From NCBI GenBank assembly GCA_023249105.1, contig JAHFDG010000011.1, positions 62,001 through 126,000 of the forward strand: a stretch of DNA of 64,000 nucleotides. Direction: 5' to 3'. Source of the stretch: Candidatus Methanoperedens sp. GTDB lineage: Archaea > Halobacteriota > Methanosarcinia > Methanosarcinales > Methanoperedenaceae. The notes below the pieces were generated by a model. The model saw only the letters and a program-made list of their open reading frames with translations, did no database searches and was not told the DNA's origin. This document shows, one piece after another, positions 1 through 64,000 of this stretch. Positions within the stretch are counted from its first letter, which is position 1; each line of letters starts with the position of its first letter. Position numbers and translations under genes: made by a program.

Positions 1-40
1 GTTGTAAAAAGATTCTTTTCTGTTGTAGGAATACAGAAAG

Positions 41-60
41 AGCCTGTTTAAGCCTGTTTA
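41..60. repeat. 10-bp tandem duplication upstream of alaS
   Basis: The ten bases AGCCTGTTTA occur twice back to back. No gene is visible in bases 1-159; the stretch is the alaS leader and the end of whatever lies outside the window. No function is assigned. Confidence 0.5.
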
Positions 61-159
61 ATTTGGAATTTCCATCAGATAAAATTCCGTGATTGATACC
101 ACAGGATATATTTTCCAGAATGATTATGTATCTCCTTTACAATTACTACCCCAGATAAT

Positions 160-2907
160 ATGCAAAATGACGAGTATCAGCTGGATTATTTCAAAGAGAA
201 CGGATTTGTGCGTAAACAGTGCCCGAAATGCGGCAAGAACTTCTGGACGCGGGATTCTGAAACTGAATTCTGCGGAGACCCGCCCTGCGTTTCATATTCA
301 TTTATAGGAAAACCAGTTTTCAAGAAAGAATACGACATATCCTCCATGAGGGAAGCGTATCTTTCATTTTTCGAGAAGGAAGGGCATACCCGCGTTAACC
401 GCTATCCTGTTATCGCACGCTGGCGTGATGATATTTATCTTACTATTGCTTCCATTGCGGATTTCCAGCCATTTGTAACATCAGGGCTCGTGCCGCCGCC
501 TGCAAATCCACTCACTATTTCGCAGCCCTGCATCCGTCTAGATGACCTTGACGCAGTAGGCCGCAGCGGACGCCATCTTACAACCTTTGAGATGATGGCT
601 CATCACTGTTTTAACAAGCGCGGGCAGGAAATATACTGGAAGGACAGGACTGTTGAGCTGTGTGATTCTCTGCTTGCCAGCCTTGGCCTTGACCTGAATG
701 CTGTGACGTATAAGGAAGCACCGTGGGCAGGCGGAGGAAATGCAGGCCCCAGCGTTGAAGTGCTCGTGGGCGGGCTTGAACTTGCAACCCTTGTCTTCAT
801 GGACTTAAAACAGACAAAAGGCGGCTCAATCGAAATAAAAGGCGAAACATACGAAAAGATGGATAATTATATTGTTGATACTGGTTACGGTCTTGAGAGG
901 TTCGTGTGGGCATCAAAAGGTTCACCCACGATATACGATGCGGTGTTCCCCAAGATTGTTAATGAACTCATGGACCTTGCAGGTATTGAGCACTCAATTG
1001 ATAATCCTGAATACGCACAGATTTTCTCGCAGAATGCAAAGTTCGCAGGCGTGATGGATATCAGCGGACAGGCAAACCTTCTCCAGCTCAGGAAAAAAGT
1101 GGCAGACAGCATTGGAACTACCGTTGAAAAACTTCAGAATATCATGGTGCCGGTGGAGACTGTTTATTCTATCACCGACCATTCAAGATGCCTTGCCTTC
1201 ATGCTGGGTGACGGTATAATCCCGTCAAACGTCAAGGCCGGGTACCTCACAAGACTCGTGCTTCGCCGGACGCTTCGGCTTATGAAAGAACTGGACATAA
1301 GAGAGCCCCTGATTGAAATTATCGAGATGCAGATACGGAATTTCCCGGAATACCCGGAATTCAGGGAGCGGCTTGATACTATAAGGGAAATTGTTGCACT
1401 TGAGGAGGAAAAATATGCAGATACCATTGAGCGCGGAACAAAACTTGTGAAAAAGACGGCTTCGCATTTCAGGGAGAAAAAACAGGCTATCCCTCTTGGT
1501 GAACTGATACAGTTGTACGATACTCACGGTATCCCACCTGAAATAACCCGTGAAGTCGCAAAAGAAGCCGGAGTTGAAGTGGAGCTTCCTGATACATTCT
1601 ACTCTCTTGTCGCACAATCACACAGCAAGGCGCAGGAAGAGGAAGAAGAGACGCTTCCGCTTGATTTACCACCAACGCAAAAGCTCTATTATGAATATCC
1701 CGAACAGATGGAGTTTGAGGCAAAAGTTCTTGATGTTATTGAAAACAATGTAATACTTGACAGGACAATGTTCTATCCTGAAGGCGGCGGGCAACCTGCT
1801 GACCACGGGACGCTTTCGGTCAATGATTATGTCGCAAACGTAGTAGATGTACAGAATATCAATGGAGTTATTGTCCATGAGACCGATTCTGATTTCGGGT
1901 TCAAGAAAGGCGATACTGTAAAGGGAAAAATCGATTGGGAGCGCCGCCTCGCCCACATGAGACACCATACTGCCACTCATATCGTGAATGAGGCTGCTAA
2001 ATCCGTGCTGGGAAAGCATATCTGGCAGACAGGCGCGCAGAAGTCAACGGACAGGGCAAGGCTTGACCTCACGCATTATAAGCGCATAACTGATGAGGAG
2101 TTCAAAGAGATAGAACTTCTTGCGAACAAAGCAGTGATGAAGAACCAGCCTGTGTTCATCGACTGGATGGACAGGATTGAGGCTGAACAGCGTTACGGAT
2201 TTGTGCTTTACCAGGGCGGGGTGCCGCCGGGAAAAGAGATACGAATCCTTCGCGTGGGTAATGATGTGGAAGCCTGCGGCGGAACGCATGTTTCAAATAC
2301 GGGATTGATAGGTCCGATAAAGCTCATTAAGACCGAGAGGATACAGGACGGGGTTGAGCGTATCGAATTCTCAGCAGGAGAGGCGGCTGTGAAACGAATG
2401 CAGGAAAGAGATGAGCTGCTAAATAGTGCCTCAGAAGCGCTTCGTGTTTCCCCGGACCAGCTTCCTGATACCGTGAACCGCTTTTTCGAGGAATGGAAGG
2501 AATTCAAGAAAGAGAACGAGCGCCTGAAGGCTGAACTGGCTGAAGCGAGAGTTAAAGGGATGATGGATGATTCCGTGGAAATAAATGGTTTGAAGGTGCT
2601 CGCAAAGAAAATCCCGCATGCTGATGTAGAGGAACTTATCAAAGCAGCCACCGAGTTCAGCAAGAACGATGATTTTGTGGCAATCCTTGCAAGCGACCTC
2701 GGAGGCGTTAAGCTCGTGGTGGCAGCAGGCGCAGGCGCGCAAAAGAAAGGCGTAAATTCCGGCGCTATCGTTCGCGAGATGTCAAAGCTCGTGGGCGGCG
2801 GCGGCGGAGGGAAGCCAGGGATAGCGCAGGGCGGAGGGACTGATGCCACGAGGATTGAGGAGGCGCTGGAGAGGGGAGTGGAGATGGTGAGGGAGATGGG
2901 GGGGTGA
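160..2907 (+). CDS. alaS: Alanyl-tRNA synthetase, archaeal type
   Basis: Charges tRNA-Ala with alanine and clears mischarged Ser/Gly through its editing domain. The 915-residue protein opens with the archaeal AlaRS N-terminus, including a Cys cluster (C21, C24, C38, C43). The class II catalytic core follows, then an editing domain with H603-x3-H607 and C706/H710 (CGGTH) as zinc ligands. The tail is a coiled coil plus the glycine-rich C-Ala domain (GGGGGGKPG). Length is normal for archaeal AlaRS. The ATG at 160 matches the expected family N-terminus. It is probably transcribed alone, since the next genes lie on the other strand. Identity is secure. Confidence 0.97.
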   Translation: MQNDEYQLDYFKENGFVRKQCPKCGKNFWTRDSETEFCGDPPCVSYSFIGKPVFKKEYDISSMREAYLSFFEKEGHTRVNRYPVIARWRDDIYLTIASIADFQPFVTSGLVPPPANPLTISQPCIRLDDLDAVGRSGRHLTTFEMMAHHCFNKRGQEIYWKDRTVELCDSLLASLGLDLNAVTYKEAPWAGGGNAGPSVEVLVGGLELATLVFMDLKQTKGGSIEIKGETYEKMDNYIVDTGYGLERFVWASKGSPTIYDAVFPKIVNELMDLAGIEHSIDNPEYAQIFSQNAKFAGVMDISGQANLLQLRKKVADSIGTTVEKLQNIMVPVETVYSITDHSRCLAFMLGDGIIPSNVKAGYLTRLVLRRTLRLMKELDIREPLIEIIEMQIRNFPEYPEFRERLDTIREIVALEEEKYADTIERGTKLVKKTASHFREKKQAIPLGELIQLYDTHGIPPEITREVAKEAGVEVELPDTFYSLVAQSHSKAQEEEEETLPLDLPPTQKLYYEYPEQMEFEAKVLDVIENNVILDRTMFYPEGGGQPADHGTLSVNDYVANVVDVQNINGVIVHETDSDFGFKKGDTVKGKIDWERRLAHMRHHTATHIVNEAAKSVLGKHIWQTGAQKSTDRARLDLTHYKRITDEEFKEIELLANKAVMKNQPVFIDWMDRIEAEQRYGFVLYQGGVPPGKEIRILRVGNDVEACGGTHVSNTGLIGPIKLIKTERIQDGVERIEFSAGEAAVKRMQERDELLNSASEALRVSPDQLPDTVNRFFEEWKEFKKENERLKAELAEARVKGMMDDSVEINGLKVLAKKIPHADVEELIKAATEFSKNDDFVAILASDLGGVKLVVAAGAGAQKKGVNSGAIVREMSKLVGGGGGGKPGIAQGGGTDATRIEEALERGVEMVREMGG

Positions 2908-2947
2908 TTATTGATATGATGCGCGCCCCAGCCGCTGGCTTTTCCCT

Positions 2948-3169
2948 CTACGCTTCCGCCTTAGCAACCGTAGGCATCTCCAATTTCAATCCAGTCAAAT
3001 CTTCCAGCTTGAACTTATCCTTCAAATTCAGTATCTCTATGCCTACAACCCTGCCTCTGGCATCGTAATCTACAATTAGACCCTTGTTTATCTCTTCGCT
3101 CTCTTCTATCGGGTCTTCGCTTATCCTGAAGTAGAGCGCATCACTTTCCAGATCGATTTTTATTCTCAT
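2948..3169 (-). CDS. DUF2283 family protein, probable antitoxin-like partner
   Basis: A 73-residue protein with the DUF2283 pattern: a short beta strand pair around DALYFRI, then the acidic linker and the GLIVDYDARGRVVGIEIL segment. It lies 21 nt downstream of a DUF4258 gene on the same strand. DUF4258-DUF2283 pairs are common in archaea and bacteria and are proposed to be toxin-antitoxin modules; no activity can be read from the sequence. It is the second gene of the pair. Confidence 0.85.
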   Translation of the reverse strand: MRIKIDLESDALYFRISEDPIEESEEINKGLIVDYDARGRVVGIEILNLKDKFKLEDLTGLKLEMPTVAKAEA

Positions 3170-3190
3170 TTTCGGTTCCTCAACCTTTTA

Positions 3191-3412
3191 TCATAAAACA
3201 TTGTTATCACTGTATATGGCTCTTCTCTGCCCTTTAATAACTACCCTTAAAACTTTGTTTTGAATTCTTTTAAAGGCATTCCACACTTCAGTCTCCTGTT
3301 CATCTTCTTTCCTCCAATCAGGATTCTCTATGACAGATATAATTTCTTCCTTGGTAAATTTTCTTTCATTCAACATATCCTCGGCATGCTTAGTGAAACT
3401 GATATTTGCCAT
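3191..3412 (-). CDS. DUF4258 family protein, probable RelE-like toxin
   Basis: A 73-residue basic protein that starts with FTKHAEDMLNER, the usual opening of DUF4258 proteins, and ends in strands containing LRVVIKGQRRAIYSD. DUF4258 is considered a RelE/ParE-like fold in putative toxins (family knowledge). It is first in a two-gene minus-strand unit with the DUF2283 gene. A TATA-like AATATATAAC at about 3432-3441 lies at a suitable distance for its promoter. Confidence 0.8.
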   Translation of the reverse strand: MANISFTKHAEDMLNERKFTKEEIISVIENPDWRKEDEQETEVWNAFKRIQNKVLRVVIKGQRRAIYSDNNVL

Positions 3413-3629
3413 TAAATGTTATTTTAGGCGGATAATATATAACAATTTGTCTTTTAAATGTTAAAATCGAACGAGACTATCTATTCTACCACTCATCTAT
3501 TCATTGCAGATTGCCTCCTATCCCAGCATCACGATGTGAAGGCACATACCTGTTTTTTCGTTTCGATATGAGATTCTTTTTACTAACACCGCGCACGCTC
3601 TGGCAGATTATGCAGATATTGAGTAATTC

Positions 3630-3637
3630 TTTTTAAG
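3630..3637 (+). promoter_or_regulatory. TATA box of hel308
   Basis: TTTTTAAG is centred about 27 nt upstream of the hel308 ATG at 3661, so the transcript would begin at or within a few bases of the start codon (leaderless). No Shine-Dalgarno sequence is visible, which agrees. This is inferred from archaeal promoter spacing. Confidence 0.5.
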
Positions 3638-3660
3638 CATCCTCACCTTTTAGTTCTGAA

Positions 3661-5856
3661 ATGAAAATCAAAGACCTCCACCTTCCCGACGCTGTCATTC
3701 AATTCTATCAGGATTCGGGCATAACCCAACTCTATCCGCCGCAGGCCGAAGCCATTAAAGCAGGACTCCTTGAAAACAAAAACATCGTAGCTGCAATTCC
3801 CACTGCTTCTGGCAAAACACTGCTTGCAGAATTTGCCATGCTGAAATCAATACTGGATGAGAACAAACGGGGAAAAGCCCTCTACATCGTACCCCTGCGC
3901 GCCCTGGCTTCAGAAAAATACGACAGGTTCCGAACTTTTGAAAATATCAAGAAAAGCAACGGCAGGGGCGTATCAACAGGAATAGCAACAGGCGATTTCG
4001 ACTCCCGCGATGACTGGCTTGGGCAATTTGACATAATCGTTGCTACCTCAGAAAAAGTGGACTCACTCCTTCGCAACGGAAGCCGGTGGATGGAGGAAAT
4101 AACTGTAGTCGTTCCAGACGAGATACACCTTATCGACTCTCCAGGTCGCGGGCCAACACTTGAAATCGTGCTTGCTAAACTGATGCAGCTAAAACCGCAG
4201 ATAATAGCGCTTTCCGCAACCATAGGCAATGCCAACGAAATCGCAAAATGGCTTGATGCCGAACTTGTAGTGAGCGACTGGCGCCCCATAATATTAAAAG
4301 AGGGTGTTTTTTTTGGAAATGCCATAACTTTTGCAGACAGGGGCCAGCGCCAGATTAAAGAATTCCATAAGGACAGTGCCATATCGCTTGCGGCTGACAC
4401 CCTCGTTGAAGGCGGGCAGTGCCTTGTATTTGAGAGTAGCAGAAAAAACAGCGAAGGACTTGCAGCGCGCATGGGAACATCAATATCACCTCTTGTCGCT
4501 CATGACACAAAAGAAAAACTGCGTGTTATCGCCCAGGAAATCCACGAATCAAGCGAGGTAGAAACTGCAAGAAAGCTAGCGCTGTGTGTCGAAAATGGCA
4601 GCGCATTCCATCATGCGGGTCTTATTTCGGAGCAGCGAAAGTTAATCGAGGACGGGTTCAGGGCAGGTACAATAAAAGTAATTGTGGCGACACCAACGCT
4701 GGCGGCAGGGCTCAATCTCCCGGCGCGCCGGGTCATAATCAAAGGCTACAGGCGCTACGATGTTAATTTCGGGCAGACGCCGATACCCGTGCTTGAATAC
4801 AAACAGATGGCAGGAAGAGCAGGGCGGCCGCAGCTTGACCCTTACGGTGAAGCCGTTCTTGTCGCAAAAACGTATGATGAGTCAGAGGAACTCATGAACC
4901 AGTATGTACTTGCGGATGCAGAGAAAATCTGGTCAAAACTCGGCTCTGAGAATGCATTGCGCACACATATCCTTTCCACGATTGTAACAGGTTTTGCAAG
5001 AAACATGGATGAATTGCTTGAATTCATGGGTTCGACTTTTTACTCCACACAGCAGGAACCGTGGAGCCTGAAGGTCGTAATTGATAAAATAATAGAATTC
5101 CTGGTTGATAAAAAGATGATAGTGGACAAAGATGGTCTTTTTGCAACGCACCTCGGAGAACTGGTATCACGATTATACCTCGACCCTCTTTCTGCCTCGA
5201 TGATTCTTGAAGGGATGGAGAGGATAGAAGAAAAAGGCATCCAGTGTACGGATTTGACACTTCTTCATCTTGCATGCAGGACGCCGGATATGCGGCAATT
5301 GTACCTTCGCTCTAATGATTATGAGTGGTTAAGCGACCTCGTCATGGAGCACCATGCCGAATTTGTCAACATACCGGCTCAGTTCAAGGTTGATTACGAG
5401 TGGTTCCTGTCTGAGGTAAAAACCGCATGCGTGATGCTTGACTGGATTAACGAGAAAAAAGAAGAGGATATTGTCAAGAAATTCGGAATAGGTGAGGGCG
5501 ATATCAGGGCACTTTCTGAAACCACGCTCTGGCTTGTTCATTCGATGGCAGAACTTGGTGTGCACCAGAAAAGGTCAAGCGCACAAAGAGCCCATGAACT
5601 TGAAAAACGCGTGGAATACGGGGCAAGCCCAGAGCTTCTCGAACTTATCCAGATACGCGGGATAGGGCGTGTCCGCGCCCGGAAGCTCTTTGATGCAGGA
5701 ATCCGCGATATGCAGAGGCTCCGGGTTTCCGACCCGCAGGTTATTTCAAAGATAATCGGGCCGAAAGTTGCCATGAAAATCCTGAAACAAATCGGGACCT
5801 CCGTGCCAATCGAAGAACGAACCGGAGAACAGCGTAAGCTAGGAGATTTTAGTTAA
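3661..5856 (+). CDS. hel308: Hel308 family ATP-dependent DNA helicase
   Basis: A superfamily 2 helicase of 731 residues, the usual Hel308 size, that unwinds lagging strands at stalled forks. Visible motifs are Walker A PTASGKT (47-53), the DEIH box (153-156), SAT (185-187), and QMAGRAGRP (382-390). The C-terminal part carries the ratchet and a helix-hairpin-helix segment (IRGIGRVRARKLFDAGI). Walker A has Ala in place of the more common Gly (PTASGKT versus PTGSGKT), which is tolerated in the family. It is followed 26 nt later by uppS on the same strand. Confidence 0.95.
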   Translation: MKIKDLHLPDAVIQFYQDSGITQLYPPQAEAIKAGLLENKNIVAAIPTASGKTLLAEFAMLKSILDENKRGKALYIVPLRALASEKYDRFRTFENIKKSNGRGVSTGIATGDFDSRDDWLGQFDIIVATSEKVDSLLRNGSRWMEEITVVVPDEIHLIDSPGRGPTLEIVLAKLMQLKPQIIALSATIGNANEIAKWLDAELVVSDWRPIILKEGVFFGNAITFADRGQRQIKEFHKDSAISLAADTLVEGGQCLVFESSRKNSEGLAARMGTSISPLVAHDTKEKLRVIAQEIHESSEVETARKLALCVENGSAFHHAGLISEQRKLIEDGFRAGTIKVIVATPTLAAGLNLPARRVIIKGYRRYDVNFGQTPIPVLEYKQMAGRAGRPQLDPYGEAVLVAKTYDESEELMNQYVLADAEKIWSKLGSENALRTHILSTIVTGFARNMDELLEFMGSTFYSTQQEPWSLKVVIDKIIEFLVDKKMIVDKDGLFATHLGELVSRLYLDPLSASMILEGMERIEEKGIQCTDLTLLHLACRTPDMRQLYLRSNDYEWLSDLVMEHHAEFVNIPAQFKVDYEWFLSEVKTACVMLDWINEKKEEDIVKKFGIGEGDIRALSETTLWLVHSMAELGVHQKRSSAQRAHELEKRVEYGASPELLELIQIRGIGRVRARKLFDAGIRDMQRLRVSDPQVISKIIGPKVAMKILKQIGTSVPIEERTGEQRKLGDFS

Positions 5857-5882
5857 ACTTTAATACATCCTTAACCGTAATT

Positions 5883-6842
5883 GTGGAGAGTGATATATTG
5901 AGTTTAGCGGGAATTTTATACGGTGGTTATGAGGCTCTGTTAGCCAATGAAACAAAGGATAAACCGGTTCCGTCTCATGTTGCCATTATAATGGATGGGA
6001 ACAGGCGATTTGCAAAAAAACATGGGTTGGCACAGTATTACGGTCATTTAAAAGGCGCAGATACCACAGAAAATGTTCTTGACTGGAGTTTTGACCTCGG
6101 TATTAAACAGCTCACGGTTTACGCTTTTTCAACAGAGAATTTCGAAAGAACAGATGAAGAGAAAAACAGGATTTTTGAACTCATTGGTATCAAGTTCGAT
6201 AAAATATGCGTCGATGAACGTACTCATAAGCGCCGTATGAGAGTCAGGGTGATTGGAAATATTGACCTCCTTCCTCCATCCCTTAGAACATCAGCCAAAC
6301 ATGCAGAAGAAATTACAAAGAATTACGATGGCGTATATCTCAATGTCGCGCTTGCTTATGGGGGGAGGCAAGAGCTTATTGATGCTGCGCGGAAGATGGC
6401 CTGGAAAATCAGAAATGGTGAATTAGCCTTAAAAGACATTAATGAAGATACCATATCGAATAACTTATATCCTGCAAGCGGCTCCATGCCCTGTGTTGAC
6501 CTTATTATAAGGACTGGCGGCGATGAAAGGATTTCCAATTTCCTTCCATGGCAGGCTAACGGGAATGAATGCGCTGCATATTTCTGTGCTCCTTTCTGGC
6601 CAGAGTTTCGCCGCATAGATTTCCTGCGGGCTATACGCACATACCAGACGCGAGAGCATGAAAGGCAAAAAAACACGGTTATGCGGATTGTCAAACTTTT
6701 AAGCTATTATGGGCTGGTGGAAGTTGAAGATGTTATTTCCATTTCCAGGAGATTTATTAAAATCCCAAAAGAAGAAGTCATAAAGATACTTCATGAACTT
6801 GCGTACCATAATGCTGTGATGCATAACATGATTAAGTGGTAG
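5883..6842 (+). CDS. uppS: cis-Prenyltransferase, catalytic subunit (polyprenyl diphosphate synthase)
   Basis: Builds the long cis-polyprenyl (dolichol-type) chain of the glycosyl carrier lipid from isopentenyl diphosphate. The 319-residue protein has the catalytic D38-G39-N40-R41-R42 motif, the Y-G-G-R-Q segment and the RTGGDERISNF substrate-binding stretch. After AIRTYQTREHERQK it lacks the R-x-G that ends classical homodimeric enzymes and instead has about 70 extra residues. That is the pattern of eukaryotic DHDDS, which needs a partner subunit. The start is GTG, with no Shine-Dalgarno but a TATA-like CTTTAATA at 5858-5865. The convergent gene at 6852-7505 looks like the partner. Confidence 0.9.
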   Translation: MESDILSLAGILYGGYEALLANETKDKPVPSHVAIIMDGNRRFAKKHGLAQYYGHLKGADTTENVLDWSFDLGIKQLTVYAFSTENFERTDEEKNRIFELIGIKFDKICVDERTHKRRMRVRVIGNIDLLPPSLRTSAKHAEEITKNYDGVYLNVALAYGGRQELIDAARKMAWKIRNGELALKDINEDTISNNLYPASGSMPCVDLIIRTGGDERISNFLPWQANGNECAAYFCAPFWPEFRRIDFLRAIRTYQTREHERQKNTVMRIVKLLSYYGLVEVEDVISISRRFIKIPKEEVIKILHELAYHNAVMHNMIKW

Positions 6843-6851
6843 TCTATTGAA

Positions 6852-7505
6852 TTATTTCCCGAACCTGCGCTGCCGCTTCTGGAAATCTCTTATTGCCCTC
6901 AAGAAATCAACCTTCCTGAAATCAAGCCAGTTAACATCAGTAAAATACAGCTCGGAATAAACAGATTGCCAGATAAGGAAATCTGTCAATCTCTTGCCCC
7001 CGGCCCTGATTACAATATCAGGCTCGGATTTAAATAATAGGTGGGATTCAATCACGTTTTCATTGATTTCATCGGGTGCCAGGTTTCCATCTTCCACCTG
7101 TGTCATTATTTCCTTAATTGCCCGGGTCAATTCATACTTCCCGCTGTATCCGAGAGATATCTCAAGATTCATCCCTGAAGAGTCGTGCTTTTTTATCTCC
7201 CTGTCCCCTCTTGTTATTACAGTAATATTCGGAGTGATGTTACAAAGCGCTGAGGGGATTTCTCCTGATAATTTATTGCAGATTTTCCTGCCCAGCTTCG
7301 CATCCACCTCGATAATACTTATATAAATAGTGACTGTACCAATTCCCGTTTCTTTGCACCAGGTGACAAAAGAATTCAATTTGCTATAATTATCATCTGT
7401 GAGCAAATCATTTTCAGAAAGCGCAAGGACGATGTGCTTCGGTACATCCTGTTTTTTTATGGCATTTTTGAGTTTCCATTCATATGCTTTCGAAATGAAT
7501 CCCAT
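6852..7505 (-). CDS. Degenerate cis-prenyltransferase homolog, likely NgBR-like partner subunit
   Basis: A 217-residue protein aligned end to end with UppS. The catalytic DGNRR position is replaced by ALSENDL (28-34), so the pyrophosphate-binding aspartate is absent. It keeps the dimer-interface and product-end segment (IRAGGKRLTDFLIWQ and FRKVDFLRAIRDFQ) and ends in RRFGK, the R-x-G motif missing from its neighbour. In eukaryotes Nus1/NgBR has exactly this loss and retention. A heteromeric enzyme has been described in Methanosarcina mazei (recalled, not checked). The genes are convergent with 9 nt between stops, so they are not one operon. Confidence 0.8.
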   Translation of the reverse strand: MGFISKAYEWKLKNAIKKQDVPKHIVLALSENDLLTDDNYSKLNSFVTWCKETGIGTVTIYISIIEVDAKLGRKICNKLSGEIPSALCNITPNITVITRGDREIKKHDSSGMNLEISLGYSGKYELTRAIKEIMTQVEDGNLAPDEINENVIESHLLFKSEPDIVIRAGGKRLTDFLIWQSVYSELYFTDVNWLDFRKVDFLRAIRDFQKRQRRFGK

Positions 7506-7565
7506 TGTTCTTTTATTGGGATGTAAGGATAAAGTATTTGCCTATGAAATCCATCTCGGTGATTG

Positions 7566-8924
7566 ATGAAGTTGATACAGTGCTGTGAGAAACAAGGCAT
7601 CTTTATTTTTATTGGGCTGATTGTGCTGCTCTTTCCCTTCTTTAAGATATCATATCTAGCGGCAGCTTTTCTTGGGGGAGCCATACTTTTTTCTGTCCTT
7701 TCCCCGAAGTCCTCCGTTTTCTGTTTTTTTGCCCGCGAATCGGATGTCAAAGCCGGTAAACTTATCAGCCTGATTCAACTCTTTTTTACCATAGCCCTGC
7801 TTTTCATAATAAGCCTTGCCGTAGGACCAGATAAATTCCCTTTATTTATTATCGGGGCGGCCTTTGCTATTACGACTTTCGGAGATGGTGTCGCTGATGC
7901 TGTAAATATTCTTGAGAAAACAAAACAGGCCGGCCATGCTCGGAATGAAAAATACTATTGTGCAAAATCAAGTATTATTTTCTTAATTTCAGGAAGTCTT
8001 TGTGCATTTGTTGCAGGAGCCTGGATATCGGGCTTTACTTTACAGGTTCCCTACGAGATGATAATTTTCCTTGCGGTCTTGGGAGCCATAACCGGGGTGC
8101 TTCTTGAAACCATGATAGAGACAGAGGATAATATCGTCATCCCTTTTGGTTCTGCGATGGTAATGTGGCTTTTCTATACTTTTAGCTATAATGTGGAGAC
8201 CGTAAATCTTATGTGGGCGCTCGTTTTCTCTTTTTCACTCGGGTACCTTGCATTCAAGGTTCGTATCGCAGATATATCTGCCATGCTGAGCGCAACATTG
8301 CTCGGAGTTGTGATTATTATATCCAGTGATAAAGGCTGGTTTTTATTTTCCATTCTCCTTGCCTTTTTTTTAATGGGAAGTCTATTTACCCGTTACAAAT
8401 ACAGTTATAAATTAGCTCAAGGAGTAGCAGAGGGAAAAGGTGGGGTCCGCGGATATAAGAACGTTTTCAGCAATTCCTTGGCTGCTCTTTCTCTGGCGGT
8501 AGCGTATGGAATATTCCCCTCTCACGGACTGGTGTTGTTGGCAGCATACCTGGGTTCGGTTGCAACAGCCTGCGGCGACACGCTGGCAAGTGAAATAGGG
8601 GAAACTTACAAAGGAGAGCCACGCATGATTACGACTTTTAAAAAGGTCAGGCCGGGTACTGACGGTGCGATTTCAAAACTGGGTGAAGCAGCGGCATTTT
8701 TCGGGGCATTTGCTATTGCGATTCTTGCATTCATCTTTATTCGAAATGATTTCATACTCATGATTGCGGTGGCAGCAGGAGGATTTATCGGTACCAACAT
8801 CGATAGTGTACTTGGCGCCACGCTCCAGCAGAAAGGTTACCTTTCAAACAACGGGGTCAATCTTTTCGCAACTATTTCGGGGGCGATAATTGCCGGGATA
8901 GTTTATTATTTAATGGGCTCGTAG
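7566..8924 (+). CDS. DUF92 (TIGR00297) family membrane protein, possible polyprenol/dolichol kinase-type enzyme
   Basis: A polytopic membrane protein of 452 residues with roughly 11-13 hydrophobic segments. The C-terminal half carries the DUF92 signature (LGSVATACGDTLASEIGE and KKVRPGTDGAISKLGE). Plant VTE6, a DUF92 protein, phosphorylates phytyl-phosphate, so a polyprenyl-phosphate kinase role is plausible beside the cis-prenyltransferases, but this is inference. I chose ATG 7566 over the in-frame TTG at 7563. Its last codons Gly-Ser-stop are the first ten bases of tRNA-Arg. Confidence 0.85.
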   Translation: MKLIQCCEKQGIFIFIGLIVLLFPFFKISYLAAAFLGGAILFSVLSPKSSVFCFFARESDVKAGKLISLIQLFFTIALLFIISLAVGPDKFPLFIIGAAFAITTFGDGVADAVNILEKTKQAGHARNEKYYCAKSSIIFLISGSLCAFVAGAWISGFTLQVPYEMIIFLAVLGAITGVLLETMIETEDNIVIPFGSAMVMWLFYTFSYNVETVNLMWALVFSFSLGYLAFKVRIADISAMLSATLLGVVIIISSDKGWFLFSILLAFFLMGSLFTRYKYSYKLAQGVAEGKGGVRGYKNVFSNSLAALSLAVAYGIFPSHGLVLLAAYLGSVATACGDTLASEIGETYKGEPRMITTFKKVRPGTDGAISKLGEAAAFFGAFAIAILAFIFIRNDFILMIAVAAGGFIGTNIDSVLGATLQQKGYLSNNGVNLFATISGAIIAGIVYYLMGS

Positions 8925-8988
8925 TATAGTCCGGATAGTACTTGGGCCTCCGGAGCCTAGGACCTGGGTTCAAATCCCAGCGAGCCCG
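8915..8988 (+). tRNA. tRNA-Arg (anticodon CCG)
   Basis: A complete cloverleaf of 74 nt. The acceptor GGGCTCG pairs fully with CGAGCCC, followed by discriminator G8988. The anticodon stem TGGGC/GCCTA has one G-T pair and encloses the loop CTCCGGA, giving anticodon CCG at loop positions 34-36, which reads CGG. The T arm is CTGGG-TTCAAAT-CCCAG. CCA is not encoded. The 5' ten bases overlap the end and stop codon of the preceding DUF92 gene. No intron is seen. Confidence 0.95.
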
Positions 8989-9004
8989 TATATAACTGAT
9001 AAGC

Positions 9005-9823
9005 ATGAATCGCAATCCAGTAACGAAAAGGACTTTAATTTTTTATTTAGTGATTACCCTGGTTATTGTAGTCTCAAGCATATCAGTCATCTGGCTTCCC
9101 AAGGAAAATTCTGTTTCCAAAAGCACGGAGGATTCGGCCAAAATCCCGCCGTTAATAGCATTTCTCCCTTTCATTGCCTATATTGTAATGATATTGCTTC
9201 CAATTATTTATAAAAGACAGGACAAGGAGTCATTCGTCTGGGGGCACCGTTTTTTTAAGGGCGTGTATCTTGGGTTTCTCCTGATGACGATGATATTTTT
9301 AATAGAGCTTGCATCGGGTTTTATCCATATCGATGACCTAACTCCTGATTACCAGAATGCATTGATAGGCGGGATAATTTTGCAGGGAATTGTGGCTTTC
9401 GGGGAAGAATTGCCATTCAGGGGATACATACTCCCGGATATGGCGAAAAAATACGGGTCATGGAATGCCGTATTTTTATCCTCCGCGTTCTTTTCTATCC
9501 TTCATATACCTTCAATCCTGACACTGAATCTTAGCCAGACCAACATTATTATAATGCTGTTGACTATAACGATAGCCGAAGTCCTCCTTGCTCTTTGTTA
9601 TCTTTATGACGGGCTTTCAATGTCTATCGGATTTCATTTCACATGGAACTTTTTCCAGTACCATGTATATTCATTGAGGCAGGACTTTGGCGGAATATTA
9701 AAAATAACCTCTGATAACCAGCTCATAACAGGCGGGACTTTCGGTCCTGAAGCGGGTTTGCTTGGACTCTTCGTTGTGATTCTGGCCTTTATAGTAGTGT
9801 TCTTTTGGATGCAGTCCCGTTAA
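9005..9823 (+). CDS. CPBP family intramembrane metalloprotease
   Basis: A 272-residue protein with about eight hydrophobic segments and the CPBP (type II CAAX prenyl protease/Abi) signature. It has E134-E135-x3-R139 (GEELPFRGY), followed by the second motif with His in FSILHIP and the third in GFHFTWNFF. These residues form the active site in Rce1-type glutamate proteases. The substrate is unknown. It starts 16 nt after tRNA-Arg and its stop codon overlaps that of a small convergent gene. Confidence 0.9.
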   Translation: MNRNPVTKRTLIFYLVITLVIVVSSISVIWLPKENSVSKSTEDSAKIPPLIAFLPFIAYIVMILLPIIYKRQDKESFVWGHRFFKGVYLGFLLMTMIFLIELASGFIHIDDLTPDYQNALIGGIILQGIVAFGEELPFRGYILPDMAKKYGSWNAVFLSSAFFSILHIPSILTLNLSQTNIIIMLLTITIAEVLLALCYLYDGLSMSIGFHFTWNFFQYHVYSLRQDFGGILKITSDNQLITGGTFGPEAGLLGLFVVILAFIVVFFWMQSR

Positions 9824-9930
9824 ACAAGTGTTTTTATGAACTCAGGTATAAGCACCAGTGTTAAGAATATGCCTGCTGCTGCTGCACATGCCCAGAAAAT
9901 ATAACCCAAAAATAATTTCGGAAACTTCAT
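9820..9930 (-). CDS. Small single-span membrane protein (36 aa)
   Basis: An ATG at 9930 is preceded by a good Shine-Dalgarno (AAGGTGAG, 5 nt spacing) and opens a 36-codon frame starting MKFPKLFLGYIFWACAAAAG and ending in FIKTLV. It would form one transmembrane helix with a short basic N-terminus. Its stop codon overlaps the stop of the convergent CPBP gene by two bases. No family is recognised. The strong ribosome site and clean hydrophobic profile argue for a real gene; length alone does not. Confidence 0.5.
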   Translation of the reverse strand: MKFPKLFLGYIFWACAAAAGIFLTLVLIPEFIKTLV

Positions 9931-9971
9931 GAACTCACCTTAATTTTAAATTGAGTCCAGTGTATATAAAG

Positions 9972-10013
9972 ATTCCTAAAAAAAAGAAGCCCCCCACAGC
10001 AAGCTGCGGGGCA
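9972..10013 (-). terminator. Hairpin plus T-tract terminator downstream of MC1
   Basis: Read on the minus strand, GCCCCGCAG and CTGTGGGGGGC can form a GC-rich stem with an asymmetric bulge. It is followed by CTTCTTTTTTTTTAGG. This lies directly after the MC1 stop at 10031 and would end that transcript. Confidence 0.55.
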
Positions 10014-10030
10014 TTCCGATAAAATAAAAT

Positions 10031-10330
10031 TTAAATCTTATCCAGTAGCTCAACGCCTACTTTCTTTACATTTGGCTTGTTGATTTTTGCAGGCATCCAT
10101 TTTGGTTTGTTCTTGGGTGCTGCGACTGTTTCTGTCCATCCCTTGTATACATGAATCTTCTTGGTTCCTCTCTCCCTGAGCTTTAATTCAACAGGCTTTG
10201 ATTTAGTTCCTTTGCTGCGGTTGGCTGCTTTCAATGCTGCCTGGCGTGGCTGATGACCAGTGAATACTCCAGTCTCGTTTCCGTTCTTTTCTCTTAATAC
10301 AAAATTTCTTATTTCTACCATATTTTTCAT
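10031..10330 (-). CDS. Chromosomal protein MC1
   Basis: A DNA-bending, histone-unrelated chromatin protein. The 99 residues match the MC1 family along their length: RNFVLREKNGNETGVFTGHQ, PRQAALKAANR, LRERGTKKIHVYKGW and APKNKPKWMP are family blocks. MC1 is typical of Methanosarcinales and haloarchaea, which supports the taxonomic placement. The frame begins at ATG 10330, but the second ATG at 10321 (MVEIRNF) fits family N-termini better, so the start is uncertain by three residues. Confidence 0.95.
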   Translation of the reverse strand: MKNMVEIRNFVLREKNGNETGVFTGHQPRQAALKAANRSKGTKSKPVELKLRERGTKKIHVYKGWTETVAAPKNKPKWMPAKINKPNVKKVGVELLDKI

Positions 10331-10335
10331 ACCCC

Positions 10336-10352
10336 GACAACGATTTGTTGTC
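10336..10352 (-). promoter_or_regulatory. Perfect inverted repeat in the MC1 leader
   Basis: GACAAC and GTTGTC flank a five-base spacer, 5 nt upstream of the MC1 ATG. A TATA-like TTTATATA (minus strand) at about 10374-10383 would place the transcript start just upstream. The repeat could be a repressor site or an RNA hairpin near the ribosome site. The rest of 10353-10646 holds no gene; it contains this promoter and, near 10615-10624, a TATA-like CTTTAATATT for the cobamide operon. Confidence 0.45.
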
Positions 10353-10646
10353 TTACCTTACAATGTAACGTCATAGTATATAAAGCTATTTGTGAAATCT
10401 GTGGCTAAGCATACCGTTTTATAATAATAGAACTGCCGTTATTGGTATTTCAAAATCCGAAAAAACCGAATCTATAGGCTTATTATTTAAGTTGTTTGAG
10501 TTAAAAACGCGATTCTTAGAATTGCCAATCTTTCCATTGGTATAAAAAATCATATGCTTAAGGCGTCTGTACGAAAAATTCTTATTATACGATTTTCATA
10601 AATCCTTTACACTACTTTAATATTCTTTCCAAACAAAACAGGGTTT

Positions 10647-12056
10647 GTGCCTCTTATTAACAGAGTTAGAAAAACCGCGATTGGATTGATGCCCTGCTTT
10701 CACGGCGCCAGACTATCAGAAAATGCGATGGCCTCCGGAAAAAATGCAGATGAGCTGCTGGATTTCAGTGTCAATCTAAATCCTCTCGGCCCTCCGAAAT
10801 CAAAGAAATTATTGAGCGGCGTTTTTCAAAACATTAGCAATTATCCCGACAACGGATATCCGGGATTTAAAAAAGCGGCAGCGGATAGTCTCAATGTCCT
10901 GCCTGAAAATATCGTTCCCGGGAACGGCTCATCAGAAATAATCAGGTTATTTGCAGAAACTGTTATTGAGCCCGGTGATAAAGTCATAATTCCATCCCCG
11001 GCATTCGGGGAATATGAACTCCAGTGCAAATTATTCGGGGCAGAAATAGAATACATTGATTACCGCCAAATAACAAAAGTGAATCCCCGTGGTTACAAAG
11101 CTGTTTTTCTCTGCAATCCGAATAATCCCACAGGTAACCTTCTTCGGCGCAGGGATATTATCAAAATTGCAAAAACATGCGCTTTTTCTGAAACTTTTTT
11201 ATTCGTGGATGAAGCGTTCATCGAGCTTTCGGACCAGCGTGAGAGTATTGCTGACATAGCCGCATCTTGCGATTTTGTCATGGTGCTTCGTTCGCTCACC
11301 AAAACGTACTCAGTCGCCGGATTGAGGATTGGTTTTGCTGTAGCTTCTCCCGGGTTTGCAGCCCTGTTGAATAATGCCCGACTTCATTGGAATATGAACA
11401 CTGTCGCCGCGGCGGTGGGGGAGCAGCTTCTCAGGAAAAACCAGGATTATTTAGAGAAATCACTTGAATTAATCAGGAAAGAACGGGAATGGCTGGCAAT
11501 ACGCCTTTGCGGAATACGCGGTTTTAAACCATATCCGAGCGATACAAATTTCATTCTCATAGATGCAAGGGATTTCGGTATCAATTCCGCAGAACTGACT
11601 GCAAGAATGCTAAAACACGGGATTATTATCCGTGATTGCGCTTCCTTCGGGCTTGAAAATCATATCAGGGTTGCAGTCAGGAAAAGAAGCGAAAATAGAA
11701 AATTGATTGAAGCTTTTTCAATGGTCATAAAAGAATGGGGAAATGAACTTGCAGAAAAAGAGATAGGAAAGGCCCTTGAAAGAGGAGTTACTGCAAGAAG
11801 CAGGATTGATTGTGAATATTATCCATGCCACTTTGAAGGCCAGGACTGCACCTTTTGCTTCTGTCCTTTTTATCCCTGTGGAAACGTAAGAACTGGCGGG
11901 GAACTTATCCGCAAATCTACGGGGGGGACGGTATGGAGCTGCGCCGGGTGCAACCTTATCCACAGGGGCGACATAGCTGAGAAGGTGCTTGGGGCTTTGA
12001 TGGAGGGAAAGAAGCTCAAAGATATCTGGAAGCTTGTAATGGAGACGAATTTATGA
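10647..12056 (+). CDS. cobD: Threonine-phosphate decarboxylase CobD with C-terminal Cys-rich domain
   Basis: Makes the aminopropanol-phosphate linker of the cobamide nucleotide loop. Residues 1 to about 370 are a fold-type I PLP enzyme with LTKTYSVAGLRIGF (PLP lysine K219) and FLCNPNNPTGN. The last 85 residues hold a Cys cluster (CEYYPCHFEGQDCTFCFCPF, then C in WSCAGCN). In M. mazei a CobD of this architecture was reported to act as both threonine kinase and decarboxylase (recalled). The GTG at 10647 lies about 25 nt after a TATA-like box; an in-frame ATG at 10689 is the alternative start. Overlaps cbiB by 4 nt. Confidence 0.92.
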   Translation: MPLINRVRKTAIGLMPCFHGARLSENAMASGKNADELLDFSVNLNPLGPPKSKKLLSGVFQNISNYPDNGYPGFKKAAADSLNVLPENIVPGNGSSEIIRLFAETVIEPGDKVIIPSPAFGEYELQCKLFGAEIEYIDYRQITKVNPRGYKAVFLCNPNNPTGNLLRRRDIIKIAKTCAFSETFLFVDEAFIELSDQRESIADIAASCDFVMVLRSLTKTYSVAGLRIGFAVASPGFAALLNNARLHWNMNTVAAAVGEQLLRKNQDYLEKSLELIRKEREWLAIRLCGIRGFKPYPSDTNFILIDARDFGINSAELTARMLKHGIIIRDCASFGLENHIRVAVRKRSENRKLIEAFSMVIKEWGNELAEKEIGKALERGVTARSRIDCEYYPCHFEGQDCTFCFCPFYPCGNVRTGGELIRKSTGGTVWSCAGCNLIHRGDIAEKVLGALMEGKKLKDIWKLVMETNL

Positions 12057-12976
12057 TAATTATTGATTTCTGGATACAGGTCTTGCTCCTTTCGTTGCTG
12101 TTTGATATTTTATTCGCAGAGCCGCCCGCGTTTATTCATCCCGTGGTGTGGATGGGAAAAATGATAAATGTATTCACGCGCGGCGCCCCTGTTCGCCACA
12201 GGAAGATTTATGGATTATTCATGGTGATTTTCTGCGTCGGGGCAGCAGCGCTTGCGGGTCTTTTGATAATATCGCTTGGAACCGGTCTTTTGGGTTTAAT
12301 CATCGCCGCGTATTTCTTAAAATCCAGCTTTTCAATTCGCATGTTGTTGGAATCGGCTCTGGGAATAAAAAAAGACCTTGAAGATGGCAAAATCGAAAAA
12401 GCTAGAAGCGAATTGAAAACGTTTGTGGGAAGGGATACTTCCAGGCTTGACAAATCACAATCTGCTTCAGCCGTAATAGAATCGCTTGCTGAAAGCTTTG
12501 TTGACGGAATTCTCTCACCACTTTTTTATTTCCTGCTTTTCGGCCTGCCCGGCGCGCTGGCTTACCGCATGATAAATACGCTTGATTCCATGGTGGGGTA
12601 TAGGAAAGAACCCTTTGTTGAACTTGGGTTTGCTTCTGCAAGATTCGATGATATTGCTAACTTCGTGCCCGCGAGGCTATCGTTAGTGTTTATTTTTATT
12701 GCCTCGATTTTTTTTGGAAAGCCAGCCGATGCCATCAAAACATGCATCAATGACCATAAAAAAACCGCATCACCAAATTCAGGATGGCCGATGGCTGCTG
12801 TTTCCGGCGCCCTGAATGTGAGGCTTGAAAAAGTGGGTTTTCATGTGTTGGGTGATGGGCATAATAATCCGCAGTCTTTTCAGATAAAGAAGGCAGTTTA
12901 TATCGTGGGTTTTTCATCGTTTCTGGTGATTGCAGGAATATATTTTATAGGGAAGGTGCCACTAATTCGATTCTAA
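12053..12976 (+). CDS. cbiB: Adenosylcobinamide-phosphate synthase CbiB
   Basis: A membrane enzyme that attaches aminopropanol-phosphate to adenosylcobyric acid. The 307-residue protein has the CbiB opening (LLFDILFAEPPAFIHPVVWM), the SFVDGILSPLFYFLLFG segment, YRMINTLDSMVGY and the NSGWPMAAVSGAL motif. Its start overlaps cobD (ATGA-type), implying translational coupling. Product of CobD is its substrate. Confidence 0.95.
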   Translation: MIIIDFWIQVLLLSLLFDILFAEPPAFIHPVVWMGKMINVFTRGAPVRHRKIYGLFMVIFCVGAAALAGLLIISLGTGLLGLIIAAYFLKSSFSIRMLLESALGIKKDLEDGKIEKARSELKTFVGRDTSRLDKSQSASAVIESLAESFVDGILSPLFYFLLFGLPGALAYRMINTLDSMVGYRKEPFVELGFASARFDDIANFVPARLSLVFIFIASIFFGKPADAIKTCINDHKKTASPNSGWPMAAVSGALNVRLEKVGFHVLGDGHNNPQSFQIKKAVYIVGFSSFLVIAGIYFIGKVPLIRF

Positions 12977-12998
12977 CCTATTGAGAACGGAGATTATT

Positions 12999-13607
12999 AT
13001 GAAATTATCAACCATAAAAGGAAAAAAGAAAAAGAACCAGCCAAAAAAAGTGAACGATTCTAATGCAACAAGCATAATGAAAGTGCTCGAAGAAGCCGGG
13101 CTCTCTGAAGAGGTACTCGTATCAGCAGCCATGAAACTTTATGTCCCCCATCCCGGCGTTGAGAACAGGGAAATAGCAGAGCGGGTATTCAAGAGGGAAT
13201 TAAAGCATGCGCTTTCCGATCCCAACCTGTGCATATTGCTATTTGCAGGCATGCTTCTTGAAAAAGCCGGCGAGAATAACGAGCTTCCGGGCATGAGCAA
13301 AGAGACCTTCAAAAAAGACCTGACCTTCCTTATCGTTGATGAGGTAATCGGGATGAGCATAGCGAAATACATTAGCGGCGACAAGGGAATATTCGAATAT
13401 GTCAGGTTTGACAAATTAAAACCCGGAATCCTTTCCAAACTCGGTCCTTTCATGGATGATGTGATTGCAGGACTCATCGGCGGCGCATCAGCCAATATGT
13501 ATTCACGAGGAAAAGGTAATGGCAAGAAAACTGCCGGAGTAAAAGTAAAAAAGACAAAGGCAACAAAGAAAAAACCTGAAACATTACAGGGCGGGTTTGC
13601 GGGATGA
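12999..13607 (+). CDS. cobZ: Alpha-ribazole phosphatase CobZ
   Basis: A 202-residue protein of the archaeal CobZ (PgpA-related) family, which removes phosphate from the lower-ligand nucleotide or cobalamin-5'-phosphate. Seen are a Lys-rich N-terminus, the segment AAMKLYVPHPGVENREIAER and a Lys-rich C-terminus. It replaces bacterial CobC. I start it at ATG 12999 because GGAG at 12989-12992 is well spaced; a longer TTG start at 12981 is less likely. Overlaps cobS by 4 nt. The assignment rests on family resemblance plus position inside the cobamide operon. Confidence 0.85.
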   Translation: MKLSTIKGKKKKNQPKKVNDSNATSIMKVLEEAGLSEEVLVSAAMKLYVPHPGVENREIAERVFKRELKHALSDPNLCILLFAGMLLEKAGENNELPGMSKETFKKDLTFLIVDEVIGMSIAKYISGDKGIFEYVRFDKLKPGILSKLGPFMDDVIAGLIGGASANMYSRGKGNGKKTAGVKVKKTKATKKKPETLQGGFAG

Positions 13608-14371
13608 AAAACTTTCTTAGTGCCCTCCGTAACGGTTTTGGCTTCTTGACAACCATACCGGTAGGTATCAGCATGGAAGGCATTGAGAACCTGATGAAAC
13701 ATATCTATCTTTTCCCTTTTGTCGGCGCTGTTCTGGGTATTATATTTGCTGTGATAGGTCTTATCTCATCTGTGATTTTCCCCCCCGTTCTTGCTACTCT
13801 TATAATTATTATTTCCATTTACTACTTTACAGGATTCAACCATATCGACGGGCTTGCTGATTTTGGCGATGGCATAGCGGCGCACGGCACTAAAGAGAAA
13901 AAGATAGAAGCCATGCGCGACACTGCAATCGGCACAGGCGGCCTGGTGTTTTGTATATTGGCAATTCTTGGCATCTTCTCTATTCTTTTTTTCATTGCGG
14001 AAATAAATTCCCAGCCTCTGTTTCTCCCCTTTGCATTGATTGTTGCAGAAACTGCTGCAAAACAGTCCATGGTCACAATCGCAGCTTTTGGAAGGAGGCT
14101 GCATGAGGGCTTCGGGGCAATGACAGTGGATAATACAAAAAAATCCGATTTTATTATTGGAATGGTTGTTTCATGTGCGGTTGGTTATGTTTTTCTGGGC
14201 ATCTTTGGTATTGAAGCCGTAATAATCTCCCAATTAGCAGGGTTGCTTGTTCTTTCTACCGCTAACCGCCATTTCGGGGGCGTTAGCGGGGATGTCGTGG
14301 GTGCATCGAATGAGATCGGGCGACTTTCGGCTTTGTTTTTCATAGGAGGGTTCGCTTGGATGCTATTGTGA
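13604..14371 (+). CDS. cobS: Adenosylcobinamide-GDP ribazoletransferase CobS
   Basis: A membrane enzyme that joins adenosylcobinamide-GDP to alpha-ribazole (phosphate), the last assembly step. The 255 residues contain the CobS signatures FNHIDGLADFGDG with acidic catalytic residues and GVSGDVVGASNEIGRL near the end, plus about six membrane spans. ATGA overlap with cobZ and a 16-nt overlap with cobY show a tightly coupled operon. Confidence 0.95.
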   Translation: MKNFLSALRNGFGFLTTIPVGISMEGIENLMKHIYLFPFVGAVLGIIFAVIGLISSVIFPPVLATLIIIISIYYFTGFNHIDGLADFGDGIAAHGTKEKKIEAMRDTAIGTGGLVFCILAILGIFSILFFIAEINSQPLFLPFALIVAETAAKQSMVTIAAFGRRLHEGFGAMTVDNTKKSDFIIGMVVSCAVGYVFLGIFGIEAVIISQLAGLLVLSTANRHFGGVSGDVVGASNEIGRLSALFFIGGFAWMLL

Positions 14372-14967
14372 TGGCAGGCGGGATGGGAAAGCGGCTCGGG
14401 ATGGAGGAAAAACCTCTCACATCTCTTCTTGGCAAGCCCCTTATTCATTATGTGCTGGATGCTCTCCTTGGGTCGCAGAATATCGACCGCATCTTCGTGG
14501 CAACCTCTCCGAGGGTGAAAAAAACTATTGATTGGATTTGTGATTTTAAAAAAGAACATGAAAAGGTGGAGATAATAGAGACCGGTGGCGAAGGTTTTGT
14601 CCATGATATGGTGCTGGCAGTTGAAAAAGCGGGCATCAAAGGACGTGTGTTCATAATTATGGCCGACCTGCCCCTTGTTACGTCTGGATTGATAGACAGG
14701 ATAATAGAAAAATACGGCGAGGCTGGCACTCCGGCACTCTCTGTTCACATGAACCTTGATGTGTTCACAAGGCTTGGTCTTCGTCCCGACACGGTTTTTC
14801 ATAAGAATTCAAGCTTTATTGTCCCATGCGGGATAAATATCCTTGATGCTGACAGGATAAAGGAAGAGCAGGAGGATTATAACCTTATCCTGGATGATGA
14901 AGAGCTGGCACTGAATGTTAATACGCGGGCTGACCTGGCAATATGTGAGAGAATTCTACGAAAGTAA
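14356..14967 (+). CDS. cobY: Adenosylcobinamide-phosphate guanylyltransferase CobY
   Basis: The archaeal enzyme that activates adenosylcobinamide phosphate with GTP, in place of bacterial CobU. The 203-residue protein has the nucleotidyltransferase opening DAIVMAGGMGKRLGMEEKP and the D-L-P motif in MADLPLV. The start is TTG at 14356, supported by GGAGGG at 14345-14350 with 5 nt spacing and by the conserved DAxxMAGG N-terminus. It is the last gene of the cobamide run. Confidence 0.93.
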   Translation: MDAIVMAGGMGKRLGMEEKPLTSLLGKPLIHYVLDALLGSQNIDRIFVATSPRVKKTIDWICDFKKEHEKVEIIETGGEGFVHDMVLAVEKAGIKGRVFIIMADLPLVTSGLIDRIIEKYGEAGTPALSVHMNLDVFTRLGLRPDTVFHKNSSFIVPCGINILDADRIKEEQEDYNLILDDEELALNVNTRADLAICERILRK

Positions 14968-14972
14968 AAAAC

Positions 14973-15440
14973 TCAAAGTTCCGCAATAACGCCTTTCTTG
15001 CCCTTCTTCTTGATATCCCTTATGAGTTTCTGGTTTTCATGAATGAACTTTGAGGCATCAGCTTCGATTTTTTTCTTGTCTATCTTTTTTCCCAACCCAA
15101 CGCCCGGGCAATCCACAACAGGTCTAAGCTTCATCAATGGTTCATCTGAATATGAGACTTCAACAATCCTGAAAGGGAGCAAACGGCATACAAGCGGCTC
15201 GTTCTCACGTATTGTGCATTCAAGTTTTTTCCCATTGAAAAAGCACTTTCCTTCTATTCCCTTTATCTTGAATACATTGTTTTCTTCATCAAAATCAAGG
15301 AAATCGTCTGGTGAATATCCCAATCCCATAATCCTTTTTATATCCTCAATTGTAAGCTGGATACCTTCGGCGCAGCATTTGGCGCCGCATTTTTTGTATT
15401 CGCACTTCCATTTATCGATATTTCCAAGGATATGAATCAT
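14973..15440 (-). CDS. YkgJ-type cysteine cluster protein
   Basis: A 155-residue protein with the CxxxxC...CC cluster typical of YkgJ/Fe-S cluster proteins (C14, C19, C23, C24 in CEYKKCGAKCC). Further cysteines lie in KCFFNGKKLECTIRENEPLVCR and VDCPG. A metal centre is likely; the function is unknown for the family. Convergent with cobY, 5 nt between stops. Confidence 0.85.
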   Translation of the reverse strand: MIHILGNIDKWKCEYKKCGAKCCAEGIQLTIEDIKRIMGLGYSPDDFLDFDEENNVFKIKGIEGKCFFNGKKLECTIRENEPLVCRLLPFRIVEVSYSDEPLMKLRPVVDCPGVGLGKKIDKKKIEADASKFIHENQKLIRDIKKKGKKGVIAEL

Positions 15441-15559
15441 AGGCTTTAATTGACTTTCTTATAATTTAAGGATACCCATATCTGGCGAGCATAAAATGAC
15501 AATTGTATAATTATGGAATTGACAAGGAAACCGCAAATAATATCCTTGCTCATCTCATT

Positions 15560-16384
15560 TTATCCCAAATCCTCCATATACAGATACTCCTGCGCATATC
15601 CGCAAAATTCCCCGAAATATTCCCGCGCAAATTCGGCTATCTCTTCCCTCTTTTTGCTCTTCGAACCTTTGAATTTGTCGCCATAGAACCTCTCCATTAT
15701 CTGTTCGATATGCGTATCCACGGGAAATGATTCAAGCTTCCCGAAAGCAAAAAGCAGCACGCAATCAGCAATCTTGTTCCCCACGCCTTCTATTTTCATA
15801 AGCTCCCTGCGCCCCTCTTCGTAGGAAAGGTTTTTTATCCCGTACAGGTCAAATTCATTGTTAGCTATCATGGACGCGATTTTAAGAACGCGGGGGGCAC
15901 GAAAACCGAGCCTGCATTGCTCCATGTCGCAGAGATGGAGTTCCGAGAGCGAATCAGGTGTCGGGAAAGAATAATATCCTTCATCGATTTTTTCTCCAAA
16001 ACATTCGCACATGCGCCTTATGGAATTTTTGATATTCCTGATTGTGTTGTTGCTTGAGCAGATATACGATACCAGGCATTCCCACGGGTCCTGGCGTATG
16101 AGGCGCAGACCCCTGTATTTCCGTATTAGGGAATCTATTTTTTCATCCATGTTGATGGAGGTGTATATTTTCTCCATGTCATCGTCAAGCCTGAAATAAT
16201 CACGGATGAATTTCTTGTCAAGCGTCGAGTCGATTATAAGCTCAGCGCCCGCCTGTCTTGCCCTGATAAGCTTTCCGTTTACAACGCCGGTCCAGCGCTC
16301 GTTTTTTTCCCACCTGAAGACCTGCCCGCAGGAAAGAGTCGGGTCAAGATTAAAATCACTTATGTTGATGCGGTACACATTCAT
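15560..16384 (-). CDS. ogg: 8-oxoguanine DNA glycosylase/lyase, OGG1 type
   Basis: Removes oxidised guanine and nicks the abasic site. The 274-residue protein has the OGG1-like N-terminal domain (CGQVFRWEK), the SSNNTI loop, and the helix-hairpin-helix IEGVGNKIADC. The catalytic Lys (K204) and Asp (D223, in FPVDTHI) are 19 residues apart, as in human OGG1 (K249/D268). It lies divergently to priS. Confidence 0.93.
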   Translation of the reverse strand: MNVYRINISDFNLDPTLSCGQVFRWEKNERWTGVVNGKLIRARQAGAELIIDSTLDKKFIRDYFRLDDDMEKIYTSINMDEKIDSLIRKYRGLRLIRQDPWECLVSYICSSNNTIRNIKNSIRRMCECFGEKIDEGYYSFPTPDSLSELHLCDMEQCRLGFRAPRVLKIASMIANNEFDLYGIKNLSYEEGRRELMKIEGVGNKIADCVLLFAFGKLESFPVDTHIEQIMERFYGDKFKGSKSKKREEIAEFAREYFGEFCGYAQEYLYMEDLG

Positions 16385-16448
16385 GGATACTTTACAGGCT
16401 TAAAATACATTACGGTTTTAAGGATGCACGACAATAAAATAAAATCTC

Positions 16449-17849
16449 ATGAATTTCAGGACAAAGCAGTATCTTCGGAAAAGGTTCGGAGATTATTACC
16501 AGAATGCCAATCTTACCCTGCCCCCGGAACTGGAACGGCGCGAATGGGGTTTCATATTCTTTGATGAACTGCCAGAGGTGGTAATGCGCCGCCATAAGGC
16601 TTTTTCAAGAGAGAACGAAGCGTTTGATTACATCAGGGGAATGGTGCCCGCGCATGTGTACCATTCGGCTGCGTATTACCAGTTTCCCGGCGCCGCTACC
16701 ATGAAGGAAAAGCAATGGCAGGGCGCTGATTTGATTTTTGATTTGGATGCCGACCACCTGCCAATGAAGGCAAGGTCGTATGCTGAGATGCTTTCCAACG
16801 TGAAAACCGAAACCACAAAGCTTCTTGATTTTCTCCTTGAAGATTTCGGGTTCCCTGAAAATAATACCAGCATTGTGTTCTCGGGAGGGCGCGGGTATCA
16901 CATCCATGTGCGAGACCCGAAAGTTATGGCGCTTGAAAGCGCTGAGCGGAGGGAGATTGTGGATTACGTCAGCGGGACTGGATTAAGTACCGATTTCTTG
17001 TTCAACCCTGCAAAGCATAAGGTATATGATGACGGGAAATTTAAGAGAAAAGAACTTGATACATCAAGGAAAATAATTTCTTTTGAAGATAAATCAGGAG
17101 GATTTGGATGGGGAAAACGCATCAGTAAATATCTGGTTCAATTTTTAAGAGATATTTCAATTAAAGATGAAACAGAGGCCCTGAATCAAATTGCGCAGCT
17201 GATGAGAAATTATTATTCGAAGAAACCGAATTATGATACGCTTCCCGAAGATATTGCTAATCGTATAATCCGGATGAAGAATGAAAATCGCAAAATAGGA
17301 ATGGAAAAAATTGCAGAGGAAGTGGGAATCAATAAAAATAGAGTCCGGAACTTTTTAATGTCACACGATTTACTGGATTACAAACGGGAAGCAACGATAA
17401 TATTCAAGAAAATCAGAAATATGTCAAATAGCCCCGAAACATTGGACAGGATAGAAAACCAGGGAAATATAGATGATTCTTTTATTTTTGATGCAATTGT
17501 CCAGAAGGCGATAGATGAGAATAGCATCAATCTTGGAAGCGCCCATACAGACGAACCAGTTACCGCTGATGTAAAGCGCCTCATCCGCATGCCCTCGTCA
17601 CTTCACGGCGGCTCCGGGATGCGGGTTGTTCCCCTCACACTTACCGGGCTTTCAAAATTCGAGCCGCTGAATGACGCCGTGGTATTCAGTGAAAAAGAAA
17701 CAAGAATCGATGTTTTAAAGCCGCTCAAACCGCAGAATTCCATGGTTGAAATGAAAGGAAAAAGCTTTACTGTCACAGAAGGTATCAACACTTTGCCAGA
17801 ATATGCGGCAATATATCTCATGTGCCGCGGAGCAGCCGAATATGCCTGA
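16449..17849 (+). CDS. priS: DNA primase small (catalytic) subunit PriS
   Basis: Synthesises RNA/DNA primers as the catalytic half of archaeal primase. Visible are the N-terminal REWGFI motif, the metal-binding D98-L-D100 (FDLDADHLP), SGGRGYHIHV, and LIRMPSSLHGGSGMRV near the end. At 466 residues it appears longer than the usual roughly 350-420. The extra length seems to lie at about 245-335 and includes a helix-turn-helix-like stretch near 280-306 (EKIAEEVGINKNRVRNFL). That part is more AT-rich than its flanks. The frame is intact. Overlaps the GINS gene by 8 nt. Confidence 0.93.
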   Translation: MNFRTKQYLRKRFGDYYQNANLTLPPELERREWGFIFFDELPEVVMRRHKAFSRENEAFDYIRGMVPAHVYHSAAYYQFPGAATMKEKQWQGADLIFDLDADHLPMKARSYAEMLSNVKTETTKLLDFLLEDFGFPENNTSIVFSGGRGYHIHVRDPKVMALESAERREIVDYVSGTGLSTDFLFNPAKHKVYDDGKFKRKELDTSRKIISFEDKSGGFGWGKRISKYLVQFLRDISIKDETEALNQIAQLMRNYYSKKPNYDTLPEDIANRIIRMKNENRKIGMEKIAEEVGINKNRVRNFLMSHDLLDYKREATIIFKKIRNMSNSPETLDRIENQGNIDDSFIFDAIVQKAIDENSINLGSAHTDEPVTADVKRLIRMPSSLHGGSGMRVVPLTLTGLSKFEPLNDAVVFSEKETRIDVLKPLKPQNSMVEMKGKSFTVTEGINTLPEYAAIYLMCRGAAEYA

Positions 17850-18501
17850 TAATCCTGAAAACCCAAGAATCAACCTCCATAATATCCTGAGGGAAGAGAG
17901 AAAATCAAAACTTGTCCCTCTTGAGAATGATTTCTATGAAAAAGTGGCAGGACAGATACGCGAACTCCAGGATGAAAAAAACAGGATTGAAGACAACTAC
18001 AGCACAAAATATGCAATTATCGATGATGAGCTTAAAACCGCAAGGAAATCCATAGAGAACATTATCGAGAGACGAATTGGCAAGATAATCAAGGAAGCGT
18101 CCCTTCGCGCCTCATCCAAACAGAAAGAAAAACAGGACATTGAGTCAATGACGCAGGAGGAACGGCGGTTCTATAACCGATTGCTTGAATTGAATACTGA
18201 AATCAGGAGAGAACTTCTTGATAAAATAATAAAAAAAGATAAACAAGCCTCCGGTTCCCAGGGGGCAGCAATTCAGGAAATCCAGAAAAAAGAAACTCCA
18301 AAAGAACCTCCTTTTGAAGACAAAAAGGATATAAGCAAAGAGTACATTGTGGTGCGTCTGCTAAAAGACATTCCGACATTTGTCGGAGTCGATGGACGCA
18401 ATTATACTTTAGCAAAAGAAGATATTGCTGTTTTATCGACCGTTAATGCTAAAGCTTTAATTAACCGTAAAGCAGCCATTCAAATTACAGTTAAAAGGTG
18501 A
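17842..18501 (+). CDS. gins15: GINS complex subunit (Gins51/Gins15 type)
   Basis: Part of the CMG replicative helicase. The 219-residue protein has a helical A domain with heptad-like stretches, a Lys/Gln/Pro-rich linker, and a small C-terminal B domain ([20 protein letters not shown] to the end) that is diagnostic of the Gins51 class. The start at ATG 17842 overlaps the priS stop, giving translational coupling; the longer frame from 17803 is a run-in inside priS. Followed 4 nt later by the eL42 gene. Confidence 0.88.
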
Positions 18502-18505
18502 TTTC

Positions 18506-18790
18506 ATGAAAATACCAAAGAATTTCAATACTTACTGTCCTGTTTGCAAAACTCATACTCCGCATGTAGTGGAAAGGGTGAAAAAAGGACAGGCTTCGAC
18601 GTTGACCCGTATTTCGAGGCAAAAGGCAAGACATACAGGCATAGGAAACTCAGGAAAATTCTCAAAAGTGCCCGGCGGGGACAAGCCCACAAAGCGCATT
18701 AACCTGAGATACAGATGTAAGACCTGCAAGAAAGCACATCAGAAACCTAAATGCTTCAGGGCAGGGAAATTCGAACTTGTGGAGTCATAA
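18506..18790 (+). CDS. rpl44e: Ribosomal protein eL42 (L44e)
   Basis: Large-subunit protein near the E site. The 94 residues contain the two zinc-binding pairs CPVC (11-14) and CKTC (72-75) and the conserved core [18 protein letters not shown] and [11 protein letters not shown]. Preceded by a GGTGATTTC leader. It sits between the replication genes and eS27, a gene order widely conserved in Euryarchaeota. Confidence 0.97.
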
Positions 18791-18792
18791 TA

Positions 18793-18966
18793 ATGGAACC
18801 CAAAAGCAGATTTTTAAAAGTAAAGTGTAATGATTGTGAGAATGAGCAGGTCATTTTTGGATGCGCAAGCACTCCTGTGACATGTCTTGTATGCGGAAGA
18901 ACCATTTCCGAGCCAACTGGCGGGAAGGCATTTATAAAAACGCAAATCGTCGAGGTTCTTGAGTAA
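18793..18966 (+). CDS. rps27e: Ribosomal protein eS27
   Basis: A 57-residue small-subunit zinc-ribbon protein with C-x2-C (CNDC) and C-x2-C (CLVC) spaced as in eS27, starting [13 protein letters not shown] start it at ATG 18793, two bases after the eL42 stop; the longer in-frame extension into eL42 is not real. Its stop codon shares one base with the aIF2-alpha start (TAATG). Confidence 0.96.
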
Positions 18967-19760
18967 TGGAAAGAAGCGGATGGCCTGAAGCCAGTGACAT
19001 GGTAGTTTGCAGTGTTAAGAGGGTCACTGATTTTGGGGCCTTCGTAGAACTGGATGAATACGGGCATAAAGAGGGGTTAATCCATATTTCGGATGTAGCT
19101 TCGGGCTGGGTAAAGTACATACGTGACCATGTCAGGGAAGGCCAGAAGATTGTTTGCAAAGTATTGTACGTGGATACGGCCAAACATCATATCGACCTGT
19201 CGCTTAAGGATGTTAATGAACACCAGCGCCGTGAAAAAATCCAGGAATGGAAGAACGAACAAAAAGCCGAGAAATGGATACAGTATGTGGCCAAAACCAC
19301 AAAACAAAGCCCTGATGACCTTAATATATTAATCAGCCTCTTATATGAAAAATTCGGACGCGTTTATTCGGCGTTTGAAAAATCAAGATTTGAAGGGACG
19401 GCTGTCCTGACAAAAATTGGAATAGCCAGGGAGATTGCCGATGCAATCACAAAGGTTGCAAACGAGAATCTGAAAAAGCCACAGGTGGATATTTCAGGCT
19501 ATGTTGATCTCACATGTTTTCTCCCGGACGGGATTGAGTATATAAAGAAAGCGTTGAGTGCAGCTAATGAAGCCGATGGGGAGGATGTCAAAGTGGATGT
19601 CTCTTATATCGGGGCGCCAAGATACCGGATACATGTGATAGCCCCGGATTATAAAAAAGCAGAAAGCATTCTAAAAAAATCGGCGCAATCTGCCATTAAA
19701 ATCATTGAAAAAGCAGGTGGAAGCGGAGAATTCCACAGATATACTGAACAAAATACCTAA
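18966..19760 (+). CDS. eif2a: Translation initiation factor aIF2, alpha subunit
   Basis: A 264-residue protein with an N-terminal S1 domain (VVCSVKRVTDFGAFVELDEY, then GLIHISDVASGWVKYIRDHV), a central helical domain, and a C-terminal alpha-beta domain that contacts the gamma subunit. It helps bring initiator Met-tRNA to the ribosome. It is coupled to eS27 and followed 5 nt later by nop10. Confidence 0.97.
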   Translation: MERSGWPEASDMVVCSVKRVTDFGAFVELDEYGHKEGLIHISDVASGWVKYIRDHVREGQKIVCKVLYVDTAKHHIDLSLKDVNEHQRREKIQEWKNEQKAEKWIQYVAKTTKQSPDDLNILISLLYEKFGRVYSAFEKSRFEGTAVLTKIGIAREIADAITKVANENLKKPQVDISGYVDLTCFLPDGIEYIKKALSAANEADGEDVKVDVSYIGAPRYRIHVIAPDYKKAESILKKSAQSAIKIIEKAGGSGEFHRYTEQNT

Positions 19761-19765
19761 AGATT

Positions 19766-19918
19766 ATGGTATCAAAAATAAGAAAATGCTCTTGCGGGAG
19801 ATATACGCTCAAAGAAGTTTGTCCTGTGTGCGGTTCTCTGGCAAAGTACTCCCGTCCGGCACGATTTTCTCTTGAAGACAGATATGGGAAATATAGAAGG
19901 ATGACCAGGAAGGCATAA
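19766..19918 (+). CDS. nop10: H/ACA RNA-protein complex protein Nop10
   Basis: A 50-residue protein that begins MVSKIRKCSCGRYTLKEVCP and has the four zinc cysteines C8, C10, C19 and C22. The Nop10 core PARFSLEDRYGKYRRM follows. It helps hold Cbf5 on box H/ACA guide RNAs for rRNA pseudouridylation. The position after aIF2-alpha and before a PAC2 gene is the standard archaeal order. Stop is 2 nt before the next start. Confidence 0.95.
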   Translation: MVSKIRKCSCGRYTLKEVCPVCGSLAKYSRPARFSLEDRYGKYRRMTRKA

Positions 19919-19920
19919 TT

Positions 19921-20682
19921 ATGATTAAAACTACAATCTTAAGGGGTAAAAAACCGCGACTCAAGAACCCTGTACTTATTGAGGGGCTGCCTGGCGTAGG
20001 ACACATCGGGAAACTGGTAGCAGAGCATATGGTCGAGGAACTCGGAGCGAAAAAGATAATGGAGATTTACTCCCCCCATTTTCCCCCCCAGGTTATAGTT
20101 GAAGACGATGGTACCATCAGGCTTGTCAGGAACGAACTTTTTGCGTATAAATCAAAAGGAAAGCATGACCTTCTGATACTGGTGGGCGACCACCAGAGCG
20201 CTACGAACGAGGGACATTATGAGCTATGCGGCATATTCCTTGATATTGCGGAAGAATTCAAGGTCAAACGTATATATGCCCTCGGGGGATATGGCGTGGG
20301 ACAGCTTGTCGAAACTGAATCTGTTATGGGAGCTGCAAATAATATAAAACTTGTGAAAGAGCTTAAAAAATATGGCGTGGATTTCAAGGCAAACGAACCT
20401 GCCGGGGGTATTGTTGGCGCATCAGGATTGATTCTGGGTTTAGGTGAACTTCGGGGAATTGATGCCGCATGCCTTATGGGTGTGACCTCGGGTTATCTCG
20501 TTGACCCAAAGAGCGCCCAGGCAGTGCTGAAAGTGCTGTGCAAGGTTCTTGAGATAGATGTAGATATGGCGGCTCTGGAAGAGCGGGCTGCTGAAATGGA
20601 AAAGATTGTCGCAAAACTTCGCGAGATGGAGCAGGGGCAAGGGCCGCCTTCATCTGATGAGGATTTGAGATATATAGGTTAA
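19921..20682 (+). CDS. PAC2-family proteasome assembly chaperone
   Basis: A 253-residue PAC2-fold protein with NPVLIEGLPGVGHIGKL, the LILVGDHQS strand, ALGGYGVGQ, and a coiled segment before the C-terminal DLRYIG. The family includes archaeal PbaA/PbaB, which help assemble or gate the 20S proteasome through their C-termini. The tail here is not a strict hydrophobic-Tyr-X motif. It is the last gene of the priS-to-PAC2 run. Confidence 0.88.
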   Translation: MIKTTILRGKKPRLKNPVLIEGLPGVGHIGKLVAEHMVEELGAKKIMEIYSPHFPPQVIVEDDGTIRLVRNELFAYKSKGKHDLLILVGDHQSATNEGHYELCGIFLDIAEEFKVKRIYALGGYGVGQLVETESVMGAANNIKLVKELKKYGVDFKANEPAGGIVGASGLILGLGELRGIDAACLMGVTSGYLVDPKSAQAVLKVLCKVLEIDVDMAALEERAAEMEKIVAKLREMEQGQGPPSSDEDLRYIG

Positions 20683-20688
20683 AGGGAA

Positions 20689-20712
20689 ATGGCTAAAAGC
20701 CATCCTTTTTTT
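20689..20712 (+). terminator. Hairpin terminator ending the priS-PAC2 run
   Basis: ATGGCT-AAA-AGCCAT forms a perfect six-pair stem, followed by CC and seven T residues. It lies just after the PAC2 stop and at the convergent end of the Hsp20 gene, so it could serve as the terminator for the plus-strand run. Confidence 0.7.
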
Positions 20713-21166
20713 ATTCAATTTTCAGCGGAGTCCTTTTCTTGACCTCGGTTTTTGGCATTTTTATTTCAAGAACACCGTTCTTATACAAGGCTTTTGATTT
20801 GTCCGGGTCAACCGGGGATGGCAGTGAAATTGCGCGGTAATAAGCTCCGCTGCGTCTTTCCCTGTACACATAGCCCTTCTCTTCCTTTTTTTCTTCATGT
20901 TTTGTTTCTGCCGATATCTCAAGCCTGTCCTCGCTGACATTGAGCTTGATATCCTGCTTTTCAAGACCAGGCATTTCTGCCGTTGCAATAACTTCTTTAT
21001 CGGTTTCGATCACGTCTATGAATGGCTCCCGGTATTCGGCAGGTACGACCGCTCCGCGCTCCCCTCCGGGCAGCAAACGCCGCCGACTCGGTCTTCCCCA
21101 GAATTCTTCAAACATCCTGTTCATCATTTCTTCAAATCTTCTGAAATCATCCCATTGTTCAACCAT
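20711..21166 (-). CDS. hsp20: Small heat-shock protein, Hsp20/alpha-crystallin family
   Basis: A 151-residue ATP-independent chaperone. The alpha-crystallin domain spans about 45-140, with MPGLEKQDIKLNVSEDRLEI and the A-L-Y-K-N-G-V-L-E-I signature (ALYKNGVLEIKMPKTE). The N-terminus resembles other archaeal Hsp20 proteins (FRRFEEMMNRMFEEFWGRP). The usual C-terminal I-x-I is not clear. Probably its own transcription unit. Confidence 0.95.
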   Translation of the reverse strand: MVEQWDDFRRFEEMMNRMFEEFWGRPSRRRLLPGGERGAVVPAEYREPFIDVIETDKEVIATAEMPGLEKQDIKLNVSEDRLEISAETKHEEKKEEKGYVYRERRSGAYYRAISLPSPVDPDKSKALYKNGVLEIKMPKTEVKKRTPLKIE

Positions 21167-21267
21167 TACTAACTACCTCCAATATTATTGTGGTGAACGA
21201 TTGTACTTAAAATTAATGCTAACACAAAAGTTATTTGATAAACCAGAATCATCTGTAATCTAAAAAG

Positions 21268-21903
21268 GTGAACATTGTGGGAGATGAAAAAGTCAAACTC
21301 TTCGGAATTTGCGGCAGCCCCAGAAAAGGAGCCACTGATTATATCGTGCAGGAAGCATTACGTTATGCAAAAGAGATGTACGATGTAGAGACCGAATACT
21401 TCTCTGCAATGGGGAAAAAAATTAACTTCTGCATCCATTGCGATTACTGTATACGCGAGAAAAAAGGATGCGTCCACAATGACGATATGCAGAACGTCTA
21501 TGAAAAACTCAAATGGGCTGATGCGCTCATAATCGGAACGCCCGTGTATCAGGGAATGGTGAGCGGGCAGACAAAGGTCATAATGGACAGGTGCAGGGCG
21601 ATTGCTGCGCAGGATATCCATTTTATCCTGAACAAGCCCGGCGCCGCTATTGCCGTGGGCGGTGACCGCATAGGCGGGCAGGAACCCTCTATCCAGGCGA
21701 TACTTAATTTTTATGTGATTAACGAAGCGATACCTGTCGGCGGAGGTTCGTTCGGTGCAAATCTTGGCGCATCCTTCTGGTCAAAAGACCGGGGCGCGGA
21801 AGGGGCAAAAGAAGACGAGGAAGGATTGAAAAGCATGCGCAAGACCATAAACAGGTTACTTAAATTGGCTTTAATGATACAGAAAACAAAAGAGACACTG
21901 TAA
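21268..21903 (+). CDS. Flavodoxin-like iron-sulfur flavoprotein (NADPH-dependent FMN reductase fold)
   Basis: A 211-residue protein with the FMN-binding loop GSPRKGATDY, a cysteine motif CIHCDYCIREKKGC at about 52-65, and the GTPVYQGMVSG loop. This layout is that of archaeal iron-sulfur flavoproteins (Isf type), which use a compact Cys motif for a 4Fe-4S cluster next to FMN. The partner is unknown. The start is GTG at 21268. The following gene is also a flavin enzyme. Confidence 0.85.
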   Translation: MNIVGDEKVKLFGICGSPRKGATDYIVQEALRYAKEMYDVETEYFSAMGKKINFCIHCDYCIREKKGCVHNDDMQNVYEKLKWADALIIGTPVYQGMVSGQTKVIMDRCRAIAAQDIHFILNKPGAAIAVGGDRIGGQEPSIQAILNFYVINEAIPVGGGSFGANLGASFWSKDRGAEGAKEDEEGLKSMRKTINRLLKLALMIQKTKETL

Positions 21904-21985
21904 TTTCATAATTACAAACTGCCGATAAAAGCAAAATTCAGATTTTTAGAAATGTTCAAATAAAACAAACGCAATATCTTAATCT

Positions 21986-23065
21986 ATGAGCTTTAATAGT
22001 GTATTTAAACCTCTGGGGATTAATAAAATTACCCTGCCTAACCGTATTGTTTTTCCGGCCTGCCAGACAAATTATGCCACATCCGATGGGCTTGTTACCG
22101 AAAGATTGCTTCGGATGTATGGAAAAATCGCAAAGGGCGGAAGCGGTCTTGTAATTGTCGGGGGCGTGGCTGTTTCGGATAACGGAACCCCGAACACAAA
22201 TGCTTTGAAAATCAACCATGACAAATATGTAGTCGGGCTAAAAGAATTATTTTCACTCATCAGGGAAAACGGCGCAGTACCGGCAGTCCAGTTGTTACAC
22301 GCCGGAAGGCAGACCCTTTCGGTGATGACAGGGCACCCGCTTGTCGCCCCATCCGCCATACCATGCCCTGTTATGAAAGAGACCCCTGTTGAACTTGACA
22401 GGAACGGGATAAAAAAGATACAGGACGATTTTGCGGAGGCTGCAGGCAGGGCGAAAAAAGCAGGGGTGGAATTGATTGAACTTCACGGCGCTTTTGGTTA
22501 CCTGATAGGCGCATTCCTTTCACCGTATTCGAATAAACGCAATGATGAATATGGCGCTGATAAAGCGCTGTTCTTTACCGAGATAATAGAAAAAGTAAAA
22601 AGAAAAGTCGGGGATACGCCTATCTCGTGCCGCATCAGCGCAGATGAATTCGTTGATGGCGGGCTTACCCTCGATGAGACAGGAAAAATCGCTCCGCGCC
22701 TTGTTAAGGCCGGGGCTTGTGTCATCAGTGTCGGTGCCGGAACGTACGCAAGCATGAAACACATGGCGCCCACAATGGATATGGGAGAAGGCGTACATGT
22801 GCACCTTGCTAAAGCTATACGTGATTCCGTTGACGTTCCTGTGATATGCGCTGGCAATATACGAAGTCTTGAATATGCAAACAGCGTTGTTTCTGAACAG
22901 AAAGCAGACCTTGTTGCAATATGCAGGCCGCAGATAGCAGACCCGTTCTTTGTTAAAAAATCAATGAACAACCAGCCGTTTGTGGAATGTATTGACTGCG
23001 GTACATGTTTATTCTTCTTGCATGGAGCGAGTGCTGTTTCATGTCCTCAAAACCCGGAACTTTAA
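21986..23065 (+). CDS. NADH:flavin oxidoreductase, old yellow enzyme family, with 4Fe-4S motif
   Basis: A 359-residue FMN TIM barrel. It begins with SVFKPLGINKITLPNRIVFP and has VQLLHAGRQ, ELHGAFGYLIGAFLSPYSNKR and the phosphate-binding CAGNIRS. The C-terminal C-x2-C-x2-C-x11-C (CIDCGTC...SC) matches the cluster motif of 2,4-dienoyl-CoA reductase-type members, but the protein stops there and lacks their FAD/NADPH domains. It would therefore need an external electron donor. The substrate cannot be named. Confidence 0.88.
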   Translation: MSFNSVFKPLGINKITLPNRIVFPACQTNYATSDGLVTERLLRMYGKIAKGGSGLVIVGGVAVSDNGTPNTNALKINHDKYVVGLKELFSLIRENGAVPAVQLLHAGRQTLSVMTGHPLVAPSAIPCPVMKETPVELDRNGIKKIQDDFAEAAGRAKKAGVELIELHGAFGYLIGAFLSPYSNKRNDEYGADKALFFTEIIEKVKRKVGDTPISCRISADEFVDGGLTLDETGKIAPRLVKAGACVISVGAGTYASMKHMAPTMDMGEGVHVHLAKAIRDSVDVPVICAGNIRSLEYANSVVSEQKADLVAICRPQIADPFFVKKSMNNQPFVECIDCGTCLFFLHGASAVSCPQNPEL

Positions 23066-23077
23066 AAAAAGGAAGAA

Positions 23078-24802
23078 ATGAAAAATATTGAGAAATCAAA
23101 ACTCAAAGCATTATCCGATATTGCTTCAATAGATATCTCACTTGAATTTAATGATGTCTTACAAAGCATCCTGAAATTTACATGCGAAGCGACGGGTGCA
23201 CAATCCGGAACTATAATGCTGGTCGATGAATCAGATAATAACATCAGGATGGTGGCATCATACGGGTTGCCGCAAAACTACATCGAACGTGTATATGACG
23301 CTGCAAAAAAAGCGGGGGTGCCTTTAGCATCAAGTCCTTCAGGCACGGTATTGGAAACAGGTAAATACTATCTTGTTCCGAACGTCTTTGAAGAACCCAA
23401 AGATAAGCCCTGGTATGATTTAACAAAGGAACTTGGATTTTCATCCCAGCTATTCACCCCAATGAAAAAAGGACTGAAGGTAATAGGTCTGCTGAATGTC
23501 TATTGGGCAGAGTTGCGCCGGTTCACGGATGAAGAGATTAAGTTTGTAACCATTGCCGCATCGCAGGCATCATCCGTGGTTCAAAATGCCAAGTTGTGCG
23601 GCAGGCTGGAAAACAACGTTCAGGAACTTAAACAGTATAAAGAGAACCTTGAAGAGATAATAAAGGAAGCGCATAAGAAATTATATGATTCCGAAAGGTA
23701 TCTCAGGACGATAATCGAATCATCCATGGATGGAATTCTTGTAGTGGATGAAAATGGCAGGTTTGAGTTTGGGAATGATTCAGCTTTCAATATACTGGGC
23801 TGGCCTGAGCAAGAATTGATAGGGCAATTTTTCATGAAAGTATTTCCTGACGATATGGAAAAATTTATGCTGGAACGATGGCAGGAAGTTCAAAACGGGA
23901 TTGAAAAACCTTATGAAACCAAAATAATTACAAAAAACAGAGAGATAAAATATCTTTTTGTATCACATTCACCTGCAATACTAAACAAACGAAAAAAATA
24001 TGTGGTAGTTGTTAAGGATATCACTGAGAAGCTCAGGTTGGAACAAGAACTAAAAGAATCCTACGAAGAACTCAAGGAAGCTGACAGGATAAAAACCGAG
24101 TTTATATCAAATATAACCCATGAATTATTGACCCCTCTTACCTCCATTAAGGGGTTTGTTGAATTGCTTAATGACGAAGCAATAGGCAGGATAAATGAAG
24201 AACAGAAAAAGAGCCTTGGAATAATTCATCGCAACTCGGAGAGGTTAATACATCTTATTAAAGAATTAGTGGATATTTCCCATCTTGAAAAAAACAAGCT
24301 GGGACTCCAATTCGGATTGGTTTCGATAAACGATATCCTGTCAAAATGCGTCCTGGATATGCAGCCTCTGGCAAAAGAAAAACAAATCTCCTTATTCCAG
24401 GATGCTCCGCCTCTTCCCAGGATATGGGGGGATGAAGAAAGGCTTACCCAGGTTATAATAAACCTGCTTGCAAATGCAATAAAATTCACTCCTCAAAATG
24501 GGAAAATAACCGTGATACCTCATGACCTCACAGAACAGGTTAAAATAAGCATAAGAGATACGGGCATAGGAATCCCGCCTGACCAGCTTTCACGTATTTT
24601 TGACAGGTTCTACCAGATAGACGGCTCAACGAAAAGAAAATATGGCGGTACCGGGATAGGGCTTTCTATATGTAAGAACATAATCGAAAAGCATTATGGT
24701 TCCATATGGGCCGAGAGCGACGGAAACGGAAGCACGTTTCATATTTTGCTGCCCAAATTGAAAACTAAAGAAGGAGTTAGTAATGTTAAACCCGAATCTT
24801 GA
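23078..24802 (+). CDS. Soluble sensor histidine kinase (GAF-PAS-HisKA-HATPase)
   Basis: A 574-residue kinase with no membrane segment. It has a GAF domain (about 20-180), a coiled linker, a PAS domain (about 210-325), a HisKA H-box with phospho-acceptor H348 (FISNITHELLTPLTS), and an ATPase domain with N-box (VIINLLANAIKFTP), DTGIGIP and GGTGIGLSI. No response regulator lies nearby. It starts 13 nt after the oxidoreductase and overlaps the ABC-2 permease by 20 nt, so all three may be co-transcribed. Confidence 0.93.
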   Translation: MKNIEKSKLKALSDIASIDISLEFNDVLQSILKFTCEATGAQSGTIMLVDESDNNIRMVASYGLPQNYIERVYDAAKKAGVPLASSPSGTVLETGKYYLVPNVFEEPKDKPWYDLTKELGFSSQLFTPMKKGLKVIGLLNVYWAELRRFTDEEIKFVTIAASQASSVVQNAKLCGRLENNVQELKQYKENLEEIIKEAHKKLYDSERYLRTIIESSMDGILVVDENGRFEFGNDSAFNILGWPEQELIGQFFMKVFPDDMEKFMLERWQEVQNGIEKPYETKIITKNREIKYLFVSHSPAILNKRKKYVVVVKDITEKLRLEQELKESYEELKEADRIKTEFISNITHELLTPLTSIKGFVELLNDEAIGRINEEQKKSLGIIHRNSERLIHLIKELVDISHLEKNKLGLQFGLVSINDILSKCVLDMQPLAKEKQISLFQDAPPLPRIWGDEERLTQVIINLLANAIKFTPQNGKITVIPHDLTEQVKISIRDTGIGIPPDQLSRIFDRFYQIDGSTKRKYGGTGIGLSICKNIIEKHYGSIWAESDGNGSTFHILLPKLKTKEGVSNVKPES

Positions 24803-25571
24803 AGCCGGGAGGATTTCCGCTTCATTTTACAAAAGCTGGATAATGGCGAAACGGAATTTCTTTACCATTTTTGAAGTGATATTCTGGCCGTTTATCGGTC
24901 TTATGTCTATCGGTCTTATGGGAACTTTTTTTTCGTTGAGCCCGAATACCATTTCCTTTATCCTGATAGGAGCAATCGCATTCAGCATCATCCAGGTATG
25001 CCAGATAGATATCGCATACGTGATGCTGTTTGATATGTGGAGCAAAAGCATAAAACATACATTCATAGCGCCAATCAGGGGCCATCACCTGATTTTCGGC
25101 TCTCTTCTTTTCGGTATCCTGCGAAGCAGTCTTGTTTTTATTATCCTGATGGTTATCAGTTTCTACGCTTTCGGTTTTAATTTCCTGATAGCAGGCGTGA
25201 TTCCGGTGCTGGTTTTCATGGCAGGCCTGTTCCTGACTTCAGCATCGGTAGGAATCCTGGTATGTATCTCGATTCTCAGGTTCGGCCAGCGCGCAGAGGT
25301 GGCTGCATGGACGATAACAGGCATAATGATGTTCATTTGCGGCATTTACTATCCGGTTTCCGTGCTGCCTGAAAGTGCCCGGATTGTAGCGCGGGCGATT
25401 CCTCTCACGTATTTCCTTGAATATATGCGCTCATTCTACGGCTTTGGCGGGGCAAATGTGATGATTGGTTTTGCGCTTGGGATTTTCTATTTTGCCATCG
25501 GGTTAATTGCGCTGGATAGGGCGATTATCATGGCGAGGCGTTCGGGGATACTGCTCCGGCTTTCGGAGTGA
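24783..25571 (+). CDS. ABC-2 type transporter permease
   Basis: A 262-residue protein with six hydrophobic segments and the ABC-2 signature at the end (ICGIYYPVSVLPESARIVAR, then IPLTYFLEYMR). No ATPase subunit is encoded next to it, so it must borrow one or be orphaned. The start lies inside the kinase gene (20-nt overlap). Substrate unknown. Confidence 0.88.
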   Translation: MLNPNLEAGRISASFYKSWIMAKRNFFTIFEVIFWPFIGLMSIGLMGTFFSLSPNTISFILIGAIAFSIIQVCQIDIAYVMLFDMWSKSIKHTFIAPIRGHHLIFGSLLFGILRSSLVFIILMVISFYAFGFNFLIAGVIPVLVFMAGLFLTSASVGILVCISILRFGQRAEVAAWTITGIMMFICGIYYPVSVLPESARIVARAIPLTYFLEYMRSFYGFGGANVMIGFALGIFYFAIGLIALDRAIIMARRSGILLRLSE

Positions 25572-25635
25572 AGAACTCACGGCAAAGTTGGCTATGAACA
25601 CGGTTCATATATGGTAATGAAAACCGACATTAACA

Positions 25636-25703
25636 GCGAACTAATACGAACTCGTACGAACTCCGATGGCGTGAGTTCGTATCAGTTCGTACGAGTTAGT
25701 TGT
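25636..25703. repeat. Inverted repeat built from TACGAACT units
   Basis: The motif TACGAACT (or its complement) recurs four times, arranged as an imperfect hairpin: left arm 25638-25663, right arm 25672-25703. A shortened relative occurs at 34365-34392. It lies between the convergent ABC-2 permease and thrC genes. It may be a dispersed mobile palindrome, a terminator or a protein-binding site. Confidence 0.7.
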
Positions 25704-25720
25704 TGATTTTTTTCATATCA

Positions 25721-25770
25721 GGCGCAAAGAACGCAAAGCATAGAAACAAAATCTTTGTGATCTTTTCGCC
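25721..25770. repeat. Imperfect palindrome with CGCAAAG motifs
   Basis: GGCGCAAAGAACGCAAAG and CTTTGTGATCTTTTCGCC form an imperfect stem around an AT-rich loop. It resembles the element at 47621-47677, which shares the CGCAAAG words. It lies just before the thrC stop, so it could also act as a terminator. Confidence 0.6.
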
Positions 25771-25781
25771 AGTATGAAGAT

Positions 25782-26921
25782 TCACGCAATCCCGTACATA
25801 TCCTTTAACCCGTGCCCGGTCGCAAGGCAGACAACTGTTCCGGGCAACTCCTTTTTCAAGAATCCTGCGTATGCAACAGCGCCGCTGGGTTCTACAAAAA
25901 TACCGTTTCTTGCAAGTGCATCCCGCGCAGAAAGCGCCTCGTCATCACTGACCTTGACTGCAAAGCCGCCTGAATCCCGTATTGCCCGAAGCGCTGCAAG
26001 ACCGTCTATCGGGTCGCCGCATGCAATTGCAGTTGCTATTGTATCCGGGTTCCGGACAGGGATTATTTCAGAAAGACCATTCTCCCATGCATAGGCCACA
26101 GGAGCGCACTTTTCTACCTGGACGCCAATAATCCTAGGTATTTTATCGGTAATCCCTACTATAGAAAGCTCTCGGAAAGCCTCGTAAATGCTCCATATCA
26201 GCGTGCCGTTACCCACTGGCACCACGATAAAATCGGGGACATGCCAGTAAAGCTGGTCTGCTATTTCAAAACCCACGGTCTTTGTACCTTCGCTGCGCCA
26301 GGGATAATCGCCTGTTAAAAACGAATCGCTGTTTGAAAGAACATACTCTTCAGCCCGCTTCATCGCAACTGAATAATCCCCTTCCACAATTATGGTTTCA
26401 GCCCCGTAAGCTTTTATCTGCGTTATCTTTTCCCTGCCAACGATGTCGGGAATGAACACTTTGCACTCAAGTCCTGCAAAAGCAGCATAAGCAGCCATGG
26501 ATGCGCCCATGTTGCCTGTGGATGCAAGCGCAACCTTATGTTTTTTGAACTCAAGGGCTTTGGTTATCTCAAGAGAAGAGCCGCGGTCTTTAAATGAACC
26601 TGTGGGATTTGCAGCTTCATATTTTATTAGCAGTCGCCCGTTTTTCGAAAGTCTTTTATTTTCAAGAAGAGGTGTTGCGCCTTCGCCCATTGTGATGCAC
26701 TTTGAAAGGTCTTTCACAGGCATGAAAGCCCAGTATTTCCAGTGAGTAGGAGGAGTGCGCATGAATTCATCGCGAAGAATCACTTTCTGTATGGATTTGT
26801 AATCATATACCGCATCGACTGCAGAGCCGCATTCGCATCTCGGTATCGGTAGCCTTTCTATTTCATGCGGATTATGGGTTCTCCCGCATCTGAAGCACTT
26901 AAAACCTGTAACATACACCAT
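25782..26921 (-). CDS. thrC: Threonine synthase
   Basis: A PLP enzyme that converts O-phosphohomoserine to threonine. The 379-residue protein begins with a zinc-ribbon-like segment (C9, C12, C29, C31) seen in many archaeal members. The PLP lysine is K111 in NPTGSFKDRGS, followed by ASTGNMGASMAAYAA (phosphate cradle) and PVGNGTLI. It is convergent with the ABC-2 permease and seems monocistronic. Confidence 0.93.
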   Translation of the reverse strand: MVYVTGFKCFRCGRTHNPHEIERLPIPRCECGSAVDAVYDYKSIQKVILRDEFMRTPPTHWKYWAFMPVKDLSKCITMGEGATPLLENKRLSKNGRLLIKYEAANPTGSFKDRGSSLEITKALEFKKHKVALASTGNMGASMAAYAAFAGLECKVFIPDIVGREKITQIKAYGAETIIVEGDYSVAMKRAEEYVLSNSDSFLTGDYPWRSEGTKTVGFEIADQLYWHVPDFIVVPVGNGTLIWSIYEAFRELSIVGITDKIPRIIGVQVEKCAPVAYAWENGLSEIIPVRNPDTIATAIACGDPIDGLAALRAIRDSGGFAVKVSDDEALSARDALARNGIFVEPSGAVAYAGFLKKELPGTVVCLATGHGLKDMYGIA

Positions 26922-29180
<2,259 letters not shown>

Positions 29181-29187
29181 GGGCTAT

Positions 29188-29820
29188 ATGAATCTACCAA
29201 TACTAAGAAAAGAATATTCAACAATTAATAGCTTTATAGATTCATGGAAAAAATATTATGAGTCAGATGAAAATCAAGATAAGATTTATTTTGACAACCT
29301 AAAACCAATAAATGAATTAAATGCAGAAAATATACAGAATTTATTTCAATGGAAAAATGAGACAAAAAATATTTGGAAATATAAACAGAATTCCATAGAT
29401 AAAATTATAAAAGATTTAGCAAATATCAAAATTAAGTTTGAACATATTGGAAATTCAGATCAAGACCTTAGAAATATCTACAACTATAGTTGTGATAATT
29501 TTTTTACCAGCGGGTATATATGGAATCTATTCTTTCTTCATATATTGAAATATGAAAGTTGCCCAATTGCAGATAGGTATGCTTATACGGCATTTAAATT
29601 TATTCGTTATGGAGAGTATGTAAAATTGTCTGGGGATAAATGGAAGACTTGGGATTTTTATATAGATTATAGAAACTTTTTTAATAACATCGCAACAGAA
29701 ACCAATCGAATTAAAAAAGAGGAAAAGAAAGAAATCGACGAAGCTCTTTGGGGATTTGGTAAATTCTTAGAGAGATATCCAAAAATTATAATGGAAGATC
29801 AGATAAAATCATGCACTTAA
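29188..29820 (+). CDS. Hypothetical AT-rich protein between gyrB and gyrA
   Basis: A 210-residue protein with many Asn, Lys, Ile and Tyr residues, no membrane span and no family that I recognise. The reading frame is much more AT-rich than gyrB or gyrA, which suggests recent acquisition. ATG 29188 is chosen; the frame also extends back into gyrB, but that part is shadow coding. GAGGG at 29179-29183 is close to the start. It overlaps the following MNT gene by 10 nt, so it may be a third component of that module. Confidence 0.65.
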   Translation: MNLPILRKEYSTINSFIDSWKKYYESDENQDKIYFDNLKPINELNAENIQNLFQWKNETKNIWKYKQNSIDKIIKDLANIKIKFEHIGNSDQDLRNIYNYSCDNFFTSGYIWNLFFLHILKYESCPIADRYAYTAFKFIRYGEYVKLSGDKWKTWDFYIDYRNFFNNIATETNRIKKEEKKEIDEALWGFGKFLERYPKIIMEDQIKSCT

Positions 29821-30173
29821 ACATCGCACAAATCTCTAAAGACAAGAAAATTCAGGATGCATTCACCGATATCATCCAGAGCATAATCAGCAACTATGCT
29901 CCCCAGAAAATTGTGCTTTTTGGTTCTTATGCAAGAGGAGAAGCGCATGAAGGCAGCGATATAGACCTCATGCTGATAAAAGAAACATCTAAAAGGTTCA
30001 TAGATAGAATAGCGGATGTAATAAAGCTGAATAATACTCTCCTTTCGCTTGAACCTCTGGTATATTCACCTTTAGAGCTTGAAACTATGAAAAAAGAAAA
30101 AAGGGATTTCATATTGACTATTGAAGAAGAAGGAATTGAAATTTATGATGCGAGAAGCAGAAAGATGGCTTAA
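29811..30173 (+). CDS. MNT-type nucleotidyltransferase, antitoxin of HEPN/MNT module 1
   Basis: A 120-residue minimal nucleotidyltransferase with a perfect G-S-x10-D-x-D (G38-S39 to D50-I-D52). In characterised MntA-HepT systems the MNT protein AMPylates the HEPN RNase to neutralise it. The gene overlaps the HEPN gene by 29 nt, as is usual for these pairs. It sits between gyrB and gyrA. Confidence 0.9.
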   Translation: MHLNIAQISKDKKIQDAFTDIIQSIISNYAPQKIVLFGSYARGEAHEGSDIDLMLIKETSKRFIDRIADVIKLNNTLLSLEPLVYSPLELETMKKEKRDFILTIEEEGIEIYDARSRKMA

Positions 30174-30540
30174 TCAGGCAAAAAATGACCTTGAAGCAGC
30201 GAAATGGAATTCAGAAGGGAAATTTTATGCTCATGCATGTTTTCTCTCCCAGCAGGCTGCCGAAAAAGCGCTGAAAGCTTATCTTTATTCGATTGGAAAA
30301 AGAAAGATAATTACACATTCCACATATACCCTCGCCAAAGAATGTGCTCAAGAGAATAATGTGTTTAATTCAATATTGTCTATTTGTGCGGAACTCGATA
30401 AAAACTACATACCATCCCGTTATCCCAATGGATTACCAGATAGTATCCCATCAGAAGTTTATCTCAAACAGGATGCGCAGGTTAGCATTAATCATAGTGA
30501 AAAAGTTTTAGATATTGTTTCGAAATTAGTAAAAATTTAA
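30145..30540 (+). CDS. HEPN domain protein, toxin of module 1
   Basis: A 131-residue helical HEPN protein. The MMREAERWLNQAKNDLEAAK start, SQQAAEKALKAYL core and R53-x4-H58 (RKIITH) followed by Y61 correspond to the RNase motif and the modified-Tyr region of HepT-like toxins. Start at ATG 30145 (or 30148); the frame extends upstream to TTG 30121. It lies 22 nt upstream of gyrA. Confidence 0.88.
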   Translation: MMREAERWLNQAKNDLEAAKWNSEGKFYAHACFLSQQAAEKALKAYLYSIGKRKIITHSTYTLAKECAQENNVFNSILSICAELDKNYIPSRYPNGLPDSIPSEVYLKQDAQVSINHSEKVLDIVSKLVKI

Positions 30541-30562
30541 CTTATTTATTTGAGCTGATAAC

Positions 30563-33088
30563 ATGACCGACCCAGAACCCAAAGAACCACAGCAGAAACT
30601 TGTAATTGAAAAAATCACACCCGTCAACATCGAGGATGAAATGAAGCGCTCGTATATCGATTATGCCATGAGCGTCATCGTGGGGCGCGCTCTCCCTGAT
30701 GTCAGGGACGGCCTGAAGCCGGTACACCGCCGCATTCTCTATGCGATGAACGAGCAGGGGATGACACACGACAAGCCATACAAGAAATCAGCAAGGATAG
30801 TGGGAGACGTTCTTGGTAAGTACCACCCGCATGGTGATATCGCTGTTTACGATTCTCTCGTAAGGATGGTACAGGAGTTCTCTCTTCGCTATCCGCTGAT
30901 AGACGGGCAGGGAAATTTCGGCTCAATAGACGGCGATAGCGCTGCAGCGATGCGATACACTGAAGTCCGTCTTGGAAAAATAGCAGATGAGATTCTCGGA
31001 GACATCGATAAAGAGACAGTAGATTTCGTACCCAACTACGATGATTCATTAAAAGAGCCCTCAGTCCTTCCATGCAAGCTCCCCAACCTTCTTATCAATG
31101 GCTCTACAGGAATTGCAGTAGGCATGGCGACCAATATGCCGCCACACAATCTTGGCGAAGTGATAGACGGCATAAACATGGTCATCGACAAACCAGATGT
31201 TGAGGCAAGAGAGCTTAACAGCATAATCAAAGGTCCTGATTTCCCTACTGCTGGCTTTATCTATGGACGTCAGGGGATAATAGATGCATACACTACAGGC
31301 CGCGGCTCGATAAAGATGCGCGCCCGGGCAATAATCGAAGAAGTGAAGAACAAGGAACAGATAATCGTTAACGAGTTACCCTATCAGGTGAATAAGGCAA
31401 AATTGATCGAAGATATTGCAGGTCTTGTAAGGGATAAGAAAATCGCAGGGATAACCGACCTTCGCGATGAATCGGATAAAGACGGCATCCGCATCGTCAT
31501 TGAGATATCAAGACAGGCTCAGGCCAACATCATTTTGAACCAGCTTTATTCGCACACCCAGCTTGAGACCACTTTTGGCGTTATCAACTTGGCTCTTGTG
31601 GATGGGCGCCCGATGGTTCTACCATTAAAAGAAATAATCGTCCAGTATATTTCCCACAGGAAGCAGGTCATTATACGAAGGAGCCAGTTCGAGCTTAAGA
31701 AAGCACAGGCGCGTGCCCATATACTCGAAGGTTTGATAATCGCACTTGACCGTATTGATGAAGTCATAAAGTTGATAAAAGCCTCAAAAACACCGGATGA
31801 AGCGCGTGACGGTCTTATGGCAAAGTTCAGCCTGAGCATTGAGCAGGCAAAGGCTATCCTTGATATGAGGCTTCAGAGGCTCACGGGTCTTGAGCGCGAG
31901 AAGATAGATGCTGAATACGGGGAGCTCCAAAAGACAATTGCATGGCTCAAGGAACTCCTTGCAAGTGAAATAAAAATACTTGCGCTTATAAAAGAAGAAC
32001 TTGCAGACATTAAAGCCCGCTTTGCTGATAAGAGGCGGACAGAAATCATTGAAAGCACCGGTGACCTTGTGACCGAGGACTTAATCCCGAAAGAAGATGA
32101 TGTCATTACGATAACAAACAGCGGTTATATCAAACGCATCGCTGTGGATGCATATAAACAGCAGCGCCGCGGCGGGAAGGGTGTCATGGGTATGGAGACC
32201 AAGGAGGAGGATTTCGTAAGCGACCTCTTTATCGGGAATACTCACGATTATCTCCTTTTCTTCACCGATAAAGGCAAAGTGTACTGGCTCAAGGTATATG
32301 GGATACCCGAAGCGGGGAGGCAGGCGCGCGGCACAGCTATCGTAAATCTCTTGCAGCTTGAGCAGGGTGAAAAGATAAACGCCTACATACCTATCAGCAA
32401 ATTTGATGAGAAGCACTATCTTTTGATGGTCACAAAGAAGGGCACAGCCAAGAAGACGGAGCTTACCGATTTCGCAAATCCCAGGAAAACGGGGATAATT
32501 GCTATCTCTCTTGATGAAGGGGATAAACTGGTATCCGTAAAGCTCACGGATGGGACAAAGGAAATGGTGATCGGAACAAAACATGGGAAGGCCATTCGGT
32601 TCAACGAGAATGACGTAAGGGATATGGGACGAAGCGCTTACGGCGTGAGAGGCATAAGGCTTGTAGGCGAAGATGAAGTTGTCAGCATGGCAGTCGTGGA
32701 GGAAGGCGCAACTCTTCTCACCGTTACTGAAAATGGTTTCGGGAAGCGCACCGTATTTGATGAATACAGAACAAGCAACCGCGGCGGACAGGGCGTTATT
32801 ACCATCGATGTCAATATCAGGAATGGCAACGTCGTTGATATCAGAACCGTCCGCGAGGATGAAGAGATCATGGTCACGACTTCAAATGGCATCATCATCC
32901 GCGTGCCTGTGAGCGGGATTCGCGTGCAGGGCAGGAACACGCAGGGAGTGACGATAATGGATGTTAAGGAGAAGGACAGGGTGGTTGGGGTGGCTACGCT
33001 GGCGAAGGAGGAGGAGAGTGGGGAGGAGAAGGCGGTGCAGGTGAAGCTAGAAGGGGCAGGAACTTTTTCTGAGGAGAAGAAATCTTGA
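30563..33088 (+). CDS. gyrA: DNA gyrase subunit A
   Basis: The DNA-cleaving subunit. The 841 residues contain [20 protein letters not shown], the catalytic tyrosine Y132 in [10 protein letters not shown], and the C-terminal beta-pinwheel with the GyrA-box variant QQRRGGKG near residue 533. The GyrA box implies true negative-supercoiling activity. The end is Lys/Glu rich. The 3' part shows very G-rich codons (GAGGAGGAG runs near 33009-33030). A TTG start of the next gene overlaps its stop. Confidence 0.97.
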
Positions 33089-34242
33089 GATTCGAAGGTC
33101 AAACTAAATTATTTGGCAGAATAAGGACACGTATAAGTGGCCTAATAAAAGGAATATTTTATATTTTATTAGGATTACTAATTATATGGCTTATTGGAAA
33201 CATAATACAATATATTCAAGGAAGTTTAAGTGAAAATAACCTGCAAAGTGTGTTCTTATTAAAAGATAAACCGGAATTGTCTATTATTTTATTGTTGGTG
33301 GTGATAGCATTATTCTGGATTTCGAGGAACCAGCATTGGAACAAATTACTTAATTTGTTGACCGGATTCAAGCTACTCAATCGCATAACACAAGCAACCA
33401 TCTTATTGTCAGCTATATTTTATGTCACTTTATTCATCGCTACACGATTTGCCAGTACTGTTTTCAAAAACGATTGGACGTTGCTGATAGTTGCAAGTAT
33501 ACCGATTTTAGTGCTCATAGTATTGGTTCTCCTTGAGAGAGCCAAGTCGGTTGAGTTTGCAGGTATAAAAATTGAATTACAGCGAACTACACTGGATATT
33601 ACTAAAGCCCTAATTCCAGAAAAAAGTCTTGTAGAAAAAGATTTAACTTCTGAATTGTCCCGTATAGTTGAAGAGGCTAAAAGAGAAGAGTCTCGCATTC
33701 TACTAGTTCGGCTTGGAGGCGAAATGCATGTAGAGTTCCCTGCATTACGCAATTATGTTTATGAATTGAGCAAAGTTGCACCTATCGAGTATATTGTCTT
33801 TATTGACGAGGATGAACGGTATCTTGGCTTCTGCGCTGTGGAAAAGTTTAAAGCAAAATATCCAAAGTTCGGAATTGAAATGTTACTCGATGACATTGAA
33901 CACGATGAGCACGTCTTTAATCTACTGAAGGATTACATACACTTTACTGTATCTGATATCCCTCTAAAAATACAATCAAAATATTTGCGTGATAAATTCG
34001 TGTTATCCTTATGGGATCCAAATCTAAACCAACCAGAGATAACCAAACATGATCTGAATAGATTAGGAGCAATGCGACTGTTTCTTCTTCAAAAATCAAC
34101 GGTCTCTGAAGCTTATGATCAAATGGCGAAAAACAGCGTTTCTGGTATTCCAGTTATTGATGAAAAGTGGAGATTCATAGGAATGGTGAATAAAGATAAA
34201 GTATTACAAGAAGTGATTACTCAGCTTGTAAAAAATGCGTAG
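33085..34242 (+). CDS. Membrane protein with C-terminal CBS-like domain, function unknown
   Basis: A 385-residue protein with four hydrophobic spans in the first 155 residues (about 20-45, 65-85, 105-125, 132-152). A soluble region follows that ends in a CBS-type motif ([23 protein letters not shown], then [12 protein letters not shown]; written here in parts). The middle region about 200-300 resembles no domain I know. It starts with TTG overlapping the gyrA stop and is more AT-rich than gyrA, which suggests an added gene rather than an old gyrase partner. Confidence 0.7.
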
Positions 34243-34305
34243 TAGACCTTCTATTTACTTTTGAAGGAATCCATAGAAACCCCACCACTCGTGCCGCATA
34301 CCCAT

Positions 34306-34344
34306 CGCGCCCCCTCCGGCTCAATGACAGGGCGGCGCCGCTGT
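34306..34344. repeat. GC-rich dispersed repeat, copy 1
   Basis: This copy contains CCCCTCCGGCTCAATGACAG followed by GGCGGCGCCGCTGT. The core GCGGCGCCGC is a perfect palindrome and CCCT/AGGG can form an outer stem. It lies 111 nt upstream of the MNT gene of module 2. Two further copies are at 35174 and 36411. Confidence 0.85.
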
Positions 34345-34364
34345 TGAAAAAACCGCAGATGAAT

Positions 34365-34392
34365 TTAAGTTCGTACAAGTTCGCTGCTAATA
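34365..34392. repeat. Partial copy of the TACGAACT-type repeat
   Basis: TTAAGTTCGTACAAGTTCGC followed by TGCTAATA matches, on the opposite strand, the region around 25632-25660 (TTAACAGCGAAC...TACGAAC). It sits right after GC-rich repeat copy 1. The similarity was found by eye. Confidence 0.55.
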
Positions 34393-34455
34393 ACCGTAAT
34401 CCTGGCTCAGAAAGAATTTATAATTGTATAGAACAGATATACATCAAATTCATTT

Positions 34456-34788
34456 ATGATCACAAAAGAAACAATCACAAACATTGCAAGTAAAATAGCC
34501 GAATGTTTCAATCCAGAGAAAATAATCCTTTTCGGCTCTTACGCATGGGGGAAACCCGACAGGGATAGCGACCTTGACCTTTTTGTGATAATGGAATCCA
34601 AAGAAAGACCGATAAAGCGCGCCGCATCCCTCAGGCGCGTATTAAAAGACCGCTATGTTCCCATGGATATACTCGTTCGCACACCTGAAGAACTCAAACA
34701 CAGGCTGAAAATCGGAGACCCTTTTATCAGGAAAATATTAAGGGACGGGCAGGTGATATATGCGCGAGATAGTGCGAGAGTGGGTTAA
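34456..34788 (+). CDS. MNT-type nucleotidyltransferase, antitoxin of HEPN/MNT module 2
   Basis: A 110-residue protein with G27-S28-x10-D39-L-D41 (GSYAWGKPDRDSDLD) and the PIDILVRTPEEL-like C-terminal half (here PMDILVRTPEEL). It overlaps the downstream HEPN gene by 29 nt, the same overlap as in module 1, although the two proteins differ in sequence. Confidence 0.9.
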   Translation: MITKETITNIASKIAECFNPEKIILFGSYAWGKPDRDSDLDLFVIMESKERPIKRAASLRRVLKDRYVPMDILVRTPEELKHRLKIGDPFIRKILRDGQVIYARDSARVG

Positions 34789-35131
34789 AAAAGGCGACAG
34801 CGATTTTATTGCAGCAAAGACACTTGCGCCGCAAAAAGGAGTTGAAAACCAGACCGGGTTCCACTGTCAGCAGGCAATTGAGAAATGGCTGAAAGCATAC
34901 CTTGTCAAGCAGGGCGAAGAGTTGCGAAAAATCCACGATTTGACTGCTCTTGTCATTGACTGTGAAAAATATAACCCCGCATTTCAAGAACTTGAGCCTC
35001 TTGTGGAAGGGCTCACCGATTTTGCAGTGGAGTTCCGTTATCCGGGCGAAAATGCAACTCGGGAAGATGTTCAGGATGCTCTCGATAAAACTGTCAAAAT
35101 CAGAAAATTCCTGATGCCTAAAATTGAATAG
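34760..35131 (+). CDS. HEPN domain protein, toxin of module 2
   Basis: A 123-residue HEPN protein: REWVKKGDSDFIAAKTL, then FHCQQAIEKWLKAYLV, ELRKIHDLTALV and a conserved FRYPGE. The histidine of the H-D-L segment is present, but the spacing from the preceding arginine (R-K-I-H) is not the classic R-x4-6-H, so RNase activity is less certain than in module 1. Confidence 0.88.
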   Translation: MREIVREWVKKGDSDFIAAKTLAPQKGVENQTGFHCQQAIEKWLKAYLVKQGEELRKIHDLTALVIDCEKYNPAFQELEPLVEGLTDFAVEFRYPGENATREDVQDALDKTVKIRKFLMPKIE

Positions 35132-35173
35132 GCAAGATTTCAAACAAAACCAAAAACACTTCTCTCTCATCAG

Positions 35174-35213
35174 GCGCGCCCCTCCGATTCGATGACAGGG
35201 CGGCGCCGCTGTA
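35174..35213. repeat. GC-rich dispersed repeat, copy 2
   Basis: Same core as copies 1 and 3 (CGATGACAGGGCGGCGCCGC) with CTCCGATTC in place of CTCCGGCTC on the left. It lies 62 nt upstream of the UPF0175 gene of module 3. A purine-rich GAAGGAAAAG follows, as behind copy 3. Confidence 0.85.
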
Positions 35214-35275
35214 GACGAAGGAAAAGATATTATTATAGTACGTTATAACCATATTATATCACGAGGTACAATAAA

Positions 35276-35581
35276 ATGGAAACTCTGTCTGCCGACCTTG
35301 AGAGAAAAGTGAAAGCATTAGTGAGCGGCGGCTATTATTCAAGCAAAATCGAAGTAATAAAAGATGCTGTAAAAAGCTTATTTAGAGAGAATGCCGAGTT
35401 GAATATTAATGCAGCGATAGAACTCTACAGGAAAGGGGATGTATCCTTAGGCAAGGCAGCCGAAATCGCCGGGGTTACAACCATCGAATTTAAAGAGATT
35501 TTATCCAAAAGAGGATTTACAAGAGAGATAGAAGCAAGACCAGCGGCAGAAATGGATAAAAAGCTCAAAAAATACCTGTAA
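35276..35581 (+). CDS. UPF0175 family protein, antitoxin of the PIN module
   Basis: A 101-residue protein. Its N-terminal part resembles a ribbon-helix-helix/CopG-like region (SKIEVIKDAVKSLFREN). The UPF0175 helix-turn-helix core follows (AIELYRKGDVSLGKAAEIAG, then FKEILSKRG). UPF0175 genes commonly precede PIN-domain toxins, as here (1 nt gap). GAGGT at 35262-35266 is a suitable ribosome site. Confidence 0.88.
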   Translation: METLSADLERKVKALVSGGYYSSKIEVIKDAVKSLFRENAELNINAAIELYRKGDVSLGKAAEIAGVTTIEFKEILSKRGFTREIEARPAAEMDKKLKKYL

Positions 35582-35582
35582 T

Positions 35583-36071
35583 ATGATATTCGATACCGAT
35601 ATATTGAGCATGCTGGTCAAAACAGGCAAAGTTGATTTACTGAAGAAATTATTTCCAGAATCGAGCCTCATAATCACCTTTGAGGTATATAACGAGCTTT
35701 TAAGGGCAAAAGAAGCAGGATACGATTTTGTTGATGACATTTTAAAGCAGGAATTCAAAGTTATTCATTTAGACCCTGATTTGATCAAAGAATACGAACA
35801 GAAGAAAGAAGGTTTAAAAAATCTCCATGCAGGCGAACTGACATCTATTCTATTGTGTAAAAGAGAGGGTATGGATTTTGCGACCAATGATAACAAAGCG
35901 AAGAGATTTTGCCTGGAGATTGGGGTTCAGTGGTTGGACATTGTGGATATACTCAGGTTATGCTACTTGAAGCGTGTGCTTGATAAGAGAGAAATCGAGA
36001 AGATGCTAAGGGATATTGAAGAAACAGATAGGACAAGAATAACGAGAAAAGAAAGAATTTTTGCTGATTAA
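35583..36071 (+). CDS. PIN-like domain protein (DUF3368 type), toxin of the PIN module
   Basis: A 162-residue PIN-fold protein: D4 and D6 in MIFDTDIL, the acidic E in LHAGELTSI, and ATNDNKAKRF form the expected set of acidic metal ligands of a ribonuclease. The C-terminal tail is charged. It directly follows its UPF0175 partner. Confidence 0.85.
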   Translation: MIFDTDILSMLVKTGKVDLLKKLFPESSLIITFEVYNELLRAKEAGYDFVDDILKQEFKVIHLDPDLIKEYEQKKEGLKNLHAGELTSILLCKREGMDFATNDNKAKRFCLEIGVQWLDIVDILRLCYLKRVLDKREIEKMLRDIEETDRTRITRKERIFAD

Positions 36072-36102
36072 CGCAAAGCGAGTCGAAGCTGCAGGAAGAA
36101 AT

Positions 36103-36366
36103 ATGAGCAAAAATAAAAGTTCCATATCAAAAGCACAGAGCTACAAAGAAATTGGTGAATATTGGGATAAGCATGACATTGCCGAGAACTGGGAAGAAAC
36201 AAAACCAGCCGAATTTGAAGTTGATATTAAATCCGAAGTTACTTACTATGCTGTTGACAATAAATTATCGGCAAAGGTTCAGGAATTTGCTAGACGGCAT
36301 GGTGTATCACCGGACACTCTTTTAAATTTGTGGCTGCAAGAGAAATTACAAGAGCAAAATACCTGA
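36103..36366 (+). CDS. CopG-type antitoxin without a visible toxin
   Basis: An 87-residue protein with the CopG_antitoxin layout: YKEIGEYWDKHDIAENWEE, then the FEVDIKSEVTYYAVD strand, and a C-terminal helix with VSPDTLLNLWLQEKL. Such genes usually follow or precede a BrnT- or RelE-like toxin. None is found here; it instead follows the PIN toxin by 31 nt. Start at ATG 36103, though the frame reaches back to 36061. Confidence 0.75.
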   Translation: MSKNKSSISKAQSYKEIGEYWDKHDIAENWEETKPAEFEVDIKSEVTYYAVDNKLSAKVQEFARRHGVSPDTLLNLWLQEKLQEQNT

Positions 36367-36410
36367 AAGGAAATAGGGGAGGAAAATACTCTTTTTTTTC
36401 TCATGATTGT

Positions 36411-36447
36411 GCGCCCTCCGGCTCGATGACAGGGCGGCGCCGCTGTA
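36411..36447. repeat. GC-rich dispersed repeat, copy 3
   Basis: GCGCCCTCCGGCTCGATGAC followed by AGGGCGGCGCCGCTGTA. GCCCT and AGGGC pair around a 13-base loop, next to the palindrome GCGGCGCCGC. It lies 59 nt upstream of module 4 and is followed by GATGGAAAAG. Confidence 0.85.
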
Positions 36448-36488
36448 TGCGATGGAAAAGACCCTAACACAATGCTTATTAACTATCT

Positions 36489-36522
36489 GATACAACTGTA
36501 TATTATATGATACAATTGTATC
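36489..36522 (+). promoter_or_regulatory. Two operator-like palindromes over the start of module 4
   Basis: GATACAATTGTATC (36509-36522) is a perfect 14-bp palindrome that begins at the last base of the ATG of the wHTH-MNT gene. An imperfect copy GATACAACTGTATA lies at 36489-36502, exactly 20 bp upstream, so the sites face the same side of the helix. The winged-helix domain of the encoded protein is the obvious candidate to bind here and repress its own gene. Confidence 0.7.
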
Positions 36523-37064
36523 AAAAAATTATACAACTCAATATTCTTGAGCTTTTCATAAAAAACCCTTATGAACGGTATTATCTCAGGGAAGCGTCGA
36601 GAATGCTTGAGATTAGCCCGATGACTGTAAAACGCACACTCGACATACTCGTACAGGAAAGGCTGCTAGTCAGGGAAAAATTCAAGAACCAGATACTTTA
36701 CAAAGCCAATATGGATAGCGTCGCTTTCAAACACTTAAAGGCAGCCTATAACCTCGCGTGGCTTGAGGAAAAGAACCTTGTAGAATTCCTGAAAGAAAAA
36801 CTCACCGGATTGAGTTCCCTTGTTCTTTACGGCAGTTTTGCAAAAGGGGAGAACGATGAGAAAAGTGATATAGACCTTCTTGCAATCTCGCCAACTTTGA
36901 AAAAAAGCGGCTTACGATTACCGGCACTTTTGGGAAAAGAAACCTCTTTGATCATATTTACTCCTTCGCAGTGGAAAGAACAGAGCAAAAATAACAGGGC
37001 TTTTTACCTTGAGGTTATTACTGGGGGAATTGTTCTATTCGGGACAAGACCGGTGGTGGAATGA
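36507..37064 (+). CDS. Winged-helix/MNT fusion protein, antitoxin-regulator of HEPN module 4
   Basis: A 185-residue fusion. An N-terminal winged helix covers about 1-70 (YYLREASRMLEISPMTVKRT is the recognition region). A nucleotidyltransferase domain follows with G109-S110-x10-D121-I-D123. Such proteins combine promoter control with neutralisation of the HEPN toxin. The start codon is embedded in the operator-like palindromes. It overlaps the HEPN gene by 4 nt. Confidence 0.88.
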   Translation: MIQLYQKIIQLNILELFIKNPYERYYLREASRMLEISPMTVKRTLDILVQERLLVREKFKNQILYKANMDSVAFKHLKAAYNLAWLEEKNLVEFLKEKLTGLSSLVLYGSFAKGENDEKSDIDLLAISPTLKKSGLRLPALLGKETSLIIFTPSQWKEQSKNNRAFYLEVITGGIVLFGTRPVVE

Positions 37065-37492
37065 ATTTAGAAGAATGTTTTGAAAAAAGGTTATTAAGAA
37101 ATGCGCGCCCGGACAGGTTAAAGAGCGAAAAGGCGCTGGAAATGGCAGCCCAGGCGATAGCTGTGGCTGAAAAGCTTTTTGAGCATGGATTTTATGAGCA
37201 GGTCATACTTTATTCATACACAGCCATGTTTCAAGGGGCAAGGGCACTGCTTTTCAAGGATGGTATTTTTGAGAAAAGCCATTATTGTGTGGTCGAATAT
37301 CTGAAGCATAATTATTTGAAGAGCTGCAAGCTTGACCAGAGCCACATTTACTGGCTTGACACGTATCGAATCGAGCGCCATGAAACCCTATACGGATTAG
37401 AAAAAATAGACATCAAAGAAAATGACGCAAGGGATGCAATAAAAACAGCGAGAGACTTTTTGGAAGTTATAAAGAGACTAGCAAACGAATAG
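37061..37492 (+). CDS. HEPN domain protein, toxin of module 4
   Basis: A 143-residue helical protein of the HEPN group paired with HTH-MNT proteins: ALEMAAQAIAVAEKLFEHGF, LYSYTAMFQGARALLFKDGI, and DTYRIERHETLYG with Arg and His near the usual active-site position. Coupled by a 4-nt overlap to the fusion gene. The last gene of the accessory stretch; the UbiB gene beyond lies on the other strand. Confidence 0.85.
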   Translation: MNLEECFEKRLLRNARPDRLKSEKALEMAAQAIAVAEKLFEHGFYEQVILYSYTAMFQGARALLFKDGIFEKSHYCVVEYLKHNYLKSCKLDQSHIYWLDTYRIERHETLYGLEKIDIKENDARDAIKTARDFLEVIKRLANE

Positions 37493-37601
37493 AATTATTC
37501 ATGCAAGGGCCCTATTTTCTTTTCCAGGATAACTCCCTTAAAAAAGCTTCCTTGTTCCTGAATTCAACTGAACCCCTCAAATTCAGGATTCCCTGATACA
37601 G

Positions 37602-39287
37602 TTACCATCTGCCTGAACGGATAATCGAAACAAGCAGCCCGATCCCTAAAAAACCTGCAATAAGAAATCCGAAAATCCCGAGAAATGGCACACCAAAAAG
37701 GCTTGGCTGCATTCTTGTCTGGATAATGAGAGAAGAACCCACAATCAGCGAAGCAATTATCATGCTAAAAGACAGCCTGTTGCTCAGTATATCCATTTCC
37801 TCAACAAGGGTTTCAAGCTCCAGGTGTTCCAGTTCAAGCTTCAGTGTTCCTTTTTCTGCCTTTGCAAGGATATGATTGACCCTTCTTGGTAAGGTCTTGA
37901 CAAGGCGAATATAATCCAACACCGTTTTTTCAGCCTCTTTAATTAAATGAGACGCTTTTGTACGCTCCTCAAGCATCTTATCAACATAAGGTTTGGTCAA
38001 TTCCCCAAAATTATGTTCAGGATCGAGTTTACGGCTGATTTCATCCCTTATAACAAGCGTTTTTGACAGGAGCATTATATTTGTCGGGATTTTTCCCCTG
38101 GTTTTAGCAAAAATATTGATAATATCATGTAAAAACAATGTGGGGTCTATGAATTTACTGGATAGATTGTAATATTTGCTCAAAAATTCTTCAAGTTTAA
38201 TCCGAAGTTGCGGACTCTCACTTCCAGCGTCGCTAATCAACCCTATTTCTGCGAGAGCTTCTATAAGAATATCTATATCATTCAATTGTATCGCTATTAT
38301 GAGATGGGCAAGGTTTTCGTGAAGTATGGGGTCTATGTGCCCCGCCATTCCAAAATCAAGAAAAATGATACTGCCCTCATGGGAAACAAGGATATTCCCG
38401 GGATGCGGGTCGGCATGATAAAAACCGTCCTCAAAAATCATTTTCAGATATGCATTCGCAAGATCGAATGAAATTTTTTTCTTGTCAAGACCCATTGATT
38501 CAATCCGTTCGATTTCCGTTATTTTGATGCCCTCTGAAAATTCCTGGGTCAATACATGTTTTGTAGTGTATTCCCAGTACATTTTTGGTATCCTGACCGT
38601 AGCGCTCCCCTTGAAATTTGAGTAAAACCTGTCAGCATTCTGGGCTTCATTAACATAATCAATTTCCTGCCTCATGATCCTGGAAAACTCATCAACGAAA
38701 CCCACAGGATTAAAAAATTTGCTTTCTTTTATATGCTTATCGGCAAATCTTGCAATACTCATTAAGATTGCAAGGTCTGTTTCAATGATGTCCTCAACGC
38801 CTGGCCGCATCACTTTGACCGCTACTTCCTCGCCTCCCGACAAGGTTGCGCGATAGACCTGTCCTATCGAAGCTGATGCAATTTGTTCAGGATTGAAGGA
38901 TTGGAATATCTCATCAAGTTTCCTCCCGAATTCCTTTTCGATTACTTTTTTTGCCTCTGAAAATTCAAAAGGCGGAGCACTGTCCTGAAGCCTGGAAAGT
39001 TCCCGTATGTACTCTTCCGGGATAAGGTCATACCTTGTGCTTAAGATTTGCCCGAATTTAATAAACGTGGGCCCGAGTTCTTCTAAAGCAAGGCGCAGTC
39101 TTTGCGCTTCCGAGAGCCGCAGCATTTGTTCCTTGAGAGGTCTGGGCCCGAACAATTTCTCACGCAAAGACCGAAAAGGGCGAAGCCCAAACCTGTCAAC
39201 AAGGTAACCGAATCCGTGCTTTATCATCACGTCAACGATTTGCCTGTATCGTTTGACGTAAGCAATCCCTTTATCAAGCAGACGCAC
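37602..39287 (-). CDS. UbiB/ABC1 family protein kinase-like protein
   Basis: A 561-residue ADCK/UbiB protein. It has the N-terminal QILSTRYDLIPEEYIRELSR segment (KxGQ-type region, here KFGQ), ASASIGQVYRA as the Ala-rich loop, VAVKVMRPG with the ATP lysine, FHADPHPGNILV and FLDFGMAG. Two C-terminal membrane helices follow. The family supports quinone or isoprenoid lipid metabolism by an unclear mechanism; whether this organism makes menaquinone is not shown here. It lies 20 nt downstream of a phasin-like gene on the same strand. Confidence 0.92.
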   Translation of the reverse strand: MRLLDKGIAYVKRYRQIVDVMIKHGFGYLVDRFGLRPFRSLREKLFGPRPLKEQMLRLSEAQRLRLALEELGPTFIKFGQILSTRYDLIPEEYIRELSRLQDSAPPFEFSEAKKVIEKEFGRKLDEIFQSFNPEQIASASIGQVYRATLSGGEEVAVKVMRPGVEDIIETDLAILMSIARFADKHIKESKFFNPVGFVDEFSRIMRQEIDYVNEAQNADRFYSNFKGSATVRIPKMYWEYTTKHVLTQEFSEGIKITEIERIESMGLDKKKISFDLANAYLKMIFEDGFYHADPHPGNILVSHEGSIIFLDFGMAGHIDPILHENLAHLIIAIQLNDIDILIEALAEIGLISDAGSESPQLRIKLEEFLSKYYNLSSKFIDPTLFLHDIINIFAKTRGKIPTNIMLLSKTLVIRDEISRKLDPEHNFGELTKPYVDKMLEERTKASHLIKEAEKTVLDYIRLVKTLPRRVNHILAKAEKGTLKLELEHLELETLVEEMDILSNRLSFSMIIASLIVGSSLIIQTRMQPSLFGVPFLGIFGFLIAGFLGIGLLVSIIRSGRW

Positions 39288-39307
39288 GTTCTACTTCCAA
39301 AAATTTC

Positions 39308-39625
39308 CTATTTTTTCGCCATTGAGTGGACTGTTTTTTCAAGCTTTTCAATTTTGCGCTCAAGAGCCGAAATATCGCTTTTCATCACAACGCCGCTCTT
39401 TTCAAGCGTCTCTTTAACCCTTTTATTTATTTTATGTTCAATGTCCTTCATCTGCTTTTCTTTCTCTTTTAGGACATCATTTACGAATTTCTTCCCTTCC
39501 TCTTTGCTCATTTCTCCCTTTTTTATCATTTCCTGGGAAAATTCCTCAATCTTTTCCTGCGTCAGGGAAATTACCCCGATACCGAATAGTCCCATTTTTC
39601 TAACCATATCTGACATTTCTGACAT
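39308..39625 (-). CDS. Phasin-like coiled-coil protein
   Basis: A 105-residue, highly charged helical protein: a short hydrophobic start (MGLFGIGVISLTQEKIEEF), a Lys/Glu-rich middle (EMIKKGEMSKEEGKKFVNDV) and a C-terminal heptad segment (ALERKIEKLEKTV). This profile matches small phasin/PHA granule-associated-like proteins often found next to UbiB homologs. Exact role unknown. Probably co-transcribed with the UbiB gene. Confidence 0.75.
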   Translation of the reverse strand: MSEMSDMVRKMGLFGIGVISLTQEKIEEFSQEMIKKGEMSKEEGKKFVNDVLKEKEKQMKDIEHKINKRVKETLEKSGVVMKSDISALERKIEKLEKTVHSMAKK

Positions 39626-39750
39626 ATGTTTCCTCCTTAATTAAACCGTAAAGCAACTGACTTTTTTCAGGCGCAAGATTTAATATAACGCCCCAATATG
39701 AAATTGGTTTATTGATTGATAATCTTTTTGATAAAGGATAAAGGAGATAA

Positions 39751-40497
39751 ATGAAACTAATTTTTAGCGGAATAATGATTCCCGTATCGACAATAGACTG
39801 GTACGGCAGGTCTGCGTCTGTTATTTTCTTCAATGGATGCAATTTTAAATGCTTATATTGCTCAAATAACAGGTTTATCGAGGTATCAAACCGCCTGGAG
39901 CCGCTTTTTAAAGGAGGGGTCGTTGTTGATATCGAAGAAATCGAAAAACATATCCTTCATGCAAAAAGTTTCATCAGCGCCGTGGTTTTTTCAGGCGGCG
40001 AACCAACTACACAATATGATGCGCTGGAACACCTTTCAAAATTCGTAAAAAAGCAAGGTTTGCTTGTGGGAATCGAAACCAATGGCTATTACCCTGAGCG
40101 TCTTTCAAGATTAATCCAGCAAAAACTACTTGATAAAATTTTCCTTGATATCAAAGCCCCGCTTGACGACTCGCACAAGTATAGCCAGATAACAGGCGGT
40201 AAAGAGGATGCCGCAGAACGCGTTTTGCATTCCTTAAATCTTAAGGGAGTTCCTCTTGAGGTCAGGACGACTGTTTTTCGCTCCCTGGATGGAGTTTTGG
40301 AAATTGCAAAGTTTCTTGCGGACAAAGATTGCACTTATGTGCTTCAGCAGGGTATCCCTGAAAATGCCCCCGATGACAGAATTCGAAAAGAAAAACCTCT
40401 TTCCAGAGAAGAATTAATTGACCTTGCCAGTAGTATTTCATTTTTGAAGGATGTCAGGATAAGGACAAAGGAAAAAGGAGAAGAAAAAATTATTTGA
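39751..40497 (+). CDS. nrdG: Radical SAM protein, anaerobic ribonucleotide reductase activase type
   Basis: A 248-residue radical SAM enzyme with C30-x3-C34-x2-C37 (GCNFKCLYCS), FSGGEPTTQ and the ETNGY strand. This is the NrdG2 pattern of archaeal activating enzymes that install a glycyl radical. No nrdD is in this window, so the substrate protein is an inference. AGGAG at 39739-39743 supports the ATG. Confidence 0.82.
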   Translation: MKLIFSGIMIPVSTIDWYGRSASVIFFNGCNFKCLYCSNNRFIEVSNRLEPLFKGGVVVDIEEIEKHILHAKSFISAVVFSGGEPTTQYDALEHLSKFVKKQGLLVGIETNGYYPERLSRLIQQKLLDKIFLDIKAPLDDSHKYSQITGGKEDAAERVLHSLNLKGVPLEVRTTVFRSLDGVLEIAKFLADKDCTYVLQQGIPENAPDDRIRKEKPLSREELIDLASSISFLKDVRIRTKEKGEEKII

Positions 40498-40501
40498 ATT
40501 C

Positions 40502-40660
40502 CTAAAAAATCTCACCCGTTGTATTCCTGACCACACCGCCAATTTGCAATTTATTTTTGCCTATGATTTTTGTGGTCATGCCTTCAATAATACCGTCAGT
40601 TTCAATCAAATCCCCATCATTTAATTTTTTGACTAGTACAGTATATTGTGTTTTGAACAT
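40502..40660 (-). CDS. Small hypothetical protein (52 aa)
   Basis: An ATG at 40660, preceded by GGATGGAAAA, opens a 52-codon frame (MFKTQYTVLVKKLNDGDLIE at its start, VVRNTTGEIF at its end). It has alternating hydrophobic and polar residues consistent with a small beta-sheet protein. I do not recognise a family. A symmetrical TATA-like AGTATATATAC near 40695-40705 could serve it and the divergent EamA gene. Confidence 0.55.
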   Translation of the reverse strand: MFKTQYTVLVKKLNDGDLIETDGIIEGMTTKIIGKNKLQIGGVVRNTTGEIF

Positions 40661-40771
40661 TTTTCCATCCTATCACATCTGATTTTTATCAGTTAGTATA
40701 TATACGAATGATAGCTTATATATTTTACGCCTCACGCAAGTTATTTTGCATCGTAGATTATCTAATGCCCA

Positions 40772-41632
40772 ATGAATCTCGTACCGAGCAAGTTTGAAGG
40801 ATACGGCGAAATAATCGCTGCCTCTATACTGTGGAGTCTTGCAGGAATACTTGGAAAAATGATGATCGGCATGTCAGCACAGAGCATTATTTTTTACAGG
40901 CTCGCGTTTGCATCGTTAATCTTTTTTATTGTTCTTTTGATTTCAGGTAACCTGAATAAAATCAGGCTAAAAGATAAAAAAATATACCTTTTGTTATTCA
41001 GTATAATGCAGGCGATGACCATGTTAACTTATTTCATAGCCATATTGAAAGCCTCGGTTTCGGTTGCCGTATTATTGCTATACACAGCGCCTGTGTATGT
41101 GACCCTGTTATCTCCATGGTTGTTAAAAGAACATTCCACAAAGAAAGGAATAATCGCACTCATCTTTTCAATCGTGGGTATCCTGCTCATAATTGACCCG
41201 GGAAAACTTGAATTCCAGGGGTATTCCATCGGGATAATTGCCGGGATTGTGTCAGGCATAACCTATGCTTTTCAGATAATAATCTCGAAATATATCAGCC
41301 AGACATACCGCGGATACACCCAGGCGTTCTGGAGTTTCATAATCGCAGTCCTTATTCTCCTTCCTGTAGGGCTTGCGCCTGTAAATGTGGTTTCAGAAAA
41401 CATGATTTATCTTATCCTGCTTGCGATATTCCCGACCATATTTGCAGTATCTCTTTATTTTAACGGATTAAACAAAGTAAAGGCACAAAGCGCCAGCATC
41501 CTCGGGTTAATTGAACCTGTGAGTGCTGTTATTTTAGCCGTTATCATCCTGAAAGAAGACATTTCAAACATGGAATTATTCGGCGGCGCGCTTATATTGA
41601 TAGGAGCCGCAATAGTTACAAGGGAAAAATGA
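40772..41632 (+). CDS. EamA/DMT family transporter
   Basis: A 286-residue protein with ten membrane segments in two repeated EamA halves (SILWSLAGILGKMMIG and GIVSGITYAFQIIISKYISQ begin the halves). The end SASILGLIEPVSAVILAVI is characteristic of drug/metabolite transporters. Substrate unknown. The next 180 bases hold the hairpin array before map. Confidence 0.9.
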   Translation: MNLVPSKFEGYGEIIAASILWSLAGILGKMMIGMSAQSIIFYRLAFASLIFFIVLLISGNLNKIRLKDKKIYLLLFSIMQAMTMLTYFIAILKASVSVAVLLLYTAPVYVTLLSPWLLKEHSTKKGIIALIFSIVGILLIIDPGKLEFQGYSIGIIAGIVSGITYAFQIIISKYISQTYRGYTQAFWSFIIAVLILLPVGLAPVNVVSENMIYLILLAIFPTIFAVSLYFNGLNKVKAQSASILGLIEPVSAVILAVIILKEDISNMELFGGALILIGAAIVTREK

Positions 41633-41813
41633 AAAACTTTAAGAAAGTTTTATCAAAAGAAGGGGTATGCTGCGCATACCCCAACACGCCCTCCCGAAAA
41701 CCTTTGGGAAAGCTTTACCAAACGAGGGGTATGCTGCGCATACCCCAACACTGCGTAAACCGAAGTTTCGGTTTAGGCGTGACTCGGGACCGCATAAAGC
41801 GAGGTGTCGCTTT
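41633..41813. repeat. Tandem hairpin array between EamA gene and map
   Basis: A 57-bp unit occurs twice with 64-bp spacing: about 41631-41687 and 41695-41751. Its right half (AGGGGTATGCTGCGCATACC onward, through CCAACAC) is identical in both copies and forms a perfect 9-pair stem GGGGTATGC/GCATACCCC with loop TGC (arms 41662-41670/41674-41682 and 41726-41734/41738-41746). The left half of copy 1 forms AAAACTTT-AAG-AAAGTTTT (41633-41651). A further hairpin is AAACCGA/TCGGTTT (41757-41763/41768-41774). Reading frames that cross it look accidental. Confidence 0.85.
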
Positions 41814-41816
41814 ATG
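41793..41816 (+). promoter_or_regulatory. Perfect hairpin enclosing the map start codon
   Basis: CATAAAGCGA and TCGCTTTATG form a 10-pair perfect stem with the four-base loop GGTG. The last three bases of the right arm are the ATG of map, so the start codon would be base-paired in the mRNA. No clear Shine-Dalgarno lies outside the stem; the loop GGTG is the only SD-like word. Confidence 0.65.
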
Positions 41817-42653
41817 AACGATACTATTCACGAATATTATCTGGAAGCAGGGAAAATCGCGGCAGAAGTCCGGGAAGAATCACTGGGCAAAATAAAAGAA
41901 GGAACTCCGCTCCTTGAAATTGCACAATATGTTGAAAACAAAATAGAAGACCTCGGGGGAGTTCCGGCATTCCCCTGCAATATTTCAATAAATGAGGTTG
42001 CATCCCATTATACCCCGCAGGACAATGTACCGTATTTTAAGAAAAGCGACGTCGTCAAGCTGGATATCGGGGTACATATAGAAGGATATATTGCAGATAC
42101 CGCTGCCACAGTAGAGGTGGGGACAAATAATCACCGGAAATTAATAAAGACCTGCGAAGAAGCGCTTGAAAAAGCTATTGCATCGGTCAAGGACGGTATC
42201 CAGACAAACAATATAGGCAGGATAATCGAGGAAACTATTAAAAAAAATGGTTTCAATCCAATCAAGGATTTGACAGGGCACAGCCTTGAGAGATACAGAT
42301 TGCATGCGGGTACTACGATTCCAAATTATAAGAGTTTTTTTGGCAATAAGATAAAAAAAGATATGGTTTTTGCGATTGAGCCTTTTGCAACATATGGCAG
42401 GGGTAAAATAAAAGACGGGAAACCTTATATTTTTGCAATAAATGACAGGTGCAAAGGAGAGATTGCGCAGGAAATCAGGGGGAGATTCGGTTCGCTGCCT
42501 TTCACTCCCAGATGGATTCCCGGAATAACGGGCAAAGAACTGAAGGGCGCAAGGGAATATTTTGAATTGATTGAAGAAAACGGAAATATTGTTGCCCAGT
42601 CAGAACATACGGTGATTGTCGCTGAAGAGGGTTGTGAAGTAATAACAAGATGA
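41814..42653 (+). CDS. map: Methionine aminopeptidase, type II
   Basis: Removes N-terminal methionine. The 279-residue protein has the metal ligands in DIGVHIEGYIADTA (two Asp), GHSLERYRLHAG (His), FAIEPFAT (Glu) and QSEHTVIV (Glu), plus the type II insertion. I start it at ATG 41814 (MNDTIHEYYLEAG), which fits the family. The open frame continues 49 codons upstream through the hairpin array, which I consider non-coding. Confidence 0.93.
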   Translation: MNDTIHEYYLEAGKIAAEVREESLGKIKEGTPLLEIAQYVENKIEDLGGVPAFPCNISINEVASHYTPQDNVPYFKKSDVVKLDIGVHIEGYIADTAATVEVGTNNHRKLIKTCEEALEKAIASVKDGIQTNNIGRIIEETIKKNGFNPIKDLTGHSLERYRLHAGTTIPNYKSFFGNKIKKDMVFAIEPFATYGRGKIKDGKPYIFAINDRCKGEIAQEIRGRFGSLPFTPRWIPGITGKELKGAREYFELIEENGNIVAQSEHTVIVAEEGCEVITR

Positions 42654-42699
42654 GGAAAAGTGATAAGAGCTATAAGACACAATTAACTAATGTGGGAAA

Positions 42700-43308
42700 A
42701 TGACAACCAAAGATACCATATTGTATGAAGCGCACGGCAACCTGTATCTAAATATTACTAACAGGTGCACTGCCGAGTGTGTTTTTTGCATCAAAAGGTA
42801 TTCTGATGGTGTTTATGGTTATAATCTCCGGCTTTCAAAGGAACCCTCATTATCAGAAATCATTAAACAACTTTCAGAGCTTGAACTTTCAAAATACAAC
42901 GAAGTTGTTTTTACAGGGCTTGGAGAACCCCTTGTTCGTCTTGATGATGTCCTTGAAATCACAAAATGGCTAACAACCAGGGGCATCAGCGTAAGGCTTG
43001 ATACCATCGGTCATACTAAACTCCTGTATCCTGACAGGGATGTAGCCATAGAACTTGCCGATTCAGGTATGAAAGTTATCTCAATAAGCCTTAACGCGCA
43101 GGATGCTAACACATATAACCAGTTGTGCGACCCAAAATACATTAAGGCATACGATAAAATGCTTGAGTTTGCCAGGGATGTTTCAAAAGCCGGGCTTGAC
43201 CTTCGGTTCACAGTGGTTAATCTGCCAGTAGTGGATATTGAAAAATGCAAGAAAATAGCAAAAGAATATTGTGCTGACTTTAAAGTCCGGGGATATGGCG
43301 GCACATAG
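42700..43308 (+). CDS. Radical SAM protein, TatD-associated type
   Basis: A 202-residue radical SAM enzyme, shorter than most, with C23-x3-C27-x2-C30 (CTAECVFC), FTGLGEPLV (the GGE-like motif) and ISISLNAQD. The size and ending correspond to the TatD-linked radical SAM family (TIGR04038, recalled), of unknown reaction. No tatD gene is next to it here. It starts 46 nt after map. Confidence 0.8.
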   Translation: MTTKDTILYEAHGNLYLNITNRCTAECVFCIKRYSDGVYGYNLRLSKEPSLSEIIKQLSELELSKYNEVVFTGLGEPLVRLDDVLEITKWLTTRGISVRLDTIGHTKLLYPDRDVAIELADSGMKVISISLNAQDANTYNQLCDPKYIKAYDKMLEFARDVSKAGLDLRFTVVNLPVVDIEKCKKIAKEYCADFKVRGYGGT

Positions 43309-43379
43309 TAAACTTTTTTACCATAAGCTATAATTATTAAGATATTCATGTATCAACTGTAACCGGATAGGAGCAATTT

Positions 43380-43667
43380 TTGAAGAAGCTACTATGGTAT
43401 CTAATAGCAGGAACACGCGGGGGGCATACCCGTGCATTAATCCTGAAACTGCTCATTGACAGGCCTTATAATGCAAACCAATTAACTGAGGCTATGAATA
43501 TGGATTATAAAACAATCCGGCATCACCTTGATACTCTCATCAAAAACGGAGTAATCACAATGGAAGGCGACAAATACGGTGCAATGTATTTCCTTTCCAA
43601 GGCCATGGAGGCAAATATAAATGAATTTAATCAAATTTGGGAAAAAATTGATAAGCAAAGTAAATGA
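43380..43667 (+). CDS. Winged-helix transcription regulator, ArsR-like
   Basis: A 95-residue DNA-binding protein: RALILKLLIDRPYNANQLTE, MDYKTIRHHLDTLIKNGVI (recognition helix and wing start) and a short C-terminal helix. It resembles small archaeal HTH regulators paired with membrane proteins. Start is TTG at 43380 with GGAG at 43370-43373. A TATA-like ATTATTAAG near 43334-43342 precedes it. A small membrane protein follows and is probably co-transcribed. Confidence 0.8.
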   Translation: MKKLLWYLIAGTRGGHTRALILKLLIDRPYNANQLTEAMNMDYKTIRHHLDTLIKNGVITMEGDKYGAMYFLSKAMEANINEFNQIWEKIDKQSK

Positions 43668-43688
43668 ACATAGACAGGAGGAAATTTT

Positions 43689-44006
43689 ATTCAGATAACA
43701 GATGTCGCATATTACATCACTGCAGGTAACATAGTGTTACTGCTTGTACTTCTTGTTTCATACTTCCAGATTTACAGTAAGATAAAGTCAAACTTTACAC
43801 TCGGACTCATTATATTCACCGTTGCGCTATTGCTTCAGAGTTTTTCACGCGCTATCCTGCTATTACTTATCATAGCATCCCCTCCTCCGCAGCAGGTATA
43901 TCCTATAATAATTAACTTATTAGGATATAATCCGATATATGTAGTAATACCGGATGCGCTTGAATTTGTAGCGTTGAGTATCCTGCTATATTTCACGAGG
44001 GAATGA
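43689..44006 (+). CDS. Small three-span membrane protein, probable ATT start
   Basis: From GTG 43734 the frame encodes 90 residues with three hydrophobic spans and no known domain. Just upstream, AGGAGG at 43676-43681 is a near-perfect ribosome site with no ATG, GTG or TTG at the right distance. ATT at 43689 lies seven bases after it in the same frame, adding IQITDVAYYITAGNI, which continues the first membrane helix naturally. I therefore propose ATT as the start, with 43734 as the fallback. The gene follows the HTH gene by 21 nt. Confidence 0.6.
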   Translation: MQITDVAYYITAGNIVLLLVLLVSYFQIYSKIKSNFTLGLIIFTVALLLQSFSRAILLLLIIASPPPQQVYPIIINLLGYNPIYVVIPDALEFVALSILLYFTRE

Positions 44007-44008
44007 AA

Positions 44009-44674
44009 TCATATCAGTTCTTCCCTTTTTTTCCCCCTCTTTTTTTTCTCCTCGTGCTTTTCGGGCAATGGCGCTGTTTCCTTAATAATCATATCTTTTA
44101 CACTCATGGCTTCTTCGGGAACAGGTTCTTTTCCAGCCGGTTCTGATTTCACGGCTTTGGATTCGGCATAACGGCTTCCGAAATAAAACCCGAGTATAAG
44201 GGCAAGGATGATTTCAAGTGTTCTTGGCATCCCCCCTGTTTGCATGGATGGGATGAAAAGCATAAAAATAAAAGCCATTGAAAAAATCAACAATACTATC
44301 GCACGCAATGAACCGCGGGGCAAACCAAGCGGCTCGGCCTGTGGAAAAGACTTTATAATGGCGCTCACAGGGACCTGGATTTCTTCAGGCATTTCCTTGT
44401 TTTCCTCAAATGATTTTTCAAGGAGTACTTTACTTGTATTTGAATAATTTCTTGCAGAAATTACCACAATAAGCAATACCGTTGCACAAAAAATAAGAAC
44501 GGTCAAGATACTTACGAAATCATTCGACGATAGGGTAAATGTCGATGATTTTATTGTTTTATTGACAGCGTCCGTTTCATTTGGCTCCTGCCCGAGAACA
44601 GGGGTGACCAAAAATAACAATACCATCATTATCGCAATAAATGCATATCCTTTCATATTAAATTCCATCTCCAA
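44009..44674 (-). CDS. Exported or membrane protein of unknown function
   Basis: A 221-residue protein with an N-terminal signal-like helix (about 8-28), a short outside segment, a second span (about 52-74), and two more spans near 122-162. A charged Pro/Glu/Lys tail ends KKKRGKKREELI. I do not recognise a family. It is convergent with the small membrane protein (2 nt between stops). Confidence 0.7.
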   Translation of the reverse strand: MEMEFNMKGYAFIAIMMVLLFLVTPVLGQEPNETDAVNKTIKSSTFTLSSNDFVSILTVLIFCATVLLIVVISARNYSNTSKVLLEKSFEENKEMPEEIQVPVSAIIKSFPQAEPLGLPRGSLRAIVLLIFSMAFIFMLFIPSMQTGGMPRTLEIILALILGFYFGSRYAESKAVKSEPAGKEPVPEEAMSVKDMIIKETAPLPEKHEEKKKRGKKREELI

Positions 44675-44753
44675 AATACTATTTAATGTAAAGCATTATA
44701 AAGTTTTTGATTTGTTCCTGTGAAAATATATTAAGCACCAATCCAATAATATA

Positions 44754-45593
44754 ATGGGTGTAAGAATGAGGATTTCATGCGCATCACTGTTTCTCTGGGA
44801 ATATGATATCTATGATATAATGGAGATACTGCTTGATGCCGGTATAGAGAGCGTTGAATTCTGGGCAGAGACGCCACATTTTTGGATGAACAGAAATGAT
44901 GAAATTGCAACTGCAGGGCTTGTTGAAGCAATTTCCATGATGCCCGGCGGGTGCACCGTACACGCTCCGATAATGGATTTAAACCCATCGTCATATAATG
45001 ACCTTGTCCATGAGGCTGCAATAAAGGAAACTTTATGGTCGCTTGAACTTGCAAAGATGCTGGAGGCAAGAGCTGTTACAATCCATCCCGGCAAAAGGAC
45101 TGCCCGCCGCACCCCCACGAATGAGGACTGGGATAAATTCAGGAGATATTTAAATACTTGTAAAAATAAGGCAGATGAACTTGGAATTAACCTTTCGCTT
45201 GAAAATAGCATGAGGGATGTTTCATCGATGTGTTCAATCCCGGATGAGATGGAAAAAATCCTCAATGAATTCCCGGGTCTTTTTTTTACTTTTGATGTGG
45301 TTCATGCTTTCATGGATTCCCCCCAAACCGCTATCTTGTTTATCGATCTGCTTGGCGACAGGATAATTAACGTGCATGTGGGCGCCCCGCATGATGGGAA
45401 GCCGCATTATCCTTCGCATCGCGTGAAGAAGAATATGGATGCAGTATTGCGAAAACTCAAGGATTCCGGATATAACGGCGACCTTACTATCGAGATTGAC
45501 GATAAGGTCTATCCTGAATCCCTGTCAAGAAATGACAAAGTAAGGGAACTGATAGAAGAAAGAAAATATCTGGAATCGATATTTGAAACCTGA
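44754..45593 (+). CDS. Sugar phosphate isomerase/epimerase-like TIM barrel (AP endonuclease 2 fold)
   Basis: A 279-residue xylose-isomerase-type TIM barrel: GIESVEFWAETPHFW, CTVHAPIMDLNPSS, VTIHPGKRT, INLSLENSMRD, FTFDVVHAF, INVHVGAPHDGKPHYP and LTIEIDD carry the His, Glu and Asp residues expected for a divalent-metal site. Substrate unknown. The frame starts at ATG 44754; the second ATG at 44766 is an alternative. Confidence 0.85.
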   Translation: MGVRMRISCASLFLWEYDIYDIMEILLDAGIESVEFWAETPHFWMNRNDEIATAGLVEAISMMPGGCTVHAPIMDLNPSSYNDLVHEAAIKETLWSLELAKMLEARAVTIHPGKRTARRTPTNEDWDKFRRYLNTCKNKADELGINLSLENSMRDVSSMCSIPDEMEKILNEFPGLFFTFDVVHAFMDSPQTAILFIDLLGDRIINVHVGAPHDGKPHYPSHRVKKNMDAVLRKLKDSGYNGDLTIEIDDKVYPESLSRNDKVRELIEERKYLESIFET

Positions 45594-45628
45594 GATAATA
45601 AGGAATTATCCCGGAGACAAAATCGCTC

Positions 45629-46513
45629 CTATTTTTTCTTATTTAATATCCCAATCACGATTATCGAAACAATAACTGCGAACCCTGCAAAACCTGGTGA
45701 TGGTTTTCCGGTTTCTCCTGGTGCAGCTTCGTTGGCTTTTTGTTCGGCTGGTTGGGGGATTTCCTCATATTTGATAGTCACTGCCCTTGAGAGAGGATAA
45801 TTATCCCTGGCGTTTTTCCCGCCAATGCCTTTGTTTGGGCTCCAGTAATTGCCTGATTTGCCGTCATCCCATGAATTCAGGCCGCTGTTATCATAAGCCT
45901 GGTCATTGTTATCAATCAGGTTATTCGAATAAAAACTGTTTGTGCGAGCTGAATCACAGTATATCCCGATTTTATTGTTCTGGATGTTGTTGTTGTATAT
46001 CTTATTATCATTGGATGAGAAAACAAAAACGCCGTATTTGCCGCTTGATTTTATATCATTGCCTGAAACAATGTTATTGTTGCTCCCTTCGTATATTGAA
46101 ATACCCATCACATTATTTACAAGGATCACATTTGCAATAAAATTGTTATTTGCCCTGTAAAGGGTTATCCCGGCATCGGATTGGCCGCTTCCCCCGCTAT
46201 TTTGCACAGTGAATCCGCTGACTTTGACATTATTTGCCTGTTCTATTTTGATGGCGCTGCCTGTTTTTTTACCGTCAATGACAGTCTTTTCCTTGTTTTT
46301 TCCAGTTATTGAAATCCCGTTCGTTTTCACAACGATGTTCTCGAGATACGTGCCTTCAGCCACCGAAATTACATCACCCGTCTTTGCAGCATCTATTGCT
46401 GACTGGATGGTTGTGTAGGTCTGCCCCTGCCCCACATTAAGAGTGGCAGCACTTGCGAATCCGAGGTTCAACATTATTATACAGATACTTATGAGGATTT
46501 TGGTGGATATCAT
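45629..46513 (-). CDS. Secreted right-handed beta-helix (NosD-like) protein with PGF-CTERM-type tail
   Basis: A 294-residue exported protein. After a signal peptide (1-22), GQTYTTIQSAIDAAKTGDVI is the usual NosD-like opening. Asn-rich parallel beta-helix repeats follow (NNFIAN, NNIVSGN, NDNKIYNNN), and then the WDDGKSGNYWS segment. The tail PSPGFAGFAVIVSIIVIGI plus basic residues is a PGF motif, membrane helix and charged end. Archaeosortase processing and lipid attachment are therefore likely (family knowledge). Confidence 0.85.
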   Translation of the reverse strand: MISTKILISICIIMLNLGFASAATLNVGQGQTYTTIQSAIDAAKTGDVISVAEGTYLENIVVKTNGISITGKNKEKTVIDGKKTGSAIKIEQANNVKVSGFTVQNSGGSGQSDAGITLYRANNNFIANVILVNNVMGISIYEGSNNNIVSGNDIKSSGKYGVFVFSSNDNKIYNNNIQNNKIGIYCDSARTNSFYSNNLIDNNDQAYDNSGLNSWDDGKSGNYWSPNKGIGGKNARDNYPLSRAVTIKYEEIPQPAEQKANEAAPGETGKPSPGFAGFAVIVSIIVIGILNKKK

Positions 46514-46569
46514 AATATCACGACTGTTGATTGATTTTTGGGATTAAAAAGATTGTGAATTAATGCAAG

Positions 46570-47532
46570 TTATTGGGTTGCGTTGCTTGCATTAACTCTT
46601 ACGCTGATACTTTGCTGTTTCGGTGCAGTTCGTAATCCTGAATAAGTCAAGTTGAAACGATAATCTCCTGTCCAGTTGAATCCATAAGTTACTCTTTTAC
46701 CATCTTTTATAGTGATATTCAATGTTTTCTTGTTTATTTCAATCATAGTGTAAGTAATATCATCCATATTATTCCATTCAACTTTGTCCCCGGCATTTAT
46801 TTTAAGAACCGGGTCTGAAAAATATGAATTATATATTTTGGTATACACTACCTTTCCAGTCGGAGTTACTTCTATTTCAGGCGTAGTGGTGGGTGTGGGC
46901 GTTGGAGTCGGTGTAGCAGTCTCGGTGATTGTTGGCGTTGGTGTTGACGTAGGTATTGGGGTCGGTGTGGGGGAAGGCGTAGGCGTTGGTGTAAATTCCC
47001 TGTTTTCTCCTGAAAGCAGCCTTATCGGGAGTGTCCTTGCTTCTATCTTCTGTCCATTTACAGATAAAGTAATAGTGACATCATAAGCCCCTGCAAGATT
47101 TCTACCTTGCATTTCTTTCACGGTGTTAAAATATGCGCTTATCTTTTCTTTTGTTCCCGGCTTAATCTCAGTGTCAAAATCCAATGAAAATTCGCGGGTT
47201 TTCTTTTCATCGCCCATGGTTTTTAATGCCAGATTTGCAAGTGTATCATCAAGCGTTTTTACTTTGGCTTTTATTTCAACGGTTTCATTGGTGATTTTTT
47301 CTGTACCGGTATTTGCCACTAGAAGTTCAGCAGTGATCTTTTCTCCGGCCCTGATGTCATCCCTGTCAAATTTTATTTCCGTGACTATCGCATCAAGATT
47401 GGGGTTTGCACGTTCAAACCTTTGCACCTCTACTGGACCATTATTGAAAGAATTTGTTTCTTTAGGACCTGTACATCCTGAGATAGCTGTGACAATCAGG
47501 ATTACTAATATGATGGGGAGAATCTTATTCAT
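46570..47532 (-). CDS. Lipoprotein with Thr-Pro linker and cupredoxin-like C-terminal domain
   Basis: A 320-residue lipoprotein (lipobox AISGC, Cys at 20). Residues about 40-180 look like an immunoglobulin-like CARDB domain. A Thr-Pro-Ser repeat linker covers about 188-228 (TPTPTPSPTPTPIPT-type). The last 90 residues have a cupredoxin-like pattern (VLKINAGDKVEWNNMDD), but I see no His or Cys copper ligands. The start is ATG 47532, where a GGTGAT ribosome site and signal peptide begin; the longer frame to 47574 is not used. Confidence 0.75.
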   Translation of the reverse strand: MNKILPIILVILIVTAISGCTGPKETNSFNNGPVEVQRFERANPNLDAIVTEIKFDRDDIRAGEKITAELLVANTGTEKITNETVEIKAKVKTLDDTLANLALKTMGDEKKTREFSLDFDTEIKPGTKEKISAYFNTVKEMQGRNLAGAYDVTITLSVNGQKIEARTLPIRLLSGENREFTPTPTPSPTPTPIPTSTPTPTITETATPTPTPTPTTTPEIEVTPTGKVVYTKIYNSYFSDPVLKINAGDKVEWNNMDDITYTMIEINKKTLNITIKDGKRVTYGFNWTGDYRFNLTYSGLRTAPKQQSISVRVNASNATQ

Positions 47533-47620
47533 CAAATCACCGATGCTGTGAATGGTATTATTGCTTAAAAACATTTCTCATGAAATGCATTATAGTTAAG
47601 AACTAAACAATTAAAACTAT

Positions 47621-47677
47621 CTTTGCGGCTCTGCGGTGAATAAAAACGCACACCGCAAAGACGCCAAGAGCGCAAAG
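47621..47677. repeat. Imperfect palindrome with CGCAAAG motifs, second element
   Basis: CTTTGCGGCTCTGCGGTG and CACCGCAAAGACGCCAAGAG plus CGCAAAG form an imperfect stem with an unpaired stretch on the right arm. Related by its CGCAAAG words to the element at 25721-25770. It lies between two divergent surface-protein genes. Elements with such words are found in many unrelated genomes (recalled), so it may be a mobile palindrome. Confidence 0.65.
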
Positions 47678-47769
47678 TGTTCATAAAATAGGTCTAAAAT
47701 GTTGGGTTTTTGACTAATAAATGTATTTTTTCGAATAAACTTTATATTCGGACACCAATCCTGTTTATA

Positions 47770-48261
47770 ATGCGCCTGATGAGCCTTATATTATTACTGG
47801 TCTTTTCGGCTGCTGTTCCACCTGCATGCGCTGAAACCACCCGCTGGTACGACTATGAGGAGGGCATGCTGGCAGCAAGTTCTTTGGAAAAACCTGTTCT
47901 TCTTGATTTTTATGCCGACTGGTGCCCTCCATGCATAGCGATGGAAGAAGGAACCTATCCTGACCCACGAGTGGTTTCAGAAATGAAGGATTTTATCGCG
48001 ATAAAAGTGGATACCCAGAAGAGAATTGACATCGAAAGCAAGTACGGTATAACCTATTATCCCACAGTTATTTTCCTTGACTCAAAGGGCAAAGAGGTGT
48101 CGCGACACATCGGATATCTGGGTCCTCAGGAAATGGTGAATGAGATAAAACAATCCCGGGGGAAATTGCCAAAAGAGGCTCCAGGGTTTGAAATCATTTA
48201 CGTGGTGCCTGTATTCATGCTGTTGCTTTTCAAAAAGAAAGCTGCCCCTAGAATTTCTTGA
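47770..48261 (+). CDS. Exported thioredoxin-like protein with PGF-CTERM-type tail
   Basis: A 163-residue protein. After a signal peptide (about 1-21) it has a DsbD-gamma/thioredoxin-like domain with active site W51-C52-P53-P54-C55, YGITYYPTVIFLD as the cis-Pro region, and GYLGPQEMVNEI. The end APGFEIIYVVPVFMLLLFKK is a PGF motif, membrane helix and basic tail, so it is probably anchored outside the cell. ATG 47770 is chosen because the signal peptide starts there. Its last 14 bases overlap the convergent thiI gene. Confidence 0.88.
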   Translation: MRLMSLILLLVFSAAVPPACAETTRWYDYEEGMLAASSLEKPVLLDFYADWCPPCIAMEEGTYPDPRVVSEMKDFIAIKVDTQKRIDIESKYGITYYPTVIFLDSKGKEVSRHIGYLGPQEMVNEIKQSRGKLPKEAPGFEIIYVVPVFMLLLFKKKAAPRIS

Positions 48262-49408
48262 GATTTTTCACCATCGAATCCACAAGCGATGGAACATCTA
48301 TCTTTTTCTCTGCTTCGATAACTTCATCCGGTTTTGCAGCAGTGGAAGGATATTCAGGTACTGCCATGCAGCATGTTGCAGGTTTGGTTGAGGGTCCAAG
48401 CGTGCCAATTTTCCTTGCAATATCCGTAATCTCCAGTTTATCAAGACCGATAAGAGGATGATAAATAGGGTATTCCATGCCATACATCTCGGCAAGCATA
48501 TTCTGCGAAGTCTGGGATGCGACCTGCCCGAGCGAGGAACCTGTGATAATCCCGTGCGCATCTTCAAGTTTCAGGACTTCTCCTGCTATCCTGTACATCA
48601 TTCTCCTGCATAGTACGCAGTTCAGCCTGTTATCGCAATTCTCAAGGAAGGCAAGCAAATTTTCCCCGTGCGGCGCCTCGTAAACAGTGAATTTTTTTTG
48701 CGGCGACCATTTCTGGAGAACACCAATGCACTGCATCGCCCGCTCACGCGTGGTTTCATCCGAGAATGGCTCGTTATTCAGATACAGGGGCACAATCTCG
48801 CAGCCCCGTTTCATCATCAACCATGCAGCTACGGGAGAGTCAATGCCGCCTGAAACAAGCGCCACCATCTTGCCCTGGGTTCCCATCGGGAGGCCGCCAA
48901 CCCCTTTTACAGATTCTGTGAAAACATAAGCCTTATCCTGCCGCATTTCCACGAAAATCTCAACATCCGGGTTATCAAGATCGACCCTGACGTTATTATT
49001 TACACTGTCAAATACCGCATCACCGCATGCGATAGCTACATCGCGGGAGGTGAAATCATGGTTCCCGGCCCTTCGCGACCTTATGGCGAATGACTGGCCT
49101 TCCTTGATTATCCCGCCTGCAACTTCAGCGCAGAGCCGCGCGGCTGATTCAAGGTCGGGTTCGCATGAAAAAACTGCGCTTGCAGAAACAACGCCAAAGA
49201 CTTTTGCTGCGCTTTTTACTGCTTCTGTATCTTCTGAATGTATGAAAATCCTTCCCATTTCCCTGCTTATTTTGGAATATGAGCAGCCGTCTGCATTGAG
49301 CATTGCCTTTATGTTCTTTACAAGAATTTGTTCATACCTTGTCCTGACCCTTTTGCTTTTCAGGGCAAGCTCGTCATATCTTACTAAAATCGCATCTCTT
49401 GGGCTCAC
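48248..49408 (-). CDS. thiI: tRNA 4-thiouridine synthase ThiI, archaeal type
   Basis: Adenylates uridine-8 of tRNA and transfers sulfur. The 386-residue protein has an N-terminal ferredoxin-like/THUMP region (to about 165) and a PP-loop ATPase with S186-G-G-I-D-S191. A C264-V-L-C267 pair lies in NRLNCVLCRR; archaeal ThiI lacks the rhodanese domain and uses such a CxxC. TSSLGQVASQTSQNM-type motif (here GSSLGQVASQTSQNM) follows. GTG 49408 is preferred; it starts two bases after the upstream stop, while the longer frame to 49486 overlaps that gene. Confidence 0.92.
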   Translation of the reverse strand: MSPRDAILVRYDELALKSKRVRTRYEQILVKNIKAMLNADGCSYSKISREMGRIFIHSEDTEAVKSAAKVFGVVSASAVFSCEPDLESAARLCAEVAGGIIKEGQSFAIRSRRAGNHDFTSRDVAIACGDAVFDSVNNNVRVDLDNPDVEIFVEMRQDKAYVFTESVKGVGGLPMGTQGKMVALVSGGIDSPVAAWLMMKRGCEIVPLYLNNEPFSDETTRERAMQCIGVLQKWSPQKKFTVYEAPHGENLLAFLENCDNRLNCVLCRRMMYRIAGEVLKLEDAHGIITGSSLGQVASQTSQNMLAEMYGMEYPIYHPLIGLDKLEITDIARKIGTLGPSTKPATCCMAVPEYPSTAAKPDEVIEAEKKIDVPSLVDSMVKNLKKF

Positions 49409-49410
49409 GC

Positions 49411-50172
49411 CTACCCCATTGTACTTAAGCGATTTAAGGCTACCGAATACAAGGATTCGTAAGGCTTTATCGGGAAAATCATCCATGAATCATGTTTTTC
49501 AAGAAGTATTTTTTTATCTTTTTCTGAAAAATCATCGGGTAATTTATTGAAAATATGGCTCAGAAGATACTCTTCGATATGAATATTCATAATATCATCC
49601 GTATTATTGGAATGTTCAAGCCCCCAGAGATGCCCCATCTCATGAAGAAGCACCGGGGTCTCTATTTCCTGCGCCTGGATGACATCTTTAAAAATTATGA
49701 TTGAATCAGCATTGTATGTTATCCCGGCAGCGCTATAATTCGTATCCCCTTCCCATTTCGCACTGGTGTATATTATATAAATCACCATGCGCCCCGAGAG
49801 CCATCCGCTATGGTATTGCGTGTGGTTACGAAGAATCCTGTCCCCGAAGCTGTTCACTCCATCATCTTTAATTACGCCTGAAACCTCAAAATCTTTTATA
49901 TCAGGATATTTTACCACAATAACATTCTTTCCTGTATAACTTTCCACTTTTTCCTTCAGGGTATCAAGAGATGCAGCATAAGGCTTAGCCCCTTCCTGAT
50001 AATGAACTTCTATGAGTATTGTATCATATGGTGAATGCTTTGAAAGTAATAATGTGTCATATGCGCCTGTAAATTGCCGGGCTGTATAATGTACATACAG
50101 GGGTATCATTATGCCGAAAGTGAGAATCAGGAAAATAATCGCGGAGAGAAGCCTTTTATAATTTTTACGCAT
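49411..50172 (-). CDS. Membrane-anchored metzincin-type metalloprotease
   Basis: A 253-residue protein with one N-terminal membrane helix (about 8-28), then a soluble domain with H177-E-M-G-H181-L-W-G-L-E-H187, the extended HExxHxxGxxH zinc motif of metzincins, and a Met soon after (IMNI) that may be the Met-turn. Substrate unknown. Its stop is two bases upstream of the preferred thiI start, so the two are coupled. Confidence 0.85.
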   Translation of the reverse strand: MRKNYKRLLSAIIFLILTFGIMIPLYVHYTARQFTGAYDTLLLSKHSPYDTILIEVHYQEGAKPYAASLDTLKEKVESYTGKNVIVVKYPDIKDFEVSGVIKDDGVNSFGDRILRNHTQYHSGWLSGRMVIYIIYTSAKWEGDTNYSAAGITYNADSIIIFKDVIQAQEIETPVLLHEMGHLWGLEHSNNTDDIMNIHIEEYLLSHIFNKLPDDFSEKDKKILLEKHDSWMIFPIKPYESLYSVALNRLSTMG

Positions 50173-50256
50173 CCTTCTCCCAGTAATGTCAGGCTAACAT
50201 TAATACTTTCATATCGCTTAGAAAACTTATTTGTCCATTGATACTATCTAGCCTAT

Positions 50257-50670
50257 ATGAAAACGGTTTATCTTGCAGCACCCCTTTTTTCGCAAGCCGA
50301 GTGTGATTTCAATCGCAAACTGAGGGATTTGATTATTAGTGAGGGATTTTTGGTTTTCCTGCCGCAGGAGGACTCAAACAATATCCATGTTGAAAAAAAC
50401 CGCCAGGAAATAATTTTCAATAAGAACCTTGCTGCATTAGATAGCTCGGACATAGTGGTTGCAGTGATTGACGGGGCAGACGTTGATTCCGGTACAGCAT
50501 GGGAGATCGGTTATGCGTATTCAAAAGGTAAACCCGTGCTCGGCCTGAAAACAGATTTCAGGACACTCGGTATTGAAGGCACGGTGAATCTTATGATAGA
50601 GAGGACTATTGTTCTTTGCACAAGCGTTTCGGAATTATTAAATCGTTTAAAGTCAATGCAAGAGCTGTGA
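50257..50670 (+). CDS. Nucleoside 2-deoxyribosyltransferase family protein
   Basis: A 137-residue protein beginning VYLAAPLFSQAECDFNRKL, with Asp in VVAVIDGADVDSGTAWEIGY, where the Glu of WEIG matches the family nucleophile region. Members exchange bases between deoxynucleosides or hydrolyse nucleotides in salvage. The exact substrate is unknown. Nearby genes give no pathway hint. Confidence 0.88.
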   Translation: MKTVYLAAPLFSQAECDFNRKLRDLIISEGFLVFLPQEDSNNIHVEKNRQEIIFNKNLAALDSSDIVVAVIDGADVDSGTAWEIGYAYSKGKPVLGLKTDFRTLGIEGTVNLMIERTIVLCTSVSELLNRLKSMQEL

Positions 50671-50704
50671 ATATGATTTGTGATACACTTTCGGGATTCA
50701 GGTA

Positions 50705-51112
50705 ATGGACGAATATCATCTTGCCAAGCAATTTTCAAAACCCAAAGAAGGGGAATATGTGCCTATAACATTTATCGAGTTCAAACGAAAACTCGTAGGA
50801 TGGTCGCCTGAATTAAAAAGAAGCGTGTATATCGAAAGTGAAGAGGATAAAGTAAAGCTCAAGAGGGTGAGGGAAATAAACCTGATGATAGCGATAAATC
50901 ACCTTTCAGGGAAAACATCGTCTATCGAGCTTACAGACGAAGAGAAAGCGCAGTTTGAGGAGGTGTATAATTCATTCCTTGAAAAAGGCGGGCAGCTTAT
51001 GTACACGCGGAAAAAGATGGGGGCAAAAATAGTTTCTTTTTTTGAGCTTAAGGAAAGTGGGAGAAAGGTTTCTGAAGCGTCGGGGAAAAGCCTGCTGTCT
51101 GAGAGATTATAA
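50705..51112 (+). CDS. Hypothetical protein, soluble, charged
   Basis: A 135-residue protein without membrane spans or recognisable motifs; about one third of residues are charged (EFKRKLVGWSPELKRSVYIE is a typical stretch). It has ordinary codon use for the window and lies 34 nt after the deoxyribosyltransferase gene, so the two may be co-transcribed. No function is assigned. Confidence 0.75.
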   Translation: MDEYHLAKQFSKPKEGEYVPITFIEFKRKLVGWSPELKRSVYIESEEDKVKLKRVREINLMIAINHLSGKTSSIELTDEEKAQFEEVYNSFLEKGGQLMYTRKKMGAKIVSFFELKESGRKVSEASGKSLLSERL

Positions 51113-51147
51113 CCTCTCCTGAAAATATAAGCAGGAGAAAAATAAAA

Positions 51148-52098
51148 TTATATCCCGCTTATCCCGTACGACTCCAGTATAACCTCGCCGTTCAGATGCC
51201 CTGCATGGTATGTCTTACCTGTTTCGAGGTCGTTCACCGTAATCTCGGCAGGCGCAAACACATTAGCATCAATCTTGAAGAAGTCATACCCTGCATCCTT
51301 GAATGTCTTGTAGAAAGGTTTGCCGTAATCCTTGGACGTACTGGATGGAACCATTTTGAACTTATCCTCTTCAAATCCCCGGATGGTCAGGAACACAGAG
51401 CCGTAATATATCACACTATCATTGGTGCTGCCCATTGCCTTCAGGTCATCCTTGACCACCGGTGCAATCGGGGCACAACCTGTACCGCTGACTATTTTGG
51501 TTGTGTCATATCCAAGTTCGTTGAGCTTGAATATCGCTGTCTCGACCACGCGTCCTGAAACCTGGACAGAACCCACGATGCTCGCAGTGGGGGCGACAAG
51601 AGCTATCACGTTTTCAGGTTCAACGTGGCATGCCTCGGCAATGGTGCCGATTACCTTTTCATCGGGCAACTGGTTTGATTCAAGAGCAATTACAGCATGA
51701 TCGTAATCATCTTCATATTTGATTCGCTCATAGGTTTTTTTGGGTTTAAGAGCAAGCGCTCTTGCAGGACCTGAGCCCATAGCGAAGTATTTGTCAACGC
51801 TTATTCTCCATCCGGCTTTCTGTGCGCCAAGACATGAAATCGCAGGATGGTCAGTAGTAACATCGACGAATGCAAGCGGTATTTCATTTAGCTTTTGCAC
51901 AGACATCGAACATGCCCCGAATCCGCCCATGCATATCTCGGTAAATAAAAGACCCGCTTCATATCCCCCTTCAACGTTTATTCCGCAATCTATTACTTTG
52001 CCGCCATTTTTAAGTTCCAGAGCTTTGATTTTTAACTCTTCAGACCAATCCATCATTTCTTCTGCAATTTCCATCGCCTTTTCGTTAACACTTAACAA
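51148..52098 (-). CDS. mch: Methenyltetrahydromethanopterin cyclohydrolase
   Basis: Interconverts methenyl- and formyl-tetrahydromethanopterin, a C1 step in methanogenesis or its reversal. All 316 residues match Mch: [61 protein letters not shown] and the [20 protein letters not shown] end. The start is TTG 52098 with GGTGGTGAA just upstream (minus strand), in line with known N-termini. TATA-like CTTATAAG at 52139-52146. This gene is the best metabolic marker in the window. Confidence 0.97.
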
Positions 52099-52138
52099 AA
52101 TAGTTCACCACCATTTACTCAGTAGTTAGCAAAACAGA

Positions 52139-52146
52139 CTTATAAG
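52139..52146 (-). promoter_or_regulatory. TATA box of mch
   Basis: CTTATAAG preceded on the minus strand by AAAACC-type BRE bases, 41-48 nt upstream of the mch TTG start. This spacing leaves a leader of about 20 nt carrying the GGTGGTGAA ribosome site. Confidence 0.5.
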
Positions 52147-52162
52147 GTTTTTGAAATATCCC

Positions 52163-52174
52163 AGTAATATTACT
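52163..52174. promoter_or_regulatory. AGTAATATTACT palindrome between mch and the LUD gene
   Basis: A perfect 12-bp palindrome in the divergent promoter region. Eleven of its bases (AGTAATATTAC) recur at 56320-56330, directly upstream of the Cys-rich gene at 55299-56309. It could be a site for a shared regulator or a chance AT-rich match. Confidence 0.35.
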
Positions 52175-52244
52175 ATGATTATTCATGTCCTTTGCCATAT
52201 GCTTATATACGGTCAAATCCCTTATTTATTTGGGAGATTAGATT

Positions 52245-52859
52245 ATGAAATTCGATACATTAGCATCAAAAGAAACGGTTGAAAAAACAATGAAAGCCTT
52301 GAAACCGCGCGGTATTAATGCTGAATTTGTAAATACGAAAGAAGATGCTCTCAAGAGAATAAGCAAATTAATCCCCTCAGGAAAAGAGGTTATGACAGGG
52401 GGTTCAACAACCCTTGACCAGATAGGCCTTACCGAACTGCTAAAATCCGGAAAACATCCCTGGAAAAACCTGAAAGATGAAATCCTGGCAGAAAAGAACC
52501 CTGCAAAACAGACAGAGCTTCGCAAAAAAAGCGTAACATCCGAATACTTCCTCGGCAGCGTGCAGGCGGTTGCAGAGACCGGTGAAATAATAATCGTTAA
52601 TGCTACAGGTAGCGCTCTCCCCTCCAATTCATTCTCCTCGGATAATGTCATCTGGATTGCAGGAACACAAAAAATCGTGCCTACACTGGATGATGGATTC
52701 AAGCGTGTCAATGAATATTGTGTTCCCCTGGAAGATAAAAGAATGAAAAGCATCGGGTATCCCGGTACTACAGTCGGGAAAATATTGATATTTGAAAGGG
52801 AAATTAACGAGAACCGAAAGATTTACCTGATTTTTGTAAATGAAAAGCTGGGTTTCTGA
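52245..52859 (+). CDS. LUD domain (LutC-like) protein
   Basis: A 204-residue protein of the LUD/LutC family: KEDALKRISKLIPSGKEVMTGGSTTLDQ, SVQAVAETGEIIIVNATGSA and VWIAGTQKIVPTLDDGFKRV (in parts) are family blocks. LutC is part of a lactate oxidase in bacteria; stand-alone archaeal LUD proteins have no proven role. A TATA-like CTTATATA at 52202-52209 and GGGAG at 52231-52235 precede it. Confidence 0.85.
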   Translation: MKFDTLASKETVEKTMKALKPRGINAEFVNTKEDALKRISKLIPSGKEVMTGGSTTLDQIGLTELLKSGKHPWKNLKDEILAEKNPAKQTELRKKSVTSEYFLGSVQAVAETGEIIIVNATGSALPSNSFSSDNVIWIAGTQKIVPTLDDGFKRVNEYCVPLEDKRMKSIGYPGTTVGKILIFEREINENRKIYLIFVNEKLGF

Positions 52860-52868
52860 CCCGCTTTT
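52843..52868 (+). terminator. Bidirectional hairpin terminator
   Basis: AAAAGC pairs with GCTTTT and GGGT with ACCC around a TTCTG loop, with one bulged T. The right arm runs into CTTTTT. It overlaps the last codons of the LUD gene and can terminate both this gene and the convergent minus-strand run. Confidence 0.6.
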
Positions 52869-52875
52869 TCTGCCC

Positions 52876-53445
52876 CTAAAATCCTGCTATAAATAATATC
52901 CCGAACAGGATAAACAACGCGCCTGCGCCCAGCTTTATCTTTGACATCGGCACTATTTCACAAAGTTTTTTGCCGGCAAGTATTCCCAGGAGACTTATTG
53001 CCGCAAGGGCAAGAACCGCACCTGTAAATACCAGGTATGGCGAATTATATTTCGCAGAAAGTGTGATGGCTGAAAGCTGTGTTTTATCTCCCATTTCTGC
53101 AAGAGCTATCATGCTGAACGTGGAAATAAAAGGGTTCAAAACCAGTGAATTATTTTCCTCTTCGCAATCTTCCCCGGATCTTAGCATCATTATCCCAAAA
53201 ACAATGAACATGAGACCGGCTATTATCTTGATGAAATTTTCCGGGATTACTCGTAATAGTCCTTCTCCCACAAGAACGCCCAGCCCCGTAACAACAATAA
53301 AGGCAAGTACAACGCCTGAAAAGACTTTCTTCCTGTCATATCTTGCGGATAACGCTATCACTGTAAGTTGGGTTTTATCGCCAAATTCGGCAAGCGCGAT
53401 AAGGCTAAAAGTTGTCAGAAGAGGAGTTAAACCATCAAAATTCAT
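52876..53445 (-). CDS. TMEM165/GDT1 (UPF0016) family cation transporter
   Basis: A 189-residue membrane protein with six spans in two repeats, each holding the E-x-G-D-K-T motif (ALAEFGDKTQL near 17-27 and ALAEMGDKTQL near 110-120). Family members move Mn2+ or Ca2+ against H+. It is the last gene of a minus-strand run and overlaps the upstream gene by 4 nt. Confidence 0.9.
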   Translation of the reverse strand: MNFDGLTPLLTTFSLIALAEFGDKTQLTVIALSARYDRKKVFSGVVLAFIVVTGLGVLVGEGLLRVIPENFIKIIAGLMFIVFGIMMLRSGEDCEEENNSLVLNPFISTFSMIALAEMGDKTQLSAITLSAKYNSPYLVFTGAVLALAAISLLGILAGKKLCEIVPMSKIKLGAGALFILFGILFIAGF

Positions 53446-53825
53446 TTCTTTCTCTCAAACATCAACATATACAAATCCGGCCTTGGCATTTTCCCCTCGC
53501 CTCTTGCGAATTCGGGATAGCAGCGCAGGCAGAGCGTGCGCCAGTTTAGCGATGCTACGATGGAGCTTCCGGGCACAAGGCGCGCAAATGTCACTGTTGG
53601 CTTGACCCCAAGATTTGCCGCCATTTCTTTAACTAATGGCAGAATTTGCGGTTCAAAAACATCAAGGTCATCCACTTCAAGCCCTCTCATGTTAGCGGTA
53701 ATACCCGCGCATCCGCAGGGCAGGGCGAACAAATCAAGCTCGATTAAAAGTACGGGCCTGCCTATCAATTTCCTTAATTTCTCTTCAAACTCCGCTCTGT
53801 TTTTTAAAAGTTCTTCCGTCATCAT
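53442..53825 (-). CDS. Conserved-looking Cys-containing protein, function unknown
   Basis: A 127-residue protein. It has a CGCAG motif at about 37-41 in a strand (LDLFALPCGCAGITANMRG), a C-L-R-C pair near residue 103 and an acidic patch DVDDLDVF-like (here EVDDLDVFEPQ). This suggests a metal or Fe-S site. Start at ATG 53825, coupled by ATGA overlap to the U32 gene; a longer frame to 53939 overlaps that gene and is unlikely. I cannot name a family. Confidence 0.7.
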   Translation of the reverse strand: MMTEELLKNRAEFEEKLRKLIGRPVLLIELDLFALPCGCAGITANMRGLEVDDLDVFEPQILPLVKEMAANLGVKPTVTFARLVPGSSIVASLNWRTLCLRCYPEFARGEGKMPRPDLYMLMFERKK

Positions 53826-54862
53826 GCTTTCACCGAAAATGTTTCCCAGGGCGCAAGCGCCTCTTGTTCTGTTCCGCCTTTTGTATAGACCTGTGCGACC
53901 TTCTTCGTAAGAGTCCTGCAATAACCGCATTTGTTGCATACTTTTTTACAGTTCTTCCATTGCTTCTCAAGGACACCGTCAAGGCTTTTATTGGAAATAT
54001 AGAACAGGTCTTTTAAATCCTTGGGGCAGTCCAGCAAATCCATGAGATTTCCTTCATAACTCTCATTATGGTATGCATTCACGCAATTCAGAATCCAGTC
54101 CACAAAATGCGTCCTGCCCCCTATCTTGTAAACATCCGTGATATCTTTGTAGAGCTTGATATCCTCGGGTCGTATCCACGGGGATTTGATAATCAATTCA
54201 GGATTTTCTACCCTTAATTCAAGACATTTCAAGTAATAATAATCATCAAGCACATTGGGTCTCGGTTCCGGCCCGAAGGCATGAGAGAAAAAGTTAAAAT
54301 GCGCATACCTGAAAGGGCAGCGATAAAGGCATCCTTCATTCACCAGTAACTTCAATTCACAATCCACGGAGTCGCGGATGGCATGAAGTACATCAAAATG
54401 CCTGTTGACATTGGAATCGATAACTATCGAGCTTGCCCCCAGGTCTTCAAAGAACTCAGCCTTCTGCGGCGAGTCCACAAAAGCAAGGACTGATACAACA
54501 ACATCCACATCAAAATCCCTTGAAATGGTCTCAACAAGATAGGGGTCTGCAACCACAATCGAGTCAATTCCTATATCCACAAGTTTTTTGATATACCAGT
54601 GGTTAATCCTGTAACCTTCAGGCGTTAGCTGCCGCCCGCCCATGCAGCTTGAATTCAATACCAGCTCCATCTTTACTCCGTTCTTGTGGGCATACTCAGT
54701 CTGCGCCGCGATATCCTCAAGCTGCGGGGAAGCAAGATTGCTCCTGCCCGTGCCGATATAGTCAGGAGAGCCTGCCATGAAAATAGAGTATATCTTCTCC
54801 TTTTGGGTCAATAATTCCTTTAGGCTGTCGATATGTCCTGGGGATGGGACAAAGAGCTTCAT
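53822..54862 (-). CDS. Peptidase U32 family protein
   Basis: A 346-residue protein starting MKLFVPSPGH with the U32 layout: HKNGVKMELVLNSSCMGG, IDSIVVADPYLVE, a Cys set (NEGCLYRCPFRYAHFNFFSH) and a late Cys cluster (NCKKVCNKCGYC). U32 homologs such as UbiU/UbiV and RlhA carry Fe-S clusters and serve in hydroxylation reactions; peptidase activity is unproven for this branch. ATG 54862, with GGTGAA before it, is chosen over the frame start at 54922. Confidence 0.85.
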   Translation of the reverse strand: MKLFVPSPGHIDSLKELLTQKEKIYSIFMAGSPDYIGTGRSNLASPQLEDIAAQTEYAHKNGVKMELVLNSSCMGGRQLTPEGYRINHWYIKKLVDIGIDSIVVADPYLVETISRDFDVDVVVSVLAFVDSPQKAEFFEDLGASSIVIDSNVNRHFDVLHAIRDSVDCELKLLVNEGCLYRCPFRYAHFNFFSHAFGPEPRPNVLDDYYYLKCLELRVENPELIIKSPWIRPEDIKLYKDITDVYKIGGRTHFVDWILNCVNAYHNESYEGNLMDLLDCPKDLKDLFYISNKSLDGVLEKQWKNCKKVCNKCGYCRTLTKKVAQVYTKGGTEQEALAPWETFSVKA

Positions 54863-54926
54863 GGCTTCACCTGTTATTTGCAATCCTGATAAATGTTTTG
54901 CAGGATTAGGGAGAGCGACCAAAGTT

Positions 54927-55292
54927 TCAGGATATCTTTATTTTTTTAACACAGCAATCGCGCCCTGCAATAATATCTATCTCCGTCTCACCGCATTTCG
55001 GGCATTTTATGACGGGCAGGAAAAAATGGAGCTTTTCAAAGAATTCGATAGGGCCGTTATACTCACATTTTTTGCAGTTTATTAAAGGTTTGATAACTTC
55101 GATATTGTATCTTGCGCCTTCTGCTATGGTTCCTGCTGTAATTGTTTCAAAAATGAACTTTAACTGTTCGGGGTTGAGCGCCGTAAGCTCCCCTATCTCA
55201 ATGAATACCTCTTCCACCTTTTTGGCTTCATTTTTCCGGGCCGCATCAAGTACGGCATCTATAATCGCCCCGGCGATGGATATCTCATGCAT
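54927..55292 (-). CDS. hypA: Hydrogenase nickel incorporation protein HypA
   Basis: A 121-residue nickel chaperone. It begins MHEISIAGAI with the nickel-binding Met-His-Glu and contains a zinc site from CKKC and CPKC pairs. HypA delivers nickel to NiFe hydrogenase. No hypB or hydrogenase gene is in this window, so its client must be encoded elsewhere. It lies 6 nt after the Cys-rich gene upstream. Confidence 0.92.
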   Translation of the reverse strand: MHEISIAGAIIDAVLDAARKNEAKKVEEVFIEIGELTALNPEQLKFIFETITAGTIAEGARYNIEVIKPLINCKKCEYNGPIEFFEKLHFFLPVIKCPKCGETEIDIIAGRDCCVKKIKIS

Positions 55293-55298
55293 CGCAAC

Positions 55299-56309
55299 TC
55301 ACTGCCTGACCACTTCGATTTCTGCCTTCAACTGTATGCACTTTGCGGCAGCATAGAGAAGCGACGAGAAAGCGCAAACCGTACCGATGCCCTCACCAAC
55401 AAGGGCGTCGTCCTTTTTTACCATTGCCGTGATATACGTGTCCATCCTGACATCGGTTGTCATTTCCTTTTTTTCAAGGGCGGTGAGAAGGTTATTCGCC
55501 TCTTCGCCCGTATTCTTCCCTTTCCTGCACAGTTTGACCGGACATATCCTGCAGTATTCCTTGAACAATGCGCCCCATTTCGGTCCTGCCATCCCCGCAT
55601 GCACTTCGGCTGCCACGCCAGCGTAGGCAATGCAGCATCGAAGCGCCCTACCCAGAATGACACCTTTTTCCTTTATCTCACAGCACATCCTGTCGTTCTT
55701 AAAGAAAAACCAGTTCTCTATCCCGCGCTCATATTTCTCCTTTCCTGTATTCCGCTTGTCTTTGAGTTCTTCTTTTATCTTCGCAGCAAGCTCTGGCGCA
55801 CGCGGGATGGTCGCTGCTGTTCCGCATGTGGGGCAATACGAAATCGGGCCAACTGCTATCTCCTTATCATCCTTGTCTATGAAAGCCACTTCGACGCCCC
55901 ACGAATTGCGCCTGATAGCTACTCTTCCCCCGCTTTTCCACACCTCGTTATAAGCGGAAGCCACCGGCGTGACCACCCTGCCGTAACCGTAGATGTCAGC
56001 CACTTTTTCCATATCTATAATGCACTGCAGGGACTTTGTTAATTCAGATTCTATATGTTGCGGGAAAAATCCTCCTTCTACCATAGCAAAGAGGATTGCA
56101 GGAGGCCATGTGATACCTTCTCCCTCACCCACGACATTCCCTTTGTCATCAATAATCTTCGAATATACGCCATCAGGCTGCTCCCATGTTACTGCTTTAC
56201 CTCCCAACCTTGAGATTTCTTTTAACACTTTGTGGGTTGTGCCGCAGTTGCCGTCCTCTATCCGCAGCTTCCCTTCGAGGTTTTTCCGTACAAGTTCTAC
56301 GAAATCCAT
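55299..56309 (-). CDS. Cys-rich protein of unknown function next to hypA
   Basis: A 336-residue soluble protein with many cysteines: C22 in GNCGTTHK, a C-x2-C in SYCPTCGTAA, paired CC in DRMCCEIKE and ALRCCIAYAG, and CRICPVKLC late in the chain. The number and spacing suggest one or more metal or Fe-S centres. The sequence does not match a family that I can name. Close packing with hypA (6 nt) and a TusA-like gene upstream suggests a role in metal or sulfur chemistry, which is inference. Confidence 0.75.
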   Translation of the reverse strand: MDFVELVRKNLEGKLRIEDGNCGTTHKVLKEISRLGGKAVTWEQPDGVYSKIIDDKGNVVGEGEGITWPPAILFAMVEGGFFPQHIESELTKSLQCIIDMEKVADIYGYGRVVTPVASAYNEVWKSGGRVAIRRNSWGVEVAFIDKDDKEIAVGPISYCPTCGTAATIPRAPELAAKIKEELKDKRNTGKEKYERGIENWFFFKNDRMCCEIKEKGVILGRALRCCIAYAGVAAEVHAGMAGPKWGALFKEYCRICPVKLCRKGKNTGEEANNLLTALEKKEMTTDVRMDTYITAMVKKDDALVGEGIGTVCAFSSLLYAAAKCIQLKAEIEVVRQ

Positions 56310-56319
56310 AACTATAGTT

Positions 56320-56330
56320 AGTAATATTAC
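56320..56330. promoter_or_regulatory. AGTAATATTAC palindromic element upstream of the Cys-rich gene
   Basis: The palindrome GTAATATTAC lies 11 nt before the ATG at 56309 and shares 11 bases with the site at 52163-52174 upstream of mch. A TATA-like TTTAAG near 56343-56348 (minus strand) would put the start site in or near it. Confidence 0.3.
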
Positions 56331-56353
56331 GAACGTTTTCTGCTTAAAGCTTA

Positions 56354-56572
56354 TTAATGTTTTTTGATGATAACTTTGATATGGCCTTCAGACTCGCTTA
56401 TTTCCAGAACTTCGTGGTGATGGGTCTTGCACCAGCCTGAAATAGTCTCTTTTCCTGTAGGATCATCAATCAATACTTCCAGTTTTTCACCGGATGGTAC
56501 CGTTTCCAGTTTTTTCTTCGTATAGAATAATACGAAGGGGCAGACCTTGCCCTGAAGATTCAGGTATTCCAT
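56354..56572 (-). CDS. TusA/SirA-like sulfur carrier protein
   Basis: A 72-residue protein with the TusA fold pattern: LNLQGKVCPFVLFYTKKKLE with Cys11 in C-P-x-x, the LEVLIDDPTGKETISGWCK core and a terminal strand KVIIKK. The second Pro of the usual CPxP is replaced (CPFV). Such proteins carry persulfide sulfur on the Cys. It lies 44 nt upstream of the Cys-rich gene, on the same strand. Confidence 0.85.
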   Translation of the reverse strand: MEYLNLQGKVCPFVLFYTKKKLETVPSGEKLEVLIDDPTGKETISGWCKTHHHEVLEISESEGHIKVIIKKH

Positions 56573-56741
56573 GAGAATCTTTATGATTGACTGTTATATT
56601 AAACCTTTATCAGGCATATGCAATTTGAATTTAATAAAAGGGTTTAACCTGTCTTTCACAAAAGGAAATAAATCTTCTCTCAAAAAATCTCAATATCCCG
56701 TCATGACAAAATTAATATACCGATAAAATGATTAACGGTTT

Positions 56742-57464
56742 ATGATGCTTGCCCCATTTTTATATGGAAATGAGGAAACTATCGGGTTGCACGTGGTTCT
56801 TTCAAATATCTTCTGGTGGGCTTCCCTTGTCCTGGTCATCACAGCATACAGGAATCGAAACCTGTGGAATGTAGGTGATATGCCTTGGACTTTTTTATTT
56901 TTAATCTTCATCTTTTTCGGAATTCGTGAATTGGGTCATCTAAGTAGCTCACCTTTCATTGCTTCCATACGATATGTTTTCGGAATATGGGCTGCAATTT
57001 TTATGGCTTCTCTGTTTATCTACCTCTATATTTTGATATACATCCGGAAAACAATTCCAAAGATTGCGACATACATTCCTTTTGCTCTTGCTCTTCTGGT
57101 CCCGCTTGTCATAATTTTCCTATTTTTTGCAGGCATAAAACCTGATGATTTGAAAAATATCATGTCTTCAATAGAAAATCTCGTATGGATAGCGGCAAGC
57201 TCAATAACAATTTTAACAACCTACATGCTTGGAACGCGGGCAGCAGGGGGATTTGTAAAAATATATATGTTATTCCAGATAGCAGCAATTTTCGCTCTTT
57301 TATGGAAATTCCTGGGTCTCATATCGAGTATGGGCTGCACAGTACCTTACTCTCTTCGTGAAACCCTTGAAACGCTTTTTGGGGTGTTTGCGGTAATATC
57401 CGTATACGTACTGACAAAAATGCTAAAATCGTTAGCAAGGCAGATTCACGGGGGATTGACATGA
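56742..57464 (+). CDS. Seven-span membrane protein, function unknown
   Basis: A 240-residue protein with seven hydrophobic helices, a short N-terminus likely outside, and no extended soluble domain. No family is recognised; the topology recalls 7TM sensor modules. It overlaps the roadblock gene by 4 nt, which suggests that the two work together. The basic C-terminus (KMLKSLARQIHGG) faces the cytoplasm if the N-terminus is outside. Confidence 0.72.
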   Translation: MMLAPFLYGNEETIGLHVVLSNIFWWASLVLVITAYRNRNLWNVGDMPWTFLFLIFIFFGIRELGHLSSSPFIASIRYVFGIWAAIFMASLFIYLYILIYIRKTIPKIATYIPFALALLVPLVIIFLFFAGIKPDDLKNIMSSIENLVWIAASSITILTTYMLGTRAAGGFVKIYMLFQIAAIFALLWKFLGLISSMGCTVPYSLRETLETLFGVFAVISVYVLTKMLKSLARQIHGGLT

Positions 57465-57874
57465 CCACCAAAGCTGAATTATATCATCTTGCACTTGAGA
57501 ACCTGGAAAATTCTACAGGTGATATTTTAAGCTCCGCGCTGGTGACCGATGACGGGCTGGTTATGACAAGCACGACTTCAGGAGACGTAAACAAAGAAAC
57601 CTTTGCTGCATACTGTGCGGCGGCATTCAAACGCGCAAGCGAGACTATGGAAGAACTTTCAGGCGAGAATATCGATACATTGTTTTTTGAATCCAAAAAT
57701 CACCGTGTCGTAACGGTGCGTGTTGGGGAACATGCTCTCCTGGTCGCATTGACAGGTAAGAATGTCCAGATGGGGCTTGTACTTATCAATATGCAAAAGA
57801 CTGCCCAGAAAATAAAGGAATTAAGTGAAACAAGTATTTTCACACCGTCCGCGGTATTGGCGGAAGCACATTAA
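57461..57874 (+). CDS. Roadblock/LC7 domain protein
   Basis: A 137-residue Roadblock/LC7 protein: ILSSALVTDDGLVMTST, the helix KETFAAYCAAAFKRASETM, HRVVTVRVGEHALLVALTG and the final helix. In other systems such proteins bind small GTPases or regulate gliding and motor functions. No GTPase gene is nearby; the partner is more likely the 7TM protein to which it is translationally coupled. Confidence 0.88.
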   Translation: MTTKAELYHLALENLENSTGDILSSALVTDDGLVMTSTTSGDVNKETFAAYCAAAFKRASETMEELSGENIDTLFFESKNHRVVTVRVGEHALLVALTGKNVQMGLVLINMQKTAQKIKELSETSIFTPSAVLAEAH

Positions 57875-57897
57875 CCAATTAACGAATCCGGAACGCA

Positions 57898-58443
57898 ATG
57901 AACAGGACGCAAGCTAAAACCAAAATATGGCTGGTTAACGATAAGGAAGAGCCGATTATGGGGGAAGGGAAGGCTGCTATTTTGAAAGCCATAAATGAGG
58001 AAGGGTCGCTGAACAAAGCATGCAGGAAAGTGAAAATATCTTATAAACATGCATGGCTCTTGTTAAGAGAGATTGAAGAGAGCGTAGGTGAGCCTGTGAT
58101 AATTAAAAAACGGGGTGGAAAAGCGCAGGGTACATTCCTGACCGAAAAGGCGATAAACTTGCTTGAGGAATACAGCACATATCAGGATATAGTCGTACAA
58201 ACTGTTTATGACAAAACTTTCTGGGAGGTGATCGGGTTGAAAATCTCTGCAAGGAACCAGATGAAAGGCAAAGTAATAGAAGTTGATAAAGAAGGTCTTA
58301 TTGCAAAGGTTAAGATTTCTATCGAGCCGACAACGATAACAGCGGTCATCACGAAAGAGGCTGCCGATGCTCTTGCAATTAAAAAAGATGATAAAGTATT
58401 GGCGGTTGTAAAGGCAACAGAAGTGATGATAGGGAAAGAATGA
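57898..58443 (+). CDS. modE: ModE-type molybdate/tungstate-responsive regulator
   Basis: A 181-residue protein with an N-terminal winged helix (AILKAINEEGSLNKACRKVK, then SYKHAWLLLREIEE), the GGKAQGTFLTEKA segment of ModE/LysR-type proteins, and a C-terminal TOBE (molbindin) domain (ISARNQMKGKVIEVDKEGL to the end). It has a single TOBE, whereas E. coli ModE has two. It lies directly upstream of the Tup genes and most likely represses them when oxyanion is plentiful. Confidence 0.9.
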   Translation: MNRTQAKTKIWLVNDKEEPIMGEGKAAILKAINEEGSLNKACRKVKISYKHAWLLLREIEESVGEPVIIKKRGGKAQGTFLTEKAINLLEEYSTYQDIVVQTVYDKTFWEVIGLKISARNQMKGKVIEVDKEGLIAKVKISIEPTTITAVITKEAADALAIKKDDKVLAVVKATEVMIGKE

Positions 58444-58494
58444 CTGAATCTTTTGGTTAATTAAATATTAAAAGCGGCACAACTTTTTCGAAAC

Positions 58495-58529
58495 TTTTAT
58501 TAATTAGCATTATGTTTGAGTGAACATAA
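58495..58529 (+). promoter_or_regulatory. tupA promoter with candidate ModE operator
   Basis: TTTTATTAA (58495-58503) is a TATA box preceded by CGAAAC (BRE-like). The predicted start near 58524 falls inside a perfect inverted repeat TTATGTT-TGAGTG-AACATAA (58510-58529). Arms of 7 with a 6-base spacer resemble the half-site spacing of ModE operators. Binding there would block initiation. Confidence 0.65.
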
Positions 58530-58541
58530 AGAGGCAATAAT

Positions 58542-59417
58542 ATGAAAAACCTGTTTGCTAAAATAATTTTAGTTTCGATTTTTATATCGCTATTTGCTGG
58601 CTGTGTCCAGCAGGCACCGGCTGGAAATACAACATCCCCGACATCAACCGCATCCGCTCCGCAGGATTTGCGTTTAGCCACGACCACTTCCACCTGCGAT
58701 ACTGGATTGCTCGATGTTCTGAACAAAAAGTTCGAGGATGAAAATAACGTCAGGATATTAACCGTGTGTGAAGGGACAGGAAAATCTATCGCAACCGGAG
58801 AACTCGGTGCAGCAGACGTTGTGATGGTGCACGCTGTCCAACTTGAATTAAAGGCTGTTGCCAACAGGAGTTTCATAAACAGAAGCTACATGATGTACAA
58901 TTATTTCGTAATCATCGGACCTGAGAGCGACCCTGCAGGAATAAGGAATGCCAGCAATGCCACGGATGCTTTCCGCAGGATAGCCGCAAAGCAGTCTCCC
59001 TTCATATCGCGCGGCGACAACTCGGGCACAGATATAATGGAAAAATCCATCTGGAAGGCTGCAAATATCACCCCAGCCGGGACATGGTACCAATCCGTGG
59101 GCAAAGGCATGGGTGAGACCATCACAACCGCTGACATCAAAAGTGGTTATACTCTTTCTGACAGGGGAACATACCTTGCGATGAAGGATAAAATAAAACT
59201 GAGGCTCCTTTTCGAATCCGACCAGAAGTATCTCTTCAACCCCTACCATGTCATGGCTGTGAACCCCGCGAAATTCCCGAACGTGAAATACGACCTTGCA
59301 ATGAAATATATTAACTATGTGATATCTCCGCAGGGACAGGATATCATAAGGAATTACGGTAAGGATATATTCGGGGAAGCGCTTTTCGTGCCAGCCGCAG
59401 GTATTAAGGAGCAATGA
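58542..59417 (+). CDS. tupA: Tungstate ABC transporter substrate-binding lipoprotein TupA
   Basis: A 291-residue lipoprotein (lipobox LFAGC, Cys21) with a Thr/Ser/Ala linker. The binding domain begins RLATTTSTCDTGLLDVL, the hallmark of TupA rather than ModA or WtpA. Further blocks are GAADVVMVHA and FISRGDNSGTDI. It captures tungstate outside the membrane. GAGG at 58531-58534 precedes the ATG. Overlaps tupB by 4 nt. Confidence 0.93.
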   Translation: MKNLFAKIILVSIFISLFAGCVQQAPAGNTTSPTSTASAPQDLRLATTTSTCDTGLLDVLNKKFEDENNVRILTVCEGTGKSIATGELGAADVVMVHAVQLELKAVANRSFINRSYMMYNYFVIIGPESDPAGIRNASNATDAFRRIAAKQSPFISRGDNSGTDIMEKSIWKAANITPAGTWYQSVGKGMGETITTADIKSGYTLSDRGTYLAMKDKIKLRLLFESDQKYLFNPYHVMAVNPAKFPNVKYDLAMKYINYVISPQGQDIIRNYGKDIFGEALFVPAAGIKEQ

Positions 59418-60148
59418 GCGGTGCAGACTTCCTGTTTCAGGGAATTATCAGGGCGTTTGAGCTGATATTCAGCTTAAACCCTTACATCATTAGCATAACA
59501 GGCGTCTCTATCAAAGTATCAGGCACTGCCACGCTCCTCGCAACCCTGACCGCAATACCCCTCGCATATGCGCTTGCGTTTTTACACTTCAGGGGAAGGC
59601 AGGCGCTTATTGCGCTTGTAAATACAGGTATGGGGCTGCCTCCTGTTTTTGTGGGACTATTTATTTTCATTATGCTCGTTCCTGCAGGGCCTTTCGGCTT
59701 TGCGAATAAAATCTTCACGCCGCAAGCTATGATACTGGCCCAGTATATACTGGTCACGCCAATAATAACCGGAATCTCACTTGCTGCAATAAAAGCTGTT
59801 CCCAAACCCATAATCGAAACCGTATATACGCTGGGAGGAAGCTGGAAGGAAGCAATTATCATGACATTCTGTGAGGCGAGGTTCGGTATTATCACCGCTA
59901 TACTGGCCGGGCTTGGGAGGGCGCTTGCCGAAGTGGGCGCCATCCTCATCGTGGGCGGCAACATCGCCTATACGGGCAGCGTGGGTGGAATAGGCGAGGG
60001 GGAATCTTACACCCGCACACTGACCACAGCTATAACATCCGAGACCAGCAAAGGGGATATCTCAACATCCATTGCGCTCGGGATAATCCTTATCTCACTC
60101 AACCTTTCCATAAATCTGCTGGCTAATTTTTTCCAGAGGAGGAGTTAA
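59414..60148 (+). CDS. tupB: Tungstate ABC transporter permease TupB
   Basis: A 244-residue permease with about six spans. The EAA-like loop TLGGSWKEAIIMTFCEARFG and GLGRALAEVGAILIVGGNI are characteristic of TupB/ModB-type permeases. Translationally coupled to tupA and followed 3 nt later by the ATPase gene. Confidence 0.93.
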   Translation: MSGADFLFQGIIRAFELIFSLNPYIISITGVSIKVSGTATLLATLTAIPLAYALAFLHFRGRQALIALVNTGMGLPPVFVGLFIFIMLVPAGPFGFANKIFTPQAMILAQYILVTPIITGISLAAIKAVPKPIIETVYTLGGSWKEAIIMTFCEARFGIITAILAGLGRALAEVGAILIVGGNIAYTGSVGGIGEGESYTRTLTTAITSETSKGDISTSIALGIILISLNLSINLLANFFQRRS

Positions 60149-60151
60149 GTA

Positions 60152-60871
60152 GTGGAATTATTCAGGGTTGAAAACGTCTGCATGGCTTTCGGGAAAAAAG
60201 ATGTTTTAAAAAACATAAACCTGGGAATCAGGCGCGGTGAAATATTCGCCATAATAGGACCAAGCGGCGCGGGAAAGACCACGCTTCTGCGGATACTTAA
60301 CCTGTTCGAGAAACCCCTATGCGGAAACCTGATATTCAACGGCCTTGATGCAGGTAAAACCGGCGGCTTGAGGCGCAGGATGTCAATGCTTTTCCAGACA
60401 CCTGTTGTTTTTAATGCATCGGTTTTCGATAATGTGGCTTATGGATTGAAGGTTCGAGGCTTTGACAAAAGGGCAATAGAGAAAAAGGTCAGCGAAGCCT
60501 TGAATACAGTTGGACTTCCCGGTATGGGAAAAGAAAAAGCCCGCATGTTATCAGGTGGAGAAACGCAGCGTATGGCTTTTGCGAGGGCTATAGTCTATGA
60601 CCCCGAGATACTCCTTCTTGATGAGCCCACATCGAATCTTGACCCAGCCAATGTGGCAAAGATAGAGGAAATCATAAAACGCATAAGGGATGAGCGCGGG
60701 ACGACAATCCTGATAGCGACACACAACATCCCGCAGGTAAGGCGCATTGCAGACAGGGTGGGGGTGCTTTTAAATGGGGAATTGATTGAAGTGAATAGCA
60801 TTGAGGGGATTTTTACGGAGCCTGAGGACGAGAGGTCGGCGGCGTTCATAAGGGGGGAGATGATTTATTGA
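60152..60871 (+). CDS. tupC: Tungstate ABC transporter ATPase TupC
   Basis: A 239-residue ABC ATPase. It has Walker A GPSGAGKTT (38-46), Q-loop in SMLFQTPVV, signature LSGGETQRMA, Walker B ILLLDEPTSNLDPAN and the H-loop in ATHNIPQ. Start is GTG 60152. It powers tungstate uptake, probably for W-dependent formylmethanofuran dehydrogenase or aldehyde ferredoxin oxidoreductases encoded elsewhere (inference). Confidence 0.93.
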   Translation: MELFRVENVCMAFGKKDVLKNINLGIRRGEIFAIIGPSGAGKTTLLRILNLFEKPLCGNLIFNGLDAGKTGGLRRRMSMLFQTPVVFNASVFDNVAYGLKVRGFDKRAIEKKVSEALNTVGLPGMGKEKARMLSGGETQRMAFARAIVYDPEILLLDEPTSNLDPANVAKIEEIIKRIRDERGTTILIATHNIPQVRRIADRVGVLLNGELIEVNSIEGIFTEPEDERSAAFIRGEMIY

Positions 60872-60919
60872 TACGATAATTTGCTAGGATATTATACGGA
60901 TATTTTGGTTCTTTAACTA

Positions 60920-61651
60920 TTAATGAAATATGGTAGACAAATTTTTATCCATAGAATATGAAATTTCACGTGTCCAGTTTATAGTAGTATTAATAGAATA
61001 TTGGGCATTTTGTTTTAAATCGTCTATTTTTTCAGATTCTAATAACTTTAAGATTTGTTCTGCAGTTTCTGAACTTTTCTCAACCATATATGTTCGAACA
61101 AACCAATGTGCATTTCCTAAAATAATTTCAATACATGTGGGGCAGGAAAATGCAAATTTATTCAATCCTATTGCTCTGTATGCAACCCCAACGCCTTCAT
61201 ATACAGGAATTGCAAAAGCGGTTGTTACAACTAGCGCAGTCTCCAAACCAAATGTACCTATTGCTACATAAAATATCTTCTCTTTCTCAGTTGTACCATC
61301 ATACTCTTTTGCCGACATCACAACTTCATTGTAATTATTAATGAGCGGACCATATTCGGTTAATACTCGGGATATTTTTTGATAACTTTCATCTGTGATT
61401 TCAAATTCTTGAATATTATACCCCCCTTCCTTATTTAGTAATCGTATCAAGTCGTTGAAATTATCTGCAATATCTTTAAATTTTGCATAAGAATCAACAC
61501 TTCCCAACTCGAGAGGATGGAGTTTTGCTATTTCTCGGGCTAACTTCTCTGTTGTTGCATTTTTTGATTGCAAATTTTCATTTGGAACTTTAGTGATACA
61601 GCCCTGCAATAATACAAATAATATAGCTATTATAATAATTATTCTTTTCAT
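60920..61651 (-). CDS. Putative lipoprotein, AT-rich, function unknown
   Basis: A 243-residue protein with a signal peptide of Ile-rich residues ending in a lipobox LLQGC (Cys18). The mature part is mostly helical with one hydrophobic stretch (VAIGTFGLETALVVTTAFAI), and two cysteines in FSCPTC. No family is recognised. The codon use is clearly more AT-rich than tupC, suggesting recent acquisition. Convergent with tupC. Confidence 0.68.
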   Translation of the reverse strand: MKRIIIIIAILFVLLQGCITKVPNENLQSKNATTEKLAREIAKLHPLELGSVDSYAKFKDIADNFNDLIRLLNKEGGYNIQEFEITDESYQKISRVLTEYGPLINNYNEVVMSAKEYDGTTEKEKIFYVAIGTFGLETALVVTTAFAIPVYEGVGVAYRAIGLNKFAFSCPTCIEIILGNAHWFVRTYMVEKSSETAEQILKLLESEKIDDLKQNAQYSINTTINWTREISYSMDKNLSTIFH

Positions 61652-61783
61652 TTATATTCTTTTTTCTCACTTTAACTATGCTAGAATAAGTATACTTACA
61701 TGACCTTCTGTTTGTTTCCTATTCGTTATATTTGATGCCAAAAAAAATTGGATAACTAAATATCGAGCAGGAACACCTAGCTA

Positions 61784-61981
61784 CTATCTTTTGTAATACC
61801 CATAGAGTATCCATAATACTATCAAAACTGCGAGCAGATTTATTAAATTAAGAATAAATTTTGGTAAAGGCCAGAATGGCGCTATATAATCAAAAATTTG
61901 TTGTATCACCCAATATATTATGCTAAAAATAATAATGTATATTACTATTTTTATTATATCCTCTAGTAAATCACTCATCAA
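61784..61981 (-). CDS. Small two-span membrane protein (65 aa)
   Basis: A 65-residue, Ile-rich protein with two hydrophobic helices separated by FWPLPKF and a basic end YGYYKR. The frame is AT-rich like its neighbour lipoprotein. No family recognised and no clear ribosome site, so it is a modest-confidence gene. The bases 61652-61783 hold no gene. Confidence 0.5.
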   Translation of the reverse strand: MMSDLLEDIIKIVIYIIIFSIIYWVIQQIFDYIAPFWPLPKFILNLINLLAVLIVLWILYGYYKR

Positions 61982-62027
61982 GATAGATATAATTCACTTG
62001 GTTAATATCTTTTTCGGTAATAGAATT

Positions 62028-63404
62028 TTATTGCATAGTCCCGAAATCTTTGAGCCTCATCACAGCCCCGAAAAACCCATCAGTATTATGGACATGCGGC
62101 AATGACCTGAAGAATCCTTCCCCAGTCGTAAATTTGCCAAATATTTCAGGGTTCATTTCAGAAGCAGGGATTAAGTGAAAATCTTTTCTCTCATCAAGAA
62201 AATCTCGCACAACATCCTCATTTTCTTCCCTGCTGATGGTGCATGTGGCATAGACAAGCCTCCCGCCGGGTTTTACAAGGCCGCTATATTCCCGTAGTAT
62301 TTCCTTTTGCTTAGAAGAAAGCTCTCTTATATCTTTCCTTGCCAGCCGCCATTTCGAATCCGGGTTTCTCCTGAAAACTCCCATGCCCGAACATGGGGCA
62401 TCAATAAACACGCAGTCTGCCGGGCTTTTTAGTTCCTGTAGAGCGGCTGCATCAGGTATCATGGTTCTTATGTTCGAAGCGCCGCTCCTGTTGGCCCTCC
62501 GCCTGAGATTTGCGAGTTTGCCTGTGTGGGTATCCAGAGCCAGCACAGTTCCCTGTGCTTTCATCAGTCCTGAAAGGAACAGGGACTTTCCGCCGTTTCC
62601 CGCACATGCATCCACAACAAATTCTCCCGGCTTTGCCCCCGTAAGAAGTGTAATGAGCTGGCTGCCCTCATCCTGCACCTCAAAAGCCCCATTCGAAAAA
62701 GCATCAGTTCTAAAAATCCCCTCTTTTTTATCAACAACAAGACCGAAAGGCGATAATATTGTGGGTGATGAAGTATATCCCTCATGTTCCAGAGTTTTCT
62801 GGAGTGAATCGCGTTTTGTCTTCAGGGGATTTACGCGTATTGTTAAAGGAGGTTCGTGATTATTGGCAGTGCATAGCGCTTCCACAATGCCTGGTTCATG
62901 AAACTCCTTGAGCCATTTTTCCACTATCCAATGCGGGTGCGAATGATATATTGAGATATACTCAAGAGGCATTTTTTCTTTATCCGGGAAGGTAACTTTA
63001 TCATGATTTCTTATTATCCCCTCAACCGTTCTTTTTACAAAACCCCCGAACCTTTTCTCATCCACGCAAAGCGCCGTAGCGTTATTTATTATACCTGCTG
63101 GCGATGTTTCCATAAACACAGCCTGATAAGTGCAAATCCTGAGTATGTTGAGAATATTCAAATCAATCTCCGGGAGTGAGGCTCTTGATGCATGTTCTAT
63201 AATGTAATCAATCCGTCCGCGATGGCGCAGAATTCCGTAAATGAACTCCACAACAGTTGCTTTTTCAGCAGTTGAAAAAATTTCTTTTTTAAAAAGCTCA
63301 CCGAGCAGCATGTCAGGATATTTTTTCCCTGATATTATTGAATTCAGGAGATTGTGGATAACAAAATACGCTTTTTGTCTTATGAAAATGCTGTTATTTC
63401 TCAA
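62028..63404 (-). CDS. rsmB: RsmB-type rRNA (or tRNA) m5C methyltransferase with NusB domain
   Basis: A 458-residue NOL1/NOP2/Sun methyltransferase. An N-terminal NusB-like helical domain (about 1-150) precedes a SAM domain with DACAGNGGKSLFLSG, FIDAPCSGMGVFRRNPDSKW (catalytic-motif Cys) and YATCTISREENEDVV (second Cys, the nucleophile region). The NusB fusion is the bacterial RsmB architecture; most archaeal homologs lack it. It overlaps the ZPR1 gene by 11 nt. Confidence 0.92.
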   Translation of the reverse strand: MRNNSIFIRQKAYFVIHNLLNSIISGKKYPDMLLGELFKKEIFSTAEKATVVEFIYGILRHRGRIDYIIEHASRASLPEIDLNILNILRICTYQAVFMETSPAGIINNATALCVDEKRFGGFVKRTVEGIIRNHDKVTFPDKEKMPLEYISIYHSHPHWIVEKWLKEFHEPGIVEALCTANNHEPPLTIRVNPLKTKRDSLQKTLEHEGYTSSPTILSPFGLVVDKKEGIFRTDAFSNGAFEVQDEGSQLITLLTGAKPGEFVVDACAGNGGKSLFLSGLMKAQGTVLALDTHTGKLANLRRRANRSGASNIRTMIPDAAALQELKSPADCVFIDAPCSGMGVFRRNPDSKWRLARKDIRELSSKQKEILREYSGLVKPGGRLVYATCTISREENEDVVRDFLDERKDFHLIPASEMNPEIFGKFTTGEGFFRSLPHVHNTDGFFGAVMRLKDFGTMQ

Positions 63405-63972
63405 AAATTATCATACCGGTTTTAAGATGAGCAAACTCTTCTTCTGTAAGCTCCTTTTTTGTGGCTTTTTCAGCAATTATGGCGCTGTTGCCCAGTGGGT
63501 CCTCGATGATAACGGTTATCTCATAACTACCTGCTTTTATTTTTTCCAAAATCGAAAGAAGTTCCAGTGCACGATCGGTTTTTTCTTTCTCGCCCCAGCG
63601 CGTCACCATTCCAAGTATCTCTTCAACCCTGTCAAGCACGCCTTCAATATTTGAGACAAAGGATTCAGAGGCGGGTCCGGGTTCAATATCTACCCCGAGT
63701 TCGGGTATCCTTATCGTCCCTGACGTGGAACGCACCACCCGTGCATCAAGGTCGTCCTTGTTTTTTATTTTCAATTCGTAACGCACAGGTTTACTCTGTG
63801 CCAGTATTAAAGTATCCGAATACCGGAAGCCGCATTCGCAAATGGAAGTGATATGCATCACCTCCCCGAAAAAAGGAATATTATCCGGAACCCAGTTTGT
63901 CAGGAGTTCCTTATTACAAAGCGGGCAAACGCTTCTGGTAACTGTTAATGGGCGGGTTGGTTCAGAGTTCAC
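63394..63972 (-). CDS. ZPR1-related zinc finger protein
   Basis: A 192-residue archaeal ZPR1-domain protein: CPLCNKELLTNWVPDNIPFF with C16 and C19, then CECGFRYSDTLILAQSKPVRY with C45 and C47 as the zinc site, followed by the beta-rich domain with STSGTIRIPELGVDIEPG and a helical middle (GVLDRVEEILGMV). In eukaryotes ZPR1 chaperones eEF1A; the archaeal role is unproven. Start at ATG 63972, near the window edge. Confidence 0.88.
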   Translation of the reverse strand: MNSEPTRPLTVTRSVCPLCNKELLTNWVPDNIPFFGEVMHITSICECGFRYSDTLILAQSKPVRYELKIKNKDDLDARVVRSTSGTIRIPELGVDIEPGPASESFVSNIEGVLDRVEEILGMVTRWGEKEKTDRALELLSILEKIKAGSYEITVIIEDPLGNSAIIAEKATKKELTEEEFAHLKTGMIIFEK

Positions 63973-64000
63973 TTTAACTTTTGTCTGTCGATACGCACGC

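Follow-up and report, generated by a model that had tools for sequence, protein, structure and literature searches.

Heteromeric cis-prenyltransferases (cPTs) are known from archaea, with Methanosarcina as one case and Archaeoglobus as a similar one. The Methanosarcina mazei proteins MM_0618 and MM_1083 are described as a heteromeric cPT with C45-50 products (Emi et al. 2019, cited in PMC8131916), in line with the Methanosarcina enzyme mentioned in the initial annotation of the DNA analysed here. In the human complex, the RxG motif of NgBR is reported to shape the two substrate sites of DHDDS, and activity to be about 400-fold higher in the heteromer than in the DHDDS homodimer (PMC7573591). 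How the polyprenyl carrier is completed and recycled in archaea has been described as unknown (PMC5088576). The DUF92 family (arCOG02245, COG1836) is reported to be cytidylyltransferase-related and to have only uppS as a conserved gene context (PMC5898192, published in 2015), and VTE6, a phytyl-phosphate kinase, has been tied to COG1836 (PMC9782597).

The window, a stretch of 64,000 nucleotides from a Candidatus Methanoperedens sp., contains two PF01255 genes, here called A and B, next to a DUF92 gene. Judging from their sequences, we consider it quite probable that A and B together form the sole cPT of this organism, a heteromer, and that DUF92 is a carrier-lipid kinase whose gene probably shares a promoter with that of B.

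Two unlike PF01255 paralogues

Both open reading frames of the pair lie where the initial annotation had placed them (Table 1). A and B are convergent, their stop codons being separated by 9 bp. DUF92 had been taken to follow the pair; it does adjoin B, but as a separate transcript that diverges from B, with a gap of 60 bp between the two starts. The best DUF92 start is the ATG at 7566, whereas the TTG at 7563 is disfavoured. A tRNA-Arg (CCG) gene (8914-8989, same strand) overlaps the final 11 bases of the DUF92 ORF, and directly past it lies a gene for an Rce1-like CPBP membrane protease (9005-9823), which also adjoins DUF92 in seven relatives.

Table 1 Features of the A-B-DUF92 locus (positions in the window)
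Feature	Position	Strand	Remarks
A, catalytic cis-prenyltransferase subunit (DHDDS-like)	5883..6842	+	DGNRR, no C-terminal RxG
B, non-catalytic cis-prenyltransferase paralogue (NgBR/NUS1-like)	6852..7505	-	no DGN, C-terminal RRFGK
17-bp promoter-like element GGCAAATACTTTATCCT	7526..7542	-	between B and DUF92
DUF92/TIGR00297 (COG1836) polytopic membrane protein	7566..8924	+	candidate CTP-dependent polyprenol/polyprenyl-phosphate kinase

A starts with GTG, has 319 aa and covers the whole PF01255 profile (239.6 bits). DGNRR occupies residues 38-42 and the C-terminus reads HNMIKW. Among solved structures, human DHDDS is the closest relative (E 5e-49), and D34, R37, R38, R205, R211 and S213 are listed as its substrate-binding residues (PMC7573591); D38, R41, R42, R210, R216 and S218 of A align with them. 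The last 60 or so residues of A (6660-6842) form an extension without Pfam match that is conserved in several families and missing in others, for example f16, f19 and f26.

B (217 aa) matches PF01255 with 117.7 bits at profile positions 109-219 only, that is, with its C-terminal half. In the P-loop region it reads LALSENDLL in place of IIMDGNRR. Despite this loss, the C-terminal half is highly conserved. The predicted model (mean pLDDT 84) has the cPT fold and matches 8wu6_B with Z 17.8 and an rmsd of 2.8 over 199 residues. Named loci with a B 71-97% identical to that of the window are mostly labelled Candidatus Methanoperedens.

The initial annotation had described A as having DGNRR without a C-terminal R-x-G, and B as having lost DGNRR and ending in RRFGK. 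This complementary pattern holds for the loci fetched across the phylum. DGNRR is present in 54/54 A proteins, and a regular-expression search for RxG at the terminus hits only two of them (G044 and G109), in G044 clearly at a non-homologous place. DGN is absent from 72/72 B proteins, 70 of which have the C-terminal RxG; the two without a match end in RKYGK or RKFGK. Chance or an ORF-calling artefact as the origin of the motif split is ruled out by the PF01255 scores together with these motif counts.

Residues 18-217 of B align end to end with NUS1 chains (E 4.6e-5). A profile of B gives 37 bits for NUS1, 78 for DHDDS and up to 119 for bacterial UppS. B begins with MGFISKAYEWKLKNAIKKQ directly ahead of the cPT domain and has no N-terminal membrane segment; an N-terminal transmembrane domain is a feature of NgBR/NUS1 (PMC7573591). 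Membership of B in the NgBR/NUS1 subfamily is therefore not claimed, since B is closer to catalytic cPTs than to NUS1 and lacks this domain. Because the profile scores bacterial cPTs above NUS1, the statement that B works like NgBR is supported and the statement that B is NgBR is not.

The source genome (3.28 Mb, 99.7% complete) has exactly two PF01255 genes, A and B, both above the Pfam cut-off; a third, homomeric cPT was not found in this inventory. Homomeric-type cPTs are present in some relatives. The division into a catalytic and an accessory subunit proposed at the outset is well supported by the motifs, the two-gene inventory and the co-occurrence of A and B in relatives. Apparently, the split between A and B is a DHDDS/NgBR-like division of labour and a phylum-wide rule that extends beyond Methanosarcina.

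Gene order in the phylum and the genus

The phylum sample comprised 80 genomes, and the counts use the 65 that list A, B and DUF92. The others were six genomes without PF01255 and nine with A whose B was not among the matches listed (six of family f9, two of f15, one of f22). Genes within 5 kb were taken as linked. Split matches were merged for G075 (A) and G067 (DUF92), seven homomeric-type matches were set aside, and three rows were omitted as weaker or partial (G055, G082 and, for G075, the second fragment row).

A and B are linked in 32/65 genomes, always convergently, and unlinked in 33. B and DUF92 are linked in 35/65 genomes, always divergently, and unlinked in 30. All three are linked in 22/65, always in the order A-> <-B DUF92->. 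The A-B link occurs in 13 and the B-DUF92 link in 11 of the 20 families, and neither is found in any of the 19 genomes of f5, f10 and f24. In the simplest reading, A-> <-B DUF92-> is the ancestral order of the phylum and was lost in places. A, B and DUF92 are scattered in 8/8 Methanosarcinaceae-like genomes (f5, G039 and G027 among them); it was in the Methanosarcinaceae, the group of these f5-like genomes, that the heteromer was tested. All five sampled genomes of f12 have DUF92 and no PF01255, and both sampled genomes of f28 have a cPT and no DUF92, so neither strictly requires the other.

Of the relatives sampled, 37 genomes have both B and DUF92, and the two are linked in 30. Within the genus, B lies beside DUF92 in 22/22 genomes, also where A has moved; A adjoins B in 11 and lies apart in the others. 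The more specific link is that of the accessory subunit B with DUF92. In one close relative (L113, B 94% identical; 6748-12244) the gap between A and B is taken up by three long ORFs; one, with 960 codons, looks subtilase-like by eye, and the other two are similar to each other.

The DUF92 protein and the 17-bp element

DUF92 scores 210.6 bits against PF01940 (cut-off 27.5) and 220.8 against TIGR00297 (cut-off 205.85). PF01940 corresponds to its C-terminal half; the N-terminal half is Sec59-like by the literature, a Sec59-like N-terminal domain being reported for some arCOG02245 proteins (PMC5898192). A search by sequence found no solved DUF92 relative, and Foldseek with the predicted model (pLDDT 90) gave no match below E 0.001. 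The model of the C-terminal half resembles 5guf with Z 6.4 and an rmsd of 3.6 over 117 residues, and CdsA (4q2g) with Z 4.9 and an rmsd of 3.3 over 126 residues; these Z values are in a range that is possible by chance for helical proteins. All 35 DUF92 sequences compared have D338, E343 and D413 (452-aa numbering) without exception. A GDG..D motif of the N-terminal half is found in 9/9 Methanoperedens rows, whereas only 4 of the 26 other rows keep its first aspartate; the N-terminal half may therefore plausibly be an active kinase here, but in general this is unlikely. In the source genome, a BacA-type phosphatase was not found, and a PF01148 search gave two weaker genes elsewhere. By analogy with its VTE6 and Sec59 relatives, DUF92 is a candidate polyprenol or polyprenyl-phosphate kinase.

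The 17-bp element lies on the B strand in the 60-bp gap. It precedes the start of B by about 20 bp and the ATG of DUF92 by 24-40 bp. The distance to the B start is again about 20 bp in most Methanosarcinales loci. We scanned 80 named B loci, 41 with DUF92 adjoining B and 39 without. In the linked loci the element was found with at most one mismatch in 28, at most three in 31 and at most four in 37; the remaining four had 6-7. None of the 39 unlinked loci had four mismatches or fewer (three had 5, one 6 and the others 7-9), and shuffled upstream sequences reached this level in 0.17% of 2400 trials. Since the element loci are related, the counts for linked and unlinked loci are not independent. 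Related forms occur in the linked families f17, f21, f11, f7, f14 and f6; in the linked families f13, f18, f23 and f9 the element was not recognisable. At five loci with unlinked DUF92 genes the best match had 4-7 mismatches and none was convincing, and at eight Methanoperedens loci where A is not beside B the best matches over the whole locus were at chance level (4-6 mismatches). The longest invariant run was 19 bp upstream of B, 4 upstream of A and 2 upstream of Hel308, an imperfect control because the alignment upstream of DUF92 failed.

A general regulon was rejected: the source genome has a single exact copy of the element, and near matches are at control level (12 sites with at most three mismatches, against 15 for the reversed pattern). 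The element may be a core promoter, possibly one that serves B and DUF92 bidirectionally.

Interpretation and comparison with known systems

In the mechanism that we propose, A would bind the allylic primer and IPP and carry out the chemistry with its DGNRR P-loop. B, whose own P-loop is lost, would use the R-x-G tail at its C-terminus to close the active site of A, in the manner of NgBR and DHDDS; we infer this completion of the active site from the human complex. The product would be a long polyprenyl diphosphate that becomes the glycosyl carrier lipid. DUF92, as an enzyme with a putative CTP-transferase fold, would phosphorylate polyprenol or polyprenyl phosphate and bring the carrier lipid back into the pool. 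Its gene would be fired divergently from B, probably via a single shared promoter element.

The best reading of A and B is that of a heteromeric cPT, in which dimerisation and catalysis are predicted from sequence. A could instead be a self-sufficient homodimer and B an independent or regulatory relic outside the enzyme; A retains every listed catalytic residue, and homodimers of DHDDS have weak activity (PMC7573591). At least 52 of the 54 A members, however, do not have the C-terminal RxG, which in homodimers is provided in trans. Conservation of the C-terminal half of B after the loss of its P-loop, and the co-occurrence of the two (A in 39/40 and B in 38/40 relatives, source genome included), also speak against a relic, which makes this explanation quite improbable.

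Less clear-cut are two explanations that concern DUF92. Its link to B could be inherited gene order only, with DUF92 acting on another lipid, for example in geranylgeraniol or CDP-archaeol metabolism. This would suit the f12 genomes, which retain DUF92 without any PF01255. It would also suit the related fold that comes closest to the C-terminal half, 5guf, which we take to be CarS, the CDP-archaeol synthase, an enzyme of archaeal membrane lipids, and the substrate of the tested DUF92 relative VTE6, phytyl phosphate (PMC9782597). We consider it rather unlikely, given that uppS is the single conserved context reported for arCOG02245 (PMC5898192) and that 11 of the 20 sampled families retain the divergent arrangement, with a conserved element. 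The element in turn could be a promoter of B only, made up of BRE plus TATA, with a separate promoter for DUF92. In the direction of B, its sequence agrees with BRE followed by TATA (CGAAA-TAC-TTTAT in Methanocellales), at the spacing of a leaderless transcript, a reading based on what we take to be the BRE-TATA consensus. The element is nevertheless missing upstream of B genes that do not adjoin DUF92 (0/39), 15 of the 16 loci examined have an open DUF92 start (ATG, GTG or TTG) at a distance of 24-39 bp from it, and 16 aligned Methanoperedens sequences revealed no other long invariant stretch in the gap between B and DUF92. A promoter of B only is a serious possibility, to which we give somewhat less than an even chance.

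With A and B as a heteromeric cPT, the locus is mostly ordinary, a further example of a known archaeal enzyme in a partly known neighbourhood. The initial annotation had seen novelty in the local pairing and in the link to DUF92. The pairing turned out to be common in the phylum, and the neighbourhood of DUF92 and uppS was published in 2015 (PMC5898192), so neither is new as such. Less known, it seems, is that the gene for B and the adjoining one for a likely lipid kinase have a conserved promoter-like element in common. In the open-access literature we found nothing on the tie of B to DUF92, on the order of the three genes or on the 17-bp element. The notable remainder is a tie between B and DUF92 that is ancient, specific and regulatory-looking, and the conserved three-gene unit is a concrete candidate for the missing carrier-lipid step, together with a testable candidate promoter. 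Only tentatively do we go further and suggest that a single bidirectional core promoter, dedicated and deeply conserved, drives both B and a two-domain DUF92 lipid kinase, and that the two proteins work at the membrane as a single unit for synthesis and recycling of the carrier lipid, in which B, as an adaptor, would connect the soluble synthase A with the membrane kinase.

The 2015 study of arCOG02245 is presumably the work of Makarova, Galperin and Koonin. It deals with the same DUF92 family, the same neighbourhood and the same Sec59-like N-terminal domain as in the window; the accessible text does not identify the linked uppS as a non-catalytic subunit and does not mention the three-gene order or the shared element (PMC5898192). 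The M. mazei pair MM_0618/MM_1083 is, like the proposed A/B enzyme, a case of two PF01255 paralogues that act as one enzyme, there for a C45-50 glycosyl carrier lipid, in the same archaeal order; its genes lie apart, as the locus tags imply, whereas A and B are adjacent in the window. Human DHDDS/NgBR (NUS1; 6w2l, 6z1n, 7pax) has the same pattern of a catalytic subunit with DGNRR and without RxG, and an accessory subunit with RxG and without a P-loop. Unlike NgBR, B has no N-terminal membrane domain, and the likeness of the two is one of motif pattern, with no claim of ancestry; the C-terminal extension of A lies outside the stretch that matches DHDDS. Plant VTE6 (COG1836/DUF92) belongs to the same family as the C-terminal half of the window's DUF92, with its invariant acidic residues, whereas DUF92 combines two halves in a single chain, unlike plant VTE6 and the VTE5/Sec59 kinases (PMC9782597).

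Follow-up and report, generated by a model that had tools for sequence, protein, structure and literature searches.

Cassette platforms let microbes trade ready-made genes. To our knowledge, few such platforms are known outside integrons and Xer modules, and the archaeal ones described so far are integrons, inferred mostly from metagenomes. Integrons and CALINs, including the archaeal integrons (PMC9668308), are arrays of small accessory gene units; between the units lie short repeats, prone to form hairpins and all in one orientation, and whole units can be gained or lost. The main text of the archaeal integron paper makes no mention of Methanoperedens (Ghaly et al. 2022, PMC9668308). The dif/pdif (Xer) modules of Acinetobacter are small, include toxin-antitoxin (TA) pairs in some cases, and are bordered by 28-bp sites on plasmids or a chromosomal island; their recombinase is the host's own and is encoded elsewhere (PMC6449649, PMC12907356). 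A dif site of 28 bp comprises two inverted 11-bp arms around a 6-bp centre (PMC12907356). Defence islands and insertion hot spots beside conserved genes offer a further comparison. A literature search on a gyrA hot spot or on Methanoperedens cassettes found no paper on the locus described here.

The window, meaning the whole stretch of 64,000 nucleotides that was analysed, comes from a Candidatus Methanoperedens genome. Its array runs from gyrA through a CBS gene, R1, an MNT/HEPN pair, R2, a UPF0175/PIN-like/CopG group, R3 and a wHTH-MNT/HEPN pair to a convergent UbiB-type kinase gene, where R is the repeat of the gyrA array and R1 to R3 are its three window copies:

30563 to 33088, plus strand: gyrA (DNA gyrase A), ORF of 841 aa, left border of the array
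33085 to 34242, plus strand: first-slot gene of 385 aa with a CBS domain (PF00571, E=7e-7)
34279 to 34344, plus strand: R1, including the C-rich stretch on its left; core of 27 bp at 34315-34341
34456 to 34788, plus strand: MNT nucleotidyltransferase of antitoxin type, cassette A (PF18765/PF01909; MntA_antitoxin NF047752 below cut-off)
34760 to 35131, plus strand: HEPN toxin-type protein, cassette A (PF05168, E=1e-22)
35160 to 35212, plus strand: R2, core at 35183-35209
35276 to 35581, plus strand: UPF0175 antitoxin-type protein, cassette B (PF03683, E=1e-13)
35583 to 36071, plus strand: PIN-like putative toxin, cassette B (no Pfam match at 1e-3)
36103 to 36366, plus strand: CopG-type antitoxin, cassette B (PF12441, E=5e-5, just below cut-off)
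36394 to 36446, plus strand: R3, core at 36417-36443
36507 to 37064, plus strand: MNT nucleotidyltransferase with an N-terminal winged-helix-like region, last module (PF01909, E=3e-9; wHTH read by eye)
37061 to 37492, plus strand: HEPN toxin-type protein, last module, with no R after it (PF05168, E=8e-14)
37602 to 39287, minus strand: ABC1/UbiB-type kinase gene, right flank, convergent with the array (ORF, named by eye)

The original prediction had placed three near-invariant copies of a repeat in successive gaps, each shortly before a different TA-type module, and this description proved accurate. The copies lie at 34304-34344, 35172-35212 and 36406-36446, and the 20-mer GATGACAGGGCGGCGCCGCT is one base off in R1 and exact in R2 and R3, where dinucleotide shuffles expect 0.00 matches. 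The next gene begins about 111, 62 and 59 nt after the respective copy, and the modules that follow are MNT/HEPN, UPF0175/weak PIN-like/CopG and wHTH-MNT/HEPN. As an array of repeat-plus-module units the locus does hold the three units foreseen, but it also contains an accessory gene, the CBS gene, between gyrA and R1, and its last module is not closed by an R. The MNT/HEPN and UPF0175/PIN-like genes are adjacent, co-directed members of antitoxin and toxin families and, judged by Pfam and gene order, are TA-type modules; the PIN assignment in cassette B is weak because it rests on an orthologue (L056:8687-9211) whose PIN match, at E=0.007, is itself below cut-off. G018, G019 and G029 have the UbiB-type right flank 3' of their arrays as well, with 91-92% identity.

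R consists of a 27-bp core, TCCGGCTCGATGACAGGGCGGCGCCGC, and about 20-40 C-rich bases on its left, with GGCGCCGC at one end; the core has 74% GC against 43% for the window. The gyrA array shares with integrons and CALINs the small accessory units, the short repeats of fixed orientation and the gain and loss of whole units, and, having no linked integrase, it resembles a CALIN. However, within -60/+67 nt of the core start the attC motif GTTRRRY occurs in 0 of 23 R copies and RYYYAAC in 1 of 23, and R was rejected as an integron attC because the R-boxes are absent. The best match to IntI (TIGR02249) in the host genome reaches 103 bits against a cut-off of 265; among the family genomes IntI exceeds the cut-off only in G020 and G025, on other contigs than the array. 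R, in contrast to integrons, occurs at a single chromosomal slot and in a single genus. As for dif/pdif, the 27-bp, GC-rich R core shows no inverted 11-bp Xer arms (per-position counts, by inspection), all R copies point in one direction whereas the Acinetobacter sites come in C/D and D/C forms, and the array sits on an archaeal chromosome. Much as at defence islands, gyrA has a hypervariable neighbour slot with FRG, TIR, HEPN and DUF429 genes, but in this array a specific repeat stands between the units, and homology switches at it. We regard the gyrA array as a cassette array with a new site; integrons and Xer dif modules work alike but fail the defining tests.

A fourth R copy was not found in the 3.28 Mb host genome at up to 3 mismatches, and with three copies in a single array R was rejected as a genome-wide dispersed repeat (REP/MITE). 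A short R pattern matched in 11 of 34 family genomes, three of the matches (L007, L008 and L019) being chance hits inside coding genes rather than R copies. A sequence profile gave about 22 strong copies, and nhmmer on the gyrA 3' regions gave 24 copies in 15 of the 34 family genomes. Most family genomes have one strong gyrA copy, and the strong R copies are 3' of it. All 24 nhmmer copies lie 3' of gyrA and on its strand, 22 of them on gyrA's own contig at most 3.4 kb from the stop codon; the remaining two are on linked contigs, joined in G029 by an exact 127-nt overlap between the two contigs that its array spans and in G019 by synteny with G018. A coding origin was rejected, as real copies sit between genes and differ by indels. 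The named matches in an exact-pattern search of GTDB all belong to Candidatus Methanoperedens, and in an order-level search of 186 genomes the matches at E <= 1e-4 were confined to this genus, 1 of 27. IMG/VR held no exact match to the R pattern, on which ground a virus-borne site was rejected. On the gyrA tree R falls mostly in one clade (12 of 17), with G025, G011 and G002 in addition, implying several losses or gains. The confinement of R to this slot across relatives makes it an old resident of one chromosomal place. A search of the genome and its relatives had been proposed as a check for TA enrichment around R, and its outcome is divided: 9 of 9 R-to-R intervals (two each in G000 and G021, one each in G016, G018, G019, G025 and G029) hold TA-type genes, but most HEPN and UPF0175 genes have no R. 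With 19 HEPN and 11 UPF0175 matches in the host genome and all three R copies 3' of gyrA, a tie to TA genes in general was rejected; R marks the gyrA 3' slot instead.

Arrays were compared by pairwise alignment between species, not strains. Within 15 bp of R lie 27 of 79 unique internal homology endpoints, against 3.9 expected, and in a shift test of R positions 0 of 20,000 shifts reached 27. Two arrays are mosaics. In G022, gyrA, the HEPN-like first-slot gene and the left portion of R agree with G029, and the sequence from the right edge of R onward matches G025, not G029; G024 corresponds to G004 on its left side and to G006 on its right. The mosaic switch falls inside the 27-bp core, where the sequence left of TCC tracks the upstream gene and that after GCGCCGC tracks the downstream gene; because R copies carry many private changes, the crossover is not placeable to a few bases within the core. 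G016 and G021 have an inverted VapB/PIN unit in common from R onward, preceded by different genes. In G029, a single R follows cassette A; after it come 62 bp left over from the start of the last module and then the window's right flank (91%). Cassette B, the middle cassette of the window, is absent there, and this layout identifies it as the unit by which G029 and the window differ. Several cassettes are closer between species than gyrA in the same species pairs (CopG 93.8% against 81.7%; UPF0175/PIN 82.1% against 77.5%), which suggests cassette transfer between Methanoperedens species. The original prediction that modules are added or exchanged through the repeat is borne out to the extent that gain, loss and exchange of units between R copies, with breakpoints at R, can be read from the species comparisons; its emphasis on TA modules calls for correction, as R belongs to the gyrA 3' slot, which also takes CBS, FRG, TIR, DUF4365, DUF429 and methyltransferase genes. 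Together, the endpoint enrichment, the two mosaics and the one-cassette difference in G029 largely support the cassette reading of the gyrA array.

We therefore lean, with some reserve, towards a cassette array in the gyrA 3' slot that has R as its junction and a recombinase acting in trans. On this view the region 3' of gyrA is a slot for insertions, arranged as a short cassette array, and R the junction where small TA units join, drop out and swap between species. The recombinase would recognise R, perhaps as a bulged hairpin, and might excise and insert cassettes as circles. If R is a recombination site, tyrosine recombinases would be the first suspects. The host genome encodes four, on contigs C39, C88, C90 and C125; none of the four is on the window's contig, and no recombinase is seen within the array. 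One of the four belongs to a roughly 280-aa type that almost every family genome encodes, regardless of whether it carries R.

Site-specific recombination in trans is favoured over its main rival, in which R is a short shared homology and modules are lost or swapped by general recombination or end-joining between direct R copies, whether these sit on the chromosome or arrive on incoming DNA; there would then be no dedicated recombinase, and R would be kept for other reasons or by chance. We consider this explanation unlikely, although several observations are consistent with it. Direct repeats of 27-45 bp would yield identical R-to-R deletions, and the lack of a linked recombinase and of an IntI over cut-off fits as well. 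Exchanges with no R at the border also happen. Several observations run counter to the favoured reading: about two thirds of the homology endpoints lie away from R. The window's CopG ORF, 93-94% identical to the copies in G016 and G018, occurs from start to stop in two other arrays and partly in a third, its left end not bordered by R. An R border is also missing from the methyltransferase of G018/G019. The MNT gene of G017 begins at the gene edge without R; where G029 has an R and a leader between the same pair of genes, G017 has neither. The switch from one first-slot gene to another falls at the end or stop codon of gyrA, where no R-like sequence was found, and in most between-species pairs homology ends about 26-62 nt before that codon. 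The right flanks of the array vary between species too, which makes the gyrA 3' site a general breakpoint region; processes besides exchange at R also act in this slot. What speaks against short homology is the repeat itself. Between species the R core has 83% identity, as does gyrA coding DNA (83%), while the next 40 nt, at 30%, have lost similarity, so that R is probably under constraint. Moreover, R borders unrelated cassettes in 15 genomes, in one orientation throughout.

It is improbable that R is instead a regulatory or RNA element, such as an insulator, terminator or processing hairpin, that recurs because each unit needs it while the modules are exchanged otherwise. The intergenic position of R and its ability to form a bulged GC hairpin would suit such a role. 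GCGGCGCCGC within R is palindromic, as originally predicted, but the hairpin potential common to the copies (GGCGC.GCCCT pairing with AGGGC-G-GCGCC) uses only part of this palindrome and contains one bulged G. The two arms of R complement each other better than shuffled left arms complement the right (-10.9 versus -8.8 +/- 0.4 kcal/mol). Own arm pairs are no better than swapped pairs, however: 3,680 of 20,000 shuffles were as good, so pairwise compensation between the arms is not significant. The bulged hairpin can be drawn in most copies, single sites fold no better than shuffles, and RNAalifold on a gap-free alignment of R returned a weak 6-pair structure; a hairpin in R is thus possible. 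R has no match in Rfam, on which account a known RNA family was rejected, and no U-run follows it. The proposal of a common regulatory hairpin is further weakened by two VapB/PIN cassettes, in G016 and G021, that begin at R and run opposite to gyrA and to R copies of unchanged orientation, and G030 keeps R directly 3' of gyrA with no TA cassette found behind it. A repeat with a regulatory role alone is disfavoured by these inverted units and by G030 with its lone R, as well as by the many HEPN and UPF0175 genes outside the one array with R and the switch of homology inside R.

Cassette genes can face either way, and R keeps its orientation relative to gyrA. Between gyrA and the first R, most species carry a different gene, often of defence type: CBS in the window, FRG in G016, TIR with a zinc-binding DnaJ-like part in G021, a weakly assigned HEPN-like gene in G017, G022 and G029, DUF4365 in G006, DUF429 in G004 and G024, DUF6864 in G018, and genes to which no family was assigned in G011, G019 and G025. 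The methyltransferase of G018/G019 is likewise among the genes of the gyrA slot. PADLOC includes candidate defence models related to the FRG, DUF429 and TIR proteins. Among genomes whose contig reaches far enough, and with content scored by eye, accessory TA or defence-type genes occupy the slot in 14 of the 15 that carry R, compared with 3 of the 13 that lack it (Fisher p = 0.0003, uncorrected for phylogeny). In G031, from another genus, an MNT/HEPN pair lies directly 3' of gyrA with no R. As its resident genes look like TA and defence genes, the array is probably an exchangeable store of addiction or anti-virus modules.

What emerges is an array on the chromosome of a methane oxidiser that is uncultured and relevant to climate, with a defined 27-bp site, a fixed address at gyrA and a cargo of TA and defence genes. 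It is conceivable, and we put this forward tentatively, that Methanoperedens has a cassette exchange of its own, unrelated to integrons and Xer, in which R serves a recombinase, either dedicated or co-opted, as the site for loading addiction and anti-virus modules at the gyrA end and exchanging them there. The R array would offer a handle on the movement of defence genes in Archaea, and its site a means of searching for the enzyme.

The gap upstream of gyrA is variable as well, since in the window a further MNT/HEPN pair lies just upstream of the gene (29811-30540), unaccompanied by the 27-bp core repeat R, whereas in the family genomes G021 and G029 a gyrB-like gene immediately adjoins gyrA. 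In four relatives (loci L057, L082, L083 and L084, in genomes G004, G005, G024 and G013), GyrA itself carries a long insert that keeps the reading frame and interrupts the protein just past roughly residue 118-130. The insert-bearing open frames span 1012-1387 amino acids, and the insert is probably an intein.

Elsewhere in the window, a 55-nt direct repeat (41633-41751; 78% identity, 64-nt spacing) is found close to where a methionine aminopeptidase-like gene begins. On a contig of G020 that lacks gyrA, a profile search returned a weak R-like match (L063, positions 939-965; E=0.003), located upstream of a DNA polymerase gene resembling one near gyrA in G023. This match is possibly a decayed 25th copy of R. 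Two Methanoperedens assemblies contain integron integrase matches above the curated cut-off (L086, on G020:C157, and L087, on G025:C5). Both are located on contigs other than those carrying the array of R-separated cassettes, and they could be either real archaeal integrases or contamination.

Among the family gyrA contigs, counted by hand, 12 of 32 end within 2.8 kb 3' of gyrA, compared to 4 that end within 2.8 kb on the 5' side (Fisher p = 0.04). This excess of contig ends 3' of gyrA may reflect cassette variation within populations.

Follow-up and report, generated by a model that had tools for sequence, protein, structure and literature searches.

Neisseria REP2 / CREN is a dispersed repeat that lies a few bases 5' of start codons and supplies leader signals; to our knowledge, it holds no mini-ORF overlapping the start codon. 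The Rickettsia palindromic elements are small dispersed palindromes of several types; they have an open frame and insert into protein genes without shifting the reading frame (PMC10969869). REP/REPIN sequences and the GTAG- or CGTC-tagged palindromes are short dispersed hairpins, often paired or clustered and sometimes located in genes; in the consulted sections of their description, the GTAG repeats accompany RAYT transposases and the CGTC repeats have no known transposase (PMC3733652). In cyanobacteria, the very small mobile repeat SDR5 is described, through a citation in a later paper, as inserting precisely within the repeated sequence HIP1 (cited in PMC4390886). For translational coupling in the archaeon Haloferax, reinitiation was found to be roughly halved at a stop-start spacing of 13-14 nt and nearly gone at 22-23 nt (PMC10666635), and a Shine-Dalgarno motif aids it to a variable degree (PMC6728339).

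Here, we describe a mobile hairpin family of Candidatus Methanoperedens that occupies gene start codons, including those of essential genes, probably without silencing them. The focal copy lies between eamA and map within the window, the whole 64-kb stretch of DNA that was analysed, and we assign a probability of roughly 0.7 to its being a mobile modular palindrome placed at start codons, with the affected genes kept expressed by translational coupling. Comparison with relatives shows that the element lies at a start-codon ATGA, with ATGA on both sides.

A preceding sequence-only reading of the focal locus had reported a hairpin repeat with a 64-nt period and identical right halves, and this repeat is real: two 55-nt copies (41633-41687 and 41697-41751) lie 64 nt apart and are 78% alike, with identical right halves (GGGGTATGCTGCGCATACCCCAACAC, containing a 9-pair hairpin) and differing left halves. 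RNA folding of 41629-41830 yielded -81.3 kcal/mol (z = -7.5 versus shuffles), single-stranded DNA folding of the same region yielded z = -8.4, and the focal palindrome was absent from shuffled windows and is thus not expected by chance. The two copies do not, however, form the simple tandem repeat that had been proposed. The module order is P1-P2, P8 and P6, with a 78-nt P1-P2-P3 unit interrupting P8 (Table 1), and the second 55-nt copy is part of this nested unit. As P8 is unbroken in other copies (L186, L193, L209), we dismissed an origin by tandem duplication and favour a nested insertion, the apparent period of 64 nt resulting from an outer plus a nested unit. The earlier statement that nothing coding explains the region has to be abandoned as well, because the whole element is an open frame; this frame, the stop/start overlaps at both of its ends (at 41629-41632 with eamA and at 41814-41817 with map) and the ATGA duplication had not been noticed before.

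Table 1. Features of the element between eamA and map, in window coordinates.
Feature	Position	Strand	Basis
eamA transporter gene; stop TGA (41630-41632) inside left ATGA	40772-41632	+	ORF list; Pfam EamA
Left ATGA: duplicated target, eamA stop and mini-ORF start codon	41629-41632	+	sequence; empty sites in relatives
Mini-ORF, 62 codons (MKNFKKVLSKEGVCC...RIKRGVAL), spanning the element from end to end, with a TGA stop that overlaps the ATG of map	41629-41817	+	ORF list
Outer P1 hairpin (AAAACTTT..AAAGTTTT) with TATCAAA tail	41633-41657	+	folding, module map, covariation
Outer P2 hairpin GGGGTATGC-TGC-GCATACCCC	41662-41682	+	repeat search, module map
P8 left half (GCCCTCCCGA), cut by nested unit	41688-41697	+	module map
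Nested P1-P2-P3 unit, 78 nt, in frame with mini-ORF	41698-41775	+	module map
P1 inside nested unit	41698-41722	+	module map
P2 inside nested unit	41726-41746	+	module map
P3 inside nested unit	41757-41774	+	module map
P8 right half (GGCGTGACTCGGG)	41776-41788	+	module map
Terminal hairpin P6 CATAAAGCGAGGTGTCGCTTTATG, pairing with the map ATG	41793-41816	+	module map, covariation, folding
GAGGTG in focal P6, 7 nt 5' of the map ATG	41801-41806	+	
Right ATGA: map start codon overlapping mini-ORF stop	41814-41817	+	sequence; empty sites in relatives
map (Peptidase_M24, methionine aminopeptidase type), gene behind the element	41814-42653	+	Pfam

Searches of the host assembly (Candidatus Methanoperedens, 3.28 Mb, 134 contigs) returned 19 forward matches to the P2 hairpin pattern versus 0 for the reversed control, 54 matches to the P1 pattern alone, and 55 matches to a P1-P2-P3 covariance model at E ~1e-3 or better. 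Mapping of the modules in 40 stretches around host-genome matches revealed a basic unit of ~76 bp composed of P1, a variable middle hairpin and a terminal P6. The commonest form combines P1 and P6 (CATAAAG....CTTTATG) with P2, P4 or other stems in the middle position, while longer forms gain P5, P7, P8 or entire nested P1-P2-P3 units. A model of the 84-nt form matched 20 of the 31 Methanoperedens genomes and none of the 155 other genomes of the order, two other genera of the family included; a 42-base family signature occurred only in Methanoperedens / Methanoperedenaceae records and one 'uncultured archaeon' assembly. The element was absent from the viral contig collection and the plasmid collection searched. 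With ~55 genome matches beside unrelated genes, empty sites in relatives and no match outside the genus, the mobile palindrome family suggested in the sequence-only reading is confirmed, whereas the same dispersal near unrelated genes refutes a role specific to map, and the notion of a processing array gained no support. The proposed structured leader survives only in a general sense, since most P6-ended copies, placed exactly at a start codon, become the leader of the next gene.

Covariance analysis, which had also been suggested, was carried out on 23 distinct copies of 84 nt and revealed three strongly covarying helices. Their 27 pairs were 98.4% paired compared to 86.8% in shuffles, with 63 two-sided changes versus 22 expected and at most 23 in slid versions. 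The middle hairpin is the most variable part (GTATGC/GCATAC, GATAT/ATATC, GTGTC/GACAC, GACGT/ACGTC). The peptide encoded by P1 varies together with the P1 hairpin, and hence conservation seems to act on the fold and not on the peptide. The P6 stem takes in the ATG of the following gene, with -13.4 and -14.8 kcal/mol for the two P6 types, of which one carries GAGGTG 7 nt 5' of this ATG and the second only a weak GGGG. Rfam yielded no match above the gathering score (best 20.8 bits versus 60).

In most P6-ended copies, ATGA ends the left flank and occurs again directly after P6, in the orientation of the gene. In 20 of the 22 P6-ATGA copies of the host genome, an ORF with 95 codons or more begins at the right ATG, one of the remaining two begins a short ferredoxin-like frame, and in G022, G041 and G009 the same holds for 31 of 39 copies, a count that leaves out three inner members of double insertions. 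The genes behind the elements include those for ribosomal protein uL14, DapA and Rpp14 (Pfam). Under similar criteria, 33 of the 131 non-coding ATGA sites in the window are start-like and the remaining 98 are not; compared with this control, in which gene calls are rough, the P6-ATGA copies are enriched at start codons (Fisher p = 5e-9). Of 52 copies, 20 have a Shine-Dalgarno-like 4-mer within the 16 nt 5' of the left ATGA, compared to 12% of random 16-mers.

Comparison of 13 sites (map, uL14, LeuB, DapB, Rpp14 and others) revealed that most relatives have the same start codon without an insert. For the 12 genes other than map, the element was found in one species and the start codon was uninterrupted in most relatives examined, the comparison being less exact at a few genes whose start is shifted by about a codon in distant relatives. 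At uL14, for example, the empty site gaggtggcaaa[ATGA]aaggg corresponds to the filled site gaggtggcaaa[ATGA]AAAACTTT..(80)..CTTT[ATGA]aagg. The element thus exhibits a target-site duplication, a feature of MITEs, with ATGA at the 13 compared start-codon sites and TCAA at moeA. Of 31 genomes, 29 have an orthologue of map, and the remaining two gave only a weaker paralogue-like or a partial match. In 23 of 28 relatives, eamA leads directly into the map ATG, with stop and start often overlapping as ATGA; G005 has some other sequence 5' of map, and the element is located there in the host genome and four relatives (G015, G044, G009, G041). As G041 is placed apart from the other four carriers in the map protein tree, the map start codon was struck, or the insert lost, more than once. 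Double elements that stem from a second insertion at the re-made ATGA were found at L267, L268 and L293.

Thirty-nine of 51 copies have a left-ATG frame that stays open as far as the right ATGA and ends in its TGA. Ahead of the last 24 nt, 52 copies contain 3 stops in this frame compared to 109 and 78 in the two alternative frames; 41 of the 52 have a net length of 2 mod 3, distributed over ~18 different lengths from 80 to 287 nt. As copies share modules, these stop counts and lengths are not independent; counted by distinct lengths, the 2 mod 3 excess amounts to 18 of 27 (p = 4e-4). At the map site, each of the five species carries a different mosaic (185, 287, 155, 182 and 254 nt), and every one of these stays open as far as the right TGA, giving mini-ORFs of 62, 96, 52, 61 and 85 codons. 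The exact overlap is broken in 12 of 51 copies, most of which stop 9 or 19 nt 5' of the ATG owing to stops that P6 holds in the remaining frames. Decay was evident in several orthologous copies. Copies located elsewhere than at start codons are also mostly open in the left-ATG frame, and the open frame, which like the fold is established from the copies themselves, may therefore be a property of the element rather than one that is kept at each site.

According to the spacing rule of Haloferax, 80-300 nt of DNA inserted into an ATGA overlap would uncouple the gene unless the frame of the insert ends in ATGA, which is the arrangement observed. Upon insertion at a start-codon ATGA, the original start codon begins the element-encoded and mostly stop-free frame, and the length of the element places the end of this frame in the TGA of the re-made ATGA, such that the stop of the mini-ORF overlaps the start of the gene in the 39 of 51 copies noted above. 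We propose that ribosomes translating the mini-ORF would melt P6 together with the ATG held in it, terminate at the mini-ORF stop and restart on the gene, and that insertions at essential genes would thereby be tolerated. Related units enter other copies and, in frame, other genes, giving rise to the mosaic at map. That the start codon is the natural target, where the element survives by taking it for its mini-ORF and handing ribosomes on via the ATGA overlap and a hairpin opened only by translation, has in our view an even chance of being correct. Splicing at the duplicated ATGA, by which the element would be taken out of the mRNA, was considered but set aside, as a spliced element would have no need to avoid stops in one frame.

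A mobile leader with its own ribosome-binding site, on which ribosomes initiate afresh at the GAGGTG of P6, with element ancestry yielding the open frame as a by-product, would agree with the P6 type that carries this motif 7 nt 5' of the ATG, and with off-start copies being mostly open in the same frame. We nevertheless regard it as unlikely, since the ATG is hidden within the P6 stem (about -13 to -15 kcal/mol), the second P6 type offers only the weak GGGG, and an exact TGA/ATG overlap over ~18 lengths is not predicted. If the element were instead a selfish palindrome with a simple ATGA/TCAA-type preference and no expression-preserving design, its start-codon copies would be the survivors of loss elsewhere. 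The TCAA sites in moeA and hisC and the use of other targets are in line with this, as is the consideration that an 80-nt insert would destroy coding ATGA sites, but non-coding, non-start ATGA sites, about three times as numerous as start sites in the window, are hardly occupied, and copies persist well at other intergenic targets, which renders this explanation improbable. The stable, covarying structure in gene leaders might also recall an immobile cis-regulatory RNA, a riboswitch-like leader common to a regulon. We consider this highly implausible, as the genes are unrelated and no Rfam family was recovered, five species have differing architectures at one orthologous site while most relatives are without the element, and copies are nested in one another and in frame within genes.

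Beyond start codons, the host moeA gene contains an in-frame 81-nt insert with TCAA duplication that is absent from 28 orthologues, and the Pfam domain MoeA_N is still recognised across it; such in-frame insertion inside a protein gene is a feature of the Rickettsia palindromic elements. A hisC-like gene (histidinol-phosphate aminotransferase-like; L208:2531-3706, G000 contig 26) contains an 87-nt antisense element that probably adds ~29 residues in frame near the N-terminus, and a Kae1-Bud32 fusion (L187:1891-3540, minus strand, G000 contig 27) has a P1-P2 element in the interdomain linker, apparently in frame. Judged from ORF and element sequence, hisC and kae1-bud32 probably carry in-frame inserts.

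The element, which may still be mobile at present, is apparently non-autonomous. Inversion between its ends (AAAACTTT... and ...CTTT) is weak at best, the loci inspected were without an autonomous partner, and none was seen at the P1-only loci L203 and L205 inspected for this purpose. A Y1 (IS200/IS605-type) transposase (PF01797) was rejected as partner, since it does not track the copies (copy-rich G015 lacks it, and it is common among genomes without copies), and since element modules were not found around the Y1 loci inspected. A reverse transcriptase (PF00078) was rejected as mover because it is missing in six of the seven copy-rich genomes (G000, G001, G009, G022, G041, G044), with only a fragment in G015.

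Like the Rickettsia palindromic elements, the Methanoperedens elements are small, dispersed and open-framed, and some are located in frame within genes. They differ in being archaeal, presumably of unrelated sequence, and in forming nested mosaics, and most P6-ended copies lie at start codons, with ATGA duplication and stop/start overlap, instead of inside the protein. With regard to the extragenic location of REP sequences, many copies are intergenic, but they are open-framed at start codons and some reside within genes. In contrast to the GTAG repeats with their transposases, copies are not tracked by Y1 transposases, and in having no known transposase they are like the CGTC repeats; start-codon location and mini-ORF are not among the features given for REP, GTAG or CGTC palindromes in the sections consulted. 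With the cyanobacterial SDR repeats (Elhai 2008), the element shares very small size and mobility. We know of no start-codon targeting by these repeats. Termination-reinitiation at ATGA overlaps involves the same stop/start overlap and a strict archaeal distance rule (PMC6728339, PMC10666635); elsewhere it joins host genes, whereas in Methanoperedens a mobile element appears to use it. A description of the element in Methanoperedens was not found in the open literature searched, which does not disprove that one exists elsewhere. The family extends the known mobile palindromic elements by members that reside, unusually, at start codons and whose open-frame design is well supported. If translational coupling indeed protects the genes, selfish DNA can enter essential genes at their start codons with function kept, even where the genome is rich in operons, and the same genes with and without a preceding mini-ORF in related species would constitute a natural experiment on archaeal translational coupling. 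The elements would also open a route to new small proteins, leaders and in-frame protein insertions, and caution would be called for with the annotated N-termini and small ORFs of Methanoperedens, which is an important methane oxidiser.

Several minor observations were made alongside. In four contigs of G015 (C51, C53, C109, C169), element matches of equal score lie no more than ~100 nt from the low-numbered end; assemblies therefore seem to break at such copies, and copy numbers are lower bounds. Among the 31 Methanoperedens genomes examined, PF00078 is common in many of the copy-poor ones and missing from six of the seven copy-rich ones. Many off-start copies (L200, L206, L213, L214, L217 and L220-L222) are embedded in a different short dispersed repeat, the ATCTGCGTTTATCCGCGG / ATCCGTGCAATCCGTGTTCT type, and are bordered by repeats of 6-8 nt. 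The copy at L198:6725-6830 (minus strand, G000 contig 70) lies between the inverted repeat arms GGGTTCATCAA ... TTGATGAACCC, and may thus have inserted at the centre of a palindrome.
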